From NCBI RefSeq assembly GCF_013343295.1, contig NZ_CP049074.1:849501-913500 (forward strand): a DNA stretch of 64,000 nt. Direction: 5' to 3'. Origin of the DNA: Metallosphaera tengchongensis (lineage in GTDB: Archaea > Thermoproteota > Thermoprotei_A > Sulfolobales > Sulfolobaceae). The notes beneath the pieces were generated by a model, which had not been told where the DNA came from, made no database searches, and worked only from the letters and a program-made list of their open reading frames with translations. The stretch's first letter is position 1; the number at the start of each line of letters is the position of its first letter. Positions 1 through 64,000 of the stretch are shown piece after piece. Both the position numbers and the translations under genes were made by a program.

Positions 1-1073
1 TTGGAACCCAGAAGATAACTGACGAGCTTAGGAAGAGCATCGAGTCTGCCATAAACGACAAACTACACGTGATGTTGAGGAGGAATGTGTTTTTCTCCCA
101 TAGAGATCTAGACCTGGTCCTCAACGACTACAAGAGTGGAAAGGGGTTCTTCCTTTACACAGGCAGGGCACCATCCTTAGGAATGCACATAGGACATATG
201 ATACCCTTCCTGTTTACAGCTTGGCTTCAACGTGAGTTTGGAGTTAACGTTTACATAGAGATAACAGATGACGAGAAATTCATGCGGAACCAAGACTATA
301 CGCTTGAACAAACTAGACAGTGGGCTTACGACAATATCCTGGATATAATAGCAGCAGGTTTTGATCCAGATAAGACTTTCATATTCCAGGACACGGAGTA
401 CATAAAGAACATGTATACTCTGGCCATCAAGGTAGCCAAGAAGTTAACTTTCTCAGAGGTTAGAGCTACTTTTGGCCTTGACGTTTCCTCCAATATTGGA
501 ATTATCTTCTATCCAGCCCTTCAGATAGTCCCAACTATGTTCGAAAAAAAGCGCTGTTTGATCCCTGCAGGGATAGACCAAGACCCCTACTGGAGGCTTC
601 AGAGGGATATTGCGGAGAGCCTTGGGTATTACAAAGCGGCTCAAATACACAGCAAATTCTTACCTCCTCTTACAGGTCCTGAGGGAAAAATGAGCTCATC
701 CAATCCTGAATCTGCAATTTACCTTGTAGATGATCCAAGGACTGTTGAAAGAAAGATCATGAAGTATGCTTTTTCTGGGGGTCAACCCACTATTGAATTA
801 CAAAGAAAACTTGGCGCAAACATTGACATAGACGTGCCGTTCCAATGGCTATACTACTTTTTCGAGGAAGATGATGAGAGGATTAAGAAGATAGAGGAGG
901 ATTACAGAACGGGCAAAATGTTGACAGGGGAAATTAAGCAAATACTTGCTGAAAAATTAAATCAATTCCTTGAAAAACATAGGGAAAGGAGGGAGAAGGC
1001 CAAAGAAATGGTCAAAGACTTCAAATATGAAGGAAAGCTAGCACGAAGCATGTGGGAGAAAATTCACGAATAA
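1..1073 (+). CDS. trpS: Tryptophanyl-tRNA synthetase, 5' end outside window
   Basis: Class I aminoacyl-tRNA synthetase that charges tRNA-Trp in the cytoplasm. The reading frame is open from base 3, so the N-terminus lies before the window; a GTG at 69 is an internal codon, not the start. The HIGH signature (GMHIGHM) falls near base 185 and the KMSSS loop (GKMSSSN) near base 687, in the right order and spacing for the catalytic core. The C-terminal helical anticodon-binding part is complete. The stop codon (1071-1073) directly touches the stop codon of the converging minus-strand gene, leaving no terminator space. Confidence 0.97.
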   Translation, partial: GTQKITDELRKSIESAINDKLHVMLRRNVFFSHRDLDLVLNDYKSGKGFFLYTGRAPSLGMHIGHMIPFLFTAWLQREFGVNVYIEITDDEKFMRNQDYTLEQTRQWAYDNILDIIAAGFDPDKTFIFQDTEYIKNMYTLAIKVAKKLTFSEVRATFGLDVSSNIGIIFYPALQIVPTMFEKKRCLIPAGIDQDPYWRLQRDIAESLGYYKAAQIHSKFLPPLTGPEGKMSSSNPESAIYLVDDPRTVERKIMKYAFSGGQPTIELQRKLGANIDIDVPFQWLYYFFEEDDERIKKIEEDYRTGKMLTGEIKQILAEKLNQFLEKHRERREKAKEMVKDFKYEGKLARSMWEKIHE

Positions 1074-1493
1074 CTAATTTTTAAGATGTAACTTCTTTAG
1101 ATAATACACTACTAGGTTTGTGGATATGTCAAGTTCCTTGGCAATTTTATAAATGGACGCTCCACTTTTATACATCTCAGCAATTCTCTGCACTTTATCT
1201 TGAGTTAGTTTTCTCTTTGTCTTTACAAGGTTGTGCTTCTTGAGTATTCTCAATACAGTGTTGGAATTCATATTGAGAAGTTTGCTAATTTTATTAGCGC
1301 TATACCCCTGCTTTCCGTACTCAATCACCTGTTGAATTAGTTGAGGGGGAGTCTTTCCACGGAACTGAACCCCACTATCTTTGAGTATTTTCCTAGTTCT
1401 TGAGTAGCTCATGCTGAGCTCCTTAGCGATCTCCCTTATTGACCTCCCTCTATTGTACATTTCCTTTACTTTTTCAGTAATGTCCTCTTGCAT
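1074..1493 (-). CDS. Small protein made of three tandem helix-turn-helix repeats
   Basis: A 139-residue protein built of three repeats of about 45 residues (roughly 1-45, 46-92, 93-139). Each repeat has the homeodomain-like HTH pattern seen in the DNA-binding ends of resolvases: a helix with MY..G.SI followed by a recognition helix such as IAKEL.MS. There is no catalytic domain, so it is probably a DNA-binding regulator or architectural protein. An AT-rich TATA-like stretch (AATATAAAAAG) lies about 27 bases before the ATG, fitting leaderless transcription. Its target is unknown. Confidence 0.8.
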   Translation of the reverse strand: MQEDITEKVKEMYNRGRSIREIAKELSMSYSRTRKILKDSGVQFRGKTPPQLIQQVIEYGKQGYSANKISKLLNMNSNTVLRILKKHNLVKTKRKLTQDKVQRIAEMYKSGASIYKIAKELDISTNLVVYYLKKLHLKN

Positions 1494-1805
1494 AATAGAA
1501 AGGAGTGGGTGTATCTTTTTATATTTTTTCCCAAAATCTTTTTTAATCTACTTATAACTTTTAGAGGTAGAGAGTTGTTCTTTTTCGTTTATTATAGCCG
1601 TTCTAATATTTTGGTACAATAAAAATATTTCCTGAAATTATTGAAAGCAGATCCTATGACGATATCTACACACTTTTAGAACTTTAAGAATGAGCGTAGC
1701 TTTCTGGAATTGGTTTAGATTTTTAATAGTTACATAGTTCCATGATTTAACCTCTTTGATGGAAAGAAGATGAAAACTCTTAAACCGTATAGGGTTTATT
1801 GAGTT
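1494..1805. other. Divergent promoter region, no gene seen
   Basis: These 312 bases separate the triple-HTH gene (minus) from the LysE-type exporter (plus). AT-rich TATA-like elements occur about 27 bases before each start codon. I see no open frame of meaningful length on either strand and no convincing C/D-box RNA. Confidence 0.5.
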
Positions 1806-2375
1806 GTGGAAGGTTTCCTAGTACCCCTTACTGGTCTTATTTTGGGTTTGTCTCTAGCTGCACCTCCAGGACCTGTTAATTCAGTTATTGCTTCCGAGTC
1901 CTTACGGTCGAAGCTCCACGGAATGAGCGTGGGTTTAGGGGCTATGACAGCGGATTTTACCTTTTTCCTCCTTACTTTCTTTTTCGGAAACTTCATTCCA
2001 ATAGAGGTTAGATACGTCTTCTACATTGTCGGAGGCATTTTCATGATATGGCTCTCCATTCAAGTTCTAAAGTCTTCCATGTCCTCAAGGACCACCAGAG
2101 GGAACTATATCACGGGGCTCCTCATGGGACTTACCAACCCATTTCAAATAGCTTGGTGGCTTACCAGTGGTCTCTTTATGGTTCAAGAGATTGGGATTCT
2201 AGCTATCCCCGGTTTCTTTGGAGGCATAGTAATCTGGATCACAGTGTTTCCAATATTTGTGCATAGATATGGAAAAGGAATTTCGCATCTTATAAAAATA
2301 GTATCATTCCTAATTTTATTGGCTTTCGGCTCTTACGTCCTCATAGAGGGCATAGTTCTCATAGCCCACTTATAA
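1806..2375 (+). CDS. LysE/RhtB-type amino-acid exporter
   Basis: A 189-residue membrane protein with about six hydrophobic segments. The N-terminus carries the LysE-family signature AAPPGPVN in the first helix, and a second conserved stretch, MGLTNPFQIAWW, lies near residue 110. Family members export amino acids or related small molecules; the substrate cannot be read from the sequence. The start is GTG with a TATA-like CTTAAAC about 25 bases upstream. The 3' end overlaps the converging HTH gene by 17 bases. Confidence 0.85.
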   Translation: MEGFLVPLTGLILGLSLAAPPGPVNSVIASESLRSKLHGMSVGLGAMTADFTFFLLTFFFGNFIPIEVRYVFYIVGGIFMIWLSIQVLKSSMSSRTTRGNYITGLLMGLTNPFQIAWWLTSGLFMVQEIGILAIPGFFGGIVIWITVFPIFVHRYGKGISHLIKIVSFLILLAFGSYVLIEGIVLIAHL

Positions 2376-2706
2376 TCCCAGACAGGTCTGAGCATAGCTC
2401 TGAGGCTCTTATCTTCATCTTCTCAATAACTTCACTCTTATCTACATTGTAGATATACTTTGGTCTTCCCCCTTTAGATCCAGAACTTTTTTGCTTAGAT
2501 ACTAACCCAGCGTCAGACAACCTTTTCAATATTAGGCTCGCCCTGCTCTTACTGATTCCCAACTCTTCCGCTATGGAGTCAACATCCTTACCATTGTTGC
2601 TTCTTATTATTTTAACGAAAGCCTCTACATCAGCCTCTGACAGACCGTAACCCACCATTAGGAAACGCTTTAGGAGGATATTTCTTTCAGCTACCTCATT
2701 TATCAA
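2359..2706 (-). CDS. Winged-helix transcriptional regulator (MarR/TrmB-like)
   Basis: A 115-residue protein with a central winged HTH: SIAEELGISKSRASLILKRL is the recognition region at about residues 44-63, and a basic wing (KSSGSKGGRPKYIYNV) follows. A C-terminal helix probably makes the dimer contact. No ligand domain is present. It converges with and overlaps the exporter gene by 17 bases, so the two may influence each other by antisense transcription. Its regulon is not visible here. Confidence 0.75.
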   Translation of the reverse strand: MINEVAERNILLKRFLMVGYGLSEADVEAFVKIIRSNNGKDVDSIAEELGISKSRASLILKRLSDAGLVSKQKSSGSKGGRPKYIYNVDKSEVIEKMKIRASELCSDLSGIISGL

Positions 2707-2817
2707 TTAAATTGCACCGTTTGACATTTAGTTTTTATTGTTTTTAAAGTTTTATCTACTTTCAAGCCTTAAATTTTTAATCCCAAAGCTCCCATATAAT
2801 TATTTGCAGGATAGATA

Positions 2818-3030
2818 ATGAACCTAAGGGAAGAGATAATCAATTTATTAAAAAATAGACCCATGATCTCGGAGGAGCTTAGAGACAAATTAATGGAAAA
2901 GGGGGTTCGTTTTTCCCCGTTGGAATTCAGGGAGACCTTAGCTTCAATGGTTAGGGATGGTACAGTAGAGAAAACCCCTGATTACGAAAGGAGGAAATTT
3001 TACTTCAAGTTGAGGTCTGGTAGTTTCTGA
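2818..3030 (+). CDS. Small winged-helix-like protein, 70 aa
   Basis: A short acidic/basic protein with a helix-helix-wing layout: LREEIINLLKNRPMISEEL, then LASMVRDGTVEKT and a tyrosine-rich strand. This suggests a minimal winged-helix fold, but no family name is certain. The ATG follows a TATA-like region (CTTAAATTTTTAA about 45 bases upstream). Its last 31 bases overlap the converging Mrp gene. It could be a small regulator of a neighbour; function is unknown. Confidence 0.6.
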   Translation: MNLREEIINLLKNRPMISEELRDKLMEKGVRFSPLEFRETLASMVRDGTVEKTPDYERRKFYFKLRSGSF

Positions 3031-3926
3031 TTCTCTACCATTTCTATTACTTTGTCAGCTATACTAAGGAACTCCTTAGATGCGGGTGAATCGAGGTATT
3101 TCAGGAAGAACGGTTCTCCTAAATCGTTGGACTCAGCTATCCTTGGATCCAACGGTACTTGACCTAGTAGGGGGACTCCCAACTCCTCAGCCATTTTCTT
3201 ACCCTTGTCTTGCCCAAAGATGTAGTAGTTCTTAGACTCCGACGGGCACACGAAGTAGCTCATGTTCTCCACAACACCTAGGATTTTGGTGTTGACTGTC
3301 TTAGCGAAGTTAATGGACCTCCTTACAGCTAGTGTAGACACTTCTGATGGAATTGTTACAATGATGAAACCAGTTATGTTGGGGACTAGCTGAGCCACGG
3401 ACAGAGCCTCATCCCCTGTTCCAGGGGGCATGTCAATTAGAAGGTAATCCAATTGACCCCAGTTAACGTCCCCAAGAAATTGCCTTATTGCAGAGTGTTT
3501 TATGGATCCTCTCCATATTACTGGAGTGTCATCTCTTGGTAACAGGAAGTCAATTGAGACAACCTTTATCCCGAAGGGACCATTTACCGGGTTTATACCG
3601 TTATCGTCGGCGGTAAGCATCTGACCCCTTACTCCCAGCATCTTAGGAACTGAAGGACCGTGGAAATCTACATCTATAATCCCTACCCCTTTGCCTGCCG
3701 CTGCCAGGGCCATTGCTAGATTCGACGAGACGAATGACTTCCCTACACCACCCTTACCGCTAAGTATGGCAATCTTATATTTCACGTTCTTCATTCTGGA
3801 TTGGACCTTTAGGTCAGCACCCTGCACCTGAGGAGCTGCTGGGGCCTTTCTTAAATCTCTAGGCTGTTTAGCCGGTTGAGGAGATTGCAATCTGAATGGA
3901 TTGGAACTCATATTCTCAATTAACAT
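3000..3926 (-). CDS. mrp: Mrp/NBP35-family P-loop ATPase
   Basis: A 308-residue cytoplasmic ATPase of the family that carries and delivers iron-sulfur clusters. The deviant Walker A motif SGKGGVGKS is at residues 56-64, switch-like DMPPGTGDE at about 165-173, and ENMSYFVCP at 220-228. The family usually has a CxxC pair here that holds the cluster at the dimer interface; this protein has C227-P-S-E230, so the second cysteine is missing. The first 45 residues are a proline-rich tail, and M6 is an alternative start. It ends a run of minus-strand genes, 10 bases after the AK6 gene. Confidence 0.93.
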   Translation of the reverse strand: MLIENMSSNPFRLQSPQPAKQPRDLRKAPAAPQVQGADLKVQSRMKNVKYKIAILSGKGGVGKSFVSSNLAMALAAAGKGVGIIDVDFHGPSVPKMLGVRGQMLTADDNGINPVNGPFGIKVVSIDFLLPRDDTPVIWRGSIKHSAIRQFLGDVNWGQLDYLLIDMPPGTGDEALSVAQLVPNITGFIIVTIPSEVSTLAVRRSINFAKTVNTKILGVVENMSYFVCPSESKNYYIFGQDKGKKMAEELGVPLLGQVPLDPRIAESNDLGEPFFLKYLDSPASKEFLSIADKVIEMVENQKLPDLNLK

Positions 3927-3936
3927 ATGTTAGCGA

Positions 3937-4482
3937 TTAATTAATAATCTTATCTAAGTAGAAAAGCAACTCTTGGATATCCTGCCTATCTAGCCAATCT
4001 ATGTCGTGATCGCATGTCTCATTCATTATTTTTCCCACAACCTGATCCACTGAGAGATTAGTAGTATCTATCTCGCATACCTTACCGAACCATTCTTTAG
4101 CCTCCGTGGACACATAACCCAAAATTTCTGCCTCTACGTTCTCAACTATCTTAAGTTTACTCCATCCTCTTTGACTTAATTCCTCAAACAGTCTTCTTGG
4201 ATCCCTTCGTAGGACTACGACTCTATCGGCGTTGTTAATTAGGGACGGATAGACCGTCTCGATAACGATGTTCTTCCTGTCCTTTAGGAACTTTTCCAGC
4301 TCCTGGGCAACTGTTTCGTCATCTATCTCGTAAGAGGATCTAGCTTCATCGTATTTCACGTAAAGTCCTTTTTCTAAAACGAAACTGGATACGTGAAGGT
4401 AATCCATTCCGGTTAGTTTGGAGAGAGCCAAACTTACTGCCGTCTTTCCAGTACCTGGAGAACCTGAAATAACAACTATCAT
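3937..4482 (-). CDS. AK6/Fap7-type adenylate kinase-like NTPase
   Basis: A 181-residue nucleotide kinase. The Walker A loop [11 protein letters not shown] is at residues 6-16, followed by a short NMP-binding region and the ETVYPS strand; the LRRDPRRL segment acts as the lid. This matches the archaeal putative adenylate kinase family related to eukaryotic Fap7, which acts in small-subunit ribosome maturation. The C-terminal 30 residues are an acidic helical extension. The ATG overlaps the stop of the upstream 53-residue membrane protein as ATGA, so the two are probably translated together. Confidence 0.9.
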
Positions 4483-4640
4483 CTAAAAACAAGGAGGGTT
4501 TCCAAACTAAATAACGTTACTGATATTCCGACTAAGGTTAGTTTAACTTTAACAGTGCCGTCAGACTTCAGTATCTCGTATACACCATAGGGGAACATTA
4601 AGGTTCCAATAATTAACATAATCAACTCTATAGTATTCAT
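4479..4640 (-). CDS. 53-residue membrane protein coupled to rhomboid and AK6 genes
   Basis: A short frame running from the ATG at 4640 to a TGA at 4479. It encodes 53 residues with two hydrophobic segments (about residues 4-18 and 33-52) joined by a short charged loop, [13 protein letters not shown]. Both ends form ATGA overlaps: its start overlaps the rhomboid stop and its stop overlaps the AK6 start. Two exact start-stop couplings make chance unlikely. No family is recognised; it may be a partner of the rhomboid protease or a small inner-membrane protein. Confidence 0.75.
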
Positions 4641-5173
4641 ATATTCCTATTTTCCCTGAAAATAGATAAAAGGCGTCTCCTCGTAATAGCCAGTAACACA
4701 CCAGCTAATATTCCACCTATGTGAGCTACATAATTCACGTTGGGTATGATATCGCTCAGGACAAAAACGATTATAAGTAAAATAATACCGTTCCTATCTA
4801 TCCTGTTAAACTCTAACATGTCATCGGCGATATAAAACGAAAGTATTCCAAAAATCCCACCTGAAGCTCCAGCAGACGCCACAAATGGGGAGAAAAACGC
4901 TAGGGTCAAGATGTTCCCCACAACTCCAGATATTACGAAGACCAGATACTCATACTTTCCAGCCTTGGAACCAAAAAGATAGTATATTACTCCCATTGAG
5001 AAAAAATTAAAAATAAAATCAGTGAAACTGTTTGTGACAAATATTGACGTAACTAACGCGGTGTAGTTGCCTCTCAAAACCAGGTAGTTTATTTGAATGA
5101 GCAGTGAGAACAAATAGGGAGAATATGTATAAGTTATTATACCAATTAAAAATCCTATAAGAATGAATATCAT
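4637..5173 (-). CDS. Rhomboid-family intramembrane serine protease
   Basis: A 178-residue polytopic membrane protein with about six helices, close to the minimal rhomboid core. The catalytic serine is Ser104 in SAGASGGIFG and the partner histidine is His151 in VAHIGG, both placed at the start of helices as in the family. Rhomboids cut transmembrane substrates within the membrane. It sits 28 bases after the M50 protease gene and overlaps the 53-residue membrane protein by four bases, so two membrane proteases and a small membrane protein share one transcription unit. Confidence 0.92.
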   Translation of the reverse strand: MIFILIGFLIGIITYTYSPYLFSLLIQINYLVLRGNYTALVTSIFVTNSFTDFIFNFFSMGVIYYLFGSKAGKYEYLVFVISGVVGNILTLAFFSPFVASAGASGGIFGILSFYIADDMLEFNRIDRNGIILLIIVFVLSDIIPNVNYVAHIGGILAGVLLAITRRRLLSIFRENRNI

Positions 5174-5201
5174 CAGAACAAGTGTGGCATTAAACTTTAT
5201 T

Positions 5202-5801
5202 TTAGATCTCCCCTGTGAGGAACATCATTACTAGAGACATTGCTATTAATATTACCCATACTACCACGTTCCACCTAAATACTTTTAATCCGTCTAAAAT
5301 CCAGAATGGCAACAGGTTGAAGAAGCCAACTACAGCGTTGAAGCCGGCAATAGTTTGAAAGATAAATGACAGCAGGAAGTTAGGCGTGAATGCAGCCAAA
5401 GCTAGGAATAGGGCAGAAATTACCAAGTTGGTTATGGGACCGGCTGCAGCTGTAATTCCATCAATTCTTTTATCAGCTGAGAAGAACCTGCATGAAATTA
5501 AGGTATATCCGGAGAAAAATACAAGACCGAAGAAAGGTAATAAGTTGATAATAGTCGTGAATAGGAATCCTGTAAAATTTAAGGTAAACCTTGAGTAGCA
5601 CCCATATTGCCTAGCTGTTTGCCTATGGGCCAATTCATGTGGTACTATGGCTATGGTAGCTGCTAAGACTGCAATAGCTATTCCTAGTCCAGCGTGATAG
5701 AGGGTAATACCCTTAACGGCTATGGAAAGTATAGCGAGCGCGAAGGATTCAACCTCGCCTAGTCTGCTGAACCTCCATTCCCACTCTCTCAACCACGACA
5801 A
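5202..5801 (-). CDS. Site-2-protease-like M50 metalloprotease
   Basis: A 199-residue membrane protein with about six helices. The zinc motif HELAH is at residues 55-59, with the distal LDG motif (WILDG, Asp170) providing the third ligand. A GPITN segment at 121-125 matches the conserved loop between them. The family performs regulated intramembrane proteolysis. No PDZ or CBS domain is present. It is upstream of the rhomboid gene in the same direction. Confidence 0.92.
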   Translation of the reverse strand: MSWLREWEWRFSRLGEVESFALAILSIAVKGITLYHAGLGIAIAVLAATIAIVPHELAHRQTARQYGCYSRFTLNFTGFLFTTIINLLPFFGLVFFSGYTLISCRFFSADKRIDGITAAAGPITNLVISALFLALAAFTPNFLLSFIFQTIAGFNAVVGFFNLLPFWILDGLKVFRWNVVVWVILIAMSLVMMFLTGEI

Positions 5802-5825
5802 AACTCATCCGGTTTAGAGAGTAAC

Positions 5826-6422
5826 CTAAGAGTTTAAATGCATGAGCATAATACTGTCCTTCTTTACGAGATCCACTCCTGTGGATTCTACTTTCCAAAG
5901 GAGAGCCTTCTCATTTTCCATGGCAACCATATATTTTTCATTATTCTTGGAAATTATTCCCTGGAATTCTATATTTGACAATTTTCTGAATACATTGAAC
6001 GATTCGAAAACTACAAATTTGTACAGGAAAGGCATGGTCATTCTATAACTATCTAGTCTCTTACCATAATTTAGGATTCTTTCAGCAACTTCGGAGAAAT
6101 AGAAAGGTTCCAGGACTCTTATTTCATTTATTCCATCTAAATTGGAGATGACTAAGAAGACTCTTCTGGTTTTCTCGGAGGTGTTCACCCAAACCTCCAA
6201 TACCCTAGAGTGGCCAGGCGATACTGAGGAACCCCAATAAACAGAGTAACTTACAGAGTTATCGTTCATGAAATCTACGATAGCCTCAACCAAGACAGAG
6301 TCTGGAACTTTAAGTTGCTCCAGCTCCTTGTGCAAAAAGGTAGATATACAAAAGAAGTGACCTCCTGCGGTCACTCCCTTCCTACCTTCACACAACATAT
6401 CTACACTGACTTCAAATACCAC
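5826..6422 (-). CDS. Hypothetical protein, 198 aa
   Basis: I do not recognise this protein. It has no signal peptide or transmembrane segment. The N-terminal half holds three cysteines (MLCEG, HFFCIS) and strand-rich segments such as SVSYSVYWGSSVSPGHSRVLEVWV; the C-terminal half (ESFNVFRKLSNIEFQGIISK) also looks beta-rich. It lies 24 bases upstream of the M50 protease gene and probably belongs to the same transcript, which ties it loosely to membrane proteolysis. Confidence 0.65.
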   Translation of the reverse strand: MVFEVSVDMLCEGRKGVTAGGHFFCISTFLHKELEQLKVPDSVLVEAIVDFMNDNSVSYSVYWGSSVSPGHSRVLEVWVNTSEKTRRVFLVISNLDGINEIRVLEPFYFSEVAERILNYGKRLDSYRMTMPFLYKFVVFESFNVFRKLSNIEFQGIISKNNEKYMVAMENEKALLWKVESTGVDLVKKDSIMLMHLNS

Positions 6423-6439
6423 GAAAAATATTATTTTGA

Positions 6440-6691
6440 CTAAACCCTTATATACTTTGCATACGCTTCAGCTTCTATTTTCATGTTTTTGGATATTAAC
6501 ATGTTGAGTAGTTTCCTATCCTCCTCGCTCTTTGGTGTATAGTTGTTCAATATCTTCTCCACCTGTTCCAAGAGAGCTAGTGCGTCTTTTAGAGACTGCA
6601 TGCTTAATGATAACTTAGCATTGAATAAATAGGTTACATTCGTAAAATTGGTATTTCCCAAACCATATTTACCATGGTATACCATAGTCAT
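6440..6691 (-). CDS. Hypothetical helical protein, up to 83 aa
   Basis: The C-terminal 50 residues form a clear helical hairpin (QSLKDALALLEQVEKILNN, then EEDRKLLNMLISKN). The start is uncertain. The longest frame begins at 6691, only five bases from the divergent transporter start. An internal ATG at 6601 has a TATA-like TATTTATT about 25 bases upstream, as expected for a leaderless gene, and would give 53 residues. It is first in the minus-strand run that leads to the proteases. Function is unknown. Confidence 0.5.
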   Translation of the reverse strand: MTMVYHGKYGLGNTNFTNVTYLFNAKLSLSMQSLKDALALLEQVEKILNNYTPKSEEDRKLLNMLISKNMKIEAEAYAKYIRV

Positions 6692-6696
6692 TAGAC

Positions 6697-9159
6697 ATGA
6701 AATACGTTATACCATGGATCCTGCTGATGCTGTTGCTAGCTCCAATTGCACTTCAAGCACAAAACTATTTCGTTTACAGCGATTCCCCTTTCTTGTCCTC
6801 ACAGTACAAAAGCGTGGTGGCTGAAAACATTGTAAAAACCTATTTTAACGTAAGTTCTGAAAGCGACATCTACGTCATTATCAATGGAACCTATAATCAC
6901 TCCCTAGACTCATTGGAGAACGTGACGAAGTATTTACCTGGAGCTAGAATATTAACACCATATGAAATATTGAAACAGTATAATGAAAAGTATCTTGAAG
7001 AAATCCAACCCCTGCTAAATGAGACCGAATCTAAATTGACTTACGCACACATGATATTTCTGAACCTCACGCAACTAAGATCTGATTTACTAAAGAATAT
7101 TTCAACATTTCTTTACCAATTGAACGTCACCTATGGTATCCCTTTAGGCAAAAACGTGAATGCGCCTCCTCAGGTGATCGAAGAGTATAAGACCTATTAC
7201 CTATTAGCCTTGAATAACCAATCTACAATAAATGCCTCGAGATTGGCAGGATACCTTACGTTCAAAGACCCTTACGTTATTTTCTTTGGGTTTAACAACT
7301 ATACCAACAAGAGCCTGGCGATAAGTTTTCTGAAAAATTTTTCCAATTATTCATTATTAATATATCTTTTAACTGGACAGAAACTACCAACGGATGCCCT
7401 GGAGGATCCGGGGAACTTTTCTCTTAGTCTAATCGAAGAACAGATACCTCCTCCTAACTTATCCCTCCAGGAGTTCCATAGAAATGACTCCTGGCTGTTC
7501 ATTGTCCAGGTACCTAGCAATGAGAGTCTTAATGCCGTGAACCTCTTTATGGGGAAGGTCAACGGTATAGTTACAGGGCACCTTCCCATATACGCTCAGT
7601 CGGAGATGTACACAGATCAAAACCTTAGGATAATTGACTTTGTCACCGTAACCCTTGTGGGGATATTATTGGTACTTCTACTGAGATCCTTGGCACCTAT
7701 CCTCATACTCGTGGGAAGCGCAGTGGTGGGAATAGAGGTCGCATACGCTATTCTCATCTTTCTTGGAAATTTCGGGTATCATATATACTACATTTCAGGT
7801 CTAGTCATACCACCCATTGTGTTCGGGATAGCAATTGACTATTCACTTCTCTTCATATACAGGTATTTCGAGGAGCTTAGGGAAGGTACCAAAGACCCCC
7901 TGAAAAAAGCATTCAGGACAGCAGGTAGAGGGGCAATATTTAGCGGTCTCTCCATAACCCTTGCGTTTCTGTCTTTTCTGATATCATCCTCACCATTGCT
8001 TAAAAACATCGGAGTTGCTCTCACCGTAAGCTCCATTTCCTCCCTACTTCCCTCTGTACTTTTCACGTACTCAGCCCTCTTAGGTATGTCCACTAAGACT
8101 CTCGCCTTCCCTAGGAAGAACGTTCCGAACCCATCAGATTCCAGATCAAAATACTTGAGCTTCATGGTTAATCTATCCATAAGCAAGAAATACTTAGTAG
8201 TCCTTGCAATGGTAGTTTTATCAGTACTGTCAATCGCGGTATTTATGACCCACCAGACCAACGTCAACGCTAACGAGATAGTTCCCTCCAATGCTGAGAG
8301 CATCGTTGGTCTTCAGGAGATTTCCAAGATGTTCAATTATAGCACTGATTACGGGATTCTAAGGGGAAACCCCAACTCTTCCTATGGTTACATACTCAAT
8401 ATTTCAAAGGAGGCTATTGACAGAGGGGCACTGGTATACGGTCCAGCGTCGTTTGGAGACAAAGTTTTTAGCTCTCCAAGCGTTCTCGGAAACTATTTCT
8501 ACAGAGACGGGTACACACTAATTGAGTTTCTAATACCTTATCCCGTGTTTAGTAATGGAGCTATCAATTTTACAAAGTGGATAATTTCAACCAACCTCTT
8601 AGTAGGTGGAAGTAACGCTCAGAGAGTGGACATAGTGTCTAATACTGTTCACGTTTACTATAGTTTCACTTTGCCCATGACAATTATTCTAATCTTGGTA
8701 TACCTTGGACTTCTTCTAAGGTCAATAGCTCTGCCAGTTAGGCTAGTCCTTTCATTACTCTTCAGTTCCCTAGTTGGGGTAGCTGTCATGTTCTTGGTGT
8801 TTGGGAATACGTACTGGCTTTCTCCACTTATAGTATTCGCCCTCCTTTTCAGTCTAGGTATAGATTACGATATGTTCATTGTGCTTAGAATAAAGGAAGA
8901 AACAGGGGTGGAAGATGAGAGAGTAAGAAAAGGGGTAGAGAAAACAGGACTAGTTGTGACTGCAGCGGGCCTTATCCTTAGTGGAGCCTTCTTCTCTTTG
9001 GTAGCTGTTAATATGATGTTCTTGAGGGAGATAGGGTTCTCTGTCGGATTTTCCATTCTCTTCGACACTTTCATTGTGAGACCTTTGATAGTACCGGCCA
9101 TAATGTCGATTTTAGGGAAGTATAATTGGTGGCCCGGAATTAGGAAGAATAGAGCCTAG
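6697..9159 (+). CDS. MMPL/RND-type membrane transporter
   Basis: An 820-residue RND-superfamily protein of the MMPL/HpnN type, acting in the cytoplasmic membrane. The architecture is two copies of one helix, a large external loop and a five-helix bundle: a signal-like helix at 1-21, an external domain with many N-glycosylation sequons to about 300, helices at about 310-470, a helix near 500, a second external loop and helices at about 650-810. The proton-relay-like motifs GIAIDY and GIDYDM are in the fourth helix of each half. Substrate unknown, possibly lipid-like. A TATA-like CATATTTAC lies about 28 bases upstream. The 3' end overlaps the converging regulator by 20 bases. Confidence 0.9.
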   Translation: MKYVIPWILLMLLLAPIALQAQNYFVYSDSPFLSSQYKSVVAENIVKTYFNVSSESDIYVIINGTYNHSLDSLENVTKYLPGARILTPYEILKQYNEKYLEEIQPLLNETESKLTYAHMIFLNLTQLRSDLLKNISTFLYQLNVTYGIPLGKNVNAPPQVIEEYKTYYLLALNNQSTINASRLAGYLTFKDPYVIFFGFNNYTNKSLAISFLKNFSNYSLLIYLLTGQKLPTDALEDPGNFSLSLIEEQIPPPNLSLQEFHRNDSWLFIVQVPSNESLNAVNLFMGKVNGIVTGHLPIYAQSEMYTDQNLRIIDFVTVTLVGILLVLLLRSLAPILILVGSAVVGIEVAYAILIFLGNFGYHIYYISGLVIPPIVFGIAIDYSLLFIYRYFEELREGTKDPLKKAFRTAGRGAIFSGLSITLAFLSFLISSSPLLKNIGVALTVSSISSLLPSVLFTYSALLGMSTKTLAFPRKNVPNPSDSRSKYLSFMVNLSISKKYLVVLAMVVLSVLSIAVFMTHQTNVNANEIVPSNAESIVGLQEISKMFNYSTDYGILRGNPNSSYGYILNISKEAIDRGALVYGPASFGDKVFSSPSVLGNYFYRDGYTLIEFLIPYPVFSNGAINFTKWIISTNLLVGGSNAQRVDIVSNTVHVYYSFTLPMTIILILVYLGLLLRSIALPVRLVLSLLFSSLVGVAVMFLVFGNTYWLSPLIVFALLFSLGIDYDMFIVLRIKEETGVEDERVRKGVEKTGLVVTAAGLILSGAFFSLVAVNMMFLREIGFSVGFSILFDTFIVRPLIVPAIMSILGKYNWWPGIRKNRA

Positions 9160-10048
9160 CTATCCTTGTAACCTTAGTTGCTACCTCCAGTGGGTTTTGA
9201 CCGAAAACGTAGGCATTGGGCTCTAATCCATTCCCTCCCAAATGAACGACAACCTCGGGACAATCCCCCATCTCCTTGGCAATCATTTGGGCAATGGCGT
9301 CGTCATCTCTTCTGTCTGAGGGACCCACTTTTTTATAGGTAAATCCCTCGTTAATTAGGATATTCTCTATTTTATCGTCATACTTTACATTCATCACGGA
9401 TCGCCATTTCTTACATCGATCCTTTATTTTGAGCAGAACTGTTGCCAGATGTTTGCTACCTCCCCACATCGGCTTAGAAGCTGGAGTAGGGAGATCCCCT
9501 ATTACCGTAATCCTTCCAGGAACTGCGATTACGTCTAACACGTCTTTAGGATCCTTCTTGGAGAAGGCAATGTTACTAAGAACTTCTGGAATTAGCTTTG
9601 AGACCTCCTTGCTCTTGAGTACGGTTATGGCTAACCCAAGCTCACTTTCCTCTTCCTCCTTATATAGACCCTGACATATCTTACAGTCTAGTGGTATCGA
9701 TGAGTTTAACGATCTATGGAAATTACAAAACCTCAGTTCGCTCAATAGGAGAAGACCTAACGTGGTAATATACAAGGACACCTCTTCTCCTCTGCCATTC
9801 AAAACCAGACTAACGAGGGTACTAACAAGTGAATCTATCTCATCCTTTTTTAGTCCCAATTCCACGATCTTGTCGATGTATTGTTCCTCGTCCTCGTCAA
9901 GATATTGCTTAACTGCTGGCTGGGTCACTCCTACCAAATAGGAGATCTTGTTTTGGCTCATTCCCTGAGCTCTAAGCCTTTTAGCCACTAAACCTCTAAC
10001 GTTAGGTAGAAGAATGTCCGTGATCAGCGAAAGTGGAGTATCTAACAC
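9140..10048 (-). CDS. HTH plus ThiN-domain protein, likely thiamine regulator (ThiR-like)
   Basis: A 302-residue protein. Residues 12-55 form an HTH (LRAQGMSQNKISYLVGVTQPA); the middle is helical with a cysteine cluster (CNFHRSL..LDCKICQ); about 135-300 match the ThiN fold (SKPMWGGSKH, GPSDRRDD, VHLGGNGLEPNAYVFG). Free ThiN makes thiamine phosphate, while HTH-ThiN proteins such as archaeal ThiR are known as thiamine-responsive repressors. I infer regulation rather than catalysis. The GTG start has a TAATTATT box 20-28 bases upstream, so leaderless transcription fits, although this start overlaps the divergent nurA-like gene by 35 bases. Confidence 0.85.
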   Translation of the reverse strand: MLDTPLSLITDILLPNVRGLVAKRLRAQGMSQNKISYLVGVTQPAVKQYLDEDEEQYIDKIVELGLKKDEIDSLVSTLVSLVLNGRGEEVSLYITTLGLLLLSELRFCNFHRSLNSSIPLDCKICQGLYKEEEESELGLAITVLKSKEVSKLIPEVLSNIAFSKKDPKDVLDVIAVPGRITVIGDLPTPASKPMWGGSKHLATVLLKIKDRCKKWRSVMNVKYDDKIENILINEGFTYKKVGPSDRRDDDAIAQMIAKEMGDCPEVVVHLGGNGLEPNAYVFGQNPLEVATKVTRIARLYSS

Positions 10049-10751
10049 AGTAGTGAGATTAGAAAACGAGAATAATTACATTTTTGACAAAGTAGCTGCT
10101 GTTGATGGGAGCCTGCACGAGTTTTATACTGAGGAGGGCCTCAGCTCCTACGTTAACGCTTGCGTGGTTTTCTTTGATTTAAAGGGAAATCTAATTCGAT
10201 ACCTGGGCTCTAAGGTCAGGGAGATGATAGTTAACGGAAAGGGAGAGGAAGCCATGAGAAGAATCGAGTATGAGGAGGCAAACTCTATTTCTGATACTTC
10301 AGTAATATTTATGGATAGGAAACTAACCATGGACGTTTCGCTCGGGTTGAAAGTTCCAGACTCTGTAATTGCAATTGTGAAGGACTTCGATCAGCTTGAG
10401 AGAAGAAAACTAACCAACATTCCTAAAGCGCCTTGGCTTATTCTCGATGAAGGAGAAATTAGACAAGGCTATGTAAAATTAAAGGAAGGAGGATGGGTAT
10501 TTAGGCTCGAGACAAACGTCCGTTGGGACAAGGAGAAAATTCTTGCGCTACTTTACCTGCTATCTAGAGAGCCTATACCAGAAGCTTTAGGCTACAACTA
10601 CCCCCTGTATTTAGTTGATAAAATGGCTAAATTTTATAGGGATCGGGCTAAGAGAGCCTTAGATTTCCTGTCCAATAAGCAGTTGATTAGATATAGAAGC
10701 TTTAGAAGTTTAGTTGAAGGAAGGAGAAACTCATGGAGTTCGAACCAGTAA
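10014..10751 (+). CDS. NurA-domain nuclease paralogue, short form
   Basis: A 245-residue protein with NurA landmarks: [10 protein letters not shown] near residue 28, with the metal-binding aspartate of the family; VIFMDRKLT near residue 95; and a C-terminal [20 protein letters not shown] matching the conserved tyrosine/aspartate helix. NurA is a nuclease that works with the HerA motor in DNA end resection. This copy is shorter than the usual 330-residue enzyme and is not beside mre11 or rad50. Its end overlaps the HerA-like gene by 19 bases. Starts at 10014 (ATG), 10020 (GTG) or 10053 (GTG) are possible; the first two lie inside the divergent gene. Confidence 0.8.
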
Positions 10752-12484
10752 CCGGAAGACTAAGGGAAGTCAGGGTCATCACCAGACCTACCGCAGATGG
10801 CAGAAGCTCCATCTCCTTCAGGAATTTCGTTGTAGAGATGCCTTTCACAAAGGAGTTGAACCTTAGCATCGGGTCTCTTCTAGCTGTGGAGACCATGAGA
10901 CCAGATACTTACCTTATCCTAGAGGTAGCTGACTACGTGCCTGTTCACTACGGCATGATTAACATGGACGGCTCAATACCCAAGGAAATCAGGGACCAAG
11001 TCATGGAAGAGGTCGAGAGGAGTTGGCAGAGGAAAGAAAATCCAGAGATGTGGATAGACGTTTTCACGTACCCAATAGGATACCTAGCCACCCCAGAAGG
11101 GTTCAGGAAAGGATACGTTCCTCCACTTCCAGGCTCAATGGTTAGGATCTTGAACAAAGAATCTTTTAAAAACTTCGTCTGCGCAAAGGATGGAGTTGAT
11201 ATAGGGACCGTAATAGGACAAGGCGTTCCACTCACAATAAACCTAAATAAAGCCCTCATATACCACATTGGGATTTTCGCCTTTACCGGGTCTGGTAAGT
11301 CCAACTTGACAGCTGCACTCATAAGGAGAATATTACGCTACACTAACGCGAAAGTTGTAATCTTCGATGTATCGATGGAGTACTCAGTGTTACTCCTAGA
11401 CCAACTATTGACCCGAAATTCCAAGATACTTACCACTGACAAGTATCCTCCAGACCTATCCCTCTCAACAAGGAAGTTCATGAGAACTCATGTAATTCCT
11501 GAAGACCTAGAAGAGATCAGAAAAGACTTAACTAAGTCCTTCGAAGAGCTTCTCCGCGAGGGAAAAGTTCAGACTTTGTACGTACCTCCTCAGGGAGTGA
11601 TAAATATGACCTATGGTGACCTTCTGAAACTTGTAAAGGATCAGATTGAGGATAAATACACCGCGTTCTCGCAAAAGCCACTATTTAGCCTGATGCTGAA
11701 AAAGCTTGACGCGTTTATGAGGGAAAACAAAGTAAGCAAGGAAGCCCTTCTTGACGCCGATGTTATTCCCATTATAGAGGAGATCGAAAGTGAAGGAAAA
11801 ACTGCAGGTTTGAAAGACAACGCTGTCATATTTTCGTTTCTCTCGACCTTAAGGTCTTACGTTAACTCTGAAACTGTCGAGACTGAGGAATATGATGTGG
11901 AGAAATTGGCAATAGATATCCTTGATAGAGAGGAGAGTTCTCCTAGGCTATTCATCCTTGAAATGTCAAATCTAGAAGAGGCCAGAGAACTAGTTGCCTA
12001 CCTAATAGATGAGGTAATGAATAGGAGAAAAAGGTCTTTCAGTAACACTCCCATACTGTTCGTCCTAGATGAGGCTCAGGAGTTCATACCCTTTGACACT
12101 AGACAAAAGGATAAGAGCGAGCTCTCAAGCAACGCAGTAGAGAAGCTGTTACGCCACGGGAGAAAATATCACCTTCACGGACTAATCAGCACGCAGAGGT
12201 TAGCCTACTTGAACACCAATGCCCTTCAACAACTTCATACATACTTTATAAGTGTGCTACCGAGACCATACGATAGACAGTTGATCTCAGAGACCTTCGG
12301 AATCAACGATACCTTACTGGACAGAACGCTAGATCTAGAAGTGGGACAATGGTTGCTCGTAAGTTTCAAGGCATCATTACCTCACGATGTTCCAGTATTC
12401 TTTAATGCCCCGAATAACTTAACTGAATTAAGGAACGAACTTGAGAAAAGTGGATCAACTAATCCTCCCCATGATACAAAATGA
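10733..12484 (+). CDS. HerA/FtsK-like hexameric ATPase
   Basis: A 583-residue DNA translocase of the HerA family. An N-terminal HAS-barrel-like beta domain (1-150) is followed by the RecA-like core: Walker A FTGSGKSN at 184-191, a helical insertion at about 240-360, Walker [10 protein letters not shown] near 440-450, and sensor/arginine-finger region [16 protein letters not shown] strong Shine-Dalgarno GGAAGGAG precedes the ATG inside the nurA-like gene, so the two are co-translated. The pair probably forms a nuclease-motor complex for processing DNA ends. Confidence 0.9.
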
Positions 12485-13064
12485 GGAACTAAAGCGCGCC
12501 TACATGAGCGTTAATAGGGAAGATTTCCTGCCGGAAAAAAACGCTAGGTTTGCCTACGACCCTGAGTGGATCGACAAGCCCATACCGCTCAACGATAGAG
12601 TAAACATGACGGCGCTATCTTTAGGAATCAAGATGTTGGACTATCTAAACCTGAAAAGGGGGGAAAGGGTTCTTGAAGTGGGCACTGGGAGCGGATACTA
12701 CACAGCAATTATTGCGGAGGTGGTTGGTAGCGAAAATGTTACAACCGTAGAGGTAGACCCTTGGGTTTCAAATTTCGCCTCGGTGAGGCTCAGTAAATAC
12801 AATATAAAAGTCGAAACTACTGATGGCACAATTGGTTTTCCGAAAAAGGCGCCTTACCAAAGGGCCATAATCTGGGCAGCCATGCCCACTATGCCATGCC
12901 TAGTTTACGAACAGTTGGAAAGGGAAGGTATTCTAATAGTCCCTATAGGAACCCAAAAGGTCCAAAACCTCTACAGGATAACTAAGGGAGACCAGGCTAG
13001 AATGGAGAGATTGGAGACCGTAATTTTTATGCGGGCACAAGGTCTATGCGGGTTCTACGACTGA
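12441..13064 (+). CDS. pcm: Protein-L-isoaspartate O-methyltransferase
   Basis: A 207-residue SAM-dependent enzyme that repairs isoaspartyl residues in aged proteins. The SAM-binding motif [13 protein letters not shown] is at about residues 77-89; the acidic ribose-binding loop VTTVEVDP follows. N-terminal REDFLP and the conserved region around MTALSLG, which cover substrate recognition, are present. The first codon is TTG at 12441, inside the HerA-like gene (44-base overlap); a GTG at 12450 is a possible alternative. Location downstream of DNA-processing genes looks incidental. Confidence 0.92.
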
Positions 13065-13311
13065 GTACACAAGAAAGACAGGCTATTCCTCATACTAGAT
13101 AATTGAAAATCGTTCAAGATCATGAAAACTCACCCTTGATAAAATAGGCTGACCTTTGAGAAGGGTACAGTAAGACACTAGTACTAATAATGAATGAAGG
13201 GATTAAACTCCACTCTCAAATCGATCTAACACAAGAGGAGACATCAACCATTTAGGAGTTTTAGGCCCATATCACTTAAAAGCTAAATATCGAGGCTTAC
13301 CACATCTATAC

Positions 13312-13893
13312 GTGATACTTAGGGTAACCTTCATCACAAAGACTAACCCTTCCATAGAGCTTAAACTAAGCAATAACACGCTGACTATTCTAGACATAAA
13401 GGCAGAGGGAGAAGTTCAACGACTGCTTGTGGAATTTAAAGGTGACGAAAACTTAATTCAACAATTACATGGAAATTTTACAAAGGTCTCAAAGCTAAAG
13501 TATCTTGGGACGCTCAAGGTTAGTGGGGTCGTGGAGAACATACTTTCAAAATATCTTATAGTTAACGGCGTCGTTAGCGAGAGCTCAACATTGTGGACAG
13601 TCATATTGAACGGGTATCAAGAATTAAAGAAACTTCTCAAGGAGCTCCACGAAGCTTTAGTGGACGTAAAGGTGATCAAGGTGACAAAATACAAATCTGA
13701 GGACATTCTAACGGCTAGGCAAGAACAAATCTTAAGGATTGCCCTGGAAGCTGGATACTATGAATTCCCAAGGAGGATAACCATAAGGGCCCTCGCTGAA
13801 AAGCTAGAACTCAGCGTTTCGTCTCTCTCAGAGATAATAAGAAGGGCTGAAAAGAACGTTATTGTTAACTACTTCAACGAAAAGGGGTTATAA
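13312..13893 (+). CDS. HTH-10 (bacterio-opsin-activator type) regulator
   Basis: A 193-residue protein. The C-terminal domain begins LTARQEQILRIALEAGYYEFPR (about 135-156), the hallmark of the HTH-10/Bat family, followed by recognition helix AEKLELSVSSLSEIIRRAEK. The first 125 residues are a beta-rich domain without recognised cofactor site, possibly a ligand sensor. GTG start. Its TAA and the ATG of the cobD-like gene share one base (TAATG), so the regulator and the enzyme are translationally coupled, suggesting local control of cobalamin synthesis or salvage. Confidence 0.82.
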   Translation: MILRVTFITKTNPSIELKLSNNTLTILDIKAEGEVQRLLVEFKGDENLIQQLHGNFTKVSKLKYLGTLKVSGVVENILSKYLIVNGVVSESSTLWTVILNGYQELKKLLKELHEALVDVKVIKVTKYKSEDILTARQEQILRIALEAGYYEFPRRITIRALAEKLELSVSSLSEIIRRAEKNVIVNYFNEKGL

Positions 13894-14849
13894 TGCACGG
13901 AGGACTGAGCTGGGGGAACGGAAAACCGTCCCCAATCAAGGACTTCAGCGTCAACTTAAACCCTGTAGGGGTTCCCAAGTTCTTGGAGGAGATATTAGAA
14001 GAATCCATGAGAAGGAAAGTATATCTCTATTATCCAGACGACTATCTCACTCTTAAGAGAAATATTGCAGAGATTTATGACGTAGATTACGACCTCGTAG
14101 GCGTGTTCAATGGAGCTAGCGAGGCCATCTCTAGATTAGATAGAGCGCTCTCAGTCCCAGAGCCAAATTATCAGGAGTACCCGAGGGGATCAATTTACTT
14201 AGCCTCAGAGGGATCGGAGGAGTTTTACTTTCCATTACAAGGAAGTTCAGTGATAGCGAGCCATCCGAACAATCCCACCGGTTCTCCTTTACGTAAGGAG
14301 GAAGTGGTCAATTTCCTTGAGGCCGGTAAGGAACTAATAGTAGATCAGTCATTTGCTGACATAAGCCCCGTAGATTCCTTCATCCCATTAGTCAGGGACT
14401 TCCCCAGTTTATTAGTAGTGTCTTCATTTACGAAGAGTTTCTCCATCCCTGGCTTAAGGATAGGGTTTACGATTGGTAAGAAGAGCAAGCTCCTTGAAAG
14501 GGCGTCCCCACCTTGGAGAGTCAATAGTATTGCGTACTACATTTTTGCCAACGTAGATCCAAAGGAGGTTAGGAGGTTCTTCAATTACAGCAAGGAGAAG
14601 ACCAAGGAAAACCTGGATAAAATCAGTAGATATGGAACTAGATTGAAATTTTATCGATCCTATGCTCCATTTGTTCTTGCCGAAGCAACAATACCTACAG
14701 CGAATCTAAACAGGGAACTCCTACGAAGGGGGTATTATGTAAGGGACTGCTCTAATTTTGTAGGTTTAAGATCAAATCACTTCAGATTTTCGCTCTCTAA
14801 CAATTTCATTGAGCTTCTAAAACAAATTGAGGAAATACTTGTGGGTTGA
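13893..14849 (+). CDS. cobD: CobD-like PLP enzyme (threonine-phosphate decarboxylase)
   Basis: A 318-residue fold-type I PLP enzyme. It opens with MHGGLSWGNG and DFSVNLNPVG, the typical start of CobD, which makes aminopropanol phosphate for the cobalamin nucleotide loop. The PLP lysine is in SSFTKSFSIPGLR (about residue 182); ASHPNNPTG and the arginine in FRFSLSN supply cofactor and carboxylate contacts. Histidinol-phosphate aminotransferase is the main alternative, but the HGG start favours CobD. It is slightly shorter than bacterial CobD. It overlaps the preceding regulator by one base. Confidence 0.82.
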   Translation: MHGGLSWGNGKPSPIKDFSVNLNPVGVPKFLEEILEESMRRKVYLYYPDDYLTLKRNIAEIYDVDYDLVGVFNGASEAISRLDRALSVPEPNYQEYPRGSIYLASEGSEEFYFPLQGSSVIASHPNNPTGSPLRKEEVVNFLEAGKELIVDQSFADISPVDSFIPLVRDFPSLLVVSSFTKSFSIPGLRIGFTIGKKSKLLERASPPWRVNSIAYYIFANVDPKEVRRFFNYSKEKTKENLDKISRYGTRLKFYRSYAPFVLAEATIPTANLNRELLRRGYYVRDCSNFVGLRSNHFRFSLSNNFIELLKQIEEILVG

Positions 14850-14855
14850 ATTAAG

Positions 14856-15566
14856 TCATGGTTTTACTGTATAGTAGAGCCTTTTCTTTCCTTTACCCCT
14901 ATTCTCTACCTTAATTATTTCAATTGTCCCAATTTCCTTTGTGTTTGCGACGTGAGGACCTCCGTCTGCTTGTAAGTCCACTCCCTCTATCTCCACTATC
15001 CTCCAGACCTGTACATCGGGTGGCATCTTCTCAGCTAGCTTTACCACTCCTGGAATTTTCATAGCCTCGCTCCTGGATAAGAAGTAAACCTTCACTGGAA
15101 TGGACTTATTGGCTATCTGGTTAGCCTCCTCAACTATTTTTGGAAGTAGATCCTTGTTCTCCAGGTCAAAATCGTCCTTAGCATACTCTGGAGTTATGTT
15201 TCCGCCTGTGATCAAAGCGTTGTATTTTGTATAGGCAATAGAGGCTATAATATGCGATGCCGTGTGTAGTCTCATCATCCTGTACCTTCTTTCCCAGTCA
15301 ATAACCCCCTCTACCTCAGCGTTTATAGCTAACCCTTCAATCCTGTCCAGAACGTGGATAATTTTACCGTCAACTCTCTTGACTTCTAGAACCCTATAAT
15401 GATTCCCTTCAGAAATAATTTCGCCTGTGTCAGATTCGAGACCTCCACCCCTAGGATGAAAAGCCGTCTTGTCCAAAATTATACCGTTACCTTCCAGCGA
15501 AGTTACCTTCCCCTTAAAGGTCTTAACATAGGCGTCCTTAGCGTAAATCTCATCGGTCATAGTCAT
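14856..15566 (-). CDS. alaX: AlaX-type Ala-tRNA editing protein
   Basis: A 236-residue free-standing editing domain that removes mischarged amino acids from tRNA-Ala. FHPRGGGLESDTG near residue 37 and the zinc motif HTASH at about 101-105 match the AlaRS editing core. The second zinc region is QADGGPHVANTKEIG, where an aspartate stands at the place of the AlaRS cysteine, a form I believe occurs in other archaeal AlaX-M proteins. Its length suits the medium AlaX-M class. It converges with cobD, six bases apart. Confidence 0.93.
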   Translation of the reverse strand: MTMTDEIYAKDAYVKTFKGKVTSLEGNGIILDKTAFHPRGGGLESDTGEIISEGNHYRVLEVKRVDGKIIHVLDRIEGLAINAEVEGVIDWERRYRMMRLHTASHIIASIAYTKYNALITGGNITPEYAKDDFDLENKDLLPKIVEEANQIANKSIPVKVYFLSRSEAMKIPGVVKLAEKMPPDVQVWRIVEIEGVDLQADGGPHVANTKEIGTIEIIKVENRGKGKKRLYYTVKP

Positions 15567-15808
15567 AACATAGATTATAATTTGTCAACTTAAAAATGTA
15601 AAACTATGTCTATCATTTCCTAAACCCTTGGTACGAGACCCTTGTGTTTAACCATCACCTATTGGCTCTATCATGAAGTTCCAATTGAATTTTTAAATTT
15701 AATATCAGTGAGGAGATAATTTACTTAAAACGAATTCATGATCTGGTATATTTTCAAATTACAGTTCCTCATTGATAACTTATATATTACTTTAACTTTT
15801 CACAGTAT

Positions 15809-17128
15809 ATGAGGCGCGTAATTGCCCTAGGACTAATAGGTACTACCATAGAGTGGTATGATTATTATTTGTTTATTTATGCAGCACTCTTGGCATTCCC
15901 GTCGATTTTCTTTCCTTCGAAAGAGTACTTAATATCGTTACTGGCTTCGGTTTCGTCGTATGCTATAGCGTTCTTTGCAAGACCTTTAGGAGCTGCAATT
16001 TTCGGTCACCTAGGTGACAGAATAGGAAGAAGGCACGCTCTCAGCTTCGACTTAATTTTAGTAGGCCTAGCAATGATCTTTGTTGGGGTTCTCCCCGGTT
16101 ACTCCGTATTGGGGATTATTGCCCCTTTACTGGTATTTGCGATTAGATTCGTACAGGGGCTTGGAGTCGGCGGGGAATGGGGAGGAGTTTCCACGTGGGT
16201 AAGCGAGCACTTGAGTAAAAGGAGAGCCACGTTTACAAGCGTCATCCAAATAGCGTCTCCTTTGGGATTTATTGGAGCGGCAACTGTTCTTCTTATTTTT
16301 CCGTCTAACTTTTCTTCCATAGGGTGGAGAGTAGGCTTCATTGCCGGAGGTATTGCGGCTCTTCTAGGTGCGCTCCTTAGGTACCTAGCAACTGAGAGCC
16401 TACCTTTCAACGAAATTAAGACCAAGGGAGAAATAGCAAAGATTCCGTCCGTAGAGGTGTTCAAGAACTTTTGGAAGGAGATACTGCTCTTAACACTAGC
16501 TGTGGGGGGAGTGTTCATAGGTGTCTACATACCTGCTACTGTTATGCCGAGCCTTTACCTTACCCAGGTACAGAAAGAGACTCATATACCATCGTTAATA
16601 ACCCTTTTAGGGGCTGCTGTACCACTGAGGTCTTTACTGATCTACGTTTATTCTATTGGAGGGATAGTATCAATGCCACTATTTGCAATGATAGCTGACA
16701 GAGTTGGAAGGAAGAAGTCCCTGATCTTAGGTAACTTGCTAATTGCCATTACGTCAGTACCCTACGTGTACATGTTCCTCTCAGGCAACTTGAATGAGAT
16801 GTTACTAGCTCAATTTCTTATAGGTCAATTTCTTATAGGCTTTTCAGCCTATGCCCCATACGCCTCCATGGCCGCGTTTTACCCTGAGATTTTCCCTGTA
16901 AAATTTAGATATTCCGGATCCAGCTACGGCCTACAGTTAGCTGCAGCCCTGGAGGGTGGTCTAATGCCAATTTTATTAATAGCCCTCCTTGGAAACCCAT
17001 CGGAATACTTGATTAAATCTTGGGAAGTTGCAACTTTCCTAGGAGCCTGGGGTCTAATTTCCCTAGTCTCAACTATACCTCTGAAAGAGACCAAGAATCT
17101 AGATCTAGTAAGGGACGTAAATGTATAA
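15809..17128 (+). CDS. MFS transporter of the metabolite:proton symporter type
   Basis: A 439-residue, 12-helix transporter. The N-terminus GLIGTTIEWYDYYLF and the loop 2-3 motif GHLGDRIGRRHAL identify the MHS subgroup (ShiA/ProP/KgtP relatives), which import organic acids or osmolytes with protons. The second half repeats the motif as IADRVGRKKSL. The ATG is leaderless: TTATATATTA lies 22-32 bases upstream. The exact substrate cannot be inferred. It stands alone before a 430-base gene-free stretch and tRNA-Gly. Confidence 0.9.
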   Translation: MRRVIALGLIGTTIEWYDYYLFIYAALLAFPSIFFPSKEYLISLLASVSSYAIAFFARPLGAAIFGHLGDRIGRRHALSFDLILVGLAMIFVGVLPGYSVLGIIAPLLVFAIRFVQGLGVGGEWGGVSTWVSEHLSKRRATFTSVIQIASPLGFIGAATVLLIFPSNFSSIGWRVGFIAGGIAALLGALLRYLATESLPFNEIKTKGEIAKIPSVEVFKNFWKEILLLTLAVGGVFIGVYIPATVMPSLYLTQVQKETHIPSLITLLGAAVPLRSLLIYVYSIGGIVSMPLFAMIADRVGRKKSLILGNLLIAITSVPYVYMFLSGNLNEMLLAQFLIGQFLIGFSAYAPYASMAAFYPEIFPVKFRYSGSSYGLQLAAALEGGLMPILLIALLGNPSEYLIKSWEVATFLGAWGLISLVSTIPLKETKNLDLVRDVNV

Positions 17129-17557
17129 ACAGTAATAGATAAGCATGGGTAACTAAGTGGGTTCCTTTTTACGACTCCAGGCAGCGAAGCTAATTCTTCT
17201 CGCTTGGACTAACTTTTCAAGATGGAAACAGACACTCCGTGGCACAAGGGAATTCAGGACTCAAGACCCTCTTCACTCATCTGCCCTACTGTTATCATCA
17301 CCTTAGCTAAATGTAGTATGTTAGGCTATATGAGAGACTAAAATTTTAAGAGATAAAGAACGTTTCATCAGCTTATACTGGAAAGCTTATACTAGAATTT
17401 TTAGTCAAGATTTAAATTATCTATAAAATAAAAAAGGGAAATGGTTTTGGTTCGAGGCTCAGAAAGTTCCATAGACCAAGTGCTATTGGCTAAACCGTTG
17501 AATAGACATAGTTGTTAACTCCGAAAGGCTTTTAAAAAATGAGGTCTATGGTAGTCA

Positions 17558-17558
<1 letters not shown>
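17129..17558. other. Gene-free stretch before tRNA-Gly
   Basis: 430 bases without a credible frame on either strand. It contains AT-rich blocks near 17330-17440 and the tRNA-Gly promoter at its right end. No inverted repeats strong enough to call a mobile element were seen. Confidence 0.5.
17531..17538 (+). promoter_or_regulatory. TATA box of tRNA-Gly
   Basis: TTTAAAAA lies 21-28 bases before the first base of the mature tRNA, the usual archaeal spacing for TBP/TFB-driven tRNA transcription. Confidence 0.65.
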
Positions 17559-17634
<76 letters not shown>

Positions 17635-17636
17635 TA

Positions 17637-17653
17637 GTGGGGGACATCCCCAC
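17637..17653 (+). terminator. Hairpin just after tRNA-Gly
   Basis: GTGGGG pairs with CCCCAC around a five-base loop, two bases after the tRNA. It may act in 3' processing or termination, or mark an element end. No T-run follows directly, so the function is uncertain. Confidence 0.35.
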
Positions 17654-17672
17654 ACCCCCTAGGGTAACATAA

Positions 17673-18685
17673 ATGAATTACGATAAGCCATACTACCTTT
17701 TTTTAGAATTAACGTATAGATGTAATTTCTCGTGTCTATATTGACATAACCCTGTAACTAAAATTCCTTACATATATAATAATATTTTTATACGCAAAAC
17801 AAGTGAGAGATATTTAAATGAGCTTAAAACCGAAGAATGGAATAATGCCATAAGACAAGTTAAAGATATCGAACCCAATCTTTTTGGATTTACAGGCGGA
17901 GAACCACTACTCAGAAGGGATTTGGAAGACCTCTTATCTTATGCTGTTAAGCAGGATCTTTATCCTTATATATTAACCACTTTATCCTTATATATTAACC
18001 AGTGGTACTCCCATTGATAGTGTCAGAGCGAAAAAGCTTAGGGAAAGTGGCTTACAAATAGCTAGAATTAGTCTAACATCTCATGTATGGACAGATATAA
18101 AAAGAAGTGATTTTATTCTTGCTGAAATTAATAATAAGACCACATTTAGACTATGTAGAGGAAATCGTTAGAAAGGCATTAGACCTAGGGTTCGAGTTTG
18201 TGGAGATTCATCAATTACTTAAAGTGGATCACGCATATTTTAATCATGAACTTATAAATATTTCAGATGAAAAAGACATAGACAGGGTGTTAAGAATAAA
18301 ACAAAGATTAAGTGATATATACAAAGGAGAGATTTTATTTGACTTTAATCATGAAATTGCGAAAGGACTTAGACCTTTTCCTAATACTTGGGGGCATAGT
18401 TTAATAGTAGAGCCAAATGGGGACGTATTTGTGGAAGAGGAGGCTTCTTTCTTTCTAGAGCTAAGTCTAGGTAATATAAAGAAAGCAACACTAAGAGAAA
18501 TTTGGGAGAATAGTGATTTATTAAGAAAGATTAGGGAGTTTAAATATCCTGCAAAGCGCTCCACTTGTGAGCTAACAACATTATATAGGGGAGGGTCAAG
18601 GTTTATTACGTATCTGTTAACTAGAGATTTGTTTGAAGTTATACCTGGATGCCCTAGGTTGAACAAGGTTGATCAAAAAAGATAA
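17673..18685 (+). pseudogene. Broken radical SAM/SPASM enzyme
   Basis: The frame from ATG 17673 begins like a radical SAM protein, with ELTYRCNFSCLY, but codon 24, where the third cysteine of CxxxCxxC is expected, is TGA (17742-17744). The frame then continues with GFTGGEPLLRRDLE, the family's second motif. A 22-base tandem duplication at 17958-18001 shifts the frame; the next part (ILTSGTPIDS..ARISLTSH) is in another frame. A second shift leads to a long end (IRPHLDYVEEIV to PGCP, 18107-18685) with a SPASM-like GNIKKATLREIWEN, but with few of the expected cysteines. At least three lesions show it is dead. A peptide-modifying or cofactor role is likely for the ancestor. Confidence 0.85.
17958..18001 (+). 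repeat. 22-bp perfect tandem duplication inside the radical SAM pseudogene
   Basis: Bases 17958-17979 and 17980-18001 are identical. The unit length is not a multiple of three, so the duplication shifts the frame. Its perfect identity suggests a recent slippage event. Confidence 0.95.
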
Positions 18686-19787
18686 TTTCTTCTACTTATC
18701 AATATCCACTTCATTATCAACCTTTGGTAATTCTCTATGGATTTTCTATCTACCATTAATCTTCCTGAAAATTGGTGTAGACGTGACACTGCAAGGAATC
18801 ATATACTCAATCGCAACGATACTGGGGATTATCTTGTCTCCAGTCTCAGGAATATTGGTGGACAAGTACTCCGCCAGGCTAGTTCTCTTTTCCTTCACCA
18901 CCTTAGCTTCCTTGTTAAACCTTATTTTGTACTTCGGAATAACTTACAATTTAAGGGATTTTTTACTAGCTTGTGTAATCCTATATTTGGGTTTAATCCC
19001 TCCTTTCATTTCGGTAGCATCTAAAGTAATACTGGCTGAGTCCAAGAGACCAGCCCAGGCATATGGGTTATTCTTATCTATAGCCTCAACGCCAAGCATT
19101 ATAGGACCATTCCTAGGCTCTTTTCTGATCAGTAATGGCTTGTCCCTTCTTATCTCCTCTTTTATTAATGTCGTTAGTGCGGCATTGAGGTTAAAGGTCT
19201 CTGAAGTGAAAGGAAATAGTATTGACCAACGCGGAATAATCTCGGCACTCATGCAGCTTAAACAAAAAAGATTAATGATTTTATCCATCTCCTTGGGTCT
19301 GTTTTCCCTTATAGCCTCACCTGACAGTTACATACTGATAATCTACAGCGTTGACCACTTAGGCTTTGGTAAAACGACATTAGGCATATTCTATTCAGTC
19401 CAAACCTTATTATATACAGTCGTACCTCCATTGATAGGGAGGATCGCTTCACGGAAAATCTTGGTATTAGCGTATATTCTCGAGGGGATTTCTTTTTACT
19501 TACTCACAGTGACGGGGTCAACAGATGTTGGCTTTATGACTATGACCCTCTTGGTGTTTTCAGCAATAGCTTGGGAGGTGTCGTTTTTTGGGGAAGTGGC
19601 TAAAATTGGAGGAAGGGGAGTAAAGTTTGGGATTTTGTCTGGCATATCAAGTTCATCTACAGCTATTACCTTGGCATTTTCAGGTTACTTATACCAGATT
19701 AGTTCGACCTTGTTATTCTACTCGTACGTATTGTTGATCCTCTTCTCGTTGCTAGCGTACATAATTGCGTTATACAAAGGCTCCTAA
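18669..19787 (+). CDS. MFS transporter next to the radical SAM pseudogene
   Basis: A 372-residue major facilitator protein with about 11-12 helices. The loop 2-3 motif is GILVDKYSARLVL. The TTG start at 18669 overlaps the 3' end of the radical SAM pseudogene by 17 bases, so the two were once co-translated, pointing to an enzyme-exporter pair. Unlike its partner, the frame is intact. There is no in-frame ATG near the N-terminus. It might export the product of the lost enzyme or a toxic compound. Confidence 0.8.
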   Translation: MIKKDNFFYLSISTSLSTFGNSLWIFYLPLIFLKIGVDVTLQGIIYSIATILGIILSPVSGILVDKYSARLVLFSFTTLASLLNLILYFGITYNLRDFLLACVILYLGLIPPFISVASKVILAESKRPAQAYGLFLSIASTPSIIGPFLGSFLISNGLSLLISSFINVVSAALRLKVSEVKGNSIDQRGIISALMQLKQKRLMILSISLGLFSLIASPDSYILIIYSVDHLGFGKTTLGIFYSVQTLLYTVVPPLIGRIASRKILVLAYILEGISFYLLTVTGSTDVGFMTMTLLVFSAIAWEVSFFGEVAKIGGRGVKFGILSGISSSSTAITLAFSGYLYQISSTLLFYSYVLLILFSLLAYIIALYKGS

Positions 19788-20146
19788 CGTTTCCTTAAAA
19801 TTGAGGGAGATGCGCTTAGTTTATTCTCCTCCATTTCTGTATCAAAGCTATTTTACAAAATTTTTGTAAAAATATTTTTTCGCTTATTCTTGAAACTTAT
19901 CAGTTAACTCGTTAGCCTTCAAACGTATCAGTGTGTAGTCAGTGAACCCTGATTCATGTTTACAGGAGCTACTCTGACTACATTAGATACTCAATTATAA
20001 GGAACCGGATAATCAGTGCTTATAGGGGACGTATAGGAAGCTAACCTTTTACATAGGTTAGAGAGTATGGATTTTTGAAGAAGACCAAACAGAATAGATG
20101 AAGAAGTAATAAGACTAGTCGGCATAGAGGAAGCCAGCAAATTTAT
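19788..20146 (+). other. Gene-poor stretch with a short coding remnant
   Basis: 359 bases. Most of it is non-coding and AT-rich. Close to the right end, about 20095-20170, one frame reads IDEEVIRLVGIEEASKFICALL, then a stop, then YLGVEDII and another stop. This looks like a piece of a decayed protein gene running into the next frame. No promoter or RNA was recognised. Confidence 0.4.
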
Positions 20147-20425
20147 ATGTGCCTTGCTATAGTATCTGGGAGTCGAAGATATTATTTAGTCCCACTGACG
20201 TCACGTACATATGAAGTCCAGCAACTAAACCAACAACCGGCCCAACAGGCTATTTCTATCCTCTCTGAACTTGCTAAAACAGTTTTAGGCAGTGCGATAG
20301 GGTTAACCATAGGGCATATTATTGGTTCTTTAATAGAAGTTGAAAGGGAAAAGTTTAGTATTAAGTACCCTTGTCTACCTAGAAAAGAGAACTCACTCGC
20401 TGAAGCAATAACGGAGTGGAAATGA
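20147..20425 (+). CDS. Hypothetical 92-aa protein, possible partner of the cut PIN gene
   Basis: Not recognised. It has a glycine-rich hydrophobic stretch (VLGSAIGLTIGHIIGSLIEVE) in the middle and a polar end, ENSLAEAITEWK. Its TGA overlaps the ATG of a PIN-toxin-like gene as ATGA, the layout of antitoxin-toxin pairs. The N-terminal part is doubtful because a different frame just upstream also looks like coding remnant. It may be an orphaned antitoxin or a chimeric frame. Confidence 0.4.
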   Translation: MCLAIVSGSRRYYLVPLTSRTYEVQQLNQQPAQQAISILSELAKTVLGSAIGLTIGHIIGSLIEVEREKFSIKYPCLPRKENSLAEAITEWK

Positions 20426-20508
20426 TATTACTAGATACTTCATTTCTATACGCTTATCTAAATAAGAAAAATTATTATATAATATATCTGCCTGCGGCCG
20501 TAGTCTAG
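20422..20508 (+). pseudogene. VapC-like PIN toxin cut off after 24 codons
   Basis: The frame opens MILLDTSFLYAYLNKKN, the standard start of a PIN-domain ribonuclease with its first catalytic aspartate. A PIN toxin needs about 130 residues, but from base 20493 the sequence becomes the copied tRNA-Gly 5' end and the frame stops at 20508 within it. The gene was therefore severed exactly at the repeat junction. The ATG overlaps the stop of the upstream 92-codon frame. Confidence 0.7.
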
Positions 20509-20512
20509 CCTG
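20493..20512 (+). repeat. 20-bp direct repeat, copy 2 (tRNA-Gly 5' fragment)
   Basis: Identical to 17558-17577 and in the same direction. No D stem or anticodon arm follows, so this is not a second tRNA. It marks the breakpoint of the PIN gene. No integrase gene lies between the two copies. Confidence 0.85.
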
Positions 20513-20565
20513 TTGCTTTCTACGGGAGTCAACGGTTTAAAACCTAAACCTGTAAAGAAGAGTGC

Positions 20566-20697
20566 CTAGTACTCTATTAAGTAGTCAACCTTCTTCTTTT
20601 CGGAAAACTTTCTCATAATTTCTGACAAGTCCACATTTTTCATTTGCTTTACTAAGTCTCCTAGCTTTTCCTTCACCTTATTGATCTTATCAATCAT
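20566..20697 (-). CDS. 43-residue charged helical frame, probable gene remnant
   Basis: From ATG 20697 the frame gives a lysine-rich helix (MIDKINKVKEKLGDLVKQMK) followed by DLSEIMRKFSEKKKVDYLIEY. The same frame stays open upstream to about 20763 without a start codon, so this may be the C-terminal end of a decayed gene. No family is recognised. The rest of the 20513-20962 stretch holds no other credible gene. Confidence 0.3.
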   Translation of the reverse strand: MIDKINKVKEKLGDLVKQMKNVDLSEIMRKFSEKKKVDYLIEY

Positions 20698-20962
20698 TTG
20701 CTGGTATAGTTTATTGTCTATCTTGTATAAAAAATGCAGAAAATCGAGCGTAAATATAGAACCTTAGAATAGCATGTCCTGACATAAAAATAACTACCTT
20801 ACACCCTCACTTCTATTTCTTAATTTCACGTAAGTCTCGACCACGTTAACAAAGGATTCAACGTAGGATTCCCTTACCTTTCCGCATACAGTAAGACTCT
20901 TTGCTACTGATTAAGGACTCTTGTGGAAGACTATTAACTTAGAAATCTCCTTCTGTTTCACC

Positions 20963-22084
20963 ATGAAATTACGTAGAAACATAATTTTCTCGGCTCTAGC
21001 GTTTTTCATGGGTTACCTGGCTAGGATAACGTGGAGCGTAACATCACCCTACTCCTCACTAAGACCTACAGTTGCGGAGGATAGTTTAATTTTCACTTTG
21101 TTCTTCTTAGGTTATGTAATTGTACAAATACCTGCTGGGATTCTTGCTGATATGAAGTCAGCTAAGCTGATAACTTCTTTAGTTCTGCTTCCACTCTCCC
21201 TCTCCCTCTTTCTATCTGGTATGGCAAATAACATTGAACTAGAGTACATAGCTAGCCTGATTATGGGACTTTCAGCCGGTTGGATATACCCAGCCACACT
21301 TAAAGTCATCTCTGAGACCTATAAGGGAAGGGAGCTCGCGATAGCCATGGGCTACTACAGCCTGGCGTGGCCCCTTTCCATCACGATAGCCGGATTAGCT
21401 ATTCCCTACTTGACTATAAACCTAGGGTGGCGGTGGCCATACTATATCTTAGCAGCTTTGGGGATTGTAGGGGCTATAGGAACACTGACAGTGAGTTACC
21501 CTAGTAATAACCTTAAAGGGAAATCCGGGTTTATCATTAAGTTTAACAGAGACGTGACTATCCTGAGCTTCTCAGGATTTCTATTTTTCTCTTCATACTG
21601 GATAATAACGCTGTATTCATACAAGTATTTCTTGCTTATTTTCAATAACCCTTATCTTGCTGGTATTTCATACTCCCTCCTAGCGTTGACCGGAATTCCT
21701 TCCACCCTGATCTCGGGTCGGTTCATAAACAGACTTGGGGTTAAAAGGACACTCATGGTCTTTGAATTAGCTTATGGTATCTTAATTGTGGGAATAGCGT
21801 TCTTACACGAGCCTTTAGTAGTATTTGTCATAGCTTCCCTAATGGGGTTTATCAGGTTTGTAATAACTCCTGCCAACTCAACTGCTGTCTCCTTGGTGGG
21901 AGGAAATAAGTCTGGCTCAGTAGCCGGGACCGTCAACTTGTTTTGGCAGAGTAGTGGAATCTCCTCTCCTGTGCTAGCTTCAATAATCTTGGGATACTCT
22001 AACTACTTTGTCCTTTGGCTTTTTTCAGCTCTCCTGGTCATAGGTTCAGCAATTGGTTATATTTCTTTGAAAATAAAAAATTAA
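20963..22084 (+). CDS. MFS transporter
   Basis: A 12-helix transporter of 373 residues from the ATG at 20963. Landmarks are the first-helix region GYLARITWSVTSPY, the motif AGILADMKSAKLI after helix 2, and GRFINRLGVKRTL in the second half. It resembles the anion/organic-acid exporter branches of the superfamily, but substrate is not inferable. A TTG at 20921 would add 14 residues (MWKTINLEISFCFT) that do not look like a typical N-terminus, so the ATG is preferred. Confidence 0.85.
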   Translation: MKLRRNIIFSALAFFMGYLARITWSVTSPYSSLRPTVAEDSLIFTLFFLGYVIVQIPAGILADMKSAKLITSLVLLPLSLSLFLSGMANNIELEYIASLIMGLSAGWIYPATLKVISETYKGRELAIAMGYYSLAWPLSITIAGLAIPYLTINLGWRWPYYILAALGIVGAIGTLTVSYPSNNLKGKSGFIIKFNRDVTILSFSGFLFFSSYWIITLYSYKYFLLIFNNPYLAGISYSLLALTGIPSTLISGRFINRLGVKRTLMVFELAYGILIVGIAFLHEPLVVFVIASLMGFIRFVITPANSTAVSLVGGNKSGSVAGTVNLFWQSSGISSPVLASIILGYSNYFVLWLFSALLVIGSAIGYISLKIKN

Positions 22085-22338
22085 TTAAATATTATATAAT
22101 ATCTGTTAAAACTAGATTATTAACGTTTAAAATATCGCTTGTTTAAATCTGCGTTTTACATGAATATATGCAACTAGAAGACCAAGAGGCGTCTGATAAA
22201 AATAACGGCAAACCTCGTCCTTTGGGGGGACGTTTTTTACACTCCTTTTCCTCATCTTTTCCTATGGAGCTCCCTTCTGGTCAACTTAAAGACAATGAGG
22301 AACGGGGGCCGATTTCTCCCGCAATACCGGAGGGGAGC

Positions 22339-23554
22339 GTCCGTACTGTCACTGTTAGACTTTTCCCTAATGGAGCGCAACAGAAGCGAGCCTATACAAC
22401 GAGGTCAACTGCGAGAGGAGGCTACAGTTCTTCAAGGACAAGAGAGTAGACTTCAAGGGGACTTAGGACAAGTACTACGAGAAGTACAAGGAGGTGCTTA
22501 GGGTTAATTCACAGGCAGTACTACAGAAGAACAATGAGGCGTGGTCTTCCTTTTTCTCGTCACTGAAGGACAAAGACAGCCTACCTTTCTTCGTCCAGTA
22601 CACCTTGCTACCGGGGTACTGGAAAGACAAGGGGAAGAGGAAGTTAACCCTTGTCATTAGGCAAGACCGCTACGAAGTCGACGAGGAAAGGCACGTGCTA
22701 GTCCTCAAGGACTGGAAGATGGAGGTACCCTTCTCAGGAAGACTTAAGTGGTCTGGTACTCAAGGTAGGCTAGAGGTACACATCCACGGCAACAGGTTCT
22801 ACGCCCACATCCCTGTCAACGTAGGTAGAGTTAACGCAAGGGAGAGCAAAAGACCGATCAAGGACTCTCCCATCGTCCATGACGAGAGGGATAAGGTACA
22901 GCTAGCTTCACCGAGAGGTGATAAGGTAGCTCCAATAGACTGGGCATTAACACGTTGGCTTCAGTAACTATAGACGACGGTACCGTGCTGTTCTACCGTA
23001 GCTCCCTCGTTAAGAGGGAGTACTTCTACTTCTAAAAGAAGATAGCAGGACTAGACAAGTTAAAGGCTTAGACAGAGGAAGTCCAAGAGACTGAGGCTAG
23101 GGAAGAGGTGCTAAGAGAAAGGGAAAGGGTCTTCACCATGCTCTGCCGCAGGCTCCTCCATTATTACAGGACTTTATCCTCTCACCTCGCTAAGACGCTG
23201 TGGGGGTTAGGGGTCTCAACAGTCTACCTCCGTTACCCTTACTTCATCTCTCAGGACAAGGGTATCAACTTCACTACAAACATCTGGTCTTACCGTAAGT
23301 TAATTGAAGCAATCAGGGGCAAACTCTACGAGTATGGTAAAAAGGTATTCCTCGTTGTTGAGTATAACACTTCACGTCTCTGTGATTTCCACGACGTCGG
23401 AGTGAGGAGACGTCTTAGGGGAGTTGTTAACTGCCCTTTAGGTCACAGGCTCTACAGTGACCTCAACGGTGCCCTCAACATTATGAAACTGGGGGTAAAG
23501 GAAGTCGTTAACGTATTAAAAAGACCTCTTTCCTTTCTCGTCTCTTCTAACTGA
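22339..23554 (+). pseudogene. Degenerate TnpB (IS200/IS605 orfB type)
   Basis: Homology to TnpB starts RTVTVRLFPNGAQQKR and moves between frames: a shift near 22395, a TAG near 22467 in the stretch DFKGT.DKYYEKYKEV, the long middle part 22494-22938, then a one-base deletion just after the RuvC aspartate (IDW for IDLGINTLASV) near 22939. Stops follow at about 23034 and 23070. The last part (23108-23554) keeps YLRYPYFISQDKG, CDFHDVGVRRRLRGVVNCPLGH and the final RuvC motif SDLNGALNIMK. No TnpA is nearby. The element is dead as a protein. Confidence 0.9.
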
Positions 23555-23622
23555 GTAACTCCCGTAAAGGGGAGTAACGCTCAAGACCTTAGTAGAACCC
23601 TCGCACTTTAGGGGTGGGAGGG
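23555..23622 (+). other. Two hairpins after tnpB, omega-RNA/right-end-like
   Basis: Directly after the TnpB stop, 23555-23578 folds as GTAACTCCC with GGGAGTAAC (one A-A mismatch, six-base loop). At 23598-23622, CCCTCGCAC pairs with GTGGGAGGG (one G-G mismatch, seven-base loop). The place and form match the structured 3' end from which TnpB guide RNAs are made. Whether it is still transcribed is unknown. Confidence 0.5.
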
Positions 23623-23806
23623 GTCAGTTCCGTAGCTGAGCTTAATAGAAGATAATGAACGAAATATGCGTAGCAAAATTTTAGGAAAAAAGAACATGAA
23701 ACAATATCGGTTTTACCTTTAAACCCTTTAGCTATTAATTTTTAGATATCCGAGGCTGTTACGGGGTAACTTTAAATGTTTACGACCTACTCTTCTGTAG
23801 ATAAGT

Positions 23807-23814
23807 TTTATATA
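23807..23814 (+). promoter_or_regulatory. TATA box of tRNA-Glu
   Basis: TTTATATA lies 23-30 bases before the tRNA, the standard archaeal distance. Confidence 0.65.
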
Positions 23815-23836
23815 CAAATGTAGTATTATTTTCAGT

Positions 23837-23925
23837 GCCGCAGTAGTATAGCCCGGTCATGCTCTGCGCCGACAGTATGCGGGCCTTTCGAGCCCGTGAC
23901 CCGGGTTCAAATCCCGGCTGCGGCA
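23837..23925 (+). tRNA. tRNA-Glu (UUC) with a 16-nt D-loop intron
   Basis: The acceptor GCCGCAG/CTGCGGC, T arm CCGGG-TTCAAAT-CCCGG and anticodon stem CGGGC/GCCCG with loop CTTTCGA (anticodon TTC) are all sound. The D loop is too long: 89 nt in total. Removing 23858-23873 gives a normal 73-nt tRNA with D stem GTAT/ATGC. The junctions fit a bulge-helix-bulge: GCCCG/CGGGC outer helix, GTC bulge, four-pair ATGC/GTAT helix, ACA bulge. CCA follows at 23926-23928, perhaps by chance. Confidence 0.9.
23858..23873 (+). other. Predicted non-canonical tRNA intron
   Basis: 16 bases in the D-loop region of tRNA-Glu, bounded by three-base bulges (GT^C and AC^A) on either side of a four-pair helix that uses intron bases ATGC and exon bases GTAT. 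It would be removed by the EndA-type endonuclease encoded in this window. Confidence 0.7.
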
Positions 23926-23928
23926 CCA

Positions 23929-24284
23929 TATTCCCTTCATACTAGCCTAGAATTCTATTATCTTACACAAGTATATTATAGAATCTTGTATTTCTTTATC
24001 GACCTTATGACGCTCAGTGAATTACCCAGCATCAAGAAGCTCCTGTTATCACAAAAAAGCGACAAATCTTGCCCTTTAGGATAGTAACCTCGAGCCCCTA
24101 GCATCATAGATGAGATATTTAGCCAAAATTTCCCCTGGCTCTACTATGTTTCTTTTTTTATTGCTTGATATGAAAAATTCTTTATTATTTATTTGATAAG
24201 TATACAAAGGATTTTCTTTGAAAGTATAAACATACGAAGCAAGTAAACCTTAAAAAGGTTTAAAACTTCTTGAAAGTGATTGAT
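23929..24284. other. Gene-free leader region before the ABC operon
   Basis: 356 bases. One frame near 23980-24081 would encode about 25 residues and shows no known pattern. Two AT-rich blocks (24140-24200) are followed by the operon promoter. Nothing else was recognised. Confidence 0.4.
24245..24261 (+). promoter_or_regulatory. Perfect 7-bp inverted repeat over the BRE/TATA of the ABC operon
   Basis: AAACCTT and AAGGTTT are separated by AAA. The right arm runs into the TATA-like TTTAAAAC at 24259-24266, which is 19-26 bases before the ATG at 24285. A repressor or activator bound here would meet TBP/TFB directly. The palindrome could partly be a coincidence of BRE and TATA composition. Confidence 0.5.
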
Positions 24285-26906
24285 ATGTATATAAGGAAAA
24301 AGAATAAGCTAGTAAGAGCTCTTTCAAAAACAGCTGCAATTGTAATTGCTGTAATAATCATCATAGCAGCCATAGCTGGAATATACTTCATTACATCATC
24401 TCAGCATAAGGCAATAACTGCCCAAGCGATTTCCGTTGCACCAACATCCTTCGCTACTGAGCAGGGAAGTCCTGTAACTTTTACTGTATATGGTGTTACC
24501 CCCAATTCCCAAGTTGTTCTGTATCTTGGAAACGGACAAACTCTCAATCAGACCGCAACTTCAAGCGCTGTAGAGTTCAGTTACAGCTACAACTTACCTG
24601 GTACCTTCCTGGTCTACGCTGTAGAATATATAAACGGGAAACCTGTTCAGAACACAAGTACTTCCCTCCTAGAGATCCAGGTAACTGGTAACTTAAACTC
24701 CACTCAAGCTCAGCTTCTTTCAATCCCTGTCATCTCCTTCGACACAGCAAAGAACCCAACTGCCCCCGTGGTACAAGCAAACGTCCCTGTGTACTTCTAC
24801 GGAGGATACTTACAACCACCTTCGGGTCAAAACATGACCATAGAGAAATATGTGTGGAATTTCGGCAATGGGAATACGTTCACTGTACAGGCTAACTCTT
24901 CAACTCTTGGCCCCAGCATTAACCCAGTCAATACAACATTTTCAACACCAGGGATTTACACCGTGACCCTAACCATAGTAACCCAAAACGTCTCCTCTGG
25001 TGCAACTTACCAGTACTCAACAGCACAAACAGTGGCAGTTGAGAGTTCAATATCTCCCTTCGCTCTAAAACTATTTAATGGGACGGTTCCTAACCCTGGC
25101 GTAATAACCGTAGCAGAGAACGTGCCTGGAGGACCATATTCCTTCGATCCTCAAATAGATTACGAGAGCGTAGGGTTCGAAGTAATTTCAAACATATTTG
25201 CCACCCTTATTATATATAACGGTTCCAGTACGACCTCCTTCATACCTTTTGCTGCAACTGAAATACCTACTGTGCAAAATGGGGGTATACAAGACAATTA
25301 CACAGTCTACACTTTCCACATAAGAAGTGGCCTTCATTTCTCCAATGGGGACAACCTTACGGCTTATGACGTATGGTACTCTGTGATAAGGGCTCTCCTA
25401 TTTGTTGGAGGAGCGCCTGGAACCCCAGATTGGATACTAGCCCAGTACTTAATTCCTGGTGCAACGATAGGTGTACCTATCGTTAACTCAACTAACATGA
25501 ACCAAACATTCCAAGAGATAATGAATGCCGTAACTTACAACAACCAAACGAACACGGTCACCTTCCATCTGGTCAAGTCAACTCCACCTCAGCTATTCTT
25601 CACTGCCGTTGCAGATCCCCTTGGATCTGGAATAATTGACGCTAAGTGGCTTGAGCAAGTCGGAGCTGGGATTACATTCACACCTCAAGGATTCTTACAA
25701 TATGAACAATACGGAAATGAGGGAGATTATAACACACAGGTGCAGAATAATCCGGTAACATCCGGACCTTACATGATTAAGACCTACGTTCCTGGCCAAT
25801 ACGTGGTGTTAGTTCCAAATCCATACTTCCACGGAGTCCCAGGGATTCCAGCACCCAACGACACTGTGATCATCAACTGGGTGAAGGATCCTCAAACTGC
25901 CTATGAACTTTTCGCTTCCGGAAAAGCTGATATAGTCACAAATCTTCCGACAAACTACTTCCCATCTCTAAAACAGCTGGAGGCTCAAAATCAGGCCAGT
26001 ATTTACCAGTTCCCCACACTGTCAGAATTCTTCTTCGTTTTCAACATAAACGTAAGCAATTCCTCTCTGAAGACCCTAGGGACTCAATATCACATCCCCT
26101 CCAACTACTTCGCTAACCTTTACGTCAGAGAAGCGTTCACTTACGCATTCAATTACTCCAACTACATTGCCAACATAGTGGGTAATGAGAAGTACGGCTT
26201 CGATTTCGCGTCTCCTTACGCTGGAGTTATTATCCCAGGCCTTCCATATTACGTTCCTCCCAGTGAATTCCAGAACGTACCAACCTTCAACCTCTCCTAC
26301 GCCAAACAGCTCCTCATAAAGTCTGGTATGTATAACGTCTCTATCAACATCCCAATAATTGTCTCCTCCGGAGACACAGTTGACTACGCTGCGGCCCAGA
26401 TGTGGGCTCAAGCTCTAAGCCAGATTGACCCTAACATTCAAGCTCAGCCTCTTTACCTTCCATTCTCCACAATAATCGGGCTTGAGGTACCTGGACAGAA
26501 CCCCATGCCCATTTACTATCTAGGATGGATCGCCGACTATCCGTATCCATCAGATTTCGTCAATGCCATGTATGAGCAAGGAGGAACTTATCCTGCGCCA
26601 GACGGGTGGTCTGTACAATATCTCCAGTCACTAGGTCACGTAAACCAGGCCCACCTCTACCAGGAACTCAACAACTATATACAGGTGGCAGATACTACGA
26701 CCAACTCCACGCTAGCTGCTATGGACTACAAGCAGGCTGAACAAATAGCCATTAACCTTTACATGTACGTATACACTCAACAGCCCAACTATTTCTGGGT
26801 AATTAAGCCTTACATGACCGGGTACCAAGGACACATCTCGTACGAAGAGAACCCAATGATAGGAGGAGCAGGAGATAGCCTTTACTACTGGTGGGTAAAG
26901 GGATAA
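24285..26906 (+). CDS. ABC importer solute-binding protein, Dpp/Opp family, with class III signal
   Basis: From ATG 24285 the protein has 873 residues. The N-terminus, with KLVRALSKTAAIVIAVIIII, is a pilin-like class III signal: charged tail, RA before the hydrophobic stretch. In Sulfolobales such signals are cut by PibD and place sugar- or peptide-binding proteins in surface assemblies. Residues ~50-260 hold beta-sandwich/PKD-like modules (YVWNFGNGNTFTV, FSTPGIYTVTLTIV). From ~270 comes a family 5 binding domain (FDPQIDYESVG, YTFHIRSGLHFSNGDNLTAYDV). Many N-glycosylation sites suggest an outside location. A TTG at 24270 is rejected because of the promoter position. Confidence 0.92.
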   Translation: MYIRKKNKLVRALSKTAAIVIAVIIIIAAIAGIYFITSSQHKAITAQAISVAPTSFATEQGSPVTFTVYGVTPNSQVVLYLGNGQTLNQTATSSAVEFSYSYNLPGTFLVYAVEYINGKPVQNTSTSLLEIQVTGNLNSTQAQLLSIPVISFDTAKNPTAPVVQANVPVYFYGGYLQPPSGQNMTIEKYVWNFGNGNTFTVQANSSTLGPSINPVNTTFSTPGIYTVTLTIVTQNVSSGATYQYSTAQTVAVESSISPFALKLFNGTVPNPGVITVAENVPGGPYSFDPQIDYESVGFEVISNIFATLIIYNGSSTTSFIPFAATEIPTVQNGGIQDNYTVYTFHIRSGLHFSNGDNLTAYDVWYSVIRALLFVGGAPGTPDWILAQYLIPGATIGVPIVNSTNMNQTFQEIMNAVTYNNQTNTVTFHLVKSTPPQLFFTAVADPLGSGIIDAKWLEQVGAGITFTPQGFLQYEQYGNEGDYNTQVQNNPVTSGPYMIKTYVPGQYVVLVPNPYFHGVPGIPAPNDTVIINWVKDPQTAYELFASGKADIVTNLPTNYFPSLKQLEAQNQASIYQFPTLSEFFFVFNINVSNSSLKTLGTQYHIPSNYFANLYVREAFTYAFNYSNYIANIVGNEKYGFDFASPYAGVIIPGLPYYVPPSEFQNVPTFNLSYAKQLLIKSGMYNVSINIPIIVSSGDTVDYAAAQMWAQALSQIDPNIQAQPLYLPFSTIIGLEVPGQNPMPIYYLGWIADYPYPSDFVNAMYEQGGTYPAPDGWSVQYLQSLGHVNQAHLYQELNNYIQVADTTTNSTLAAMDYKQAEQIAINLYMYVYTQQPNYFWVIKPYMTGYQGHISYEENPMIGGAGDSLYYWWVKG

Positions 26907-26908
26907 GT

Positions 26909-26936
26909 TTTTCTATTTTTTAATTAAATATTTTGT
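26909..26936 (+). terminator. T-rich stretch between binding protein and permease
   Basis: Three T-runs (TTTTT, TTTTTT and TTTT) lie in the 41-base gap after the binding-protein gene. In archaea such runs can end transcription without a hairpin. Partial termination would give more binding protein than permease. Confidence 0.45.
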
Positions 26937-26947
26937 GGTGTTAAAGT

Positions 26948-28003
26948 ATGAAACTGTGGGTGTATATTGTAAGGAGGCTTGCAATACTCATTCCCACACT
27001 GATTGGTTTGACTCTTCTGGTATTCATTCTTATTCATTTACAGGGAAATAATCTAATTTTATCTGAATATTTAAATCCTCGTTTGACCGGTCAGGCGAGG
27101 GAACTTGAAATACAAAGGTTAACGCAAGAGTTCCATCTCAACCAACCCGTTTACATTCAGTACTTTTATTGGCTGGGGCAAGTCCTGACCGGAAATTTCG
27201 GTTACACCAACACCCCCATATTTAGCGGTCCCGTATCCACAGCAATAGAGCTATTCCTACCTAATACGGTAGTCCTGTCCCTGTTCGCCGCCCTACTAAT
27301 ATGGTTGATTGGGATACCGCTTGGTGTGTTCTCAGCTGTGAATAGGGACTCTCCTGCAGATCAAGGCATAAGGGTGTTCTCCTTCACCCTGTATTCCATG
27401 CCCATTTACTTAATTGCAATAGCCCTTATTCTGTTACTAGGCGTATACGCTGGGGTCTTACCCTTTAGTGGGGAAGTTAACCCCCAGCTAGTTTCGGGAC
27501 TCTCGTGGTATTCAAACGGGATTTCATATCCCACCCACGTGCTTTTGATAGACGCAATCATCCATGGCGATTTCCAAGTTGCTTGGAACGCATTCCTTCA
27601 CCTAATTATGCCGGCTTTCACTTTGGCCCTTGCAGTGATGGCTGGAATAATTAGAATACTGAGGGCAAGCATGTTGGAGACTTTGGAGCAGGATTATATC
27701 AAACTGGCTAGAGCTAAGGGTGTGCCTGAGAGAATTGTAAATAACCTACACGCGCGGAAAAGCGCTATGTTGCCTGTAGTGACTTCCTTCGGTTACACTG
27801 TCGCCGGACTCCTAGGTGGAGTGGTGGTTGTAGAGACAGTATTCGACTTTCCTGGAATAGGATACTGGACCACACAAGCCCTCCTCAACAATGACGTAGG
27901 TGGTGTTATGGCGTCAACTTTGATATTCGGAATTATCTTGGTTGTAACCACGTTAGTTCTCGACATAATTTACGCCTTGTTGGATCCGAGAATAAGGTAT
28001 TGA
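26948..28003 (+). CDS. Dpp/Opp-type ABC permease, first subunit (DppB-like)
   Basis: A 351-residue inner-membrane subunit with six helices. It starts with the family-typical YIVRRLAILIPTLIGLTLLVFIL. The cytoplasmic EAA loop, which touches the ATPases, reads LEQDYIKLARAKGVPERIV near residue 240, and the end ALLDPRIRY is typical. In archaea these systems import peptides or oligosaccharides. An SD GAGGTGA at its 3' end serves the next gene. Confidence 0.95.
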   Translation: MKLWVYIVRRLAILIPTLIGLTLLVFILIHLQGNNLILSEYLNPRLTGQARELEIQRLTQEFHLNQPVYIQYFYWLGQVLTGNFGYTNTPIFSGPVSTAIELFLPNTVVLSLFAALLIWLIGIPLGVFSAVNRDSPADQGIRVFSFTLYSMPIYLIAIALILLLGVYAGVLPFSGEVNPQLVSGLSWYSNGISYPTHVLLIDAIIHGDFQVAWNAFLHLIMPAFTLALAVMAGIIRILRASMLETLEQDYIKLARAKGVPERIVNNLHARKSAMLPVVTSFGYTVAGLLGGVVVVETVFDFPGIGYWTTQALLNNDVGGVMASTLIFGIILVVTTLVLDIIYALLDPRIRY

Positions 28004-28012
28004 GGTGAGAAG

Positions 28013-28915
28013 ATGCAAAGCTATGAGAAAATGGAAGAGGAAGAGGAAAAGAGATTCTACAACCTGAAGTTGTCTTTGAAGGTATTCTTTTCCAACAAGA
28101 CTGCAGTAGCAGGGTTAGTGATATTCCTCATGTATGTCGCAGATGCCCTGTTAATGCAGTTTTACCCGGAGGCTCTAGGAATACGGAATCCAAACGTGTT
28201 GACATATAACTTCGTTAATCCAGTCCCTCAACCTCCATCTCCACAATATCCTCTCGGCACTACATACCCAGGGGTGAACCTCCTTCAGGCCATTTTGGAA
28301 GCCATTAGAGTAGATCTAGGTTTCTCCCTCATCATCGTCATAAGTGGCGCAGTAATAGGAGCAGTGATAGGGATTCTGGCAGCATACGTAGGGGGTTATT
28401 TCGACGAAATTCTAATGAGAGTGACCGACATATTTTTCAGTATTCCATATCTCGTGCTAGCGTTGGCTGCTGGATTCGTCCTGGGAAGGAGCTTATCCAG
28501 CATGGTTATTGCCCTTATTATAGTATGGTGGCCAATATACGCAAGGTACTCCAGAAGCCTAACGTTAAGCCTTAAGGAGAGCACGTTCATAGAGGCTGCA
28601 AAGGCCTCTGGTGCAAACAACCTTAGGATAATGTTCAAGCATATATTACCCAATACACTACCTCCAATATTAGTTCAGATATCTCTAGATCTAGGATCAG
28701 TGGTGGGCATATTCGCTACCCTAGCATTTATTGGATTTATTCCCAATGCCAATATACCAGAGCTAGGCTACCTCACAAGCCTGGGGCTAAACTACATACA
28801 GTCAGCCCCTTGGACTGTCATATTTCCGGGTGCGGCGATAACTCTTTTCGCCCTTTCTGTTAACCTGATGGGGGATGGTCTCAGGGACGTGATAGACCCT
28901 AGGAGGAGAAGTTAG
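28013..28915 (+). CDS. Dpp/Opp-type ABC permease, second subunit (DppC-like)
   Basis: A 300-residue permease with a cytoplasmic N-terminal tail (MEEEEEKRFYNL), a first helix, an external loop with PLGTTYPGVNLL, and five further helices. The EAA loop is KESTFIEAAKASGANNLRIM near residue 185, and the protein ends DGLRDVIDPRRRS. It pairs with the preceding permease to form the pore. A Shine-Dalgarno GAGGTGA sits five bases before the ATG. Confidence 0.95.
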   Translation: MQSYEKMEEEEEKRFYNLKLSLKVFFSNKTAVAGLVIFLMYVADALLMQFYPEALGIRNPNVLTYNFVNPVPQPPSPQYPLGTTYPGVNLLQAILEAIRVDLGFSLIIVISGAVIGAVIGILAAYVGGYFDEILMRVTDIFFSIPYLVLALAAGFVLGRSLSSMVIALIIVWWPIYARYSRSLTLSLKESTFIEAAKASGANNLRIMFKHILPNTLPPILVQISLDLGSVVGIFATLAFIGFIPNANIPELGYLTSLGLNYIQSAPWTVIFPGAAITLFALSVNLMGDGLRDVIDPRRRS

Positions 28916-28916
28916 A

Positions 28917-30290
28917 ATGTCTAAAGTTCAAACAAAGGAGAAGGTCTTGGAAGTCCAGGACCTGAAACTGAGCTTCTACACCAGGAGAGGTGTGTACCAC
29001 GCTCTCAGGGGCGTTGATCTGAACCTATATCCTGGAGAAGTCTTGGGACTGGCAGGAGAGAGTGGATCAGGGAAGTCAACCCTGGGGCTAACAATTATGG
29101 GATTGATACCTAGGAACGCCAGGCTAGAGGATGGGAGTGTAAAACTGGACGGTATTGATGTTGTACAACCCTTAAGAGATTATGGCAAAAACACCTCCAA
29201 ATTTAGTGTTAAGAAGAACGAAAAAATAATTAAGAAGCTAAATAAACAGCTCCAGCAAGTTCGAGGTAATAAGATTTCCATGGTTTTTCAAGAGCCACTA
29301 ACTGCCTTGAACCCCGTACTACCAGTGGGCTATCAAATAGCTGAAGCTGTTTACTTCCACGATCCTGATAGGTTGCTCAGGAGGGCACTGAGTAGGGATA
29401 AGGTCACCCAGGAAGATATGAGGGAATTTCTAAACATATTGAAGACTGATGGCGAGGAAAAATTGATCCAGGAACTGAAGAGCAGAGGGCTTGAAGGTTT
29501 GGACGAGCAGATACTGTCGGTATGGAGGAGAAAGGACATACATGAGGCAAGGAAGGAAAAAATCGTTCTAAGCCTAGCTAACGTTAAGCTCAAGAGTATA
29601 GACAAGCTGGGTTTGACCATCTATATGCACGGCCTTCACAGATTTCCTATCTTGTCGAGGTTTGCTAAAAACTCCCTCATTAATGAGGGGTATAGGCTTG
29701 CCGTCGAGATACTTACGTTCCTGGGAATACCCCACCCTGAGAAGGTTGTAAAGTTATACCCTCACGAACTTTCGGGTGGAATGAGACAGAGGGTTGTGAT
29801 TTCCATAGCGTTGGCCAATAATCCTAAGATTGTCATCATGGATGAGCCCACCAGTGCACTAGATGTAACCATCCAAGCTCAAATTCTGGACTTGGTGAAG
29901 GACTTGAAGGGAAACTCAGACATATCTTTCATCTTTATCTCCCACGACCTATCTGTGCTGGCTGAGGTTTCGGACAGGATAGGGATAATGTATGCTGGAA
30001 AGTTAGTAGAGATTGGTCCTGTCAGTGAGATATTTCAAGAACCGCTTCATCCCTACACCAGGATGCTGATGGAAGCTATACCAGGCATGGACAAATCCGT
30101 TTTGAAGACTATACCGGGATCGGTACCTGACATGAGAAATCCTCCAACAGGATGCGCTTTCTCAACCAGGTGTCCCTTTGCCATAGATAGGTGCAGGACT
30201 GAGGACCCTAGGATGGTGGAAGTTTCTAAGGATCACCAAGTAGCATGCTGGTTAGTGAAAGGAGGTGGCAGACATGCTGGGAGCGTTTAA
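28917..30290 (+). CDS. Dpp/Opp-type ABC ATPase with a large insertion (DppD-like)
   Basis: Walker A AGESGSGKST, Q-loop MVFQEPLTALNP, signature LSGGMRQR, Walker B IVIMDEPTSALD and H-loop FISHDLS are all present, and the C-terminal oligopeptide-transporter domain with GCAFSTRCPFAIDRC may hold an iron-sulfur cluster. At 457 residues it is about 120 longer than usual: a helical stretch of roughly 110 residues lies between the Q-loop and the signature motif, rich in charged repeats. SD AGGAGG precedes the ATG. Confidence 0.94.
   Translation: MSKVQTKEKVLEVQDLKLSFYTRRGVYHALRGVDLNLYPGEVLGLAGESGSGKSTLGLTIMGLIPRNARLEDGSVKLDGIDVVQPLRDYGKNTSKFSVKKNEKIIKKLNKQLQQVRGNKISMVFQEPLTALNPVLPVGYQIAEAVYFHDPDRLLRRALSRDKVTQEDMREFLNILKTDGEEKLIQELKSRGLEGLDEQILSVWRRKDIHEARKEKIVLSLANVKLKSIDKLGLTIYMHGLHRFPILSRFAKNSLINEGYRLAVEILTFLGIPHPEKVVKLYPHELSGGMRQRVVISIALANNPKIVIMDEPTSALDVTIQAQILDLVKDLKGNSDISFIFISHDLSVLAEVSDRIGIMYAGKLVEIGPVSEIFQEPLHPYTRMLMEAIPGMDKSVLKTIPGSVPDMRNPPTGCAFSTRCPFAIDRCRTEDPRMVEVSKDHQVACWLVKGGGRHAGSV
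30261..30267 (+). promoter_or_regulatory. Shine-Dalgarno that fixes the second ATPase start
   Basis: GGAGGTG is seven bases before the ATG at 30274. The competing GTG at 30265 lies inside this element and cannot be the start if the element is used. Confidence 0.7.
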
Positions 30291-31530
30291 CCTAAAGAAA
30301 TATTTCCCCGTAAGGGGGTCGGCATTAAGGAACGTACACGTAAAGGCAGTTGACGACGTGAGCCTAATAGTTGATAAGGGAGAAACGTTAGGTATAGTTG
30401 GAGAGAGCGGTTCGGGTAAATCTACCTTAGGAAGGCTCCTCCTGAGACTCATAGAGCCAACTTCAGGGGAGGTTCTTTTCGACGCGTCGCTAGACGAACT
30501 AAACGAGTTTAGACAAGCTATACTATCCAAAGATACGGAAAAAGTTGAGAAGATGAAGAGGGAGTACTCAATACTGTCCAAGTCCCCTTCTGAAATGAGG
30601 AAACTCAGAACGAGAATGAACATGGTGTTTCAAGATCCATACTCCTCCATAGACCCAAGATTCAGGATAATGGACGTAATAATGGAGCCGATGATATCCA
30701 CAGGGTATCTTAAGGGAGATGAGGCAAGGAAGAAGGTCTATGACCTCCTGGAGGAAGTGGGTCTGCCAAGGAACTTCGCGATGAGGTATCCCCACGAACT
30801 ATCTGGAGGGCAAAGACAAAGGGTAGCTATTGCTAGAGCCTTAGCTACGGATCCAGATTTACTTGTCTTGGACGAACCCACAAGTGCTCTGGACGTTTCA
30901 GTGCAGGCTCAGATACTGAATCTCCTGAACGAACTGAAAAGGAGGAAGGGGATTACAATGATCCTAATTACCCACAATATAGCCGTAGTGAGCTACATGG
31001 CTAACAGGGTAGCTGTAATGTACTCAGGTAAGTTAATGGAGATTGGGGATAAAGAGAGCGTGTTAAATAACCCAAAACATCCCTATACAGTAGCCCTTAT
31101 TTCTTCGGTCCCAAGAATTGGAGGGAATAGGAACAGGATCATCCTGAAGGGAGATCCGCCCAACCTAATTAACCCACCAAGAGGGTGCACATTTCACCCT
31201 AGATGCCCATTGGCGTTTGGCAAGTGCGGTTGGACTCCAGACGAAGTCTATGAAGATCTAAACTACCTCATCCAGGGAAAGTACTACGATAAGTTTGGGG
31301 AGAACTTCAGGATAGAGATGAGTGACGATCAAGTGAAAGTAGTAGGGGACAAAGAAAAGGTCGATACATTGAAAAAAATCATCGAGGCAGAGAAGGATAA
31401 AATAAGGTCTCTAACCTCAGTCCAAGAGATCACCGAGTCTGGGGAAATTAAACTCTCGGAATATGAAGAGCCCATGGGCTACACTGAAGGTAAAGGAAGA
31501 GAAGTGTTCTGTCTTCTATATAAGAACTGA
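30274..31530 (+). CDS. Dpp/Opp-type ABC ATPase, second subunit (DppF-like)
   Basis: A 418-residue ATPase with Walker A GESGSGKST, Q-loop VFQDPYSSIDP, signature LSGGQRQRV, Walker B LLVLDEPTSALD and H-loop LITHNIA. A short helical insertion (DELNEFRQAILSKDTEKVEK) lies before the Q-loop. The C-terminal domain has GCTFHPRCPLAFGKC and a charged tail of about 90 residues. It starts within the previous gene (17-base overlap). With it the five-gene importer is complete. Confidence 0.94.
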   Translation: MLGAFNLKKYFPVRGSALRNVHVKAVDDVSLIVDKGETLGIVGESGSGKSTLGRLLLRLIEPTSGEVLFDASLDELNEFRQAILSKDTEKVEKMKREYSILSKSPSEMRKLRTRMNMVFQDPYSSIDPRFRIMDVIMEPMISTGYLKGDEARKKVYDLLEEVGLPRNFAMRYPHELSGGQRQRVAIARALATDPDLLVLDEPTSALDVSVQAQILNLLNELKRRKGITMILITHNIAVVSYMANRVAVMYSGKLMEIGDKESVLNNPKHPYTVALISSVPRIGGNRNRIILKGDPPNLINPPRGCTFHPRCPLAFGKCGWTPDEVYEDLNYLIQGKYYDKFGENFRIEMSDDQVKVVGDKEKVDTLKKIIEAEKDKIRSLTSVQEITESGEIKLSEYEEPMGYTEGKGREVFCLLYKN

Positions 31531-31542
31531 AGTTCAGAAAAT

Positions 31543-32445
31543 TTAGCCTATTTTAGTTTCAAGATACCCCACTACTCTGGGCTTTCCTGGTTTGGTATTA
31601 ACGTTCAGTAACACTAGCCTATCTAGTAATGGAATGGGTTGATTTAAGGTGACTCTAAATATCTCACCGTCTGTCCTAATATTTCCAATTATAGAACTCC
31701 CATTAGAAACTAAATGGAACTGTCCCTCGCTTACCTGACTCCAGGGGAATATCACCCCCTTTGCAGAAAATTCCTTGAAAGTTTTTACCGTCGTTTTTAT
31801 CAGTAGATAAGAGTCCTTTAGCTCATCTTCTCTCACGTTACGTAGAGCTAAGCCTACTCTAACACCTGCCCCGACTGCCTCCTGATCCTCGTCAAGGACT
31901 TGGATACTCTTTATTTCCACCTCCTTTCCAGATGGGAGGGAAATCAACTTGTCATGAACTTTCAGATCCGTTAAAGCGAATCCTGTTAGGACAACTCCGA
32001 CCCCCTTAACTACAAAGACACGATCCACGTAAACCAATCCCTTATCCTTCATCTTGGCTTCATCGTCCATGGGCTCTCGTACTATTTCTGCAGTTTCTAG
32101 AGCTGTACCCTTGAATACCTTCCTAACCTTACCTTCATCTAGCTCTGTAACCAGAAAGACCTGTTTCCCTAAAGCGGTAGCTAGAAGAGCTATCTCACCA
32201 TCTACCCAACTCAACTCGTCTCCTACATGGACGAATACCTTGGATGAGAGAGAGGCAGCCTCGGCAGCCTCTAGTATTTTCTCAGGATACTCGGACGGTG
32301 TGAGTACGGAACGGATATAGTCCCCATTCCTTCTGTAAAATATCCTTACTTTCCCATCCTCGTGAAGTTTCCCTAGTTTTTCAGCAAGATTCCTAGACTT
32401 GTCCTTATCCTTGGTTAGAACAGAAATGATGTTCCCTTGATACAT
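31543..32445 (-). CDS. SelB/EF-Tu-like protein lacking a functional G domain
   Basis: A 300-residue protein. Residues ~125-215 match domain II of SelB/EF1A GTPases (VYVDRVFVVKGVGVVLTG, EIKSIQVLDEDQEAVGAGVRVGLAL), and the end resembles domain III. The first ~120 residues occupy the G-domain place but contain no P-loop, no DxxG and no NKxD, so GTP binding is unlikely. Sulfolobales are not known to use selenocysteine. It may be a stress or ribosome-binding factor derived from SelB. It converges with the ABC operon. Confidence 0.8.
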   Translation of the reverse strand: MYQGNIISVLTKDKDKSRNLAEKLGKLHEDGKVRIFYRRNGDYIRSVLTPSEYPEKILEAAEAASLSSKVFVHVGDELSWVDGEIALLATALGKQVFLVTELDEGKVRKVFKGTALETAEIVREPMDDEAKMKDKGLVYVDRVFVVKGVGVVLTGFALTDLKVHDKLISLPSGKEVEIKSIQVLDEDQEAVGAGVRVGLALRNVREDELKDSYLLIKTTVKTFKEFSAKGVIFPWSQVSEGQFHLVSNGSSIIGNIRTDGEIFRVTLNQPIPLLDRLVLLNVNTKPGKPRVVGYLETKIG

Positions 32446-32487
32446 TTATAAGACACCATTATTAAGCCCAACATAGATTTTAATATT

Positions 32488-32748
32488 ATGAGGTTAACGT
32501 TGGTCGGAATCGCATTAATCTTCTTGGGTTTCATTCTAACCTTCATCGGAGCTTTTACCTCCACGTCATTTTCCACATCACCTGCAGTAGGAGGAGTAGT
32601 CCTCATTGGACCGTTTCCCATAATTTTCGGAAAGGGATATTCAGGTGAGGTGATCCCACTCATAATAATAGGTTTGATATTCACCGTAATCTCCGTTATC
32701 TTCTTTCTGAGCTCCATATGGTTTATCAGAAAAGCGGGAAAAGAATAG
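32488..32748 (+). CDS. Small membrane protein, DUF131/TIGR00304-type
   Basis: An 86-residue protein with two hydrophobic hairpin segments (about 3-25 and 53-76). The middle GGVVLIGPFPIIFG is the hallmark of an archaeal family of unknown function. It is divergently placed from the SelB-like gene with 42 bases between them, so both promoters overlap. Just downstream is tRNA-Gln. Confidence 0.8.
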   Translation: MRLTLVGIALIFLGFILTFIGAFTSTSFSTSPAVGGVVLIGPFPIIFGKGYSGEVIPLIIIGLIFTVISVIFFLSSIWFIRKAGKE

Positions 32749-32785
32749 TAACAATTCACGCTATCACGCGGAGATTGCTCAGAAG

Positions 32786-32795
32786 TTTTATAAAA
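32786..32795 (+). promoter_or_regulatory. TATA box of tRNA-Gln
   Basis: TTTTATAAAA ends 24 bases before the tRNA start, consistent with archaeal tRNA promoters. Confidence 0.65.
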
Positions 32796-32818
32796 TGAGA
32801 CAATATAATCTTATCATT

Positions 32819-32891
<73 letters not shown>

Positions 32892-33217
32892 TCTTTGTGG
32901 TATCATAGAGTAGTCTTTTAATTCTCCCTTAACTACATTTCAATTTTACATAAGTTTCAATGATGATTTCTAAACATCCTATATTGCCTTGATAACTTTA
33001 CTGAAATACCTTTATTATCCAAAGATAAATTCTAAAGGCTTAATTGAGTGATTGTATAACAACAGTTAGTAATACTTTCGAAACAGATTTAAAATACGTT
33101 TGAACCATGTATACTACCATATTTCCCAAGTGATTCATGATAGAAAGATTTATAAGGGGTCATAGCAAGACTTTTAAATGTTTCTATAATCCGCGAGGTT
33201 CTGGGTTGTGGTGTATT
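32892..33217. other. Upstream region of tfb
   Basis: 326 bases between tRNA-Gln and the TFB start. It contains TATA-like stretches at about 33155 (TTTATAAG) and 33173 (TTTTAAAT). An in-frame extension of TFB to 33137 exists but does not match the family's N-terminus. No separate gene is supported. Confidence 0.5.
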
Positions 33218-34135
33218 ATGGAGAAAGAAAATTCTCAAGATACTAGATGCCCCCCTGATAAAATAATTTTCGATGCTGATAGGGGGGAATATATATGCAC
33301 CGAGACGGGAGAAGTTATAGAAGAGAGAATCGTAGATCAAGGTCCAGAGTGGAGAGCTTTCACGCCTGAAGAGAAGGAAAAGAGAAGTAGAGTCGGCGGT
33401 CCACTCAACCAAACTATACACGATAGAGGTCTCTCAACCCTAATTGACTGGAAGGACAAGGACGCCATAGGCAGAAATCTGGATCCTAAGAGGAGACTGG
33501 AGGTTTTAAGGTGGAGAAAATGGCAGATAAGGGCCAGAATCCAAAGTTCGATAGACAGGAACCTGGCCCAGGCAATGAATGAGTTGGAGAGGATCGGCAA
33601 CCTGTTGGGATTACCAAAGTCGGTGAAGGACGAGGGAGCTTTAATCTATAGGAAAGCTGTTGAGAAAGGGTTAGTTAGGGGGAGATCTATTGAGAGCGTC
33701 GTGGCTGCAGCTATTTACGCTTCATGTAGGAGAATGAAGATAGCCAGGACTTTGGACGAGATAGCACAATACACCAAGGCAAACAGGAAAGAAGTAGCTA
33801 GGTGCTACAGGCTGCTATTGAGGGAGCTCAATGTAGATGTACCAGTTAGCGATCCCAAAGATTACGTGACTAGAATGGGGTCACTGCTTGGGTTGAGCGG
33901 AGCCTCCATGAAGTTAGCTGCTGAAATTCTAGAGAAGGCCAAAAATATAGGATTGACAGCAGGCAAGGATCCTGCCGGCTTGGCAGCAGCTGCCATATAC
34001 ATTGCCGCATTACTTAATGATGAAAGGAGAACTCAGAAGGAGATAGCTCAAGTCGCAGGAGTTACTGAAGTGACAGTAAGAAATAGGTATAAGGAACTTA
34101 TACAGGAGTTAAAAATAGAGATACAAAACCAGTAA
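33218..34135 (+). CDS. tfb: Transcription factor B (TFB)
   Basis: A 305-residue TFIIB homologue that recruits RNA polymerase to TBP-bound promoters. The N-terminal ribbon [21 protein letters not shown] has only two cysteines instead of four, as I recall for the main Sulfolobus TFB. The B-finger region [19 protein letters not shown] follows, then two cyclin repeats (about 110-205 and 210-300), each with an HTH ([27 protein letters not shown]). The start at 33218 gives the family N-terminus; earlier in-frame codons do not. Confidence 0.96.
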
Positions 34136-34144
34136 CTTTAACTT

Positions 34145-34180
34145 ATGAAATTTTTACATTAATTTCTTTTTTCCTTTTCC
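34145..34180. terminator. T-rich end of tfb
   Basis: Pyrimidine-rich DNA with TTTTT and TTTTTT runs lies between the TFB stop and the converging aIF1 gene. It probably ends tfb transcription. Confidence 0.45.
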
Positions 34181-34183
34181 TAC

Positions 34184-34483
34184 CTATTCTATAACCATGA
34201 TGTTAGATTCAGGAAACCCCAACTTCACTAATAGATCTCTTGCCCTCTCTCTGTGATCCCCTTGAATCTCAATTTTTCCATTTTTCACTGTACCGCCAGC
34301 TGCAAGTTTAGACTTAAGCTCAGACGCAATCTTTTTCAGATCTGCGTCATCGCCAAGACCTTCTATAATAGTGACCTCTTTCCCGTATCTTCTCTTTTCT
34401 AGTTTAATTTTTATGAACTGCTCCTCTTTATTCAACTCTTCGCATACTTCTGGCGGAAGTCCTCCACACAAATTGTCTGCCAT
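34184..34483 (-). CDS. Translation initiation factor aIF1 (SUI1)
   Basis: A 99-residue eIF1/SUI1 homologue that guards start-codon choice on the small subunit. Conserved segments are [20 protein letters not shown] and [19 protein letters not shown], with the basic loop that contacts the decoding site. Two N-terminal cysteines (LCGG, VCEE) precede the fold. It converges on tfb. Confidence 0.95.
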
Positions 34484-34743
34484 TTTGTAACATAATATTC
34501 TGTAGTGTCCTTTTTAGGCTTTTCGATCAAGCTTCATAGTGCCGTATCATCAAAAAATTGGTAAACTCTAGCAACGATACTTCCGATCAAGTCCATAATA
34601 TCAAATCTGATTTCACTTATGGAACCACATATTGACTAAACCTGTTACGATATTGAAAGTTGATTCTGTCGTAGATTCATTATCAAATCTTCCCAAGGGA
34701 TCCAAGATAAGATTTAAAATTGTAGAGACTGCTAGCTTGAGGT

Positions 34744-34893
34744 ATGGGAGAACTTTTCAGATGCGGAAAATGTTGGAAAACGTTTGATAGCGATAAGCTT
34801 AAGGTCTTGCCAGGAGTAAGATGTCCTTACTGTGGTTACAACATACTTTACATGATAAGAAAACCCACGATCAAAGCAGTTAAGGCGATTTAG
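34744..34893 (+). CDS. rpo12: RNA polymerase subunit Rpo12 (RpoP)
   Basis: A 49-residue zinc-ribbon subunit, missed by length cut-offs. It reads [14 protein letters not shown], then [20 protein letters not shown], giving the two CxxC zinc pairs, and ends KAVKAI. It joins Rpo3 and Rpo10 in the assembly platform. A TATA-like ATTTAAAA lies about 28 bases upstream, so the mRNA is probably leaderless. The last 14 bases overlap the converging agmatinase gene. Confidence 0.95.
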
Positions 34894-35761
34894 ACTTTAA
34901 AGCCGCTGCGGTCTCTAGTATTATTTTTGCTCCCAGCACCGAGGTAATTTCAGTAGGATCATAGGATGGCGTTATTTCTACGACGTCGAAGCCTACCACT
35001 CTTTTATCTATCACAAGGTTCATTATGTCCAGGACTGTTGATGGGTCTAGCCCCTCAGGTTCTGGAGTTGCCACCCCAGGAGCGTACGCTGGATCGATGG
35101 CGTCCATGTCATAGGTAATGTAAATTCTGTTGCAAGTTTCCAGGAAATTAATGGTCCGCCTTGCAACTTCCTTAGGACCTAGAACCCTAACTTCATGGGA
35201 AGTTATGAATGGTATGGACATCGATTTGGCATACTCTATTTCGTCTCTACCTATCCCCCTATTACCTATTTCCATTATCCTCACCCCTCTTTCGCTTAAC
35301 CTCCTCTGGACGCATGCGTGATCGTATTTATAGCCCATATATTCATCCCTTAGGTCTAGATGGGCATCAAAACTTAATACGCAGTCAGCCTTAACCCCAA
35401 GGACGGTCCCTACAGTGATCGTATGTTCTCCTCCAATTGAGATTAGCACCTTGCCTTGGTCAGAGATGTAACTTGCGACTTGGGATATCCTCTCAACATT
35501 CTCAGCAACGTCAGACGGATGCAGTATGACATCACCGAAATCTGCGAACCCCACCTCAGACATATCTACCCCAGTTCTCAGGGAAAGAAACTCAATGAAT
35601 TGAGATACTTGCCTAACCTTGTGAGGGGCGAACCTGCTGCCTGGCCTGAAACTGCTGGTTATGTCCATAGGTACTCCTAGAACTCCAAATCTAGAGGTTT
35701 TTCTCTCTATTCCAAATTTTTGAACACTTTCGTTCAAATATAGTAGTCTAACGTCTGCCAT
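34880..35761 (-). CDS. speB: Agmatinase/arginase-family ureohydrolase
   Basis: A 293-residue manganese enzyme. Ligand motifs are GGEHT (about 109-113), [11 protein letters not shown] (about 130-140) and [22 protein letters not shown] (about 219-240, ligands Asp). Within the loop, YDHA replaces the more usual SHA/SHG near the substrate. Agmatine hydrolysis to putrescine is the likely reaction, feeding the polyamines these thermophiles need. Single gene, divergent from GlyRS with 45 bases between. Confidence 0.9.
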
Positions 35762-35806
35762 ATCTAAGCATAAGCTTGAGGAAGTTTATAAGCTCGGCTT
35801 TATGAA

Positions 35807-37528
35807 ATGAGCCATATGCCAGAGTCTGATAAAGTAATTGAGCTTGCTAAAAGGAGAGGTATCTTTTGGCCATCCTATGAAATATACGGAGGGGTCGCTG
35901 GACTTTATGACGTAGGGCCAGTGGGCACCAAAATAAAGAACAAAATTGTTGCCCTATGGAGGAAAATCTTCGTGGAACAAAATAGTGAATTTGTCGTTGA
36001 AATTGAAACCCCTTTAATAACTCCTTCAAAGGTTCTTGAGGCAAGCGGACATGTGGAGAACTTCACTGACCCAATAGTCGAATGCACGAAGTGTCACAAG
36101 ATATACAGGGCAGACCATCTAGTAGAGGACATGCTAAAGGTAAACGTTGAGGGGTTAAGGCCTTCGGAGCTAACCGCATTAATATCTGAGAAAGGTCTGA
36201 AATGCCCAGCGTGCGGAGGAGATTTTGGAGAAGTGAGGAGCTTCAATCTTCTGTTCGCGACTAATATAGGACCTTATACCGGAAGCACAGGGTATCTTAG
36301 ACCGGAGACGGCTCAGGGAATGTTTACAGCGTTTAAGAGGGTTTACGAAACCTCTAGGCAGAAGCTCCCTCTAGGAATAGCACAAGTTGGGCGAGTAGGA
36401 AGAAATGAGATCTCCCCGAGACAAGGTCTGGTGAGGATGAGGGAGTTCACCATTATGGAAGTCGAGTTCTTCATAGATCCTGAGGACAAGGAGGTACCCT
36501 GGTTGACGAGATACCTAGAGGACAGCTTTCCAGTCCTTTTCAAGGAAGCTAAGGAAAGGGGAGAAAACCCTAGTGTAGTGAAAGTGAAGGAGATGGTGGA
36601 AGAGAGGCTTGTAGTGAACCCATGGATGGCTTTTTGGATGGCTAGCGCGTCCAGGTTTGTTCAATCCATTGGGATAAACCGAGATAACTTCTATTTTGAA
36701 GAGAAGTTACCCCATGAGCGCGCTCATTACTCCTCCCAAACCTTCGATCAAATAGTCCAAGTAATGGGGGAAAAGGTGGAGATCTCTGGTCACGCCTACA
36801 GAGGTGACTACGATCTAAGTAGGCATTCGAGATATAGTAATGAGGACCTCACTGTCTTTAAAAAATACGATAAACCTAGAACCATAAAGAGGAAAACAAT
36901 TGTAATAAAACGGGATAGATTCAAGGATAACCCAGATGTTCAGAAGGAGGTGATGTCGATAATAGCCAACAAATCCCCTGAAGCAATCGAAAAAATGCTG
37001 GGAACCACTGAGATAGGAGGGAAGAAACTTTCCGAGTACATTGAAGTCATGGAGAGAGAAGAAAAGGAACACGGTATCAAAATCTATCCGCACGTTGTAG
37101 AGCCGTCTTTCGGAGTGGAGAGGTGTCTGTACTTAAGCTTATTGAGCGCTTATAGGGAGAAGAAAGATAGGGTAGTACTAGCCTTACCGAAGGAGCTTGC
37201 TCCCTATCAGGTAGCAGTTTTTCCACTGCTAGATAAGGAAGAGATGAGAAATAAGGCGTTGGAAATTTACAATTTGTTAAAAGGAAGTTTTGAAGTTCTT
37301 TTCGATGATAGCGGAAGTATAGGGAAGAGATACGCCAGGGTAGATGAAATAGGCGTCCCCTATGCAATAACTGTGGATCCTCAGACATTTGATGACGGAA
37401 CCGTAACGGTAAGGGATAGGGACACGTGGAACCAAGTCAGGGTTAAAATAGATGATCTTATGGTAATGATGAACAAGTTATTTAGTGGACAAGATTTTAC
37501 TATGATATCAGGAGAGGCGAAAAAATGA
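35807..37528 (+). CDS. glyS: Glycyl-tRNA synthetase
   Basis: A 573-residue class II synthetase of the archaeal/eukaryotic alpha-2 type. Motif 1 region [26 protein letters not shown]; motif 2 [17 protein letters not shown]; motif 3 [14 protein letters not shown]; and a C-terminal anticodon-binding domain (about 470-570). A zinc-type insertion has [12 protein letters not shown] and CPACGGD. ATG 35807 or 35816 can start. It heads a tight series with overlapping downstream genes. Confidence 0.96.
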
Positions 37529-37872
37529 GCCCTGAAAAAGAGGAGGAGAAAAAGACCGACATAAAATCCTTGGTTAATATTATTCCTCCAGCCTCTGCCT
37601 TGAAGGGTAGAGAGAAGACAGTGCTAAGGGAGAAGAGAGTTAAGGTCAGAAAAAGGCCTGAGGTAAAGAGCGGTACTTTGTTGATATCATCTAAGTTAAG
37701 AGAAACAATGAACGTGAAAGGCGATGTCGAGCTCTCCGTGAAAGGTAAAAGGTTAAGGCTCAAGGCGATTATGCAAGATAGTCTTCCAGAGATAGAGGTA
37801 TGGGCGAGCCCTGAGGACATGCTGAAACTAGGAATCGAGGATAATAGTACTGTGAGCCTGAGGTCTTTATGA
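37525..37872 (+). CDS. Small basic protein with beta-barrel-like C-terminus
   Basis: 115 residues, no recognised name. The first 50 residues are charged and probably disordered. The rest ([18 protein letters not shown] to [14 protein letters not shown]) alternates strands with a [19 protein letters not shown] segment similar to double-psi beta-barrel domains. It overlaps GlyRS by four bases (ATGA) and the next gene by four bases (ATGA), so it is translated with them. Confidence 0.65.
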
Positions 37873-38273
37873 TGGATCATGAACGGAGAGTAAGAGAAGT
37901 TTTAACTAAATTTGAGGAGATCATCGAGAATCACTCTAATAATCTCTCCCAGCTAGAAAATATGTTGGCAATAAACCAGCTTGATGTGGATAGATGCAAC
38001 AGGATAGTTAAGAGAGTCAGAAGAACAAGAAAGGAACTTTCAGATGGACTAAAGATAATTATAGAGCACTTTGACTCCATCTCAGATAAGACCATAAGGG
38101 AGGAAACTTTGGGCATTGTGAGCTACCTTAACCTAATTGGATTCTCAGACGAGATGGAACTGCTTAAGGCCCTCGAAAAGCAGATGAAGAACGCTGGAGC
38201 TCAGATCGATATAGGGGATGACATCCAACAGTTAAACGTGTTAATGGAATTGACTTCCAAGCTTAGTTTTTAA
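37869..38273 (+). CDS. Hypothetical helical protein, 134 aa
   Basis: Not recognised. It is almost all alpha-helix with heptad-like stretches ([38 protein letters not shown]). This suggests a coiled-coil bundle. It starts inside the stop of the preceding gene and is followed 23 bases later by a PhoU-like gene, so a joint role is likely. Confidence 0.6.
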
Positions 38274-38296
38274 ACCATTATTACATTAACAAAACA

Positions 38297-38932
38297 ATGA
38301 GTATAGCTCACATGGCCCTCGAGGAAAGACTGCAGCAAATATCCCTTAAAGTAATCGATCAGGTTAGGACTTTATATGAGATGATGAAGGCTAGCGACAA
38401 CGTGACCCCCATGCAAGTGTACTCTAAAATAAACGGCCTTAAGAACAGCGTTGAAGCGGACAAGTTCATGCTGGGGGAATACATTATTAGAATAAGAGAA
38501 GGTATTCAAGATAAGGATCTATATATTGATATTCTCAATGACTTGGAAAAGATATCTCAAAATTTAGACGCGGCATCTTATAGGTTAAGTGTGCTAGTTT
38601 CCAGAGGGAGGCAAATTGAAGAACTGTTATACAAACTAATAATAATAATTGCGGAGAAGCTGCTAGCATCGCTGACCCATCTAGTTGAATCTCTAAGGTT
38701 ACTCTCTGTTAATGCCCAAAAGTCTGTGGAAATAGCCAGAAACATCATGAAACTGGAGGAAGAGGTGGACGACCTTTACAGGAGTTTAGAACTTAAACTC
38801 TTTGAGAAAAATTACGATGACCTAATATACGTGATGCTAATGAAGGATATAGCCGACCGTCTGGAGGACAGCGAAGATATGGTTCGAGATTCGGCAACGT
38901 CAATAACTTACATTGCGTTTGGGAGGATCTAA
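38297..38932 (+). CDS. PhoU/DUF47-like helical protein
   Basis: A 211-residue all-helical protein. The C-terminal part ([20 protein letters not shown], then [19 protein letters not shown]) matches the E/D-rich helix pattern of PhoU/DUF47 proteins, which bind metal clusters and modulate phosphate transporters. No phosphate transporter is adjacent. Its TAA overlaps the ATG of endA (TAATG). Confidence 0.7.
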
Positions 38933-39480
38933 TGACTTATACAGGGGAACTCCTAGGGGATAGAATAGTAGTTTTTAACAAAGAAGAGGCTAAGGCCATA
39001 TACAAAATGGGGTTTTATGGAAAACCTCTGGGAATATCTAAACCTAAGTCTGTTGAAGATGCCAATAGACCTCTGGAACTATCACTACTGGAAGGACTGT
39101 ACCTGGTAAATACAGGGGTATTGGAGGTCAGGAATCGTGATGGAGTTGTGGACAGGGCTAAGCTAGAGTCCTACGCGGTAAACCTTATACCTAGATTTAA
39201 ACCACTCTACTTTGTGTACGAAGACCTAAAGAAGAGAGAGTTTGTAGTGAGATCTGGAGTTAAGTATGGCGCTGATTATGCAATATATACGTTAGGCCCT
39301 GGAGTAGAACATGCACCTTTTGTAATTTCCGTTATAGACGCCACGGAAAAAATATCAGTGAATGAATTAATGAGTTACGGAAGAGTGTCACATAGCACTA
39401 GAAAAAGATTAGTTCTTGCAGTTGTAAACCTCAGAATGAGGGAAATCAAGTACATAATGTTTAAATGGGTGAAGATATGA
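38932..39480 (+). CDS. endA: tRNA-splicing endonuclease, catalytic subunit
   Basis: A 182-residue EndA. The catalytic triad is visible: Tyr116 in KYGADYAIY, His127 in GVEHAPF and Lys158 in HSTRKRLVL. Crenarchaeal enzymes work as a heterotetramer with a second, non-catalytic subunit, which widens their substrate range to relaxed bulge-helix motifs outside the anticodon loop. That fits the D-loop intron predicted for tRNA-Glu in this window. Confidence 0.95.
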   Translation: MTYTGELLGDRIVVFNKEEAKAIYKMGFYGKPLGISKPKSVEDANRPLELSLLEGLYLVNTGVLEVRNRDGVVDRAKLESYAVNLIPRFKPLYFVYEDLKKREFVVRSGVKYGADYAIYTLGPGVEHAPFVISVIDATEKISVNELMSYGRVSHSTRKRLVLAVVNLRMREIKYIMFKWVKI

Positions 39481-39519
39481 AATTAAACATGTAAAGGTTT
39501 AATTGGGGGTCCAATAACT

Positions 39520-39930
39520 TTGAGAGATAATTTCGCCCAAAGAAATAATCCACCACGGGACCAAAAAAACAGATTAAATGACGGAGAGCCCAAACCTCTT
39601 CCCCTCGGGGATAAGTGTAATTACCTTTGTCCCTACTTCAGGTGCAATAAGAGGGCACTGATGATACAGACAAAATATGTCAAGGGAAACCCTCAGAAGA
39701 TCGGGTTCTGTAGATGGGTAGGGGACACATGTATAACTGGGGAGTGCCAGTACGCTTACTGTGAAAAACGTGCCCTATTGCCTGGAAACAAGTGTGCGTT
39801 TTCCCTGAGTAGATCAAATGGAGGAGAGGATCTAGAGAAGGATCTCAAGCAGGACGAGCTCTACGAAGATGATAAGATAAAGGAGATTATCTCAAAGAAG
39901 TTCGGCAAAAGGGACTTGGATCTTATCTAG
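39520..39930 (+). CDS. Cysteine-rich hypothetical protein
   Basis: 136 residues with a TTG start. The central region holds eight cysteines (KCNYLCPYFRC, FCRW, TCITGEC, YCEK, KCAF), probably two metal sites. The ends are charged and disordered. It follows endA by 39 bases and may share its transcript. The 3' end overlaps the converging ubiX by eight bases. Function unknown; an RNA-binding or metal role is possible. Confidence 0.65.
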   Translation: MRDNFAQRNNPPRDQKNRLNDGEPKPLPLGDKCNYLCPYFRCNKRALMIQTKYVKGNPQKIGFCRWVGDTCITGECQYAYCEKRALLPGNKCAFSLSRSNGGEDLEKDLKQDELYEDDKIKEIISKKFGKRDLDLI

Positions 39931-40543
39931 TCCATCTTTTATAGATATCGTGCTCTATTTCCAAGACATCGAGAGTTTTCCCAACTACAAATTTAACTAC
40001 GTCCTCTATGCTTCTCGGCTTTATGTAAAAGCCTGGAGATGCTGGAAGGATTATTCCTCCAGCTTTCGACACTTCCAAGGCGTTTTTGAGTTCTATGGTG
40101 CCCAAAGGGGTCTCTCTTATCACCAATACTAACCTTTTTCTGACCCGTAGCATATTTATTGCAGTTCTAGAGATCAAATTGGACGAGATCCCGTGAGCTA
40201 TTTGGGCTAAGGTCTTGATACTGCAGGGAATTATAGCCATGCCTGCTGTTTTAGTTATAGAACTTGAACTAGAAGGTGGAGCATCTATCTCGTTCTCTAA
40301 ATAAACCTCAGAGGATAACTTCCTTAACTCTTCGAAAAGATCAAGCCCTTGTTCGGCCCTAGCTACCCTCTCTGCTCCTTTACTTATTATGACAATCGGA
40401 GTATAGCCGAGTGATCGCAAAATCTGAACCGAGTACAAACCGTATATGGTACCGCTAGCACCGGTAATGCCTATAATGATTTTCCCTTTACCTTGGTTTG
40501 CTCTTGCTTCCTTAGCCAGTCCTTCATCCATATGGAATAGCAC
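39923..40543 (-). CDS. ubiX: UbiX-type flavin prenyltransferase
   Basis: Makes prenylated FMN for UbiD-type decarboxylases. Conserved parts are GITGASGTIYG near residue 25, the SSSSSITKTAGM loop, IPCSIKTLAQIAHGISSNLI, RETPL and PASPGFY. The start is unsettled: ATGs at 40543 and 40531 both lie inside the preceding zinc-finger gene, and no standard start lies closer to the conserved core. The overlap is therefore at least 60 bases. Confidence 0.92.
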   Translation of the reverse strand: MLFHMDEGLAKEARANQGKGKIIIGITGASGTIYGLYSVQILRSLGYTPIVIISKGAERVARAEQGLDLFEELRKLSSEVYLENEIDAPPSSSSSITKTAGMAIIPCSIKTLAQIAHGISSNLISRTAINMLRVRKRLVLVIRETPLGTIELKNALEVSKAGGIILPASPGFYIKPRSIEDVVKFVVGKTLDVLEIEHDIYKRWTR

Positions 40544-40671
40544 CTGTTACTACAAAATGTCCATGGTCTATTATTACAACATGTTTTAATCACAATTGGC
40601 TTCGCTCTTATTATCCCTCCGCATACGTCACATCTTAGTGCTCTGGTGGTATCGTTTAACTCTAACGGCAT
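40471..40671 (-). CDS. TRASH-like zinc-finger protein, 66 aa
   Basis: A small protein with CDVCGG near residue 14, then TCCNNRPWTFCSNRCYSIW, the pattern of TRASH/FCS-type treble-clef fingers, and a basic tail. Such proteins are metal sensors or adaptors. Its 3' end overlaps ubiX in another frame by 60 to 73 bases, long for archaea, yet both frames encode well-conserved-looking motifs. Confidence 0.75.
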   Translation of the reverse strand: MPLELNDTTRALRCDVCGGIIRAKPIVIKTCCNNRPWTFCSNRCYSIWMKDWLRKQEQTKVKGKSL

Positions 40672-40726
40672 GCATCTCTTTCTACTTCATCGTAATTAAT
40701 AGTTTCTACCCTTTAATATATATAAT

Positions 40727-40742
40727 CTAGCTTATAAGTTAG
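40727..40742 (+). promoter_or_regulatory. Near-perfect palindrome over the thi4 start site
   Basis: CTAGCTTATAAGTTAG is self-complementary except for one pair. It begins just behind the TATA-like TTTAATATATA and lies 19-34 bases before the ATG, around the expected transcription start. It could be an operator for a thiamine-responsive repressor such as the ThiN-domain protein at 9.1 kb. Confidence 0.5.
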
Positions 40743-40760
40743 TTATGAGGAAAAGATAAT

Positions 40761-41552
40761 ATGAAAGTTAAACAGGTAGATGAAGTAAAGATAACAAAGT
40801 ATATTCTTAAGGCTACTTTTCAAGACTGGATGAATTTCTCCGAAAATGATGTAGTAATAGTAGGAGCGGGACCTTCAGGTCTTGCAGCAGCTTATTACCT
40901 TGCAAAGGCCAAGCTGAAAACTACAGTTTTTGAAAGAAGGCTGAGCTTTGGTGGTGGGATTGGAGGTGGAGCAATGTTATTCCATAAAATAGTAATAGAA
41001 TCGCCTGCTGATGAAATACTAAGGGAAATTGGAGTAAAATTAGAGAGTTATGAGGATGGGGTGTATATTGTTGATAGTGCTGAGTTTATGGCTAAGTTGG
41101 CTGCAGCTGCTATAGACGCAGGTGCAAAGATAGTTCACGGTGTAACAGTTGACGATGTCATTTTCAGAGAAAACCCTCTTAGAGTCACCGGAGTTGCGGT
41201 GGAGTGGACAGCTACCCAGATGGCAGGACTTCACGTAGATCCTTTGTTTATCTCGGCAAAGGCAGTAATAGACGCTACTGGACACGACGCTGAGGTAATC
41301 TCCGTAGCTTCTAGGAAAATACCCGAGCTAGGGATAGTTATACCGGGCGAGAAGTCTGCCTATAGTGAGGTTGCTGAACAGCTGACTGTAGAACAGTCAG
41401 GCGAGGTCGCACCTGGACTATTCGCAGCCGGAATGGCTGTAACAGAGGTTAAAGCTCTGCCAAGAATGGGCCCGATATTTGGTGCCATGCTACTTTCAGG
41501 AAAAAAGGTTGCCGATGACATCATAGAAAAAATAAGCTTGGCTACAAAATAG
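40761..41552 (+). CDS. thi4: Thi4-family thiazole synthase, sulfide-using type
   Basis: 263 residues, FAD/NAD-binding fold: [17 protein letters not shown] with glycines at 35-40, [16 protein letters not shown] at 57-72, and C-terminal [26 protein letters not shown]. Yeast Thi4 gives up a cysteine sulfur; here the place is His158 in GLHVDP, as in methanogen enzymes that use free sulfide catalytically. It makes the thiazole moiety of thiamine. A related archaeal role, ribose-1,5-bisphosphate isomerase, is less likely. Confidence 0.9.
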
Positions 41553-41670
41553 GAATCTAATTTGACATAACACGAGTATTTTTGATATCACAAAGTTATC
41601 CCAATAACCAAAAGCTGATCTCATTAAGAAAGCCACAACACTTAAATCTGCAAATTTTGATTGAGAAGAG

Positions 41671-42015
41671 ATGTCTCAAGCTCAACAGATTAAGGTCTCA
41701 GAGAAGGCTGAAGCTTTACTAGACAACGTAGCTGAGAATAAAGTTATTGGGAGGAAAGAGGTAAAAATTAAGATATATCATATCGGGAGTGGAACTCCAT
41801 CCAGAGTAGACGTAAAGAAGGCGATCTCTAATTTTCTTGGATCTAAGGAAGATCTGGTAGTTGTAAGGAAAATTTTCACAAGTTACGGGGCAGGAATTAG
41901 TGAGGCCGTTTTACACGTTTACAGCGATAAAGAGACGATGGAGAGATTTGAACCAATTCATTTAATTAAGAGGGGCACTAAAGCTGAGGGAGCAGGTGAA
42001 GCTAAGAATGGCTAA
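41671..42015 (+). CDS. rps24e: Ribosomal protein S24e
   Basis: 114 residues. The family core, [22 protein letters not shown] and the [18 protein letters not shown] region, is complete, with a short acidic N-terminal extension. It starts a tight cluster: S24e, S27ae, Kae1, Bud32 and an ITPase, in which each gene overlaps the next. Confidence 0.95.
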
Positions 42016-42196
42016 AGGAGAAGAGAAAGCTTCCGCGAGATTGTATTACGACACTAGCGGAGAGAAGATCAAACTCAAGAATAAAAAATGTCCAAGATGT
42101 GGCAGTGTAATGGCCCATCATATGAAGCCTAAGGAAAGATGGGCTTGTGGCAAATGCGGTTACACAGAATTTGTCGTGGGTAAAGCGAAGTCATGA
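42008..42196 (+). CDS. rps27ae: Ribosomal protein S27ae
   Basis: A 62-residue zinc ribbon protein with CPRCGSV and [14 protein letters not shown] frame starts at 41996, but ATG 42008 has the AGGTGA Shine-Dalgarno eight bases before it and gives the family N-terminus (MAKGEEKA). It overlaps the S24e stop and, with ATGA, the Kae1 start. Confidence 0.94.
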
Positions 42197-43188
42197 AAGT
42201 CCTTGGAATAGAGTCCACTGCACATACCTTTGGAGTAGGAATTGTAGAAGATAAACCACCGTTTATTTTATCCAATGAAAGGGACACCTTTGTTCCAGAA
42301 ACAGGAGGAATGAAACCCAGTGATGCTGCTAGACATCACGCAGTACTGGCTCATGAAGTTCTAACGAGGGCCTTAAATAAGGCAAATCTATCCATAGAGG
42401 ACATTGATGCAATTGCTGTAGCCCTAGGTCCCGGAATGGGACCTACTCTTAGAGTAGGGGCAGTAATTGCGAGAGCTTTGACCCTCAAGTTTAAGAAAAC
42501 CCTAGTACCAGTGAATCATGGAATTGCCCATATTGAAATAGGGTATCTCACTACGGGTTCCAAGGATCCACTTATTCTATATCTATCTGGAGGGAATACT
42601 ATAATTACGACCTTTTACAAGGGAAAGTTCAGGGTTTTCGGAGAAACCTTAGACATTGCACTAGGTAACATGATGGATACCTTCGTAAGAGAGATGGGAT
42701 TAGCCCCGCCTTATATAGAAAATGGAAAACATAAAATTGATATCTGTGCGGAGAGCGGCTCCAAAATAATTAATTTACCCTACATAGTAAAAGGGGAAGA
42801 TATGTCCTACTCTGGTCTACTCACAGCAGCATTGAGACTGGCGGGGAAATATAGGTTGGAGGATCTCTGCTACAGTCTCCGAGAGATAGCCTTTGATATG
42901 CTACTTGAGGCTTCAGAGAGGGCGTTGGCTTTGACCGAAAAGAAAGAGATCATGATAGTTGGTGGAGTAGCAGCTAGTGGTAGTTTGAGAGCCAAGTTGG
43001 AAGAATTAACTAAGGACTGGAATATCGAGCTAAAGATAGTCCCTCCATCCCTAGCTGGAGATAACGGTGCAATGATAGCGTACGCAGGCATGCTTGGTGT
43101 CAAACATGGGGTAAGTATAGAAGTAAGCGAGTCGAAAATAAGACCAAGATGGAGGGTGGACGAGGTAGAAATACCTTGGAGAAATTGA
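42193..43188 (+). CDS. kae1: Kae1, KEOPS t6A-forming subunit
   Basis: 331-residue ASKHA-fold protein that puts the threonylcarbamoyl group on A37 of ANN-decoding tRNAs. It begins [15 protein letters not shown]; the iron ligands are the two histidines of [12 protein letters not shown] near 50-60; phosphate motifs [11 protein letters not shown] and [10 protein letters not shown] and the VVGGVAASG-like [12 protein letters not shown] follow. It is translationally linked to S27ae and overlaps Bud32 by 40 bases. Confidence 0.96.
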
Positions 43189-43820
43189 CTTTGCTGAAAA
43201 GGGGCTCCGAGTCACTGATTTACCGTGGAATGTTCTTGGGGATAGAATCTATTTTTAAGATCAGAGTAAATAAAAAATATAGAAATGTAGAACTTGATAA
43301 AAAAATTAACTCTGAAAGGACTATTAACGAAGCTAAACTTATGTACTCAGCTCTCAGCGTGGGCGTGAACACTCCGGCTATTCTTTATGTGGATCCGGAC
43401 AACTTCGAAATCATAATGGAGTTCTTGAGAGGCCCTACTATGAAGGAGGTACTAAGGCAGTACGAAGACCTGACTATATTTAGAAACGTGGGCTCTATGG
43501 TAGGGACGATGCATAATCATGGAATTGTTCACGGCGACTTAACCACAAATAACATGATACTTCACAATAATCAAGTGTTCTTAATCGACTTCGGGCTAGC
43601 TAAAAGGTCGACAGAAATTGAAGATCTAGGAACTGACGTTCATGTTTTTTTAAGATCCATAGAAAGCATCCATCCCGAACTAAGAGATAAGATTTTCTCG
43701 TATTTTATGGAAGGTTACCATAATATAACTGGCCTGGGTGAAGAGATAGAGGAAAAGGTAAATGAAATAAGAATGAGAGGTAGGTACGTTGATGAAAGAA
43801 GAAATAAAAATCGTAACTAG
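43149..43820 (+). CDS. bud32: Bud32, KEOPS kinase/ATPase
   Basis: A small RIO-like kinase, up to 223 residues. Motifs: lysine in [21 protein letters not shown] as the catalytic loop and [10 protein letters not shown] as the metal-binding DFG. It activates Kae1; in many archaea the two are fused, here they overlap but are separate. The ATG at 43149 is deep in kae1; TTG at 43176 or 43185 would give a more typical start ([10 protein letters not shown]). Confidence 0.94.
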
Positions 43821-44358
43821 TAATAATTATAAGTATCAAGAATTTTTGGACTTAGCCAACAATAGAATTAAGTTAAGCCGTGTAGATGCTCCAAAGTTAG
43901 AGATCCAGGCAGATAGTATTGAGGAGATAGTACGATATTCAGCAGTAACATTCTACTCGTTGTTTAGGTCCCCGTTAATAGTTGAGGACAGTGGTCTATT
44001 TATAGAAGAGTTAAGGGGGTTTCCTGGGCCTTATACTAACTACGTTAAGAGAACTTTAGATTGTATGGGGATATTGAAACTAATGGAAAATGTTGAGAAC
44101 AGGAATGCGACCTTCAAATCTGTGATAGCTTACGTAGATCACGATAGATTAGCCTTATTTGAGGGAGAAACGGAGGGGACTATCGCATTGAAGATGAGTG
44201 GGCAGGAGGGGTTCGGTTTCGATCCGATATTTATTCCTAAGGGGAGAAATGAAACATTCTCCGAAATGGTTTTACATGAGAAGAATCTTATTTCACATAG
44301 GGGCCAGGCTTTTAGGAAATTCTTGAAATACTATGAAGAGATCAATAATTATTTATAA
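43792..44358 (+). CDS. Non-canonical purine NTP pyrophosphatase (RdgB/HAM1)
   Basis: A 188-residue house-cleaning enzyme that hydrolyses XTP/dITP. Signature parts: [33 protein letters not shown], and GFGFDPIFIPKG, followed by SHRGQAFRKF. ATG 43792 follows the TTG at 43789. It overlaps bud32 by 29 bases and converges with the aldo/keto reductase gene (10-base overlap). Confidence 0.93.
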   Translation: MKEEIKIVTSNNYKYQEFLDLANNRIKLSRVDAPKLEIQADSIEEIVRYSAVTFYSLFRSPLIVEDSGLFIEELRGFPGPYTNYVKRTLDCMGILKLMENVENRNATFKSVIAYVDHDRLALFEGETEGTIALKMSGQEGFGFDPIFIPKGRNETFSEMVLHEKNLISHRGQAFRKFLKYYEEINNYL

Positions 44359-45317
44359 ATTAATGTCTCCCTTATGCTTTCCTCATTGAGATCCTTATAA
44401 TTAGTGTTATAATAATTTTCTAAGAACTCTAAATCACTCTCATCTAAAGTTAAATCTGAGGCTTTCGAGAACTCTTCTAGCTCCTTAAGGTTAGTGATGT
44501 TTGGTATGACTGAGGATACGGTTCTGTGTGAAAGGATGAAGGCTATTGCCAGATCTCTGAGTTTCATTCCTCTTTTCTCAGCGTATTTTTTCAGCTCTAT
44601 ACTTCTTTCAACTGCTCTTGAAATCCAGTCCATGCTCTTAAAGTGTCTGTGAAGCTTCGGGTCTTCCTTTAAGGGCCACTTCAAGTCATTTAAAACGTCT
44701 GACGCGTGCGGTACTCTAACTACGTGACCTACGTTAAATTGAAGAAACTTCCTAGCTGGGTACTGCTCAATTAAATTGAATATATGCTCTAGACCCTCGT
44801 AACCCATTTCAATGGCTTTCAGGCCTTCCTCCTCCCATCCCAGAGTAGGGCCTAATGCAACTCCTACAGACCTGGCTAATCCGTCTGATTTCAGCGACCT
44901 CATAAAATCCAACAGCTCCTTGTTGGAAATATCCTTGAGTTTTGGGTTATGCAGCATTAACACGTCAACGTAGTCTGTTGACAGTCTCTTCAGGGATTCG
45001 TTAACTGCAAATCTTAGGTATTCTAGGTCATATCTTTGCTTTGGCTTGAATTTATTTGTATAGAAGTCATATCCTATCTTAGTCAGAATGACAACCTTGT
45101 CCCTGTTGGAGCCCAAGGACTTCCCAAGTATTTCCTCAGCCTTTCCGTTTCCATACATGTCCGCCGTATCAAAGAAGTTTACACCAATTTCCATTGACTT
45201 CTTTATAATTTCTTGAGCTTTATCCGGTTCCCCCCACCAGTCAGTAACTAGACTCCACATTCCTACACCTAAAGCTGAGACAGCTATTTTAGTATCACCG
45301 AAATTCCTCTGTATCAT
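44349..45317 (-). CDS. Aldo/keto reductase
   Basis: A 322-residue TIM-barrel oxidoreductase using NADPH. The tetrad is seen as Asp and Tyr in FFDTADMYGNG, Lys in VILTKIGYD and His in VLMLHNPKL. The cofactor-binding end is AFILSHRTVSSVIPNITNL. Substrate unknown; similar archaeal enzymes reduce aldehydes and sugars. Single gene, its start is 58 bases from the divergent small gene at 45376. Confidence 0.92.
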   Translation of the reverse strand: MIQRNFGDTKIAVSALGVGMWSLVTDWWGEPDKAQEIIKKSMEIGVNFFDTADMYGNGKAEEILGKSLGSNRDKVVILTKIGYDFYTNKFKPKQRYDLEYLRFAVNESLKRLSTDYVDVLMLHNPKLKDISNKELLDFMRSLKSDGLARSVGVALGPTLGWEEEGLKAIEMGYEGLEHIFNLIEQYPARKFLQFNVGHVVRVPHASDVLNDLKWPLKEDPKLHRHFKSMDWISRAVERSIELKKYAEKRGMKLRDLAIAFILSHRTVSSVIPNITNLKELEEFSKASDLTLDESDLEFLENYYNTNYKDLNEESIRETLIYK

Positions 45318-45375
45318 GTCATACCATCTTCTACATATTTAGGATTTTTTATATTTAAAGACCTTCACTGAAATC

Positions 45376-45717
45376 ATGCAAGTGAGGATGTTGGAAAAAG
45401 AGTTTGATGGTATTCTATCCTCTCTTAAATCCCTGGTTTATGAGTACAACTCGAAAATAAAACAGTATAATGTGTATTTGAAACCATTTCATGTGGTTTA
45501 TAAGAATGGGAAAAAATACATATATATTGGGAAATATTGGTATAAATTAGAGAAATTTAATGGAAAACTGAAGTGGATCTATCTGGGTAAGACTAAACCT
45601 ATGGAGCAACTTCCCGATCCTCCACAATTACCCGAGATCACGATAGTGAAAGACGAAACTAGCTACACTTTCGATGATTCTCTTCTAAACCAGTTGGATA
45701 GATATAGAGGGTTTTAG
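45376..45717 (+). CDS. Hypothetical protein with aromatic-rich repeat, 113 aa
   Basis: Not recognised. A helical N-terminus (EKEFDGILSSLKSLVYEYNSK) is followed by a tyrosine/tryptophan-rich beta segment, YKNGKKYIYIGKYWYKLEK and NGKLKWIYLGKTKP, which looks like a small nucleic-acid-binding sheet. A proline-rich linker (EQLPDPPQLPE) and a short tail end it. It overlaps the converging ATPase subunit C gene by 33 bases. Confidence 0.6.
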   Translation: MQVRMLEKEFDGILSSLKSLVYEYNSKIKQYNVYLKPFHVVYKNGKKYIYIGKYWYKLEKFNGKLKWIYLGKTKPMEQLPDPPQLPEITIVKDETSYTFDDSLLNQLDRYRGF

Positions 45718-46656
45718 GGACTCTGGAGGGACTTTAAGTTTTATTCCGTTTAGCACAGTAACAACGTCTTCCGTGTCTAGCTTGATCAGCTCAGATGCTC
45801 CCATAGCTACGATTGGGTTGAATGGGGATCCCATAAATACGCCCAGTGCGCCTGATCTAGCGCTTTTCCTTGCCAAGTTATAGAATGAAGTCAAAGCAGT
45901 ATACATGTCCGCTAAATCTAAGCTCTTAGCGTAGTATAGCCTCCTCATTACGTTTAAGGCCTCCGATGGTGTTTTAGAAGTCGCTAAATCTCTGATATCG
46001 TCGTCTGCCAAGCGGCACCTAACACCCTCCACTATTTTTTGTCTCACCGCTAAACTGGCACTATAGTAGTCCTTATAGGTACACATTATGTTGTTGGCAG
46101 AGACTTTCCAATCGCCCTTGAGTCCCTCAACTATTGTCGAAATGTAATGAATGAAGAAGTATTCCAACAGTGAGTTTAGTTGAGAGAGATCCTTAGGACT
46201 TTTTGAGAGCGCAAAGGAAATGGCATTCCCGTGTATGGTCCCCTGCAAGATAGAGGCCAGTTCCTCAAGAGAAGCTGGAGTTTGGTCTACCTTGTTTTTA
46301 AGGTAGATTAACCTATTAAGGTTAATACTGACTTTGTTCCATATGCAAGATGTTAAATATGTAAACTCATCAAGCGTTACCCTGTAGATATAACCTGCAA
46401 CGATATCCCTGGCCAGCTTTAGTGAATTACTTAGACCATAAAGTTCTTGTAATTGTCTTATGGCTCTTGTCTTTATGAGTGTTTCGGCCTTGTCTAAGGA
46501 ATTAGGAGCCTCGTCAATAACGCCTTTCTCCTTTAGGATATCCAAAACCTCTTTCCAGTCCTTTGAGGAAAGTAATTCATTGAAAAAACCTTTAGTCAGT
46601 GTAAATGATTTGAAATATCTAGATACTGAAGAGATGTAGGCTGCTGTAGAGCTCAC
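45685..46656 (-). CDS. A-type ATP synthase subunit C
   Basis: A 323-residue, mostly helical protein of the V/A-ATPase C (d) subunit family, which joins the rotor stalk to the membrane ring. Diagnostic parts are AAYISSVSRYFKS at the start and the region ARKSARSGALGVFMGSPFNPIVAMGASELIKL. It follows subunit H with a four-base overlap. The other ATPase genes are not adjacent. Confidence 0.88.
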   Translation of the reverse strand: MSSTAAYISSVSRYFKSFTLTKGFFNELLSSKDWKEVLDILKEKGVIDEAPNSLDKAETLIKTRAIRQLQELYGLSNSLKLARDIVAGYIYRVTLDEFTYLTSCIWNKVSINLNRLIYLKNKVDQTPASLEELASILQGTIHGNAISFALSKSPKDLSQLNSLLEYFFIHYISTIVEGLKGDWKVSANNIMCTYKDYYSASLAVRQKIVEGVRCRLADDDIRDLATSKTPSEALNVMRRLYYAKSLDLADMYTALTSFYNLARKSARSGALGVFMGSPFNPIVAMGASELIKLDTEDVVTVLNGIKLKVPPESLKPSISIQLV

Positions 46657-46985
46657 TTATATGCACCTTCCAAGACCTTAAGAACTTCCTCCACAGCGTT
46701 ATCCACATTCTTCTCAGCTCTCTGTCTGAGCTGTTTGAGAAGAGACTCCCTCTCCTCGTTAAACTTCTTCCGCATCTCATTTATGGTATTAGCCTTCTCG
46801 CTTTCAATGGACTTCTCCACTTCTTCAAGCATAGCCCTAGCTACTTGGTCAAATTGACCTGAGAGAGCCTCAGCCCTATTAATTAGATATTTTGCGTTAT
46901 CTGAGGTATCGTGCTTAATCCTCTTCACATTCTCCTCAAACTCTACTATCGCTCTCGTCAGCACGCTCAGTTTCGTCTCGCTCAT
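46653..46985 (-). CDS. A-type ATP synthase peripheral-stalk subunit H
   Basis: A 110-residue continuous coiled coil (LVRAIVEFEENV-like start, heptads through FNEERESLLKQLRQRAEKN). Position before subunit C and the right length for the stalk subunit G/H support the call; the repeats alone would not prove it. It lies ten bases after trmI and overlaps subunit C by four bases. Confidence 0.72.
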   Translation of the reverse strand: MSETKLSVLTRAIVEFEENVKRIKHDTSDNAKYLINRAEALSGQFDQVARAMLEEVEKSIESEKANTINEMRKKFNEERESLLKQLRQRAEKNVDNAVEEVLKVLEGAYK

Positions 46986-46994
46986 TTTAATCGC

Positions 46995-47777
46995 TTATGT
47001 TATTTCAGAACTCCCTTTTATTGATTTTCTACCCGTAATTATGTACCCCGTATGTGCCACACCTATACTTCTAGGCCTGGTAGCATTCTCCTTAACCTGA
47101 TACTCCCTCAATATGAGCTCTACAACCTCCACGTTAGCGTATCCAATCTCTTTCATTGAGAAGTATGTCTTCTCTATCTGATTAGTGGTTGGAACAAAGA
47201 CTACCAATACTCCAGACGGTTTCAGAGCCTTATACGCGTTATTTACAGCCAGCCAAGGGTCTGGCATATCCAAGAAAACAGCGTTAACATCTCTTTCCTC
47301 TATTTTTTCCCTTACATCGCCGATCTTGAACTCGACCCTATCCGAATATCCAAGGAAATTAACGTTCTTCCTGGCTTTTTCCTGCATATCTTCTCTCACA
47401 TCGTATGTGATTACCCTACCCCTGTCACCCAAAAAATGGGCTAAGGATATTGTCAAAAAGCCGGACCCTGTTCCAGCTTCTACCACTATATCGCCTGGCG
47501 AGATCCCCGACTTAAATATCATATACCCAATATCCTTGGGATAAAGAACTTGAGAGGGTCTATGAAGACCAGCATATATGTAGTCTAAACTAGGTCTCAT
47601 TACGAAAGCCAGTCCCTTGCTAATTTTTACGACATCTCCGTACTCCTTTCCAATAAGGTCCCCCAAATTAATGAAGCCTTTATCTGTCTCTAGTTTCTTT
47701 CCGCCCTCTACCCTAGCTAAATACACTCTTCTAGGATCAATCCAAATTACGACCAGATCTCCTTCCCTTAAAGCCAC
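46995..47777 (-). CDS. trmI: tRNA (adenine-N1)-methyltransferase TrmI
   Basis: A 260-residue SAM enzyme. The N-terminal beta domain is [19 protein letters not shown]; the catalytic fold shows [31 protein letters not shown] and FLDMPDPW. Archaeal TrmI forms m1A at tRNA positions 57/58, stabilising the T arm at high temperature. It is the first gene of the trmI-atpH-atpC unit. Confidence 0.94.
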
Positions 47778-47862
47778 GGTTCCCTAGATGGGTATTCCAT
47801 AAAAAATCTTCTCTTCTCAGAATTGGTGTCTCTATTCATCTATTCATTAATACCAGCCTTCA

Positions 47863-48012
47863 TCACTGATCCTTAATCCAAAGCTCCTTTCTAATAAAGT
47901 CTCCTATTGCAGCTCTTATGACTTCGCTTCTAGTTTCATATCTCCCTGTATTAACTAGTTCGTCCATCGCTTCTAGAAATTGCTCAGGTAACTTTACAGT
48001 TATTATTTTCAT
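47863..48012 (-). CDS. Ribbon-helix-helix (CopG-like) regulator, 49 aa
   Basis: A short gene from ATG 48012: [20 protein letters not shown] forms the DNA-binding strand and first helix, [20 protein letters not shown] the second helix. This is a classic RHH dimer fold. An ATG at 48033 would add seven residues that are not part of the fold. It lies after the TrmB-like gene in the same direction. Confidence 0.85.
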
Positions 48013-48049
48013 TTTACCCTCAATATGTCTCATAACCTCGCCTTATCTT

Positions 48050-48793
48050 TTAAGGATTTGTGCTTCTAGATGCCTGTTCCCAAAGATAGTTGAAATAAAC
48101 TTGGGCTATATCTACAAGATACCTATGATTTGAAATAATGCTTGATACAGATTGTGCGGATCTAATTATTAGCATAACGGATGAGGAGGTTACTACTCCA
48201 CTGCCAAACATACTATCTAAGACCCTCAGCTCGAAGGATACCTTATCGGGTACTTTAATCCCTCTTTGCACTATGACCTTCACCTCTGAATTATATGCCT
48301 TAGAGTTCACCAACTGATAGATTTCCTCGTCTAAAAGTTCAGGAATTGTTATGGCTAAAAGATACTTCTTACTTGGTTCATTCAAGACCTCTACCAATGT
48401 TCTCCTTAAGTTATTGGGCGGAACCACCATGACCGTATACGCAGATGTGGAGTCTATCATTGATGAAAGAGGTTCAATGAACTCTTTCTCGAACTGTGTA
48501 ACTCTTATCTCTAATAATTTTTTAATATTAGACCACAGATCCCTAAGGGAGACTGCCTCATAAGTCGCTGGTCGTTTTCCAATTTTCCTAATCCATCCCC
48601 TCTCCTCAAGCCTGTTTAAAATAGTGTAAATCTTTGTGTACGATATGTTGAGCTTGCTAGATAATTCCCTTGCGTTACTTTGACCTTCTATTAAAAGGGT
48701 TGAGTATATCTTTAACTCAGTTTTGGAAATCCCCAATATGGAGGCAAATCTACTCACCTTAGCTAAGATATCGTCGATGAAGTCCTGCTCCAT
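48050..48793 (-). CDS. TrmB-like transcriptional regulator
   Basis: 247 residues. The first 80 form a winged helix of the TrmB/HTH type (LKIYSTLLIEGQSNARELSSKL, YTKIYTILNRLEERGWIRK). A coiled-coil link (SNIKKLLEIRVTQFEKEFIE) leads to a phospholipase-D-like effector domain that may bind a small ligand, often a sugar in this family. It is divergent from S25e with a 48-base gap. Confidence 0.85.
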   Translation of the reverse strand: MEQDFIDDILAKVSRFASILGISKTELKIYSTLLIEGQSNARELSSKLNISYTKIYTILNRLEERGWIRKIGKRPATYEAVSLRDLWSNIKKLLEIRVTQFEKEFIEPLSSMIDSTSAYTVMVVPPNNLRRTLVEVLNEPSKKYLLAITIPELLDEEIYQLVNSKAYNSEVKVIVQRGIKVPDKVSFELRVLDSMFGSGVVTSSSVMLIIRSAQSVSSIISNHRYLVDIAQVYFNYLWEQASRSTNP

Positions 48794-48841
48794 TAAACAT
48801 TATTACCTCCCACATCTATAAATGAATAGAAGGTGATACTG

Positions 48842-49168
48842 TTGGGAGGAGCCTCAAAGAAACCTATTAGTAACGTCGAGAAAAGGATGAAAAAGGAAGC
48901 TGAAGCTTCGCAACAGAAGAAAGAGAAGAAAAAGGTATCTAAAACAGGGAATGAAGTAATCTCTAAAAATATAACCATAAGCGACGAAATGGTCAAGAGG
49001 ATCCAGGACGAGATAAAGAAGGAGAAAATAATAACGCCGTATAACCTCGCAACGAAGGCAAACATAACCATAAGCGTAGCAAAGAGAATCTTAAAGGACC
49101 TCAATGAACAAGGAGTTATCAAAGAAGCTTTCAGAAATAGAAGGACAGCAGTTTACATTGCCTCTTAA
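48842..49168 (+). CDS. rps25e: Ribosomal protein S25e
   Basis: 108 residues from the TTG at 48842 ([10 protein letters not shown]). The preceding AGGTGAT is well placed as Shine-Dalgarno and gives the family start, so GTG 48833 is not preferred. A lysine-rich tail (EKKKVSKTG) precedes the winged helix, with [21 protein letters not shown]. The 3' end overlaps the converging nitrilase-like gene by four bases. Confidence 0.93.
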
Positions 49169-50028
49169 TCCTCTTGAATGTGGGAATTATTTACCGTTTT
49201 TATTCTTTTTACACTTTTGCAGAGACCGAAAATTATTGATTCCAGATCTCCGGCTTTTGACATTAAATTTTCATGCTGCGTCGTTATCATAGAACTCTCT
49301 ACTAGGACAATGCTATCTTCGTCATTTGCTTCCTTGTATATCAGCGAATCTGGAGTAGTTATAAAGGTAGGAGAGTAACCCACTATGTCCCCTTCCTCGC
49401 TCTCTATAATTTCCCCGTTTACCAGGTAGGACATGTTGTTTTCCACAGTCCTTGCTATGGCCAGATGTTTTATTGAGTCTTGTCTCTTGTTGTAAGCCTT
49501 CATAGTTCCAATAACGGCTTGAGAACCGGCAAAATAGAGAAGCCTGTTAATTTCGGGTGACATGAGATCGTCCTCTGCAATTAAGCCGTATTTCTTATCC
49601 AAAACCACATGCATGGGTTCCTTTCCGTTGGAAATGCCCAATCTTATGTCTTTCTCTGACGACGCCACTTTCCTGTATTTCCCTATGATTTCACCGTCTG
49701 GTGATATAACCAACGTGGTTAGAAATACCTTTGGACCGGCCTGCTCAAGTAAAGGACCAGCTATAACATGAATCTGCCCCTCTATAGCCAACTTTATTAC
49801 AATTTCTGAAGTGTTTCCAGGGATTTTCTCCGCTAGGTTCTTAACCATGCTTTTGATTTTTTTCTCGTTATCATATATCTCAAAACCATTACCCACAGGA
49901 AACAGAGACGGCAAAACTACTAACTTGGCTCCTCTTTCCTTGGCGGTTTTGATCAACTTCTTCGCCTTTTCTATGTTATGCTTTTTAGCCATCTCCTTGA
50001 GCTTCAGGTAGGTAAGCGAAATCAACAT
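49165..50028 (-). CDS. Nitrilase-superfamily protein lacking catalytic residues
   Basis: 287 residues with the alpha-beta-beta-alpha nitrilase fold. The catalytic Glu-Lys-Cys triad is broken: [10 protein letters not shown] has Ser41 for glutamate; GKYRKV keeps Lys120; and [12 protein letters not shown] has Glu152 for cysteine. The conserved [19 protein letters not shown] region remains. The frame is intact, so the protein is probably a kept pseudoenzyme rather than a dead gene. It is seven bases after reverse gyrase, likely in one transcript. Confidence 0.8.
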
Positions 50029-50035
50029 TATTATT

Positions 50036-53000
50036 TCACCTTATGTCTTGTATCTCGGTATATAATTGCTTTAATACTTGCCTATAATCCTCCTTTCCTT
50101 CCTCTATCAAGTCCATCCTTTCCAAAAGTGATCTTGTCCTCTCTTCGGAAACGAAATTAGAGTACTTAGTTTCTAAGAAGTCATACACGTACTGACCCAA
50201 TTTGGATGGCAACAATTTCTTCGCCTTCATTGTCTCAAAGACGTATCCTCTCCTCAATAGTGTCGAGATAATGAACGCATATGTGCTAGGACGACCGATT
50301 TTCCTTTTTTTCATCTCTGAGACTAGTTCACCTTCGGTGTATAAAGAGTAGTCGCTTTTCTGAAAAGAACGAGTCAATTGTACTTCAATTTTAGCAGGTA
50401 GTTCGCCTTTAATAAGCTTGGTTACGGAATCGCTCATATTTCTGAAGGGTATGTAAAGATTTTCAACTGACAAAGCAATTCCTAAAGGTAATGAAACCTT
50501 GATTACGTACTCTATGGGATTATCTTCCACCTCCAGTTCTTCATTTCCCTTCTTAGCACTCAGTTTTACAACTTCCTTTTCTACTGTTAACGGAACCAGT
50601 TGGCTGGACAAGAATCTTCTGAATATCATATCGTAAAGCCTATAATGATTGAAGGTTAATTGTTTGGCTGGTTCTAACTCTCCCTGCTCAATAAGAGCTC
50701 TTAACTGCTCCACATTAATGGGTCTTGTAGGCCTTATGGCCTCATGGGCTCCTCCCTCCCCCCAACTTCTAGGAACGAAGACTTCCTTATATCTGTCTCC
50801 CAAAAGATCCTTAAGAAAAGTTTCAGCTATACTGATCCCAGTGTTGGAGATTCTAATACTATCTGTTCTATGATACGTTATTAAACCATTTTCGAACAAC
50901 TCTTGCGCTATTCTCATCGCCTCAGGAGCGGATATTGAGAAAAATGCGGATGCGTCAGCCAGGTAGGTATCTGTTGTGTAGGCCGGGAATGGTCCTACTG
51001 TTTCAGTTTTCTTGTCTATTTTTTCTATAATTATATCTAGAAACGAATTTTTCCTGATACCTTTCTGTTTAGGAATCAGTATCGACATATTTCCTATTCT
51101 AGCAATATAAACTTTTCTTTTTGTGGACATATAATTTTTGTATCGATCTATTACCCAACCTAGTACAGGAGTTTGAACTCTCCCTGCACTTAAATTTCTA
51201 TTCCCCTCCCTACAGGAGTCATTTTTCAATATATTCATACAGTACTCTGCCCAAAACTCTTCCTTGAGCTTGCTAGATAACTTAAATCCTATCCACCTGT
51301 CCTCAATTCTCCTGACTAACTGAGAACTTAGCATACTTACAGAAAGCCTCCTTGGGTTGTTCAACGCTTCAGTTATGGCTCTCCTTGTGACCTCATGGAA
51401 CTCTGCCCTAAAGATATTGGGATTATATGGTCTAAGGTTAAGATAGAGATCCCACGCTATCTTCTCCCCCTCAACATCCGGATCCGTACCGATGAGGACC
51501 TCGTCTGCTTCTAACACTAACTTCCTAAGAGCCTCCATAACTGACCTTTTATCCCTGACCTGCTGTGAGGAACATATTGGGCAGCTCTTTCCGTTCTCGT
51601 AGTCGGTGAACTGATGACCGTTCTCACATCGTTTAATTGTATTATAAAGTGGTACAGTTTTAATATCTCCATTAGTTACTACCTTTACACCATATACTCC
51701 CACATCCTTAGTAGTAAGATCATACACGTGACCTCCGCTAGCTGTAATCATCAATATTCTATCTCCTATTACAGTTTCATACACCCTTACATCTCCTATT
51801 TCCCTAATGCTTGGGCGGGAGAAGAAGTTGGAAATAGTCTTAGCCTTGTTAGGTGACTCCACTACAAGAAGCACCGTCTTGATCCTTTGAAGAGGCATCG
51901 ATATGGATCCTAAACTTTTCCTTTTGATTATCTCCATTCTCTCAGAATCTATCACCTTAATAATATCCTGCAGATCGGTATCCCCTACCTTACCTGTGGA
52001 TATGTCTAATCGACTCCAATTCATGTCCTCCAGAATGAAGGAGAGCTTCTTTTTGAGTAGATTGAAAAGTATACTGTCATCTACTAAAAGTACGGAAAGA
52101 CCAGTGGTGAGACGGCCACCGTAAAGCCTTGATGTCCTCCCACTAGCTTGAATGTAAGTTAAGTAATCAGGAATTGAGATATACCCGTCAGAAACAGAAA
52201 CGTCTCCAAACTTGGACAGACTTTCCATTATTTTCCTATCGTTCAGGTAAGAATTTACTATCTGATATGCCTTGATTATAGCTTGATCTTCTATAGACCC
52301 CTCCTTAACAGATTTGGCCAACATTACTAGGGCTGCAGGAGAAATTCTCCTTAACCTATGACGAACTACTCTCAAGGTTCTGTTAATCTCCGGATCGTTG
52401 AGAGACAGAGACAATAGGGTAAGGATCTTCAGCATTGCCAGAGGGTGCATAGCCTCTCCCAGTTTGAACCTAAACCTTGGAATCCCAGCGAAGATAGCGT
52501 ATCTAACTCTCCATGGTATATCCAATCCCCTAACCAAGAGACCGTAATGGGTGGCTACACCCACTAGAACATCAATGGAACCATTTTCAAACTCTTGCAC
52601 CTTTTTAGATGTGTTTGAGGCTATTACCTCGCTCCTTAACCAATCCAACTTATCTGCAATTTCTCGGGCAAATTTGAGACCTTTGTCAATTGGTACAAAA
52701 ACTAATCCACCCGGTCCCAATTTCCTTATAACGTTTACCGTATCGCCTACTATGTCTTGGCTCTCCAGAAACGTATCGACTACGTTTCGTAGGTAGATAT
52801 TAGCCCCGCCTGGCTTAAAGCCCATAAGCATGGAGAATACAGGATTACTTCTAGTCACCGTAGCTGATGAGAACACTGCTACCCTATTGAGGACAAACCT
52901 CTCTCTAATTTTGCGTATCTCATCAAATGACCTACCGTCTTCCCTAGCAGTCTTGAGCAGTTCCCTTACCTTCATCACATTATCATCTGTGAAGCCCATT

Positions 53001-53710
53001 AATTTCAGAATAGTTAACGAGCTTCTACTCGATTTCAAAACTGCGTCTACGTCATCTACAAAAATGTATCTGTAATTTATTTTATTTATTTCGTTTAAAT
53101 GAGTAATAACATATCTAGAAGTGGAAACAAAAATATCAAAGTCACCATCGGACATGGACTTGTTTAACTCGTCCTTTTTCGACGACGAGATTCCACTTGT
53201 GTAGTATAGGAGCTTAGGAGCTAACTCTATTTTTTTGCTTATTTCTTGAATTTTCCCGACTACTTGATTCACAAGGGTCTTGGTAGGAAATATCATTAGG
53301 GACTTCTCGTTGTTAGTAGAGTAATAGAGTGACATTAGTATCCCAAAGGTAGTTTTCCCTAGACCCGGTGGAGCCACTATGGCGAAACTCTCTCCTCTCA
53401 AAGCTCTCAAGATCCAAGATCTTTGAGGTCCCATGGGTTCAGAGCCCACTCCTCTTCTGAAAAAGTCGAAAACCCTAGACTGCTCCTTTAGGATTGAGTT
53501 CTCTTTTTCCAATAATTTCAAAGAGCCTGAACTCTCCAGAAATTTCAGAAGATCTACCAAATTCCTTGGCTCAATTTCCTCTTTAACACATTTGTCGCAT
53601 ACCAAACCCTTTGCTAATCTAGACGAGGAAATATCAGAGCTACAGTTAGGACATGAATGCATGTACACTAAGTCCGGGATAGAATCGTAAATATCCATTA
53701 TCTTACCCAT
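50036..53710 (-). CDS. rgy: Reverse gyrase
   Basis: A 1224-residue fusion of a helicase-like domain and a type IA topoisomerase that adds positive supercoils. N-terminal zinc finger: C20, C23, C38, C41. Helicase motifs: [21 protein letters not shown] (DEAD-box position) and TSRLYGG. Topoisomerase part: [11 protein letters not shown], Toprim [17 protein letters not shown], second zinc finger [15 protein letters not shown] and active tyrosine about residue 946 in [11 protein letters not shown]. It marks the host as a hyperthermophile. Start at 53710 or 53698 (M5). Confidence 0.98.
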
Positions 53711-53721
53711 CTCAAAAAGAC

Positions 53722-53739
53722 TTATTTTAATGTTTTATA
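53722..53739. promoter_or_regulatory. Overlapping divergent TATA elements of rgy and cdc48
   Basis: TTATTTTAA (53722-53730) stands 21-29 bases before the cdc48 ATG at 53751. Read on the other strand, TATAAAAC (53732-53739) is 22-29 bases before the reverse gyrase ATG at 53710. The two core promoters are packed into 18 bases. Confidence 0.5.
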
Positions 53740-53750
53740 GTAGTAGACAT

Positions 53751-56009
53751 ATGTCTTCTACGCTAAGACTTAGAGTATTGGAAGCTAGACAGAAGGACGT
53801 TGGTAGAAAAATTGCTAGGATGACAGAAAACACTATGAGAAAAATAGGAATTGAAACCGGAGATTATATCGAGCTTACCGGTCCAAACGGTACAGCACTT
53901 CTTCAGGCAATGCCTGCGTACGACCTAAGTGATGGCGAGATCAGAGTCGACGGTTACGTAAGGAAAACCATTGGCGTCTCCATAGGGGATGAAGTGAGCG
54001 TAAAGAGAGCCAAGGTGGACCCTGGAACGAAGATAACTTTAGCCCCGACACAACCTATTCGGTTTGACCAAAGTTTTGTAGATTATGTTAAGGATTACTT
54101 AATGTACAAACCTCTGATAAAGGGAGAAACCATCTCCATCCCCATATATACTGGAACCATAGACCTTGTAGTCTCTAATACTCAACCCGCAAATTACGTG
54201 TTCGTTACATCAAACACTGAAATTAATATCAAGGAGGAACCGGTTAGAGAAGCGCAGGTTTACCCTAGAGTAACCTGGGAAGATATTGGCGATTTGGAGG
54301 AGGTCAAGGAGAAGCTAAGGGAAATGATTGAGCTTCCTATGAAACATCCGGAGCTATTCCAGCACTTAGGAATTGAGCCACCAAAGGGAGTGCTACTCTA
54401 CGGACCACCAGGTGTTGGTAAAACCTTGCTGGCCAGAGCACTAGCAAATGAAATTGGAGCGTATTTTGTTAGTATAAATGGACCTGAAATAATGAGCAAA
54501 TTCTATGGAGAAAGTGAACAAAGACTAAGGGAAATATTTGATGATGCCGATAAGAACGCACCATCGATAGTTTTCATAGATGAGATAGACGCCATTGCCC
54601 CTAAGAGAGAGGAGGTTACGGGTGAAGTTGAGAAAAGAGTAGTCTCTCAGCTTCTCACCCTAATGGATGGTATCAAAGGAAGAGGAAGAATTGTAGTTAT
54701 TGGTGCTACAAACAGACCTGACGCAGTTGATCAGGCACTAAGAAGACCGGGTAGATTTGATAGGGAAATTGAAATTAGACCGCCAGACACTAAGGCAAGA
54801 AAGGAGATTCTACAGGTCCATACCAGAAACATGCCCATAGCAGAAGACGTTAACCTAGACCTAATAGCCGAGATGACAAATGGATATACAGGTGCAGACA
54901 TAGCCGCTTTAGCTAAAGAGGCGGCTATGCATGCGCTTCGTAGATTTATAAATACAGGAGAGAGGAAGAAGCTTTTGGAACAAGAGAGGCTCTCTCCAGA
55001 GGTTTTAAAGGAATTGAAGGTTACTATGGACGACTTTATGAATGCAATGAAATTCGTGCAACCTACACTGCTTAGAGAAGTATATGTGGAAGTTCCTAGG
55101 GTAAGGTGGAGCGAAATAGGAGGGTTAGAAGGAGTAAAGCAACAACTTAGGGAGGCTGTAGAGTGGCCAATGAGATTTCCAGATGTTTTCTCGAAATCGG
55201 GTATCAGACCGCCAAAGGGAGTACTCCTGTTCGGCCCCCCTGGGACAGGCAAGACAATGCTAGCTAAGGCTGTAGCTACAGAAAGCGGTGCTAACTTCAT
55301 TGCCGTGAGAGGACCAGAAGTCCTATCCAAGTGGGTTGGAGAAAGCGAGAAAGCCATAAGAGAAATATTCAAGAGGGCTAGGCAGACTGCCCCAACTGTA
55401 GTGTTCTTCGATGAGATCGACTCAATTGCCCCAATGAGAGGAGTGACCACAGATAGCGGAGTCACAGAAAGGATGGTAAATCAGCTTCTATCAGAGATGG
55501 ATGGTATAGTACCTCTAAGTAAGGTTGTAGTCATTGCAGCTACCAATAGACCCGATATCTTGGACCCTGCACTATTGAGGCCTGGGAGATTCGACAGGCT
55601 CATATATGTTCCTCCTCCCGATAAACAGGCTAGATTGGACATCTTAAAGGTACACGTCAAGACCGTACCTTTAGGATCCGACGTTAATCTGGAGTCTTTA
55701 GCGGAGAAAACTGAAGGGTACACTGGTGCTGACCTGGAGGCCCTAGTGAGGGAAGCCACAATGATATCTCTTAGGGAGATATATTCCAAGTGCGATAGCC
55801 TAGCTAAGCAGAACTGTAAGGAAAATAAGGATGGGTTTACTGAGTGCTATAACAGAGCAGTTAAATCTTGTATAGAATCAGAGCCACCTAAGGTTACATC
55901 TAAACATTTCGAAGACGCTATGAAAGTAGTGACTCCGAGCCTTACCAAAGCAACTATTGATAGATACGAAAGGATGGCAAAGGAACTTAAAAGAAGCGCC
56001 TTGGGCTGA
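53751..56009 (+). CDS. Cdc48/VCP-type AAA+ ATPase
   Basis: 752 residues from ATG 53751 ([18 protein letters not shown]), which fits the leaderless promoter better than 53730. N-domain, then D1 with GPPGVGKT and [10 protein letters not shown], and D2 with GPPGTGKT and [10 protein letters not shown]. It unfolds proteins, probably together with the proteasome. A cysteine-containing insert ([20 protein letters not shown]) near the end is an oddity. ApgM follows after six bases. Confidence 0.97.
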
Positions 56010-56015
56010 GCTTAA

Positions 56016-57260
56016 ATGAAACGTTTCAAGATATTGCTAATTGTTGGGGATGGATTAGGGGATAGGCAAGTTACCCAACTAAAAGGAAAAACTCCCCTGG
56101 AGGCCGCCGACAAGCCTAACATAAAATCGATACTCAATTCATCAATCATGGGGTTAATGGATCCTATAGGTCCCGGTATTGTACCTGGCAGCGATACCTC
56201 TCACCTGGCTATTTTCGGACTAGATCCATATAAATACTATAAGGGAAGAGGGAGCTTTGAGGCACTCGGTGCTGGTGCAACCCTCAACGAGGGAGACGTA
56301 GCGTTTAGAGGAAACTTTGCAACAGTTGACTCTGAAATGAGGATTATAGACAGAAGAGCTGGAAGGAAGATAGATGAAGCAGCAGATCTAGTACGTGAGC
56401 TTAACGATAAAATAAATGAGATAGAAGGAGTGAAGGTGAGATTTTACAAAGGAACCGAACATAGAGTATCTGTAGTTCTTTCAGGCGATGCCATGAGCGA
56501 TAAAGTTTCAGATACTGACCCACATGAAGTGGGGTCAAGAGTCTTACAGAGTAGACCCATTGATTCATCTCCAGGTTCAGAGAAGACCGCGAAGATAGTC
56601 AACGCTCTTACACAGAGAATATACCAGGTTTTGTCTGAGTCTCCAATTAATAATAAGCGAAAGGCAGAAGGTTTACCCCCTGCTAATATAATTCTCTTAA
56701 GAGGGGCATCGATCCATTCCGAGTTACCCAAATTGAAAGATTATACCGGACTAAAGGGAGCTGCAGTGTCGGCTACGGCCCTAATAAAGGGAGTATCTAA
56801 ATCGTTGGGCATGGAAGTAATAACTCCCCCAGGTGCCACAGGAGGCATTGATACAGATTACATGGCAAAGGCGGATGCAGCTATTAAGCTCCTAGAATCG
56901 GACTATGACTTAGTGTTCCTTCACGTTAAGGCTACAGATGCAGCTTCGCATGATGGTCTAGTTAGCGAGAAGGTCAGGGCGATAGAAATGATAGATAGGG
57001 TTATTGGAAAGATCTTTGATATCTACGGTACTGATCTAGTCCTGCTGTTTACTGGGGATCATGCAACTCCTGTAGAATTAAAAGAACATTCTGGGGATCC
57101 AGTTCCAATCCTTCTCTACGCTCCAGTCAACATTATACCAGATGAACTCGGTGGTTTCGATGAGAGACAAGCCAGACATGGAAGTCTAAAAATCATCGGA
57201 TTAAATATAATAAACCTCTTGCTCAACTACTCAAACAGAGCATCAAAATACGGAGCTTAA
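56016..57260 (+). CDS. apgM: Cofactor-independent phosphoglycerate mutase, archaeal type
   Basis: 414 residues, alkaline-phosphatase-like fold. Metal-binding segments are VGDGLGDR at the start, [11 protein letters not shown] (nucleophile Ser), [13 protein letters not shown] and [21 protein letters not shown]. It interconverts 3- and 2-phosphoglycerate. It shares the transcript of cdc48. Confidence 0.95.
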
Positions 57261-57311
57261 GTTTGATGAGGCTCGAAAGGTCGGACTGATGAAGAACTCG
57301 CGCAGGTCTGA

Positions 57312-57833
57312 TTAACATGTTTCGACAATAAACTTAGACAAGATGTCCAATACTCTCCACCTAGACCCTTCCCAGTTCTCGAGGCACACTGCTCCCGCAT
57401 TTGGCTGGCCGTACACAATAACGTCCCCGTCCTTTCCGAAGAGGATAACTGGAATTACTAGCATGTCTTCTTCTCCATTTACAAAAACTGAGATCGATTT
57501 TTCTCCTTCCAGAATCTCTTTAACCTTAGACATAACACTATACCTGAGAACTCCTGGTTCATTATTTATCACCAGTTCTGTCTTATTTGTCCCCATGTTA
57601 ACTGTTCTTCTCGTTTTACCGTCAATGATAGCCAAGAAAGGAACTATGCCTAAATCTAGAAGACGAGATGTAACTACATCCCCCACGGATATAATTCTAT
57701 TGAATGATTTAACGTAAGAAGCTAATTTGTTATCGTTTTGGAACAGTATCCCATAGGGTCTGGACAACTCTTTTCTTACTTGAGGGGACGGCTTGAGACA
57801 GAGATCTACTTTATATTTATCGCGTATCTCCAA
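57312..57833 (-). CDS. GTP-dependent dephospho-CoA kinase (DUF359)
   Basis: 173 residues of the archaeal DUF359 family, known in Thermococcus to be the last enzyme of CoA synthesis, using GTP. Landmarks: RPYGILFQN, VGDVVTSRLLDLGIVPFLAIIDGKTRR and VNGEEDMLVIPVIL with YGQPNAGAV. The start overlaps the end of spt4 by 28 bases, giving a transcript with RNA polymerase genes. Confidence 0.9.
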   Translation of the reverse strand: MEIRDKYKVDLCLKPSPQVRKELSRPYGILFQNDNKLASYVKSFNRIISVGDVVTSRLLDLGIVPFLAIIDGKTRRTVNMGTNKTELVINNEPGVLRYSVMSKVKEILEGEKSISVFVNGEEDMLVIPVILFGKDGDVIVYGQPNAGAVCLENWEGSRWRVLDILSKFIVETC

Positions 57834-58003
57834 GGCTTTGAAGCACCCAAAGCTTCAACAAGTTCGGATTTATCACTTAATAGTATTATCATCCCCTCCC
57901 ATTCATCACTGAACAGATTTCCCCCGCAAACTGGGCACCTAGTAATTTCCTTTGTAACTAGCGCCTTACAAGCTCTACATGCCTTAAGAGTTCTAGAGGA
58001 CAT
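57806..58003 (-). CDS. spt4: Transcription elongation factor Spt4
   Basis: 65 residues, with zinc-binding CRACKAL and CPVCGGN, and the Spt5-binding surface ending SDKSELVEALG. Spt4/Spt5 raises processivity of the polymerase. It is between Rpo7 (four-base gap) and the CoA kinase. Confidence 0.95.
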   Translation of the reverse strand: MSSRTLKACRACKALVTKEITRCPVCGGNLFSDEWEGMIILLSDKSELVEALGASKPWRYAINIK

Positions 58004-58007
58004 CTTG

Positions 58008-58538
58008 TCACCCTCTCCTTTCTATCTTGCCTAAGCCAGGTTGTCTCATGGTTAAGCCGATCCTAGGAAGTCTTCCTCCTGTGGCATAAGAAATGGTCAT
58101 TATTCTAGCTCTGACAATATCGCCCTTTTGAAATGATTTCTTTGACTTCTCCCCGACTAGAATACCCCTTACTGAATCATATTTATAATTATCATCACCT
58201 ATTTGAGATATGTGGACCAGCCCATCCATAGGGCCCATATTGACATAGATTCCATAGTTGTCCACTTGAGTTATATCCCCTTCTATAACTTCTTGAATTA
58301 TGGGGGAGAAAGTGATTAGGTCGAACTCCACTTCATGATAAGTTGCCCCGTCTCCAAATACAATCATGCCCTCCTCGCTCACCTTTGCGTTTATAACACC
58401 AAGAACAAGGCCTAAATCCTTAAATAGCCTCTCCTTGTATTCATTGTTAAGTATTTCAATAGCAATCTTATCTAGAGGCTCCCCGAAGAATTCTGGTGGT
58501 ACCCTAACAATCCCTCTAGCCTTTATGAGCTTGAACAT
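58008..58538 (-). CDS. rpo7: RNA polymerase subunit Rpo7 (RpoE')
   Basis: 176 residues from ATG 58538 ([19 protein letters not shown]). The frame extends to 58595 but those 19 residues are not in the family, and a TTATAAAAT TATA box lies about 30 bases before 58538. The tip domain and the S1 domain ([29 protein letters not shown]) form the stalk that binds nascent RNA with Rpo4. Confidence 0.96.
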
Positions 58539-58788
58539 AAAGAATCGTGGCTCTATTGTGTAAAAAGATTTTATAATTTTACCGATTTCCTCCAAAGCCC
58601 AAACTGCTTTATCTCTTCAATGCCTAGCACTGAGGCATATAGATTGACCTAGTCTATTTAAGGAATCTGGTATAAAAACTTCGTTTCGTAATCAGGTTGA
58701 AGTTCACAGAATTTGCAGATTTTGAGCCCTCAGCTGTTGAAATTCGACATTCAGGATTTCTTTCCTTTGCGGCTTAGGATAACGTAAC

Positions 58789-59205
58789 TCATTCACGTGT
58801 GATATGTAACTTTCCATGCTTGCCTAGAAAAATAACTCTTACATGACTTTTTGTTGCCCTCTGCCTCAACAATTCATCGTTCGTGAACAGAAAGAGGTTG
58901 TACTCCTTTGCAGTCTTTAATAGAGCATCGTCAGTAGGTAGCTCTGAGAAGGAATCAATGACAATCCACCAGGCTTTATATGTATCTAAATACTTTCTTG
59001 CTAAGGATATTCTAGATTGCATTTTAGTAGAATTCTTATATTTATTTTCTAAGATCTCTAGTTCTTGTAGCACAAGTCTATGAATGTAAAAATTGGGCTT
59101 ATAGTCAAAAAAATCAATCACATTGTTGAAGGGATCAGCCTTATCATACACGTAGATTAATACGTTAGTATCCACAAGAACGCCTAAAGTACCACCTGAC
59201 CCCAT
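58789..59205 (-). CDS. PIN-domain ribonuclease, Fcf1/VapC-like
   Basis: 138 residues from ATG 59205, with [12 protein letters not shown] and later acidic positions ([29 protein letters not shown]) giving the PIN active site. Next to aIF2-gamma and Rpo7 this gene is conserved in Crenarchaeota as I recall, and a ribosome-biogenesis role like that of Fcf1/Nob1 is more likely than toxin function, as no antitoxin is adjacent. ATG 59220 is an alternative. It overlaps aIF2-gamma by about 22 bases. Confidence 0.82.
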
Positions 59206-60431
59206 CCTACTAATCTCCATCTCCCGCCGACCTGTCTGCTTATAACTAATCTAGCTTTCTTATCCCATATTGCTAATGGTCTCTTAAGTTCCATCTCTAT
59301 CTCGTCCGATTTAGCCCTTGTTACAACACCAAGACTAGTCGCGGAGCCCATGGTTATCAAAAGAGTTTCCTTAGGTTTTATGGGATCCACTTTCGTCATC
59401 TCCTTACTACCGACTACCCTTTCCAGCAAGTTATAGGTTGTGGTTATCTTCCAGAGTACTGGTACGTCAACGTTGGCTGCAGTAACTACACTTCCTATGA
59501 GGCTGTCTGCCTTAGTGATTGATGGGTCTAAGTACGTACCCATAGCCACGAGACCTCCGGGCCTGGCCTCATTAAACTCATTGTCTCCAAATCTTAGAGA
59601 AGATATCCTCGTAAATAGAGGTTTGTAGGAAACTTTACCTTTCTCTTCCATCCTTATTCCGGGGACTATCTTTATCTCTTGCCCTATCTTAAACTCGCCT
59701 TGGACTATACTGCCTCCCACCACTCCTCCCTTTAGCTCGTTATATGGGGTACCAGGCCTATTCACATCAAAGCTTCTAATGACCAACATGTAAGGATCTA
59801 GAGTTGGATCCCTCTTTGGAGTCGGTATTTCTCTTTCTATTGCATCTATAAGCGCGTCAATATTCACCTTATGAAGAGCGCTGACTGGAATAATCTCGGC
59901 GTCCTTAGCCCATGTATCTTTGAGAAATTCCTTTATGCTTCTATACTGAGCTAAAGCTACGCTTCTATCCACTACATCCACCTTATTCTGAACGATAACC
60001 AACTTGTCAATACCGGAAATTCCTAGAGCGACGAAATGTTCCCTTGTCTGAGGTTGTGGAAATGGCTCGTTAGCTGCTACTACTAAAATAGCTCCATCCA
60101 GTATTGCTGTTCCTGACAACATGGTCGCCATTAACACTTCATGCCCTGGAGCATCGACGAATGATATCCTCCTTAGAAACTCAGGTTCCTCATCACTACC
60201 GCATGTATTACACGAGGGTTCGTTCACGTAACCCTCTGGTTTTCTGCAGGATTTGCAAAGACCGAAACTAGCTTCTGCATACCCAAGCCTAATTGTCATA
60301 CCCCTTTTTAGTTCTTCTGAATGTTTCGACGTCCATACTCCTGTTAGAGCTTGAACTAGGGTAGTTTTCCCGTGATCTACATGCCCAACTACTCCAATGT
60401 TAACCTCAGGCTGTACGGTTGGCCAGGGCAA
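59184..60431 (-). CDS. eif2g: Translation initiation factor aIF2 subunit gamma
   Basis: 415-residue GTPase that carries initiator Met-tRNA. G1 [12 protein letters not shown]3 DAPGHE, G4 NKVD and G5 SALH are present. A zinc knuckle, CKSCRKP and CNTCGS, interrupts the G domain as in the family. Domains II and III follow. It lies four bases after S6e. Confidence 0.97.
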
Positions 60432-60435
60432 AAAA

Positions 60436-61092
60436 TCACCTTACAATCACGCAGTTGATCTGGATAATCTCTGGACTAACGATGTTACCCCTCACGACCT
60501 TCCTGGCCCTTTCGCCTTTCTCTTCTGGAACATAACCCGGGGGTCCGACCAAAAGCAATCTTTTCTTAGCTGCACCCTGAACGTCAGGCCTCATGGGAAA
60601 ACCAGTATTGTCAGAACCGCCCCTAATTAGAAGTTTTAACGTAATATTAGAGAACGACAATGTGATGTTATCTCCTATTTTAAGCCCAACAGCACTGAGC
60701 TTGCTCTGATCTACGTTTAGCTGAAAAGATTTCGTCCTATATGCAGACGCCTCGAACTCTTCGGCCCCGAACTTCTCCGCTAAGCCCTTGCTAGCGTGGA
60801 TTTCACCCAAAGGCACATCTGCAGATTCCTTCGCAACAAAATGAACTTTCAATTTTATCTTCTTATCGCCCTCCTGTTTCTCCTTTTCTACAGTAATGAA
60901 CTCCCCAGCCCCAAGGCTCTCTTTAGTCTTTGGGTTGACTAAACAAATGGGTAACGCTTTACCTTCCTTCTCTCCTTCCTCTTGCTGGACTGTTTCTACT
61001 AATTTGACCTTCACCTTGACTACATTTGTCGTCTTCGTTGCAGGATCCGATACAACGATTTTGAAGTCAGCCAATCCTCTTCCCCTTTTCAC
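60436..61092 (-). CDS. rps6e: Ribosomal protein S6e
   Basis: 218 residues. Core matches: [27 protein letters not shown] and [22 protein letters not shown], ending [17 protein letters not shown]. The GTG at 61092 is 20-27 bases from the TATA element at 61112-61119, fitting a leaderless start; a TTG at 61074 would match the S. solfataricus-like start. Confidence 0.93.
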
Positions 61093-61111
61093 AATGCTAT
61101 ACTGACACTAG

Positions 61112-61119
61112 TATATAAA
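61112..61119. promoter_or_regulatory. Single TATA element shared by two divergent genes
   Basis: TATATAAA is placed 22-29 bases before the ATG of cbiX (61141) and 20-27 bases before the GTG of S6e (61092). No other AT-rich element lies in the 48-base gap, so one box appears to serve both directions. Confidence 0.6.
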
Positions 61120-61140
61120 CTCAGGGTTAATACCATTAAT

Positions 61141-61533
61141 ATGAAAGTTGGAATACTACTTGTCCTACATGGGAGCAGGGTAAATGAGTGGAAAGAGGTA
61201 GCTGTAAAGTATAAAGAGCTACTTAACTCATATTTCGAATTGGTAGAATATGGTTTCATAGAATTCAATCAGCCGACGTTAAGAGAAGCGACAGAAAATC
61301 TAGTATCAGCAGGGGCCTCGCATATAGTAGCAGTTCCTCTTCTCTTCGCAGCTGGAGCTCACTTTTACAGGGACATTCCTAGACTAATAGGGGTAAATGA
61401 AAATGGAGAGGTTGTAATAAATGAGAAAAAAGTTAGCATCTCGATTGCTAGGCCCATAGGTGTAGATAAAAGGGTTGCAGAGATACTAAAGGAGAGGGTA
61501 GAACAAATAATTGAAGGCCCTAGGCAGATTTGA
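61141..61533 (+). CDS. cbiX: Small CbiX/CbiXS-type chelatase
   Basis: 130 residues, half-size class II chelatase that inserts cobalt (or nickel/iron) into sirohydrochlorin. The metal-binding histidines are in LLVLHGSRV near residue 10 and [12 protein letters not shown] near residue 75. It would work as a homodimer. Leaderless start from the shared TATA element. Confidence 0.92.
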
Positions 61534-61966
61534 CGGTTTATGCGAACCTAAAAATCCAGGTGGGATAGCAACTTACGGATTCGTAATTTACCTGGACAAT
61601 GAGGTCATTGAAGGTTTTGGGCTTGCTGAAGAACCTTGGAGTGAGAACTCCACGAATAATGTTGCCGAATATGTCGCAATAATTTGTCTCCTACGAAAAT
61701 TACTATCCATTGGAGTTGATGAAGTTATAGTAGAAGGGGACAGTCAACTGGTTATTAAACAGTTGACAGGAGAGTATAGTGTAAAATCGGAGAGAGTTAA
61801 ACCTTTATATAGTATTGCTCTTAGCTTGATAAAGAAATTCAAAAAGATAGAACTACGCTGGATTCCTCGGGATAAAAACAAGGACGCTGATAGGCTCTCC
61901 AGGATAGCATATGAGATGGTAAAAAAGGGGGAAATCAAGAAAGTCGGATGTCGTGACACTCTGTAA
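61511..61966 (+). CDS. rnhA: Ribonuclease HI, Sulfolobus type
   Basis: 151 residues. Catalytic acids: Asp8 in RFDGLCEP, Glu53 in NNVAEY, Asp in VEGDSQLV and Asp in NKDADRLS. It lacks the basic protrusion of E. coli RNase HI. Cys59 and Cys147 stand where the S. tokodaii enzyme has a stabilising disulfide. TTG start, 23-base overlap with cbiX. Confidence 0.94.
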
Positions 61967-61974
61967 CAAACACA

Positions 61975-62050
61975 CAAAAATAAACAATTTACGAAATAAT
62001 TTACAAAATAAAATAAGAACTATTTTTATAATAAGATACTAAAAATATTT
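61975..62050. terminator. AT-rich convergent terminator zone
   Basis: Between the converging RNase HI and S15 genes. TATTTTTATAA on the plus strand and TTATTTTATTTTG on the minus strand provide T-runs for both directions. Confidence 0.4.
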
Positions 62051-62057
62051 TAATCGG

Positions 62058-62516
62058 CTAGGTACTAGCGCTTACTAAAAGTTCCGCCTTTGCTGGATCA
62101 TACGCCCAGTTTTCGGGCAATATATTGGCTTTCTTATAATAGTATGCTAACCTTCTTATCTTCGATTCTATCTCCTCTAACCCCTTCTTTGCAGTTTTGT
62201 CAGCGGGATATTCATTTAAGTGCCTCCTTACGTTAACAGCTCTTCTAATTAGATTAAACAGATCTTCAGGAATTTCTGGCGTCAATCCCTTTTCCCTTAG
62301 ATACTGGTTCACCTTCTTCCCTACTATCTGCTTGGCTAACGGAACTCCGTATTGGTCCCTTAACACAATACCAATCATAGATGGGGTGTAACCCTTCTTA
62401 GCTAATTCCATTATTAGCATTTCAACCTCTTCTCTAGAGAATCTAACCCACTTCGGTGACCCTGCCCTCGCAGGTCTAGTGGAATGAGAAGCGCCGTTGG
62501 CTCGTCTTTTATTCAA
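62058..62516 (-). CDS. rps15: Ribosomal protein S15 (S13e type)
   Basis: 152 residues. The archaeal/eukaryotic N-terminal extension ([18 protein letters not shown]) is followed by the S15 core ([52 protein letters not shown]). It follows the MetE core gene by 19 bases, likely on the same transcript. Confidence 0.95.
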
Positions 62517-62535
62517 AGTATCACCCTAAACTTCC

Positions 62536-63531
62536 TCATTTAGATAGTGCTCCTGTCTTTTTAAGTTCTTCCCTTACCATCTCTACGCCCTTGACCATTG
62601 AAACCATCTTAGAAAACGCTATGCTCCTTGGCAATAGCTTCAAACCACAATCTGGGTTTATCCATATCTTCTCCATTGGGAAGTATTCCATTAGTCTCTT
62701 AATGTCCTTGTAAACCTCTTCTTCCGTCTCAACGTTTCTATTGTGAACGTCTATAACGCCTGCTCCAATCTCTTTTTCATAGCCAATCTCTTTAAAGAGT
62801 TTTAAGGGTTTATAATTATAAATTTTCAATGCAAAATTTATTTGGTCAACCTTGAACTCATTCAGATATGGTGCTATAATTTTGTAATCTCCATAGCATA
62901 TGTGTATCATAAGCTTGGCGTTTATTCCCTTTACTGACTCGTTTACTGCCTCAACAGCCCACTCCACTTCCTCTGGCGTAGAGTGAATTGCGGGTTCGTC
63001 CACTTGTATTATTTGCGCCCCAGCACTTACCAAATTTCTTATCTCAGAATTTATGGCCTTGGCCAAATCAAAAACCATTTCCTTTCTGTCCCTATAGTAT
63101 TCGTTATACGACCAATAGGCCATGGTATAAGGTCCCGTAATGGTCACCTTAAAGTATGGAGTGTAAGATATGTTCTTTGTGAACTGGACCTCATCGACAA
63201 GCATAGGTTGCCCATATTCCACCTTAGACACAATAGACGGTTTCCTGTAGTAAGCAGTTCCCCAAACCCTTACAGGCCCATAAAACTTGAAACCCTTCAT
63301 CCTCTCTGCAAAGAACTCAACCATCTCGTCCCTTCTAACTTCCCCGTCTGTAGGAACGTCTATACCTGCTATCTGATGATCTCTCATGACTGCTACTGCA
63401 GCGTCATTAAAGGCTTCCTGAAGCTCATCTTTCGCAATTCTTCCATTTTTATGTAGTGAGATTGCCTCCCTGAGCCACTTTGGTCTTGGATAGCTTCCTA
63501 TTACAGTGGTTGGAAGAGCGGGTAAATTCAT
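62536..63531 (-). CDS. metE: Methionine synthase MetE, catalytic domain protein
   Basis: 331 residues, the zinc-binding half of cobalamin-independent methionine synthase. It begins [12 protein letters not shown]; zinc ligands are His and Cys in MIHICYGD and Cys in [19 protein letters not shown] lines the homocysteine site. Methyl donor in archaea is likely methylcobalamin-like or tetrahydropterin-linked, uncertain. ATGA overlap with the N-terminal-domain gene upstream shows they are expressed together. Confidence 0.93.
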
Positions 63532-64000
63532 TTATTTTCACCTACCTTCTTTAATAGTTTCAGCTTCCTTACAGCTATAATCTCAGGTATAAAGTCCATT
63601 GGTGCAGCATTTCCTATATATACTTCTTTGGCTCCTTTCTGGTATCCTTTTCCTACAATTCGTCTTATCGTACTTACTTTTTCCAATTTAGTGTTCCTTG
63701 TGTTTAATACTCCAAAGAAAACATTTTTGCCTTCTATTCTTCTGTAAACTTGCGCAATACTACCAAGGTTTTCTATTACATCAAACCCGTAAATGTCAAC
63801 AGGCAGCCCCAGGAAAAGATTCAATCTAGAGCTGATTATGTTAAAGTACGAGATTAGGTGTCTCTCCATATTGACCCCAGCTAACATCTCAGCATAAGCA
63901 TCTGTGAGCCTAGATAGGATAGCTCCCTTAATCCCTTTCTCGAAAAAGGACGGTTCGTGTATTTCCACAGCTTTCACTAAGTCTCCTAACGATCTGAGAA
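63528..64000 (-). CDS. MetE N-terminal-domain protein, start outside window
   Basis: The frame is open to the window edge, so the N-terminus is missing; a GTG at 63977 is internal. The visible part has [27 protein letters not shown] and [11 protein letters not shown]-like segments typical of the N-terminal barrel of MetE. In bacteria this is fused to the catalytic half; here it is a separate protein overlapping it by four bases. Confidence 0.85.

Follow-up and report, generated by a model that had tools for sequence, protein, structure and literature searches.

A predicted 14-nt bulge-helix-bulge intron in the D-loop of tRNA-Glu(UUC) of Metallosphaera tengchongensis and its recurrence in the Sulfolobaceae

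Results and Discussion

The tRNA-Glu(UUC) gene of Metallosphaera tengchongensis almost certainly carries an ordinary archaeal bulge-helix-bulge (BHB) intron of 14 nt in its D-loop, between nucleotides 20b and 21, which is an old trait of the Sulfolobaceae; EndA would be expected to excise it and RtcB to join the exons. The gene was found in the window, by which we mean the whole stretch of 64,000 nucleotides that was analysed (positions 849,501 to 913,500 of contig NZ_CP049074.1); all of the window coordinates below refer to the forward strand (+). With its intron, the gene is 89 nt long (23837-23925) and consists of a 5' exon of 23 nt (23837-23859), which includes the acceptor 5' strand, the D-stem 5' strand and the D-loop as far as GGUCA, the predicted intron UGCUCUGCGCCGAC (23860-23873) and a 3' exon of 52 nt (23874-23925), which includes A21, the D-stem 3' strand, the anticodon arm with UUC, the T-arm, the acceptor 3' strand and the discriminator A73. 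The 5' exon was delimited using the intron-less 75-nt orthologues and the BHB register, and the intron using the intron-less orthologue L068 and the BHB cut register.

The whole gene was matched by the Rfam family RF00005 with 56.5 bits, the insertion being assigned to the D-loop, and its arms, which were parsed by script, gave the anticodon UUC, which identifies it as a tRNA-Glu. The features of the family, namely the cloverleaf, the UUC anticodon, the GG of the D-loop and the T-loop UUCAAAU, were all present. ARAGORN, which assumes that there is no intron in the D-loop, misread the unspliced 89-nt gene as tRNA-Cys(aca), while tRNA-Glu(ttc) was returned only when the insert was left out; together with the Rfam alignment, this bears out the preliminary description in that the D-loop of a tRNA-Glu is interrupted. 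Orthologues of 89 nt with 94-96% identity were found in all five of the congeners that were searched. Upstream of the gene, a putative TATA-like box A, TTTATATA, was read from the sequence at 23807-23814, its centre lying about 26 bases 5' of the gene. Directly after the discriminator base, a CCA is encoded at 23926-23928, which may be due to chance because most of the tRNA genes of this genome apparently have no encoded CCA. A 148-aa ORF (23108-23554) precedes the tRNA gene, its end lying some 280 bases away from it; this ORF contains the C-terminal TNB domain of the TnpB/Cas12f1-like proteins (PF07282, E=1e-8) and looks like a truncated IS200/IS605-type TnpB.

The genome comprises a single contig of 2,176,897 bases, in which 44 tRNA matches were obtained. 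The Glu genes among them are the UUC gene described above and one CUC gene (L031, 1769198-1769287), both of which are interrupted; in the latter, the D-loop has 15 nt inserted at the identical position. A second, intron-free tRNA-Glu(UUC) gene, which the preliminary description had named as its counterexample, was looked for across the genome and was not found among the 44 matches.

An interrupted tRNA-Glu was detected in 30 of the 31 Sulfolobaceae genomes, with the same insertion point and usually in both isoacceptors; this number includes 25 genomes that were found by the search pattern, four with a variant D-stem and one (G015) that was recognised by alignment. The sole exception was G023, a genome that is 71% complete, in which an interrupted tRNA-Glu was not found. 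The comparison of tRNA-Glu in related genomes, which had been proposed as a check, showed that the D-loop insert recurs, and the accompanying opinion that D-loop introns are rare in the Sulfolobales was mistaken for tRNA-Glu. Such introns have also been reported, together with their cleavage by EndA, for both tRNA-Glu of Sulfolobus (Sulfurisphaera) tokodaii (PMC4307357). In the other families of the Sulfolobales, a tRNA-Glu D-loop intron was found in two of the 183 genomes (G038 and G047, both from one genus) using a pattern that demands fixed bases, and therefore divergent cases may have been missed. A looser pattern at the class level gave one extra match, in G003, which does not appear tRNA-like, and in a wider pattern scan of named genomes, the matches listed were mostly either archaeal ones with a short gap (intron-less) or bacterial ones. 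The simplest account is that the intron arose in the common ancestor of the Sulfolobaceae or shortly earlier, and that G038 and G047 have it through shared ancestry or transfer. The loci outside of the Sulfolobaceae, which belong to genus g24 of family f5, are G038:C5:171908-171996 and, in G047, C49:2665-2710, C163:59-104 and C167:8-53; G038 has the D-loop intron in its CUC gene only, and the UUC intron of G047, agcctcgcgccgaa, is identical to the CUC intron of G013. Two UUC genes have an insert after the anticodon: the one in G011 (L111, G011:C1:2002673-2002761) has this insert alone, the D-loop intron of that genome being confined to CUC, and the one in G006 (L106, G006:C36) has it in addition to the D-loop insert.

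The same point is interrupted in both tRNA-Glu isoacceptors across the Sulfolobaceae, in the tRNA-Asp of one genus and in the tRNA-Glu of one outside genus, and so the D-loop intron might be mobile or copied, spreading among paralogous tRNA genes and lineages via gene conversion or reverse splicing, although we consider this to be rather unlikely. The tRNA-Asp(GUC) of the Sulfolobaceae genus g9 has a 15-nt insert with CGGT/GCCG pairing at this point (L091, G021:C31:2667-2755; L092, G013:C1:1212352-1212440), which possibly spread there from tRNA-Glu; tRNA-Asp is intron-free in most of the Metallosphaera genomes that were searched. A proposal that we consider improbable is the idea of Randau and Soell, according to which the intron persists as a shield that protects the tRNA gene, a known fusellovirus integration site, from integrases; it addresses the reason for the retention of the intron and is not an alternative to the splicing mechanism. 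It accords with the conservation of the tRNA-Glu D-loop intron across the Sulfolobaceae and with the listing of tRNA-Glu(UUC) and tRNA-Glu(CUC) among the SSV attachment sites, but the SSV integrations use the anticodon loop and the T-arm, which are not interrupted by an intron in the D-loop (PMC4090602). As an ordinary BHB intron, which is the reading that we prefer, the insert would need no function of its own and would mostly be inherited vertically within the Sulfolobaceae.

The position of the splice sites was examined in a register comparison of 41 distinct interrupted tRNA-Glu genes, in which the intron was positioned by homology alone. In the canonical cut register, all four pairs of the central helix were present in 39 of the 41 orthologues (162 of the 164 pairs overall); each of 41 other registers gave four pairs in at most three of the 41 genes, and shuffled introns gave a mean of 72 and a maximum of 96 of the 164 pairs compared to the 162 that were observed. 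The two orthologues that fell short of four pairs belong to another family and have one mismatch each, and the pair at U20 varies across the orthologues (U-G, U-A or C-G). In M. tengchongensis, the 5' strand of the predicted helix is CGGU (23854-23857; the D-loop C, G18, G19 and U20) and its 3' strand is GCCG (23868-23871), which lies within the intron. The 5' bulge, CA^U (23858-23860), has a predicted cut at 23859/23860 according to the register comparison and the rule that EndA cuts each bulge between its second and its third residue (PMC4307357), and the 3' bulge, AC^A (23872-23874), has a predicted cut at 23873/23874 according to the register comparison. Two 3-nt bulges that are cut after base 2 are thus obtained, and they match the boundaries that were derived from the intron-less genes. 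The inner flanking helix has two pairs; the outer one, beside the 3' bulge, has a single pair before the D-loop, and because of this weakness the BHB is of the relaxed form. When the precursor was folded on its own, the structure of lowest energy was neither a cloverleaf nor a BHB, which says little because the same programme also missed the cloverleaf for an intron-less orthologue and for tRNA-Asp, and the spliced forms were likewise uninformative.

The intron-less tRNA-Glu(UUC) genes from the other families of the Sulfolobales are 75 nt long and read GTATAGCCCGGTCA/AGTATG. When 23860-23873 is spliced out, the product shares 73 of 75 positions with the best intron-less orthologue, L068, and the remaining two constitute one compensatory acceptor pair, A6-U69 for G6-C69 (numbered along the 75-nt tRNA). 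The 11-nt D-loop of the tRNA-Asp of the same genome equals that of the tRNA-Glu from which 14 nt have been removed. Because the intron-less orthologues, the BHB register, the S. tokodaii cDNA and the tRNA-Asp D-loop all agree, the intron is predicted to be 14 nt and the mature tRNA 75 nt. The preliminary description had instead given an intron of 16 nt (23858-23873) and a mature tRNA of 73 nt, which is very improbable even though this product, too, is called tRNA-Glu by ARAGORN. In the 16-nt register, none of the 41 orthologues has a four-pair central helix; furthermore, the 73-nt product conflicts with the length of the intron-less orthologues, which have GGTCAAGTAT or GGCCAAGTAT, and with the D-loop of the tRNA-Asp, and the spliced S. 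tokodaii cDNA, which reads CAAGT, contradicts the 16-nt boundaries. These boundaries were dropped on the basis of the register comparison and the intron-less alignment. What stands of the original reading is a BHB intron with a four-pair helix in the D-loop, its 5' splice site being moved two bases further on.

In the precursor, the CGGU of the D-loop would pair with the GCCG close to the intron's 3' end, giving a four-pair helix with a 3-nt bulge on either side, both bulges would be cut after the second base by the alpha2beta2-type EndA of the Thermoproteota, and RtcB would join the exons into the 75-nt tRNA, whose D-loop, AGCCCGGUCAA, has 11 nt. The window contains the gene for the catalytic (alpha) subunit of EndA (38932-39480; PF01974, 88.3 bits; TIGR00324 endA, 102.7 bits; PDB 2cv8, E=7.3e-65), which is expected to be the enzyme that removes the intron, and the genes for the EndA beta subunit (G000:C1:988433-988675) and RtcB are present in the same genome. 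Cleavage and ligation in M. tengchongensis are inferred from the experiments on S. tokodaii, whose tRNA-Glu(UUC) and tRNA-Glu(CUC) have D-arm introns, yield spliced cDNA that reads ...CAAGT... and, as precursors, were both cleaved in vitro by recombinant EndA (PMC4307357). These results, with cuts at both borders, make it extremely improbable that the insert is kept in the mature tRNA as an enlarged D-loop, as does the variation in its sequence and length (14-27 nt) among the orthologues while the BHB pairing stays.

Genome G008 is presumably that of S. tokodaii, given the match of its locus L050 to published bases. This locus carries the exact bases that were given for 22-26 (CAAGC) and 38-42 (AAAGT) in PMC4307357. 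The S. tokodaii introns and the one in M. tengchongensis share the gene, the insertion point, the spliced D-loop GGUCAAGUAU and the CGGU/GCCG helix, but in S. tokodaii the intron is 16 nt long in the same register and its inner sequence differs. Canonical archaeal BHB introns have the motif, EndA and the RtcB pathway in common with the tRNA-Glu intron, although they are located in the anticodon loop, at 37/38, rather than in the D-loop. Another crenarchaeal D-arm BHB intron, that of the A. pernix tRNA-Thr(UGU-1) (PMC4307357), belongs to a different tRNA and a different lineage and is a likeness without demonstrated homology. Non-canonical tRNA introns have been amply documented in the Thermoproteota, D-arm introns and introns at 20/21 among them (PMC4090602; PMC4307357), and since the gene is orthologous to the one that was studied experimentally in S. 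tokodaii, its D-loop intron is already known and ordinary. A family-wide survey of this intron in the Sulfolobaceae was not met with in a literature search that had limited coverage of subscription journals, and one may exist.

Conclusions

Beyond correct annotation, the finding has little significance. Tools that allow introns in the anticodon loop only misname the tRNA-Glu(UUC) gene, as ARAGORN did, and splice boundaries that are judged by eye can miss by two bases. The comparative set shows cleanly that splice sites can be fixed when intron-less orthologues are combined with the BHB register.
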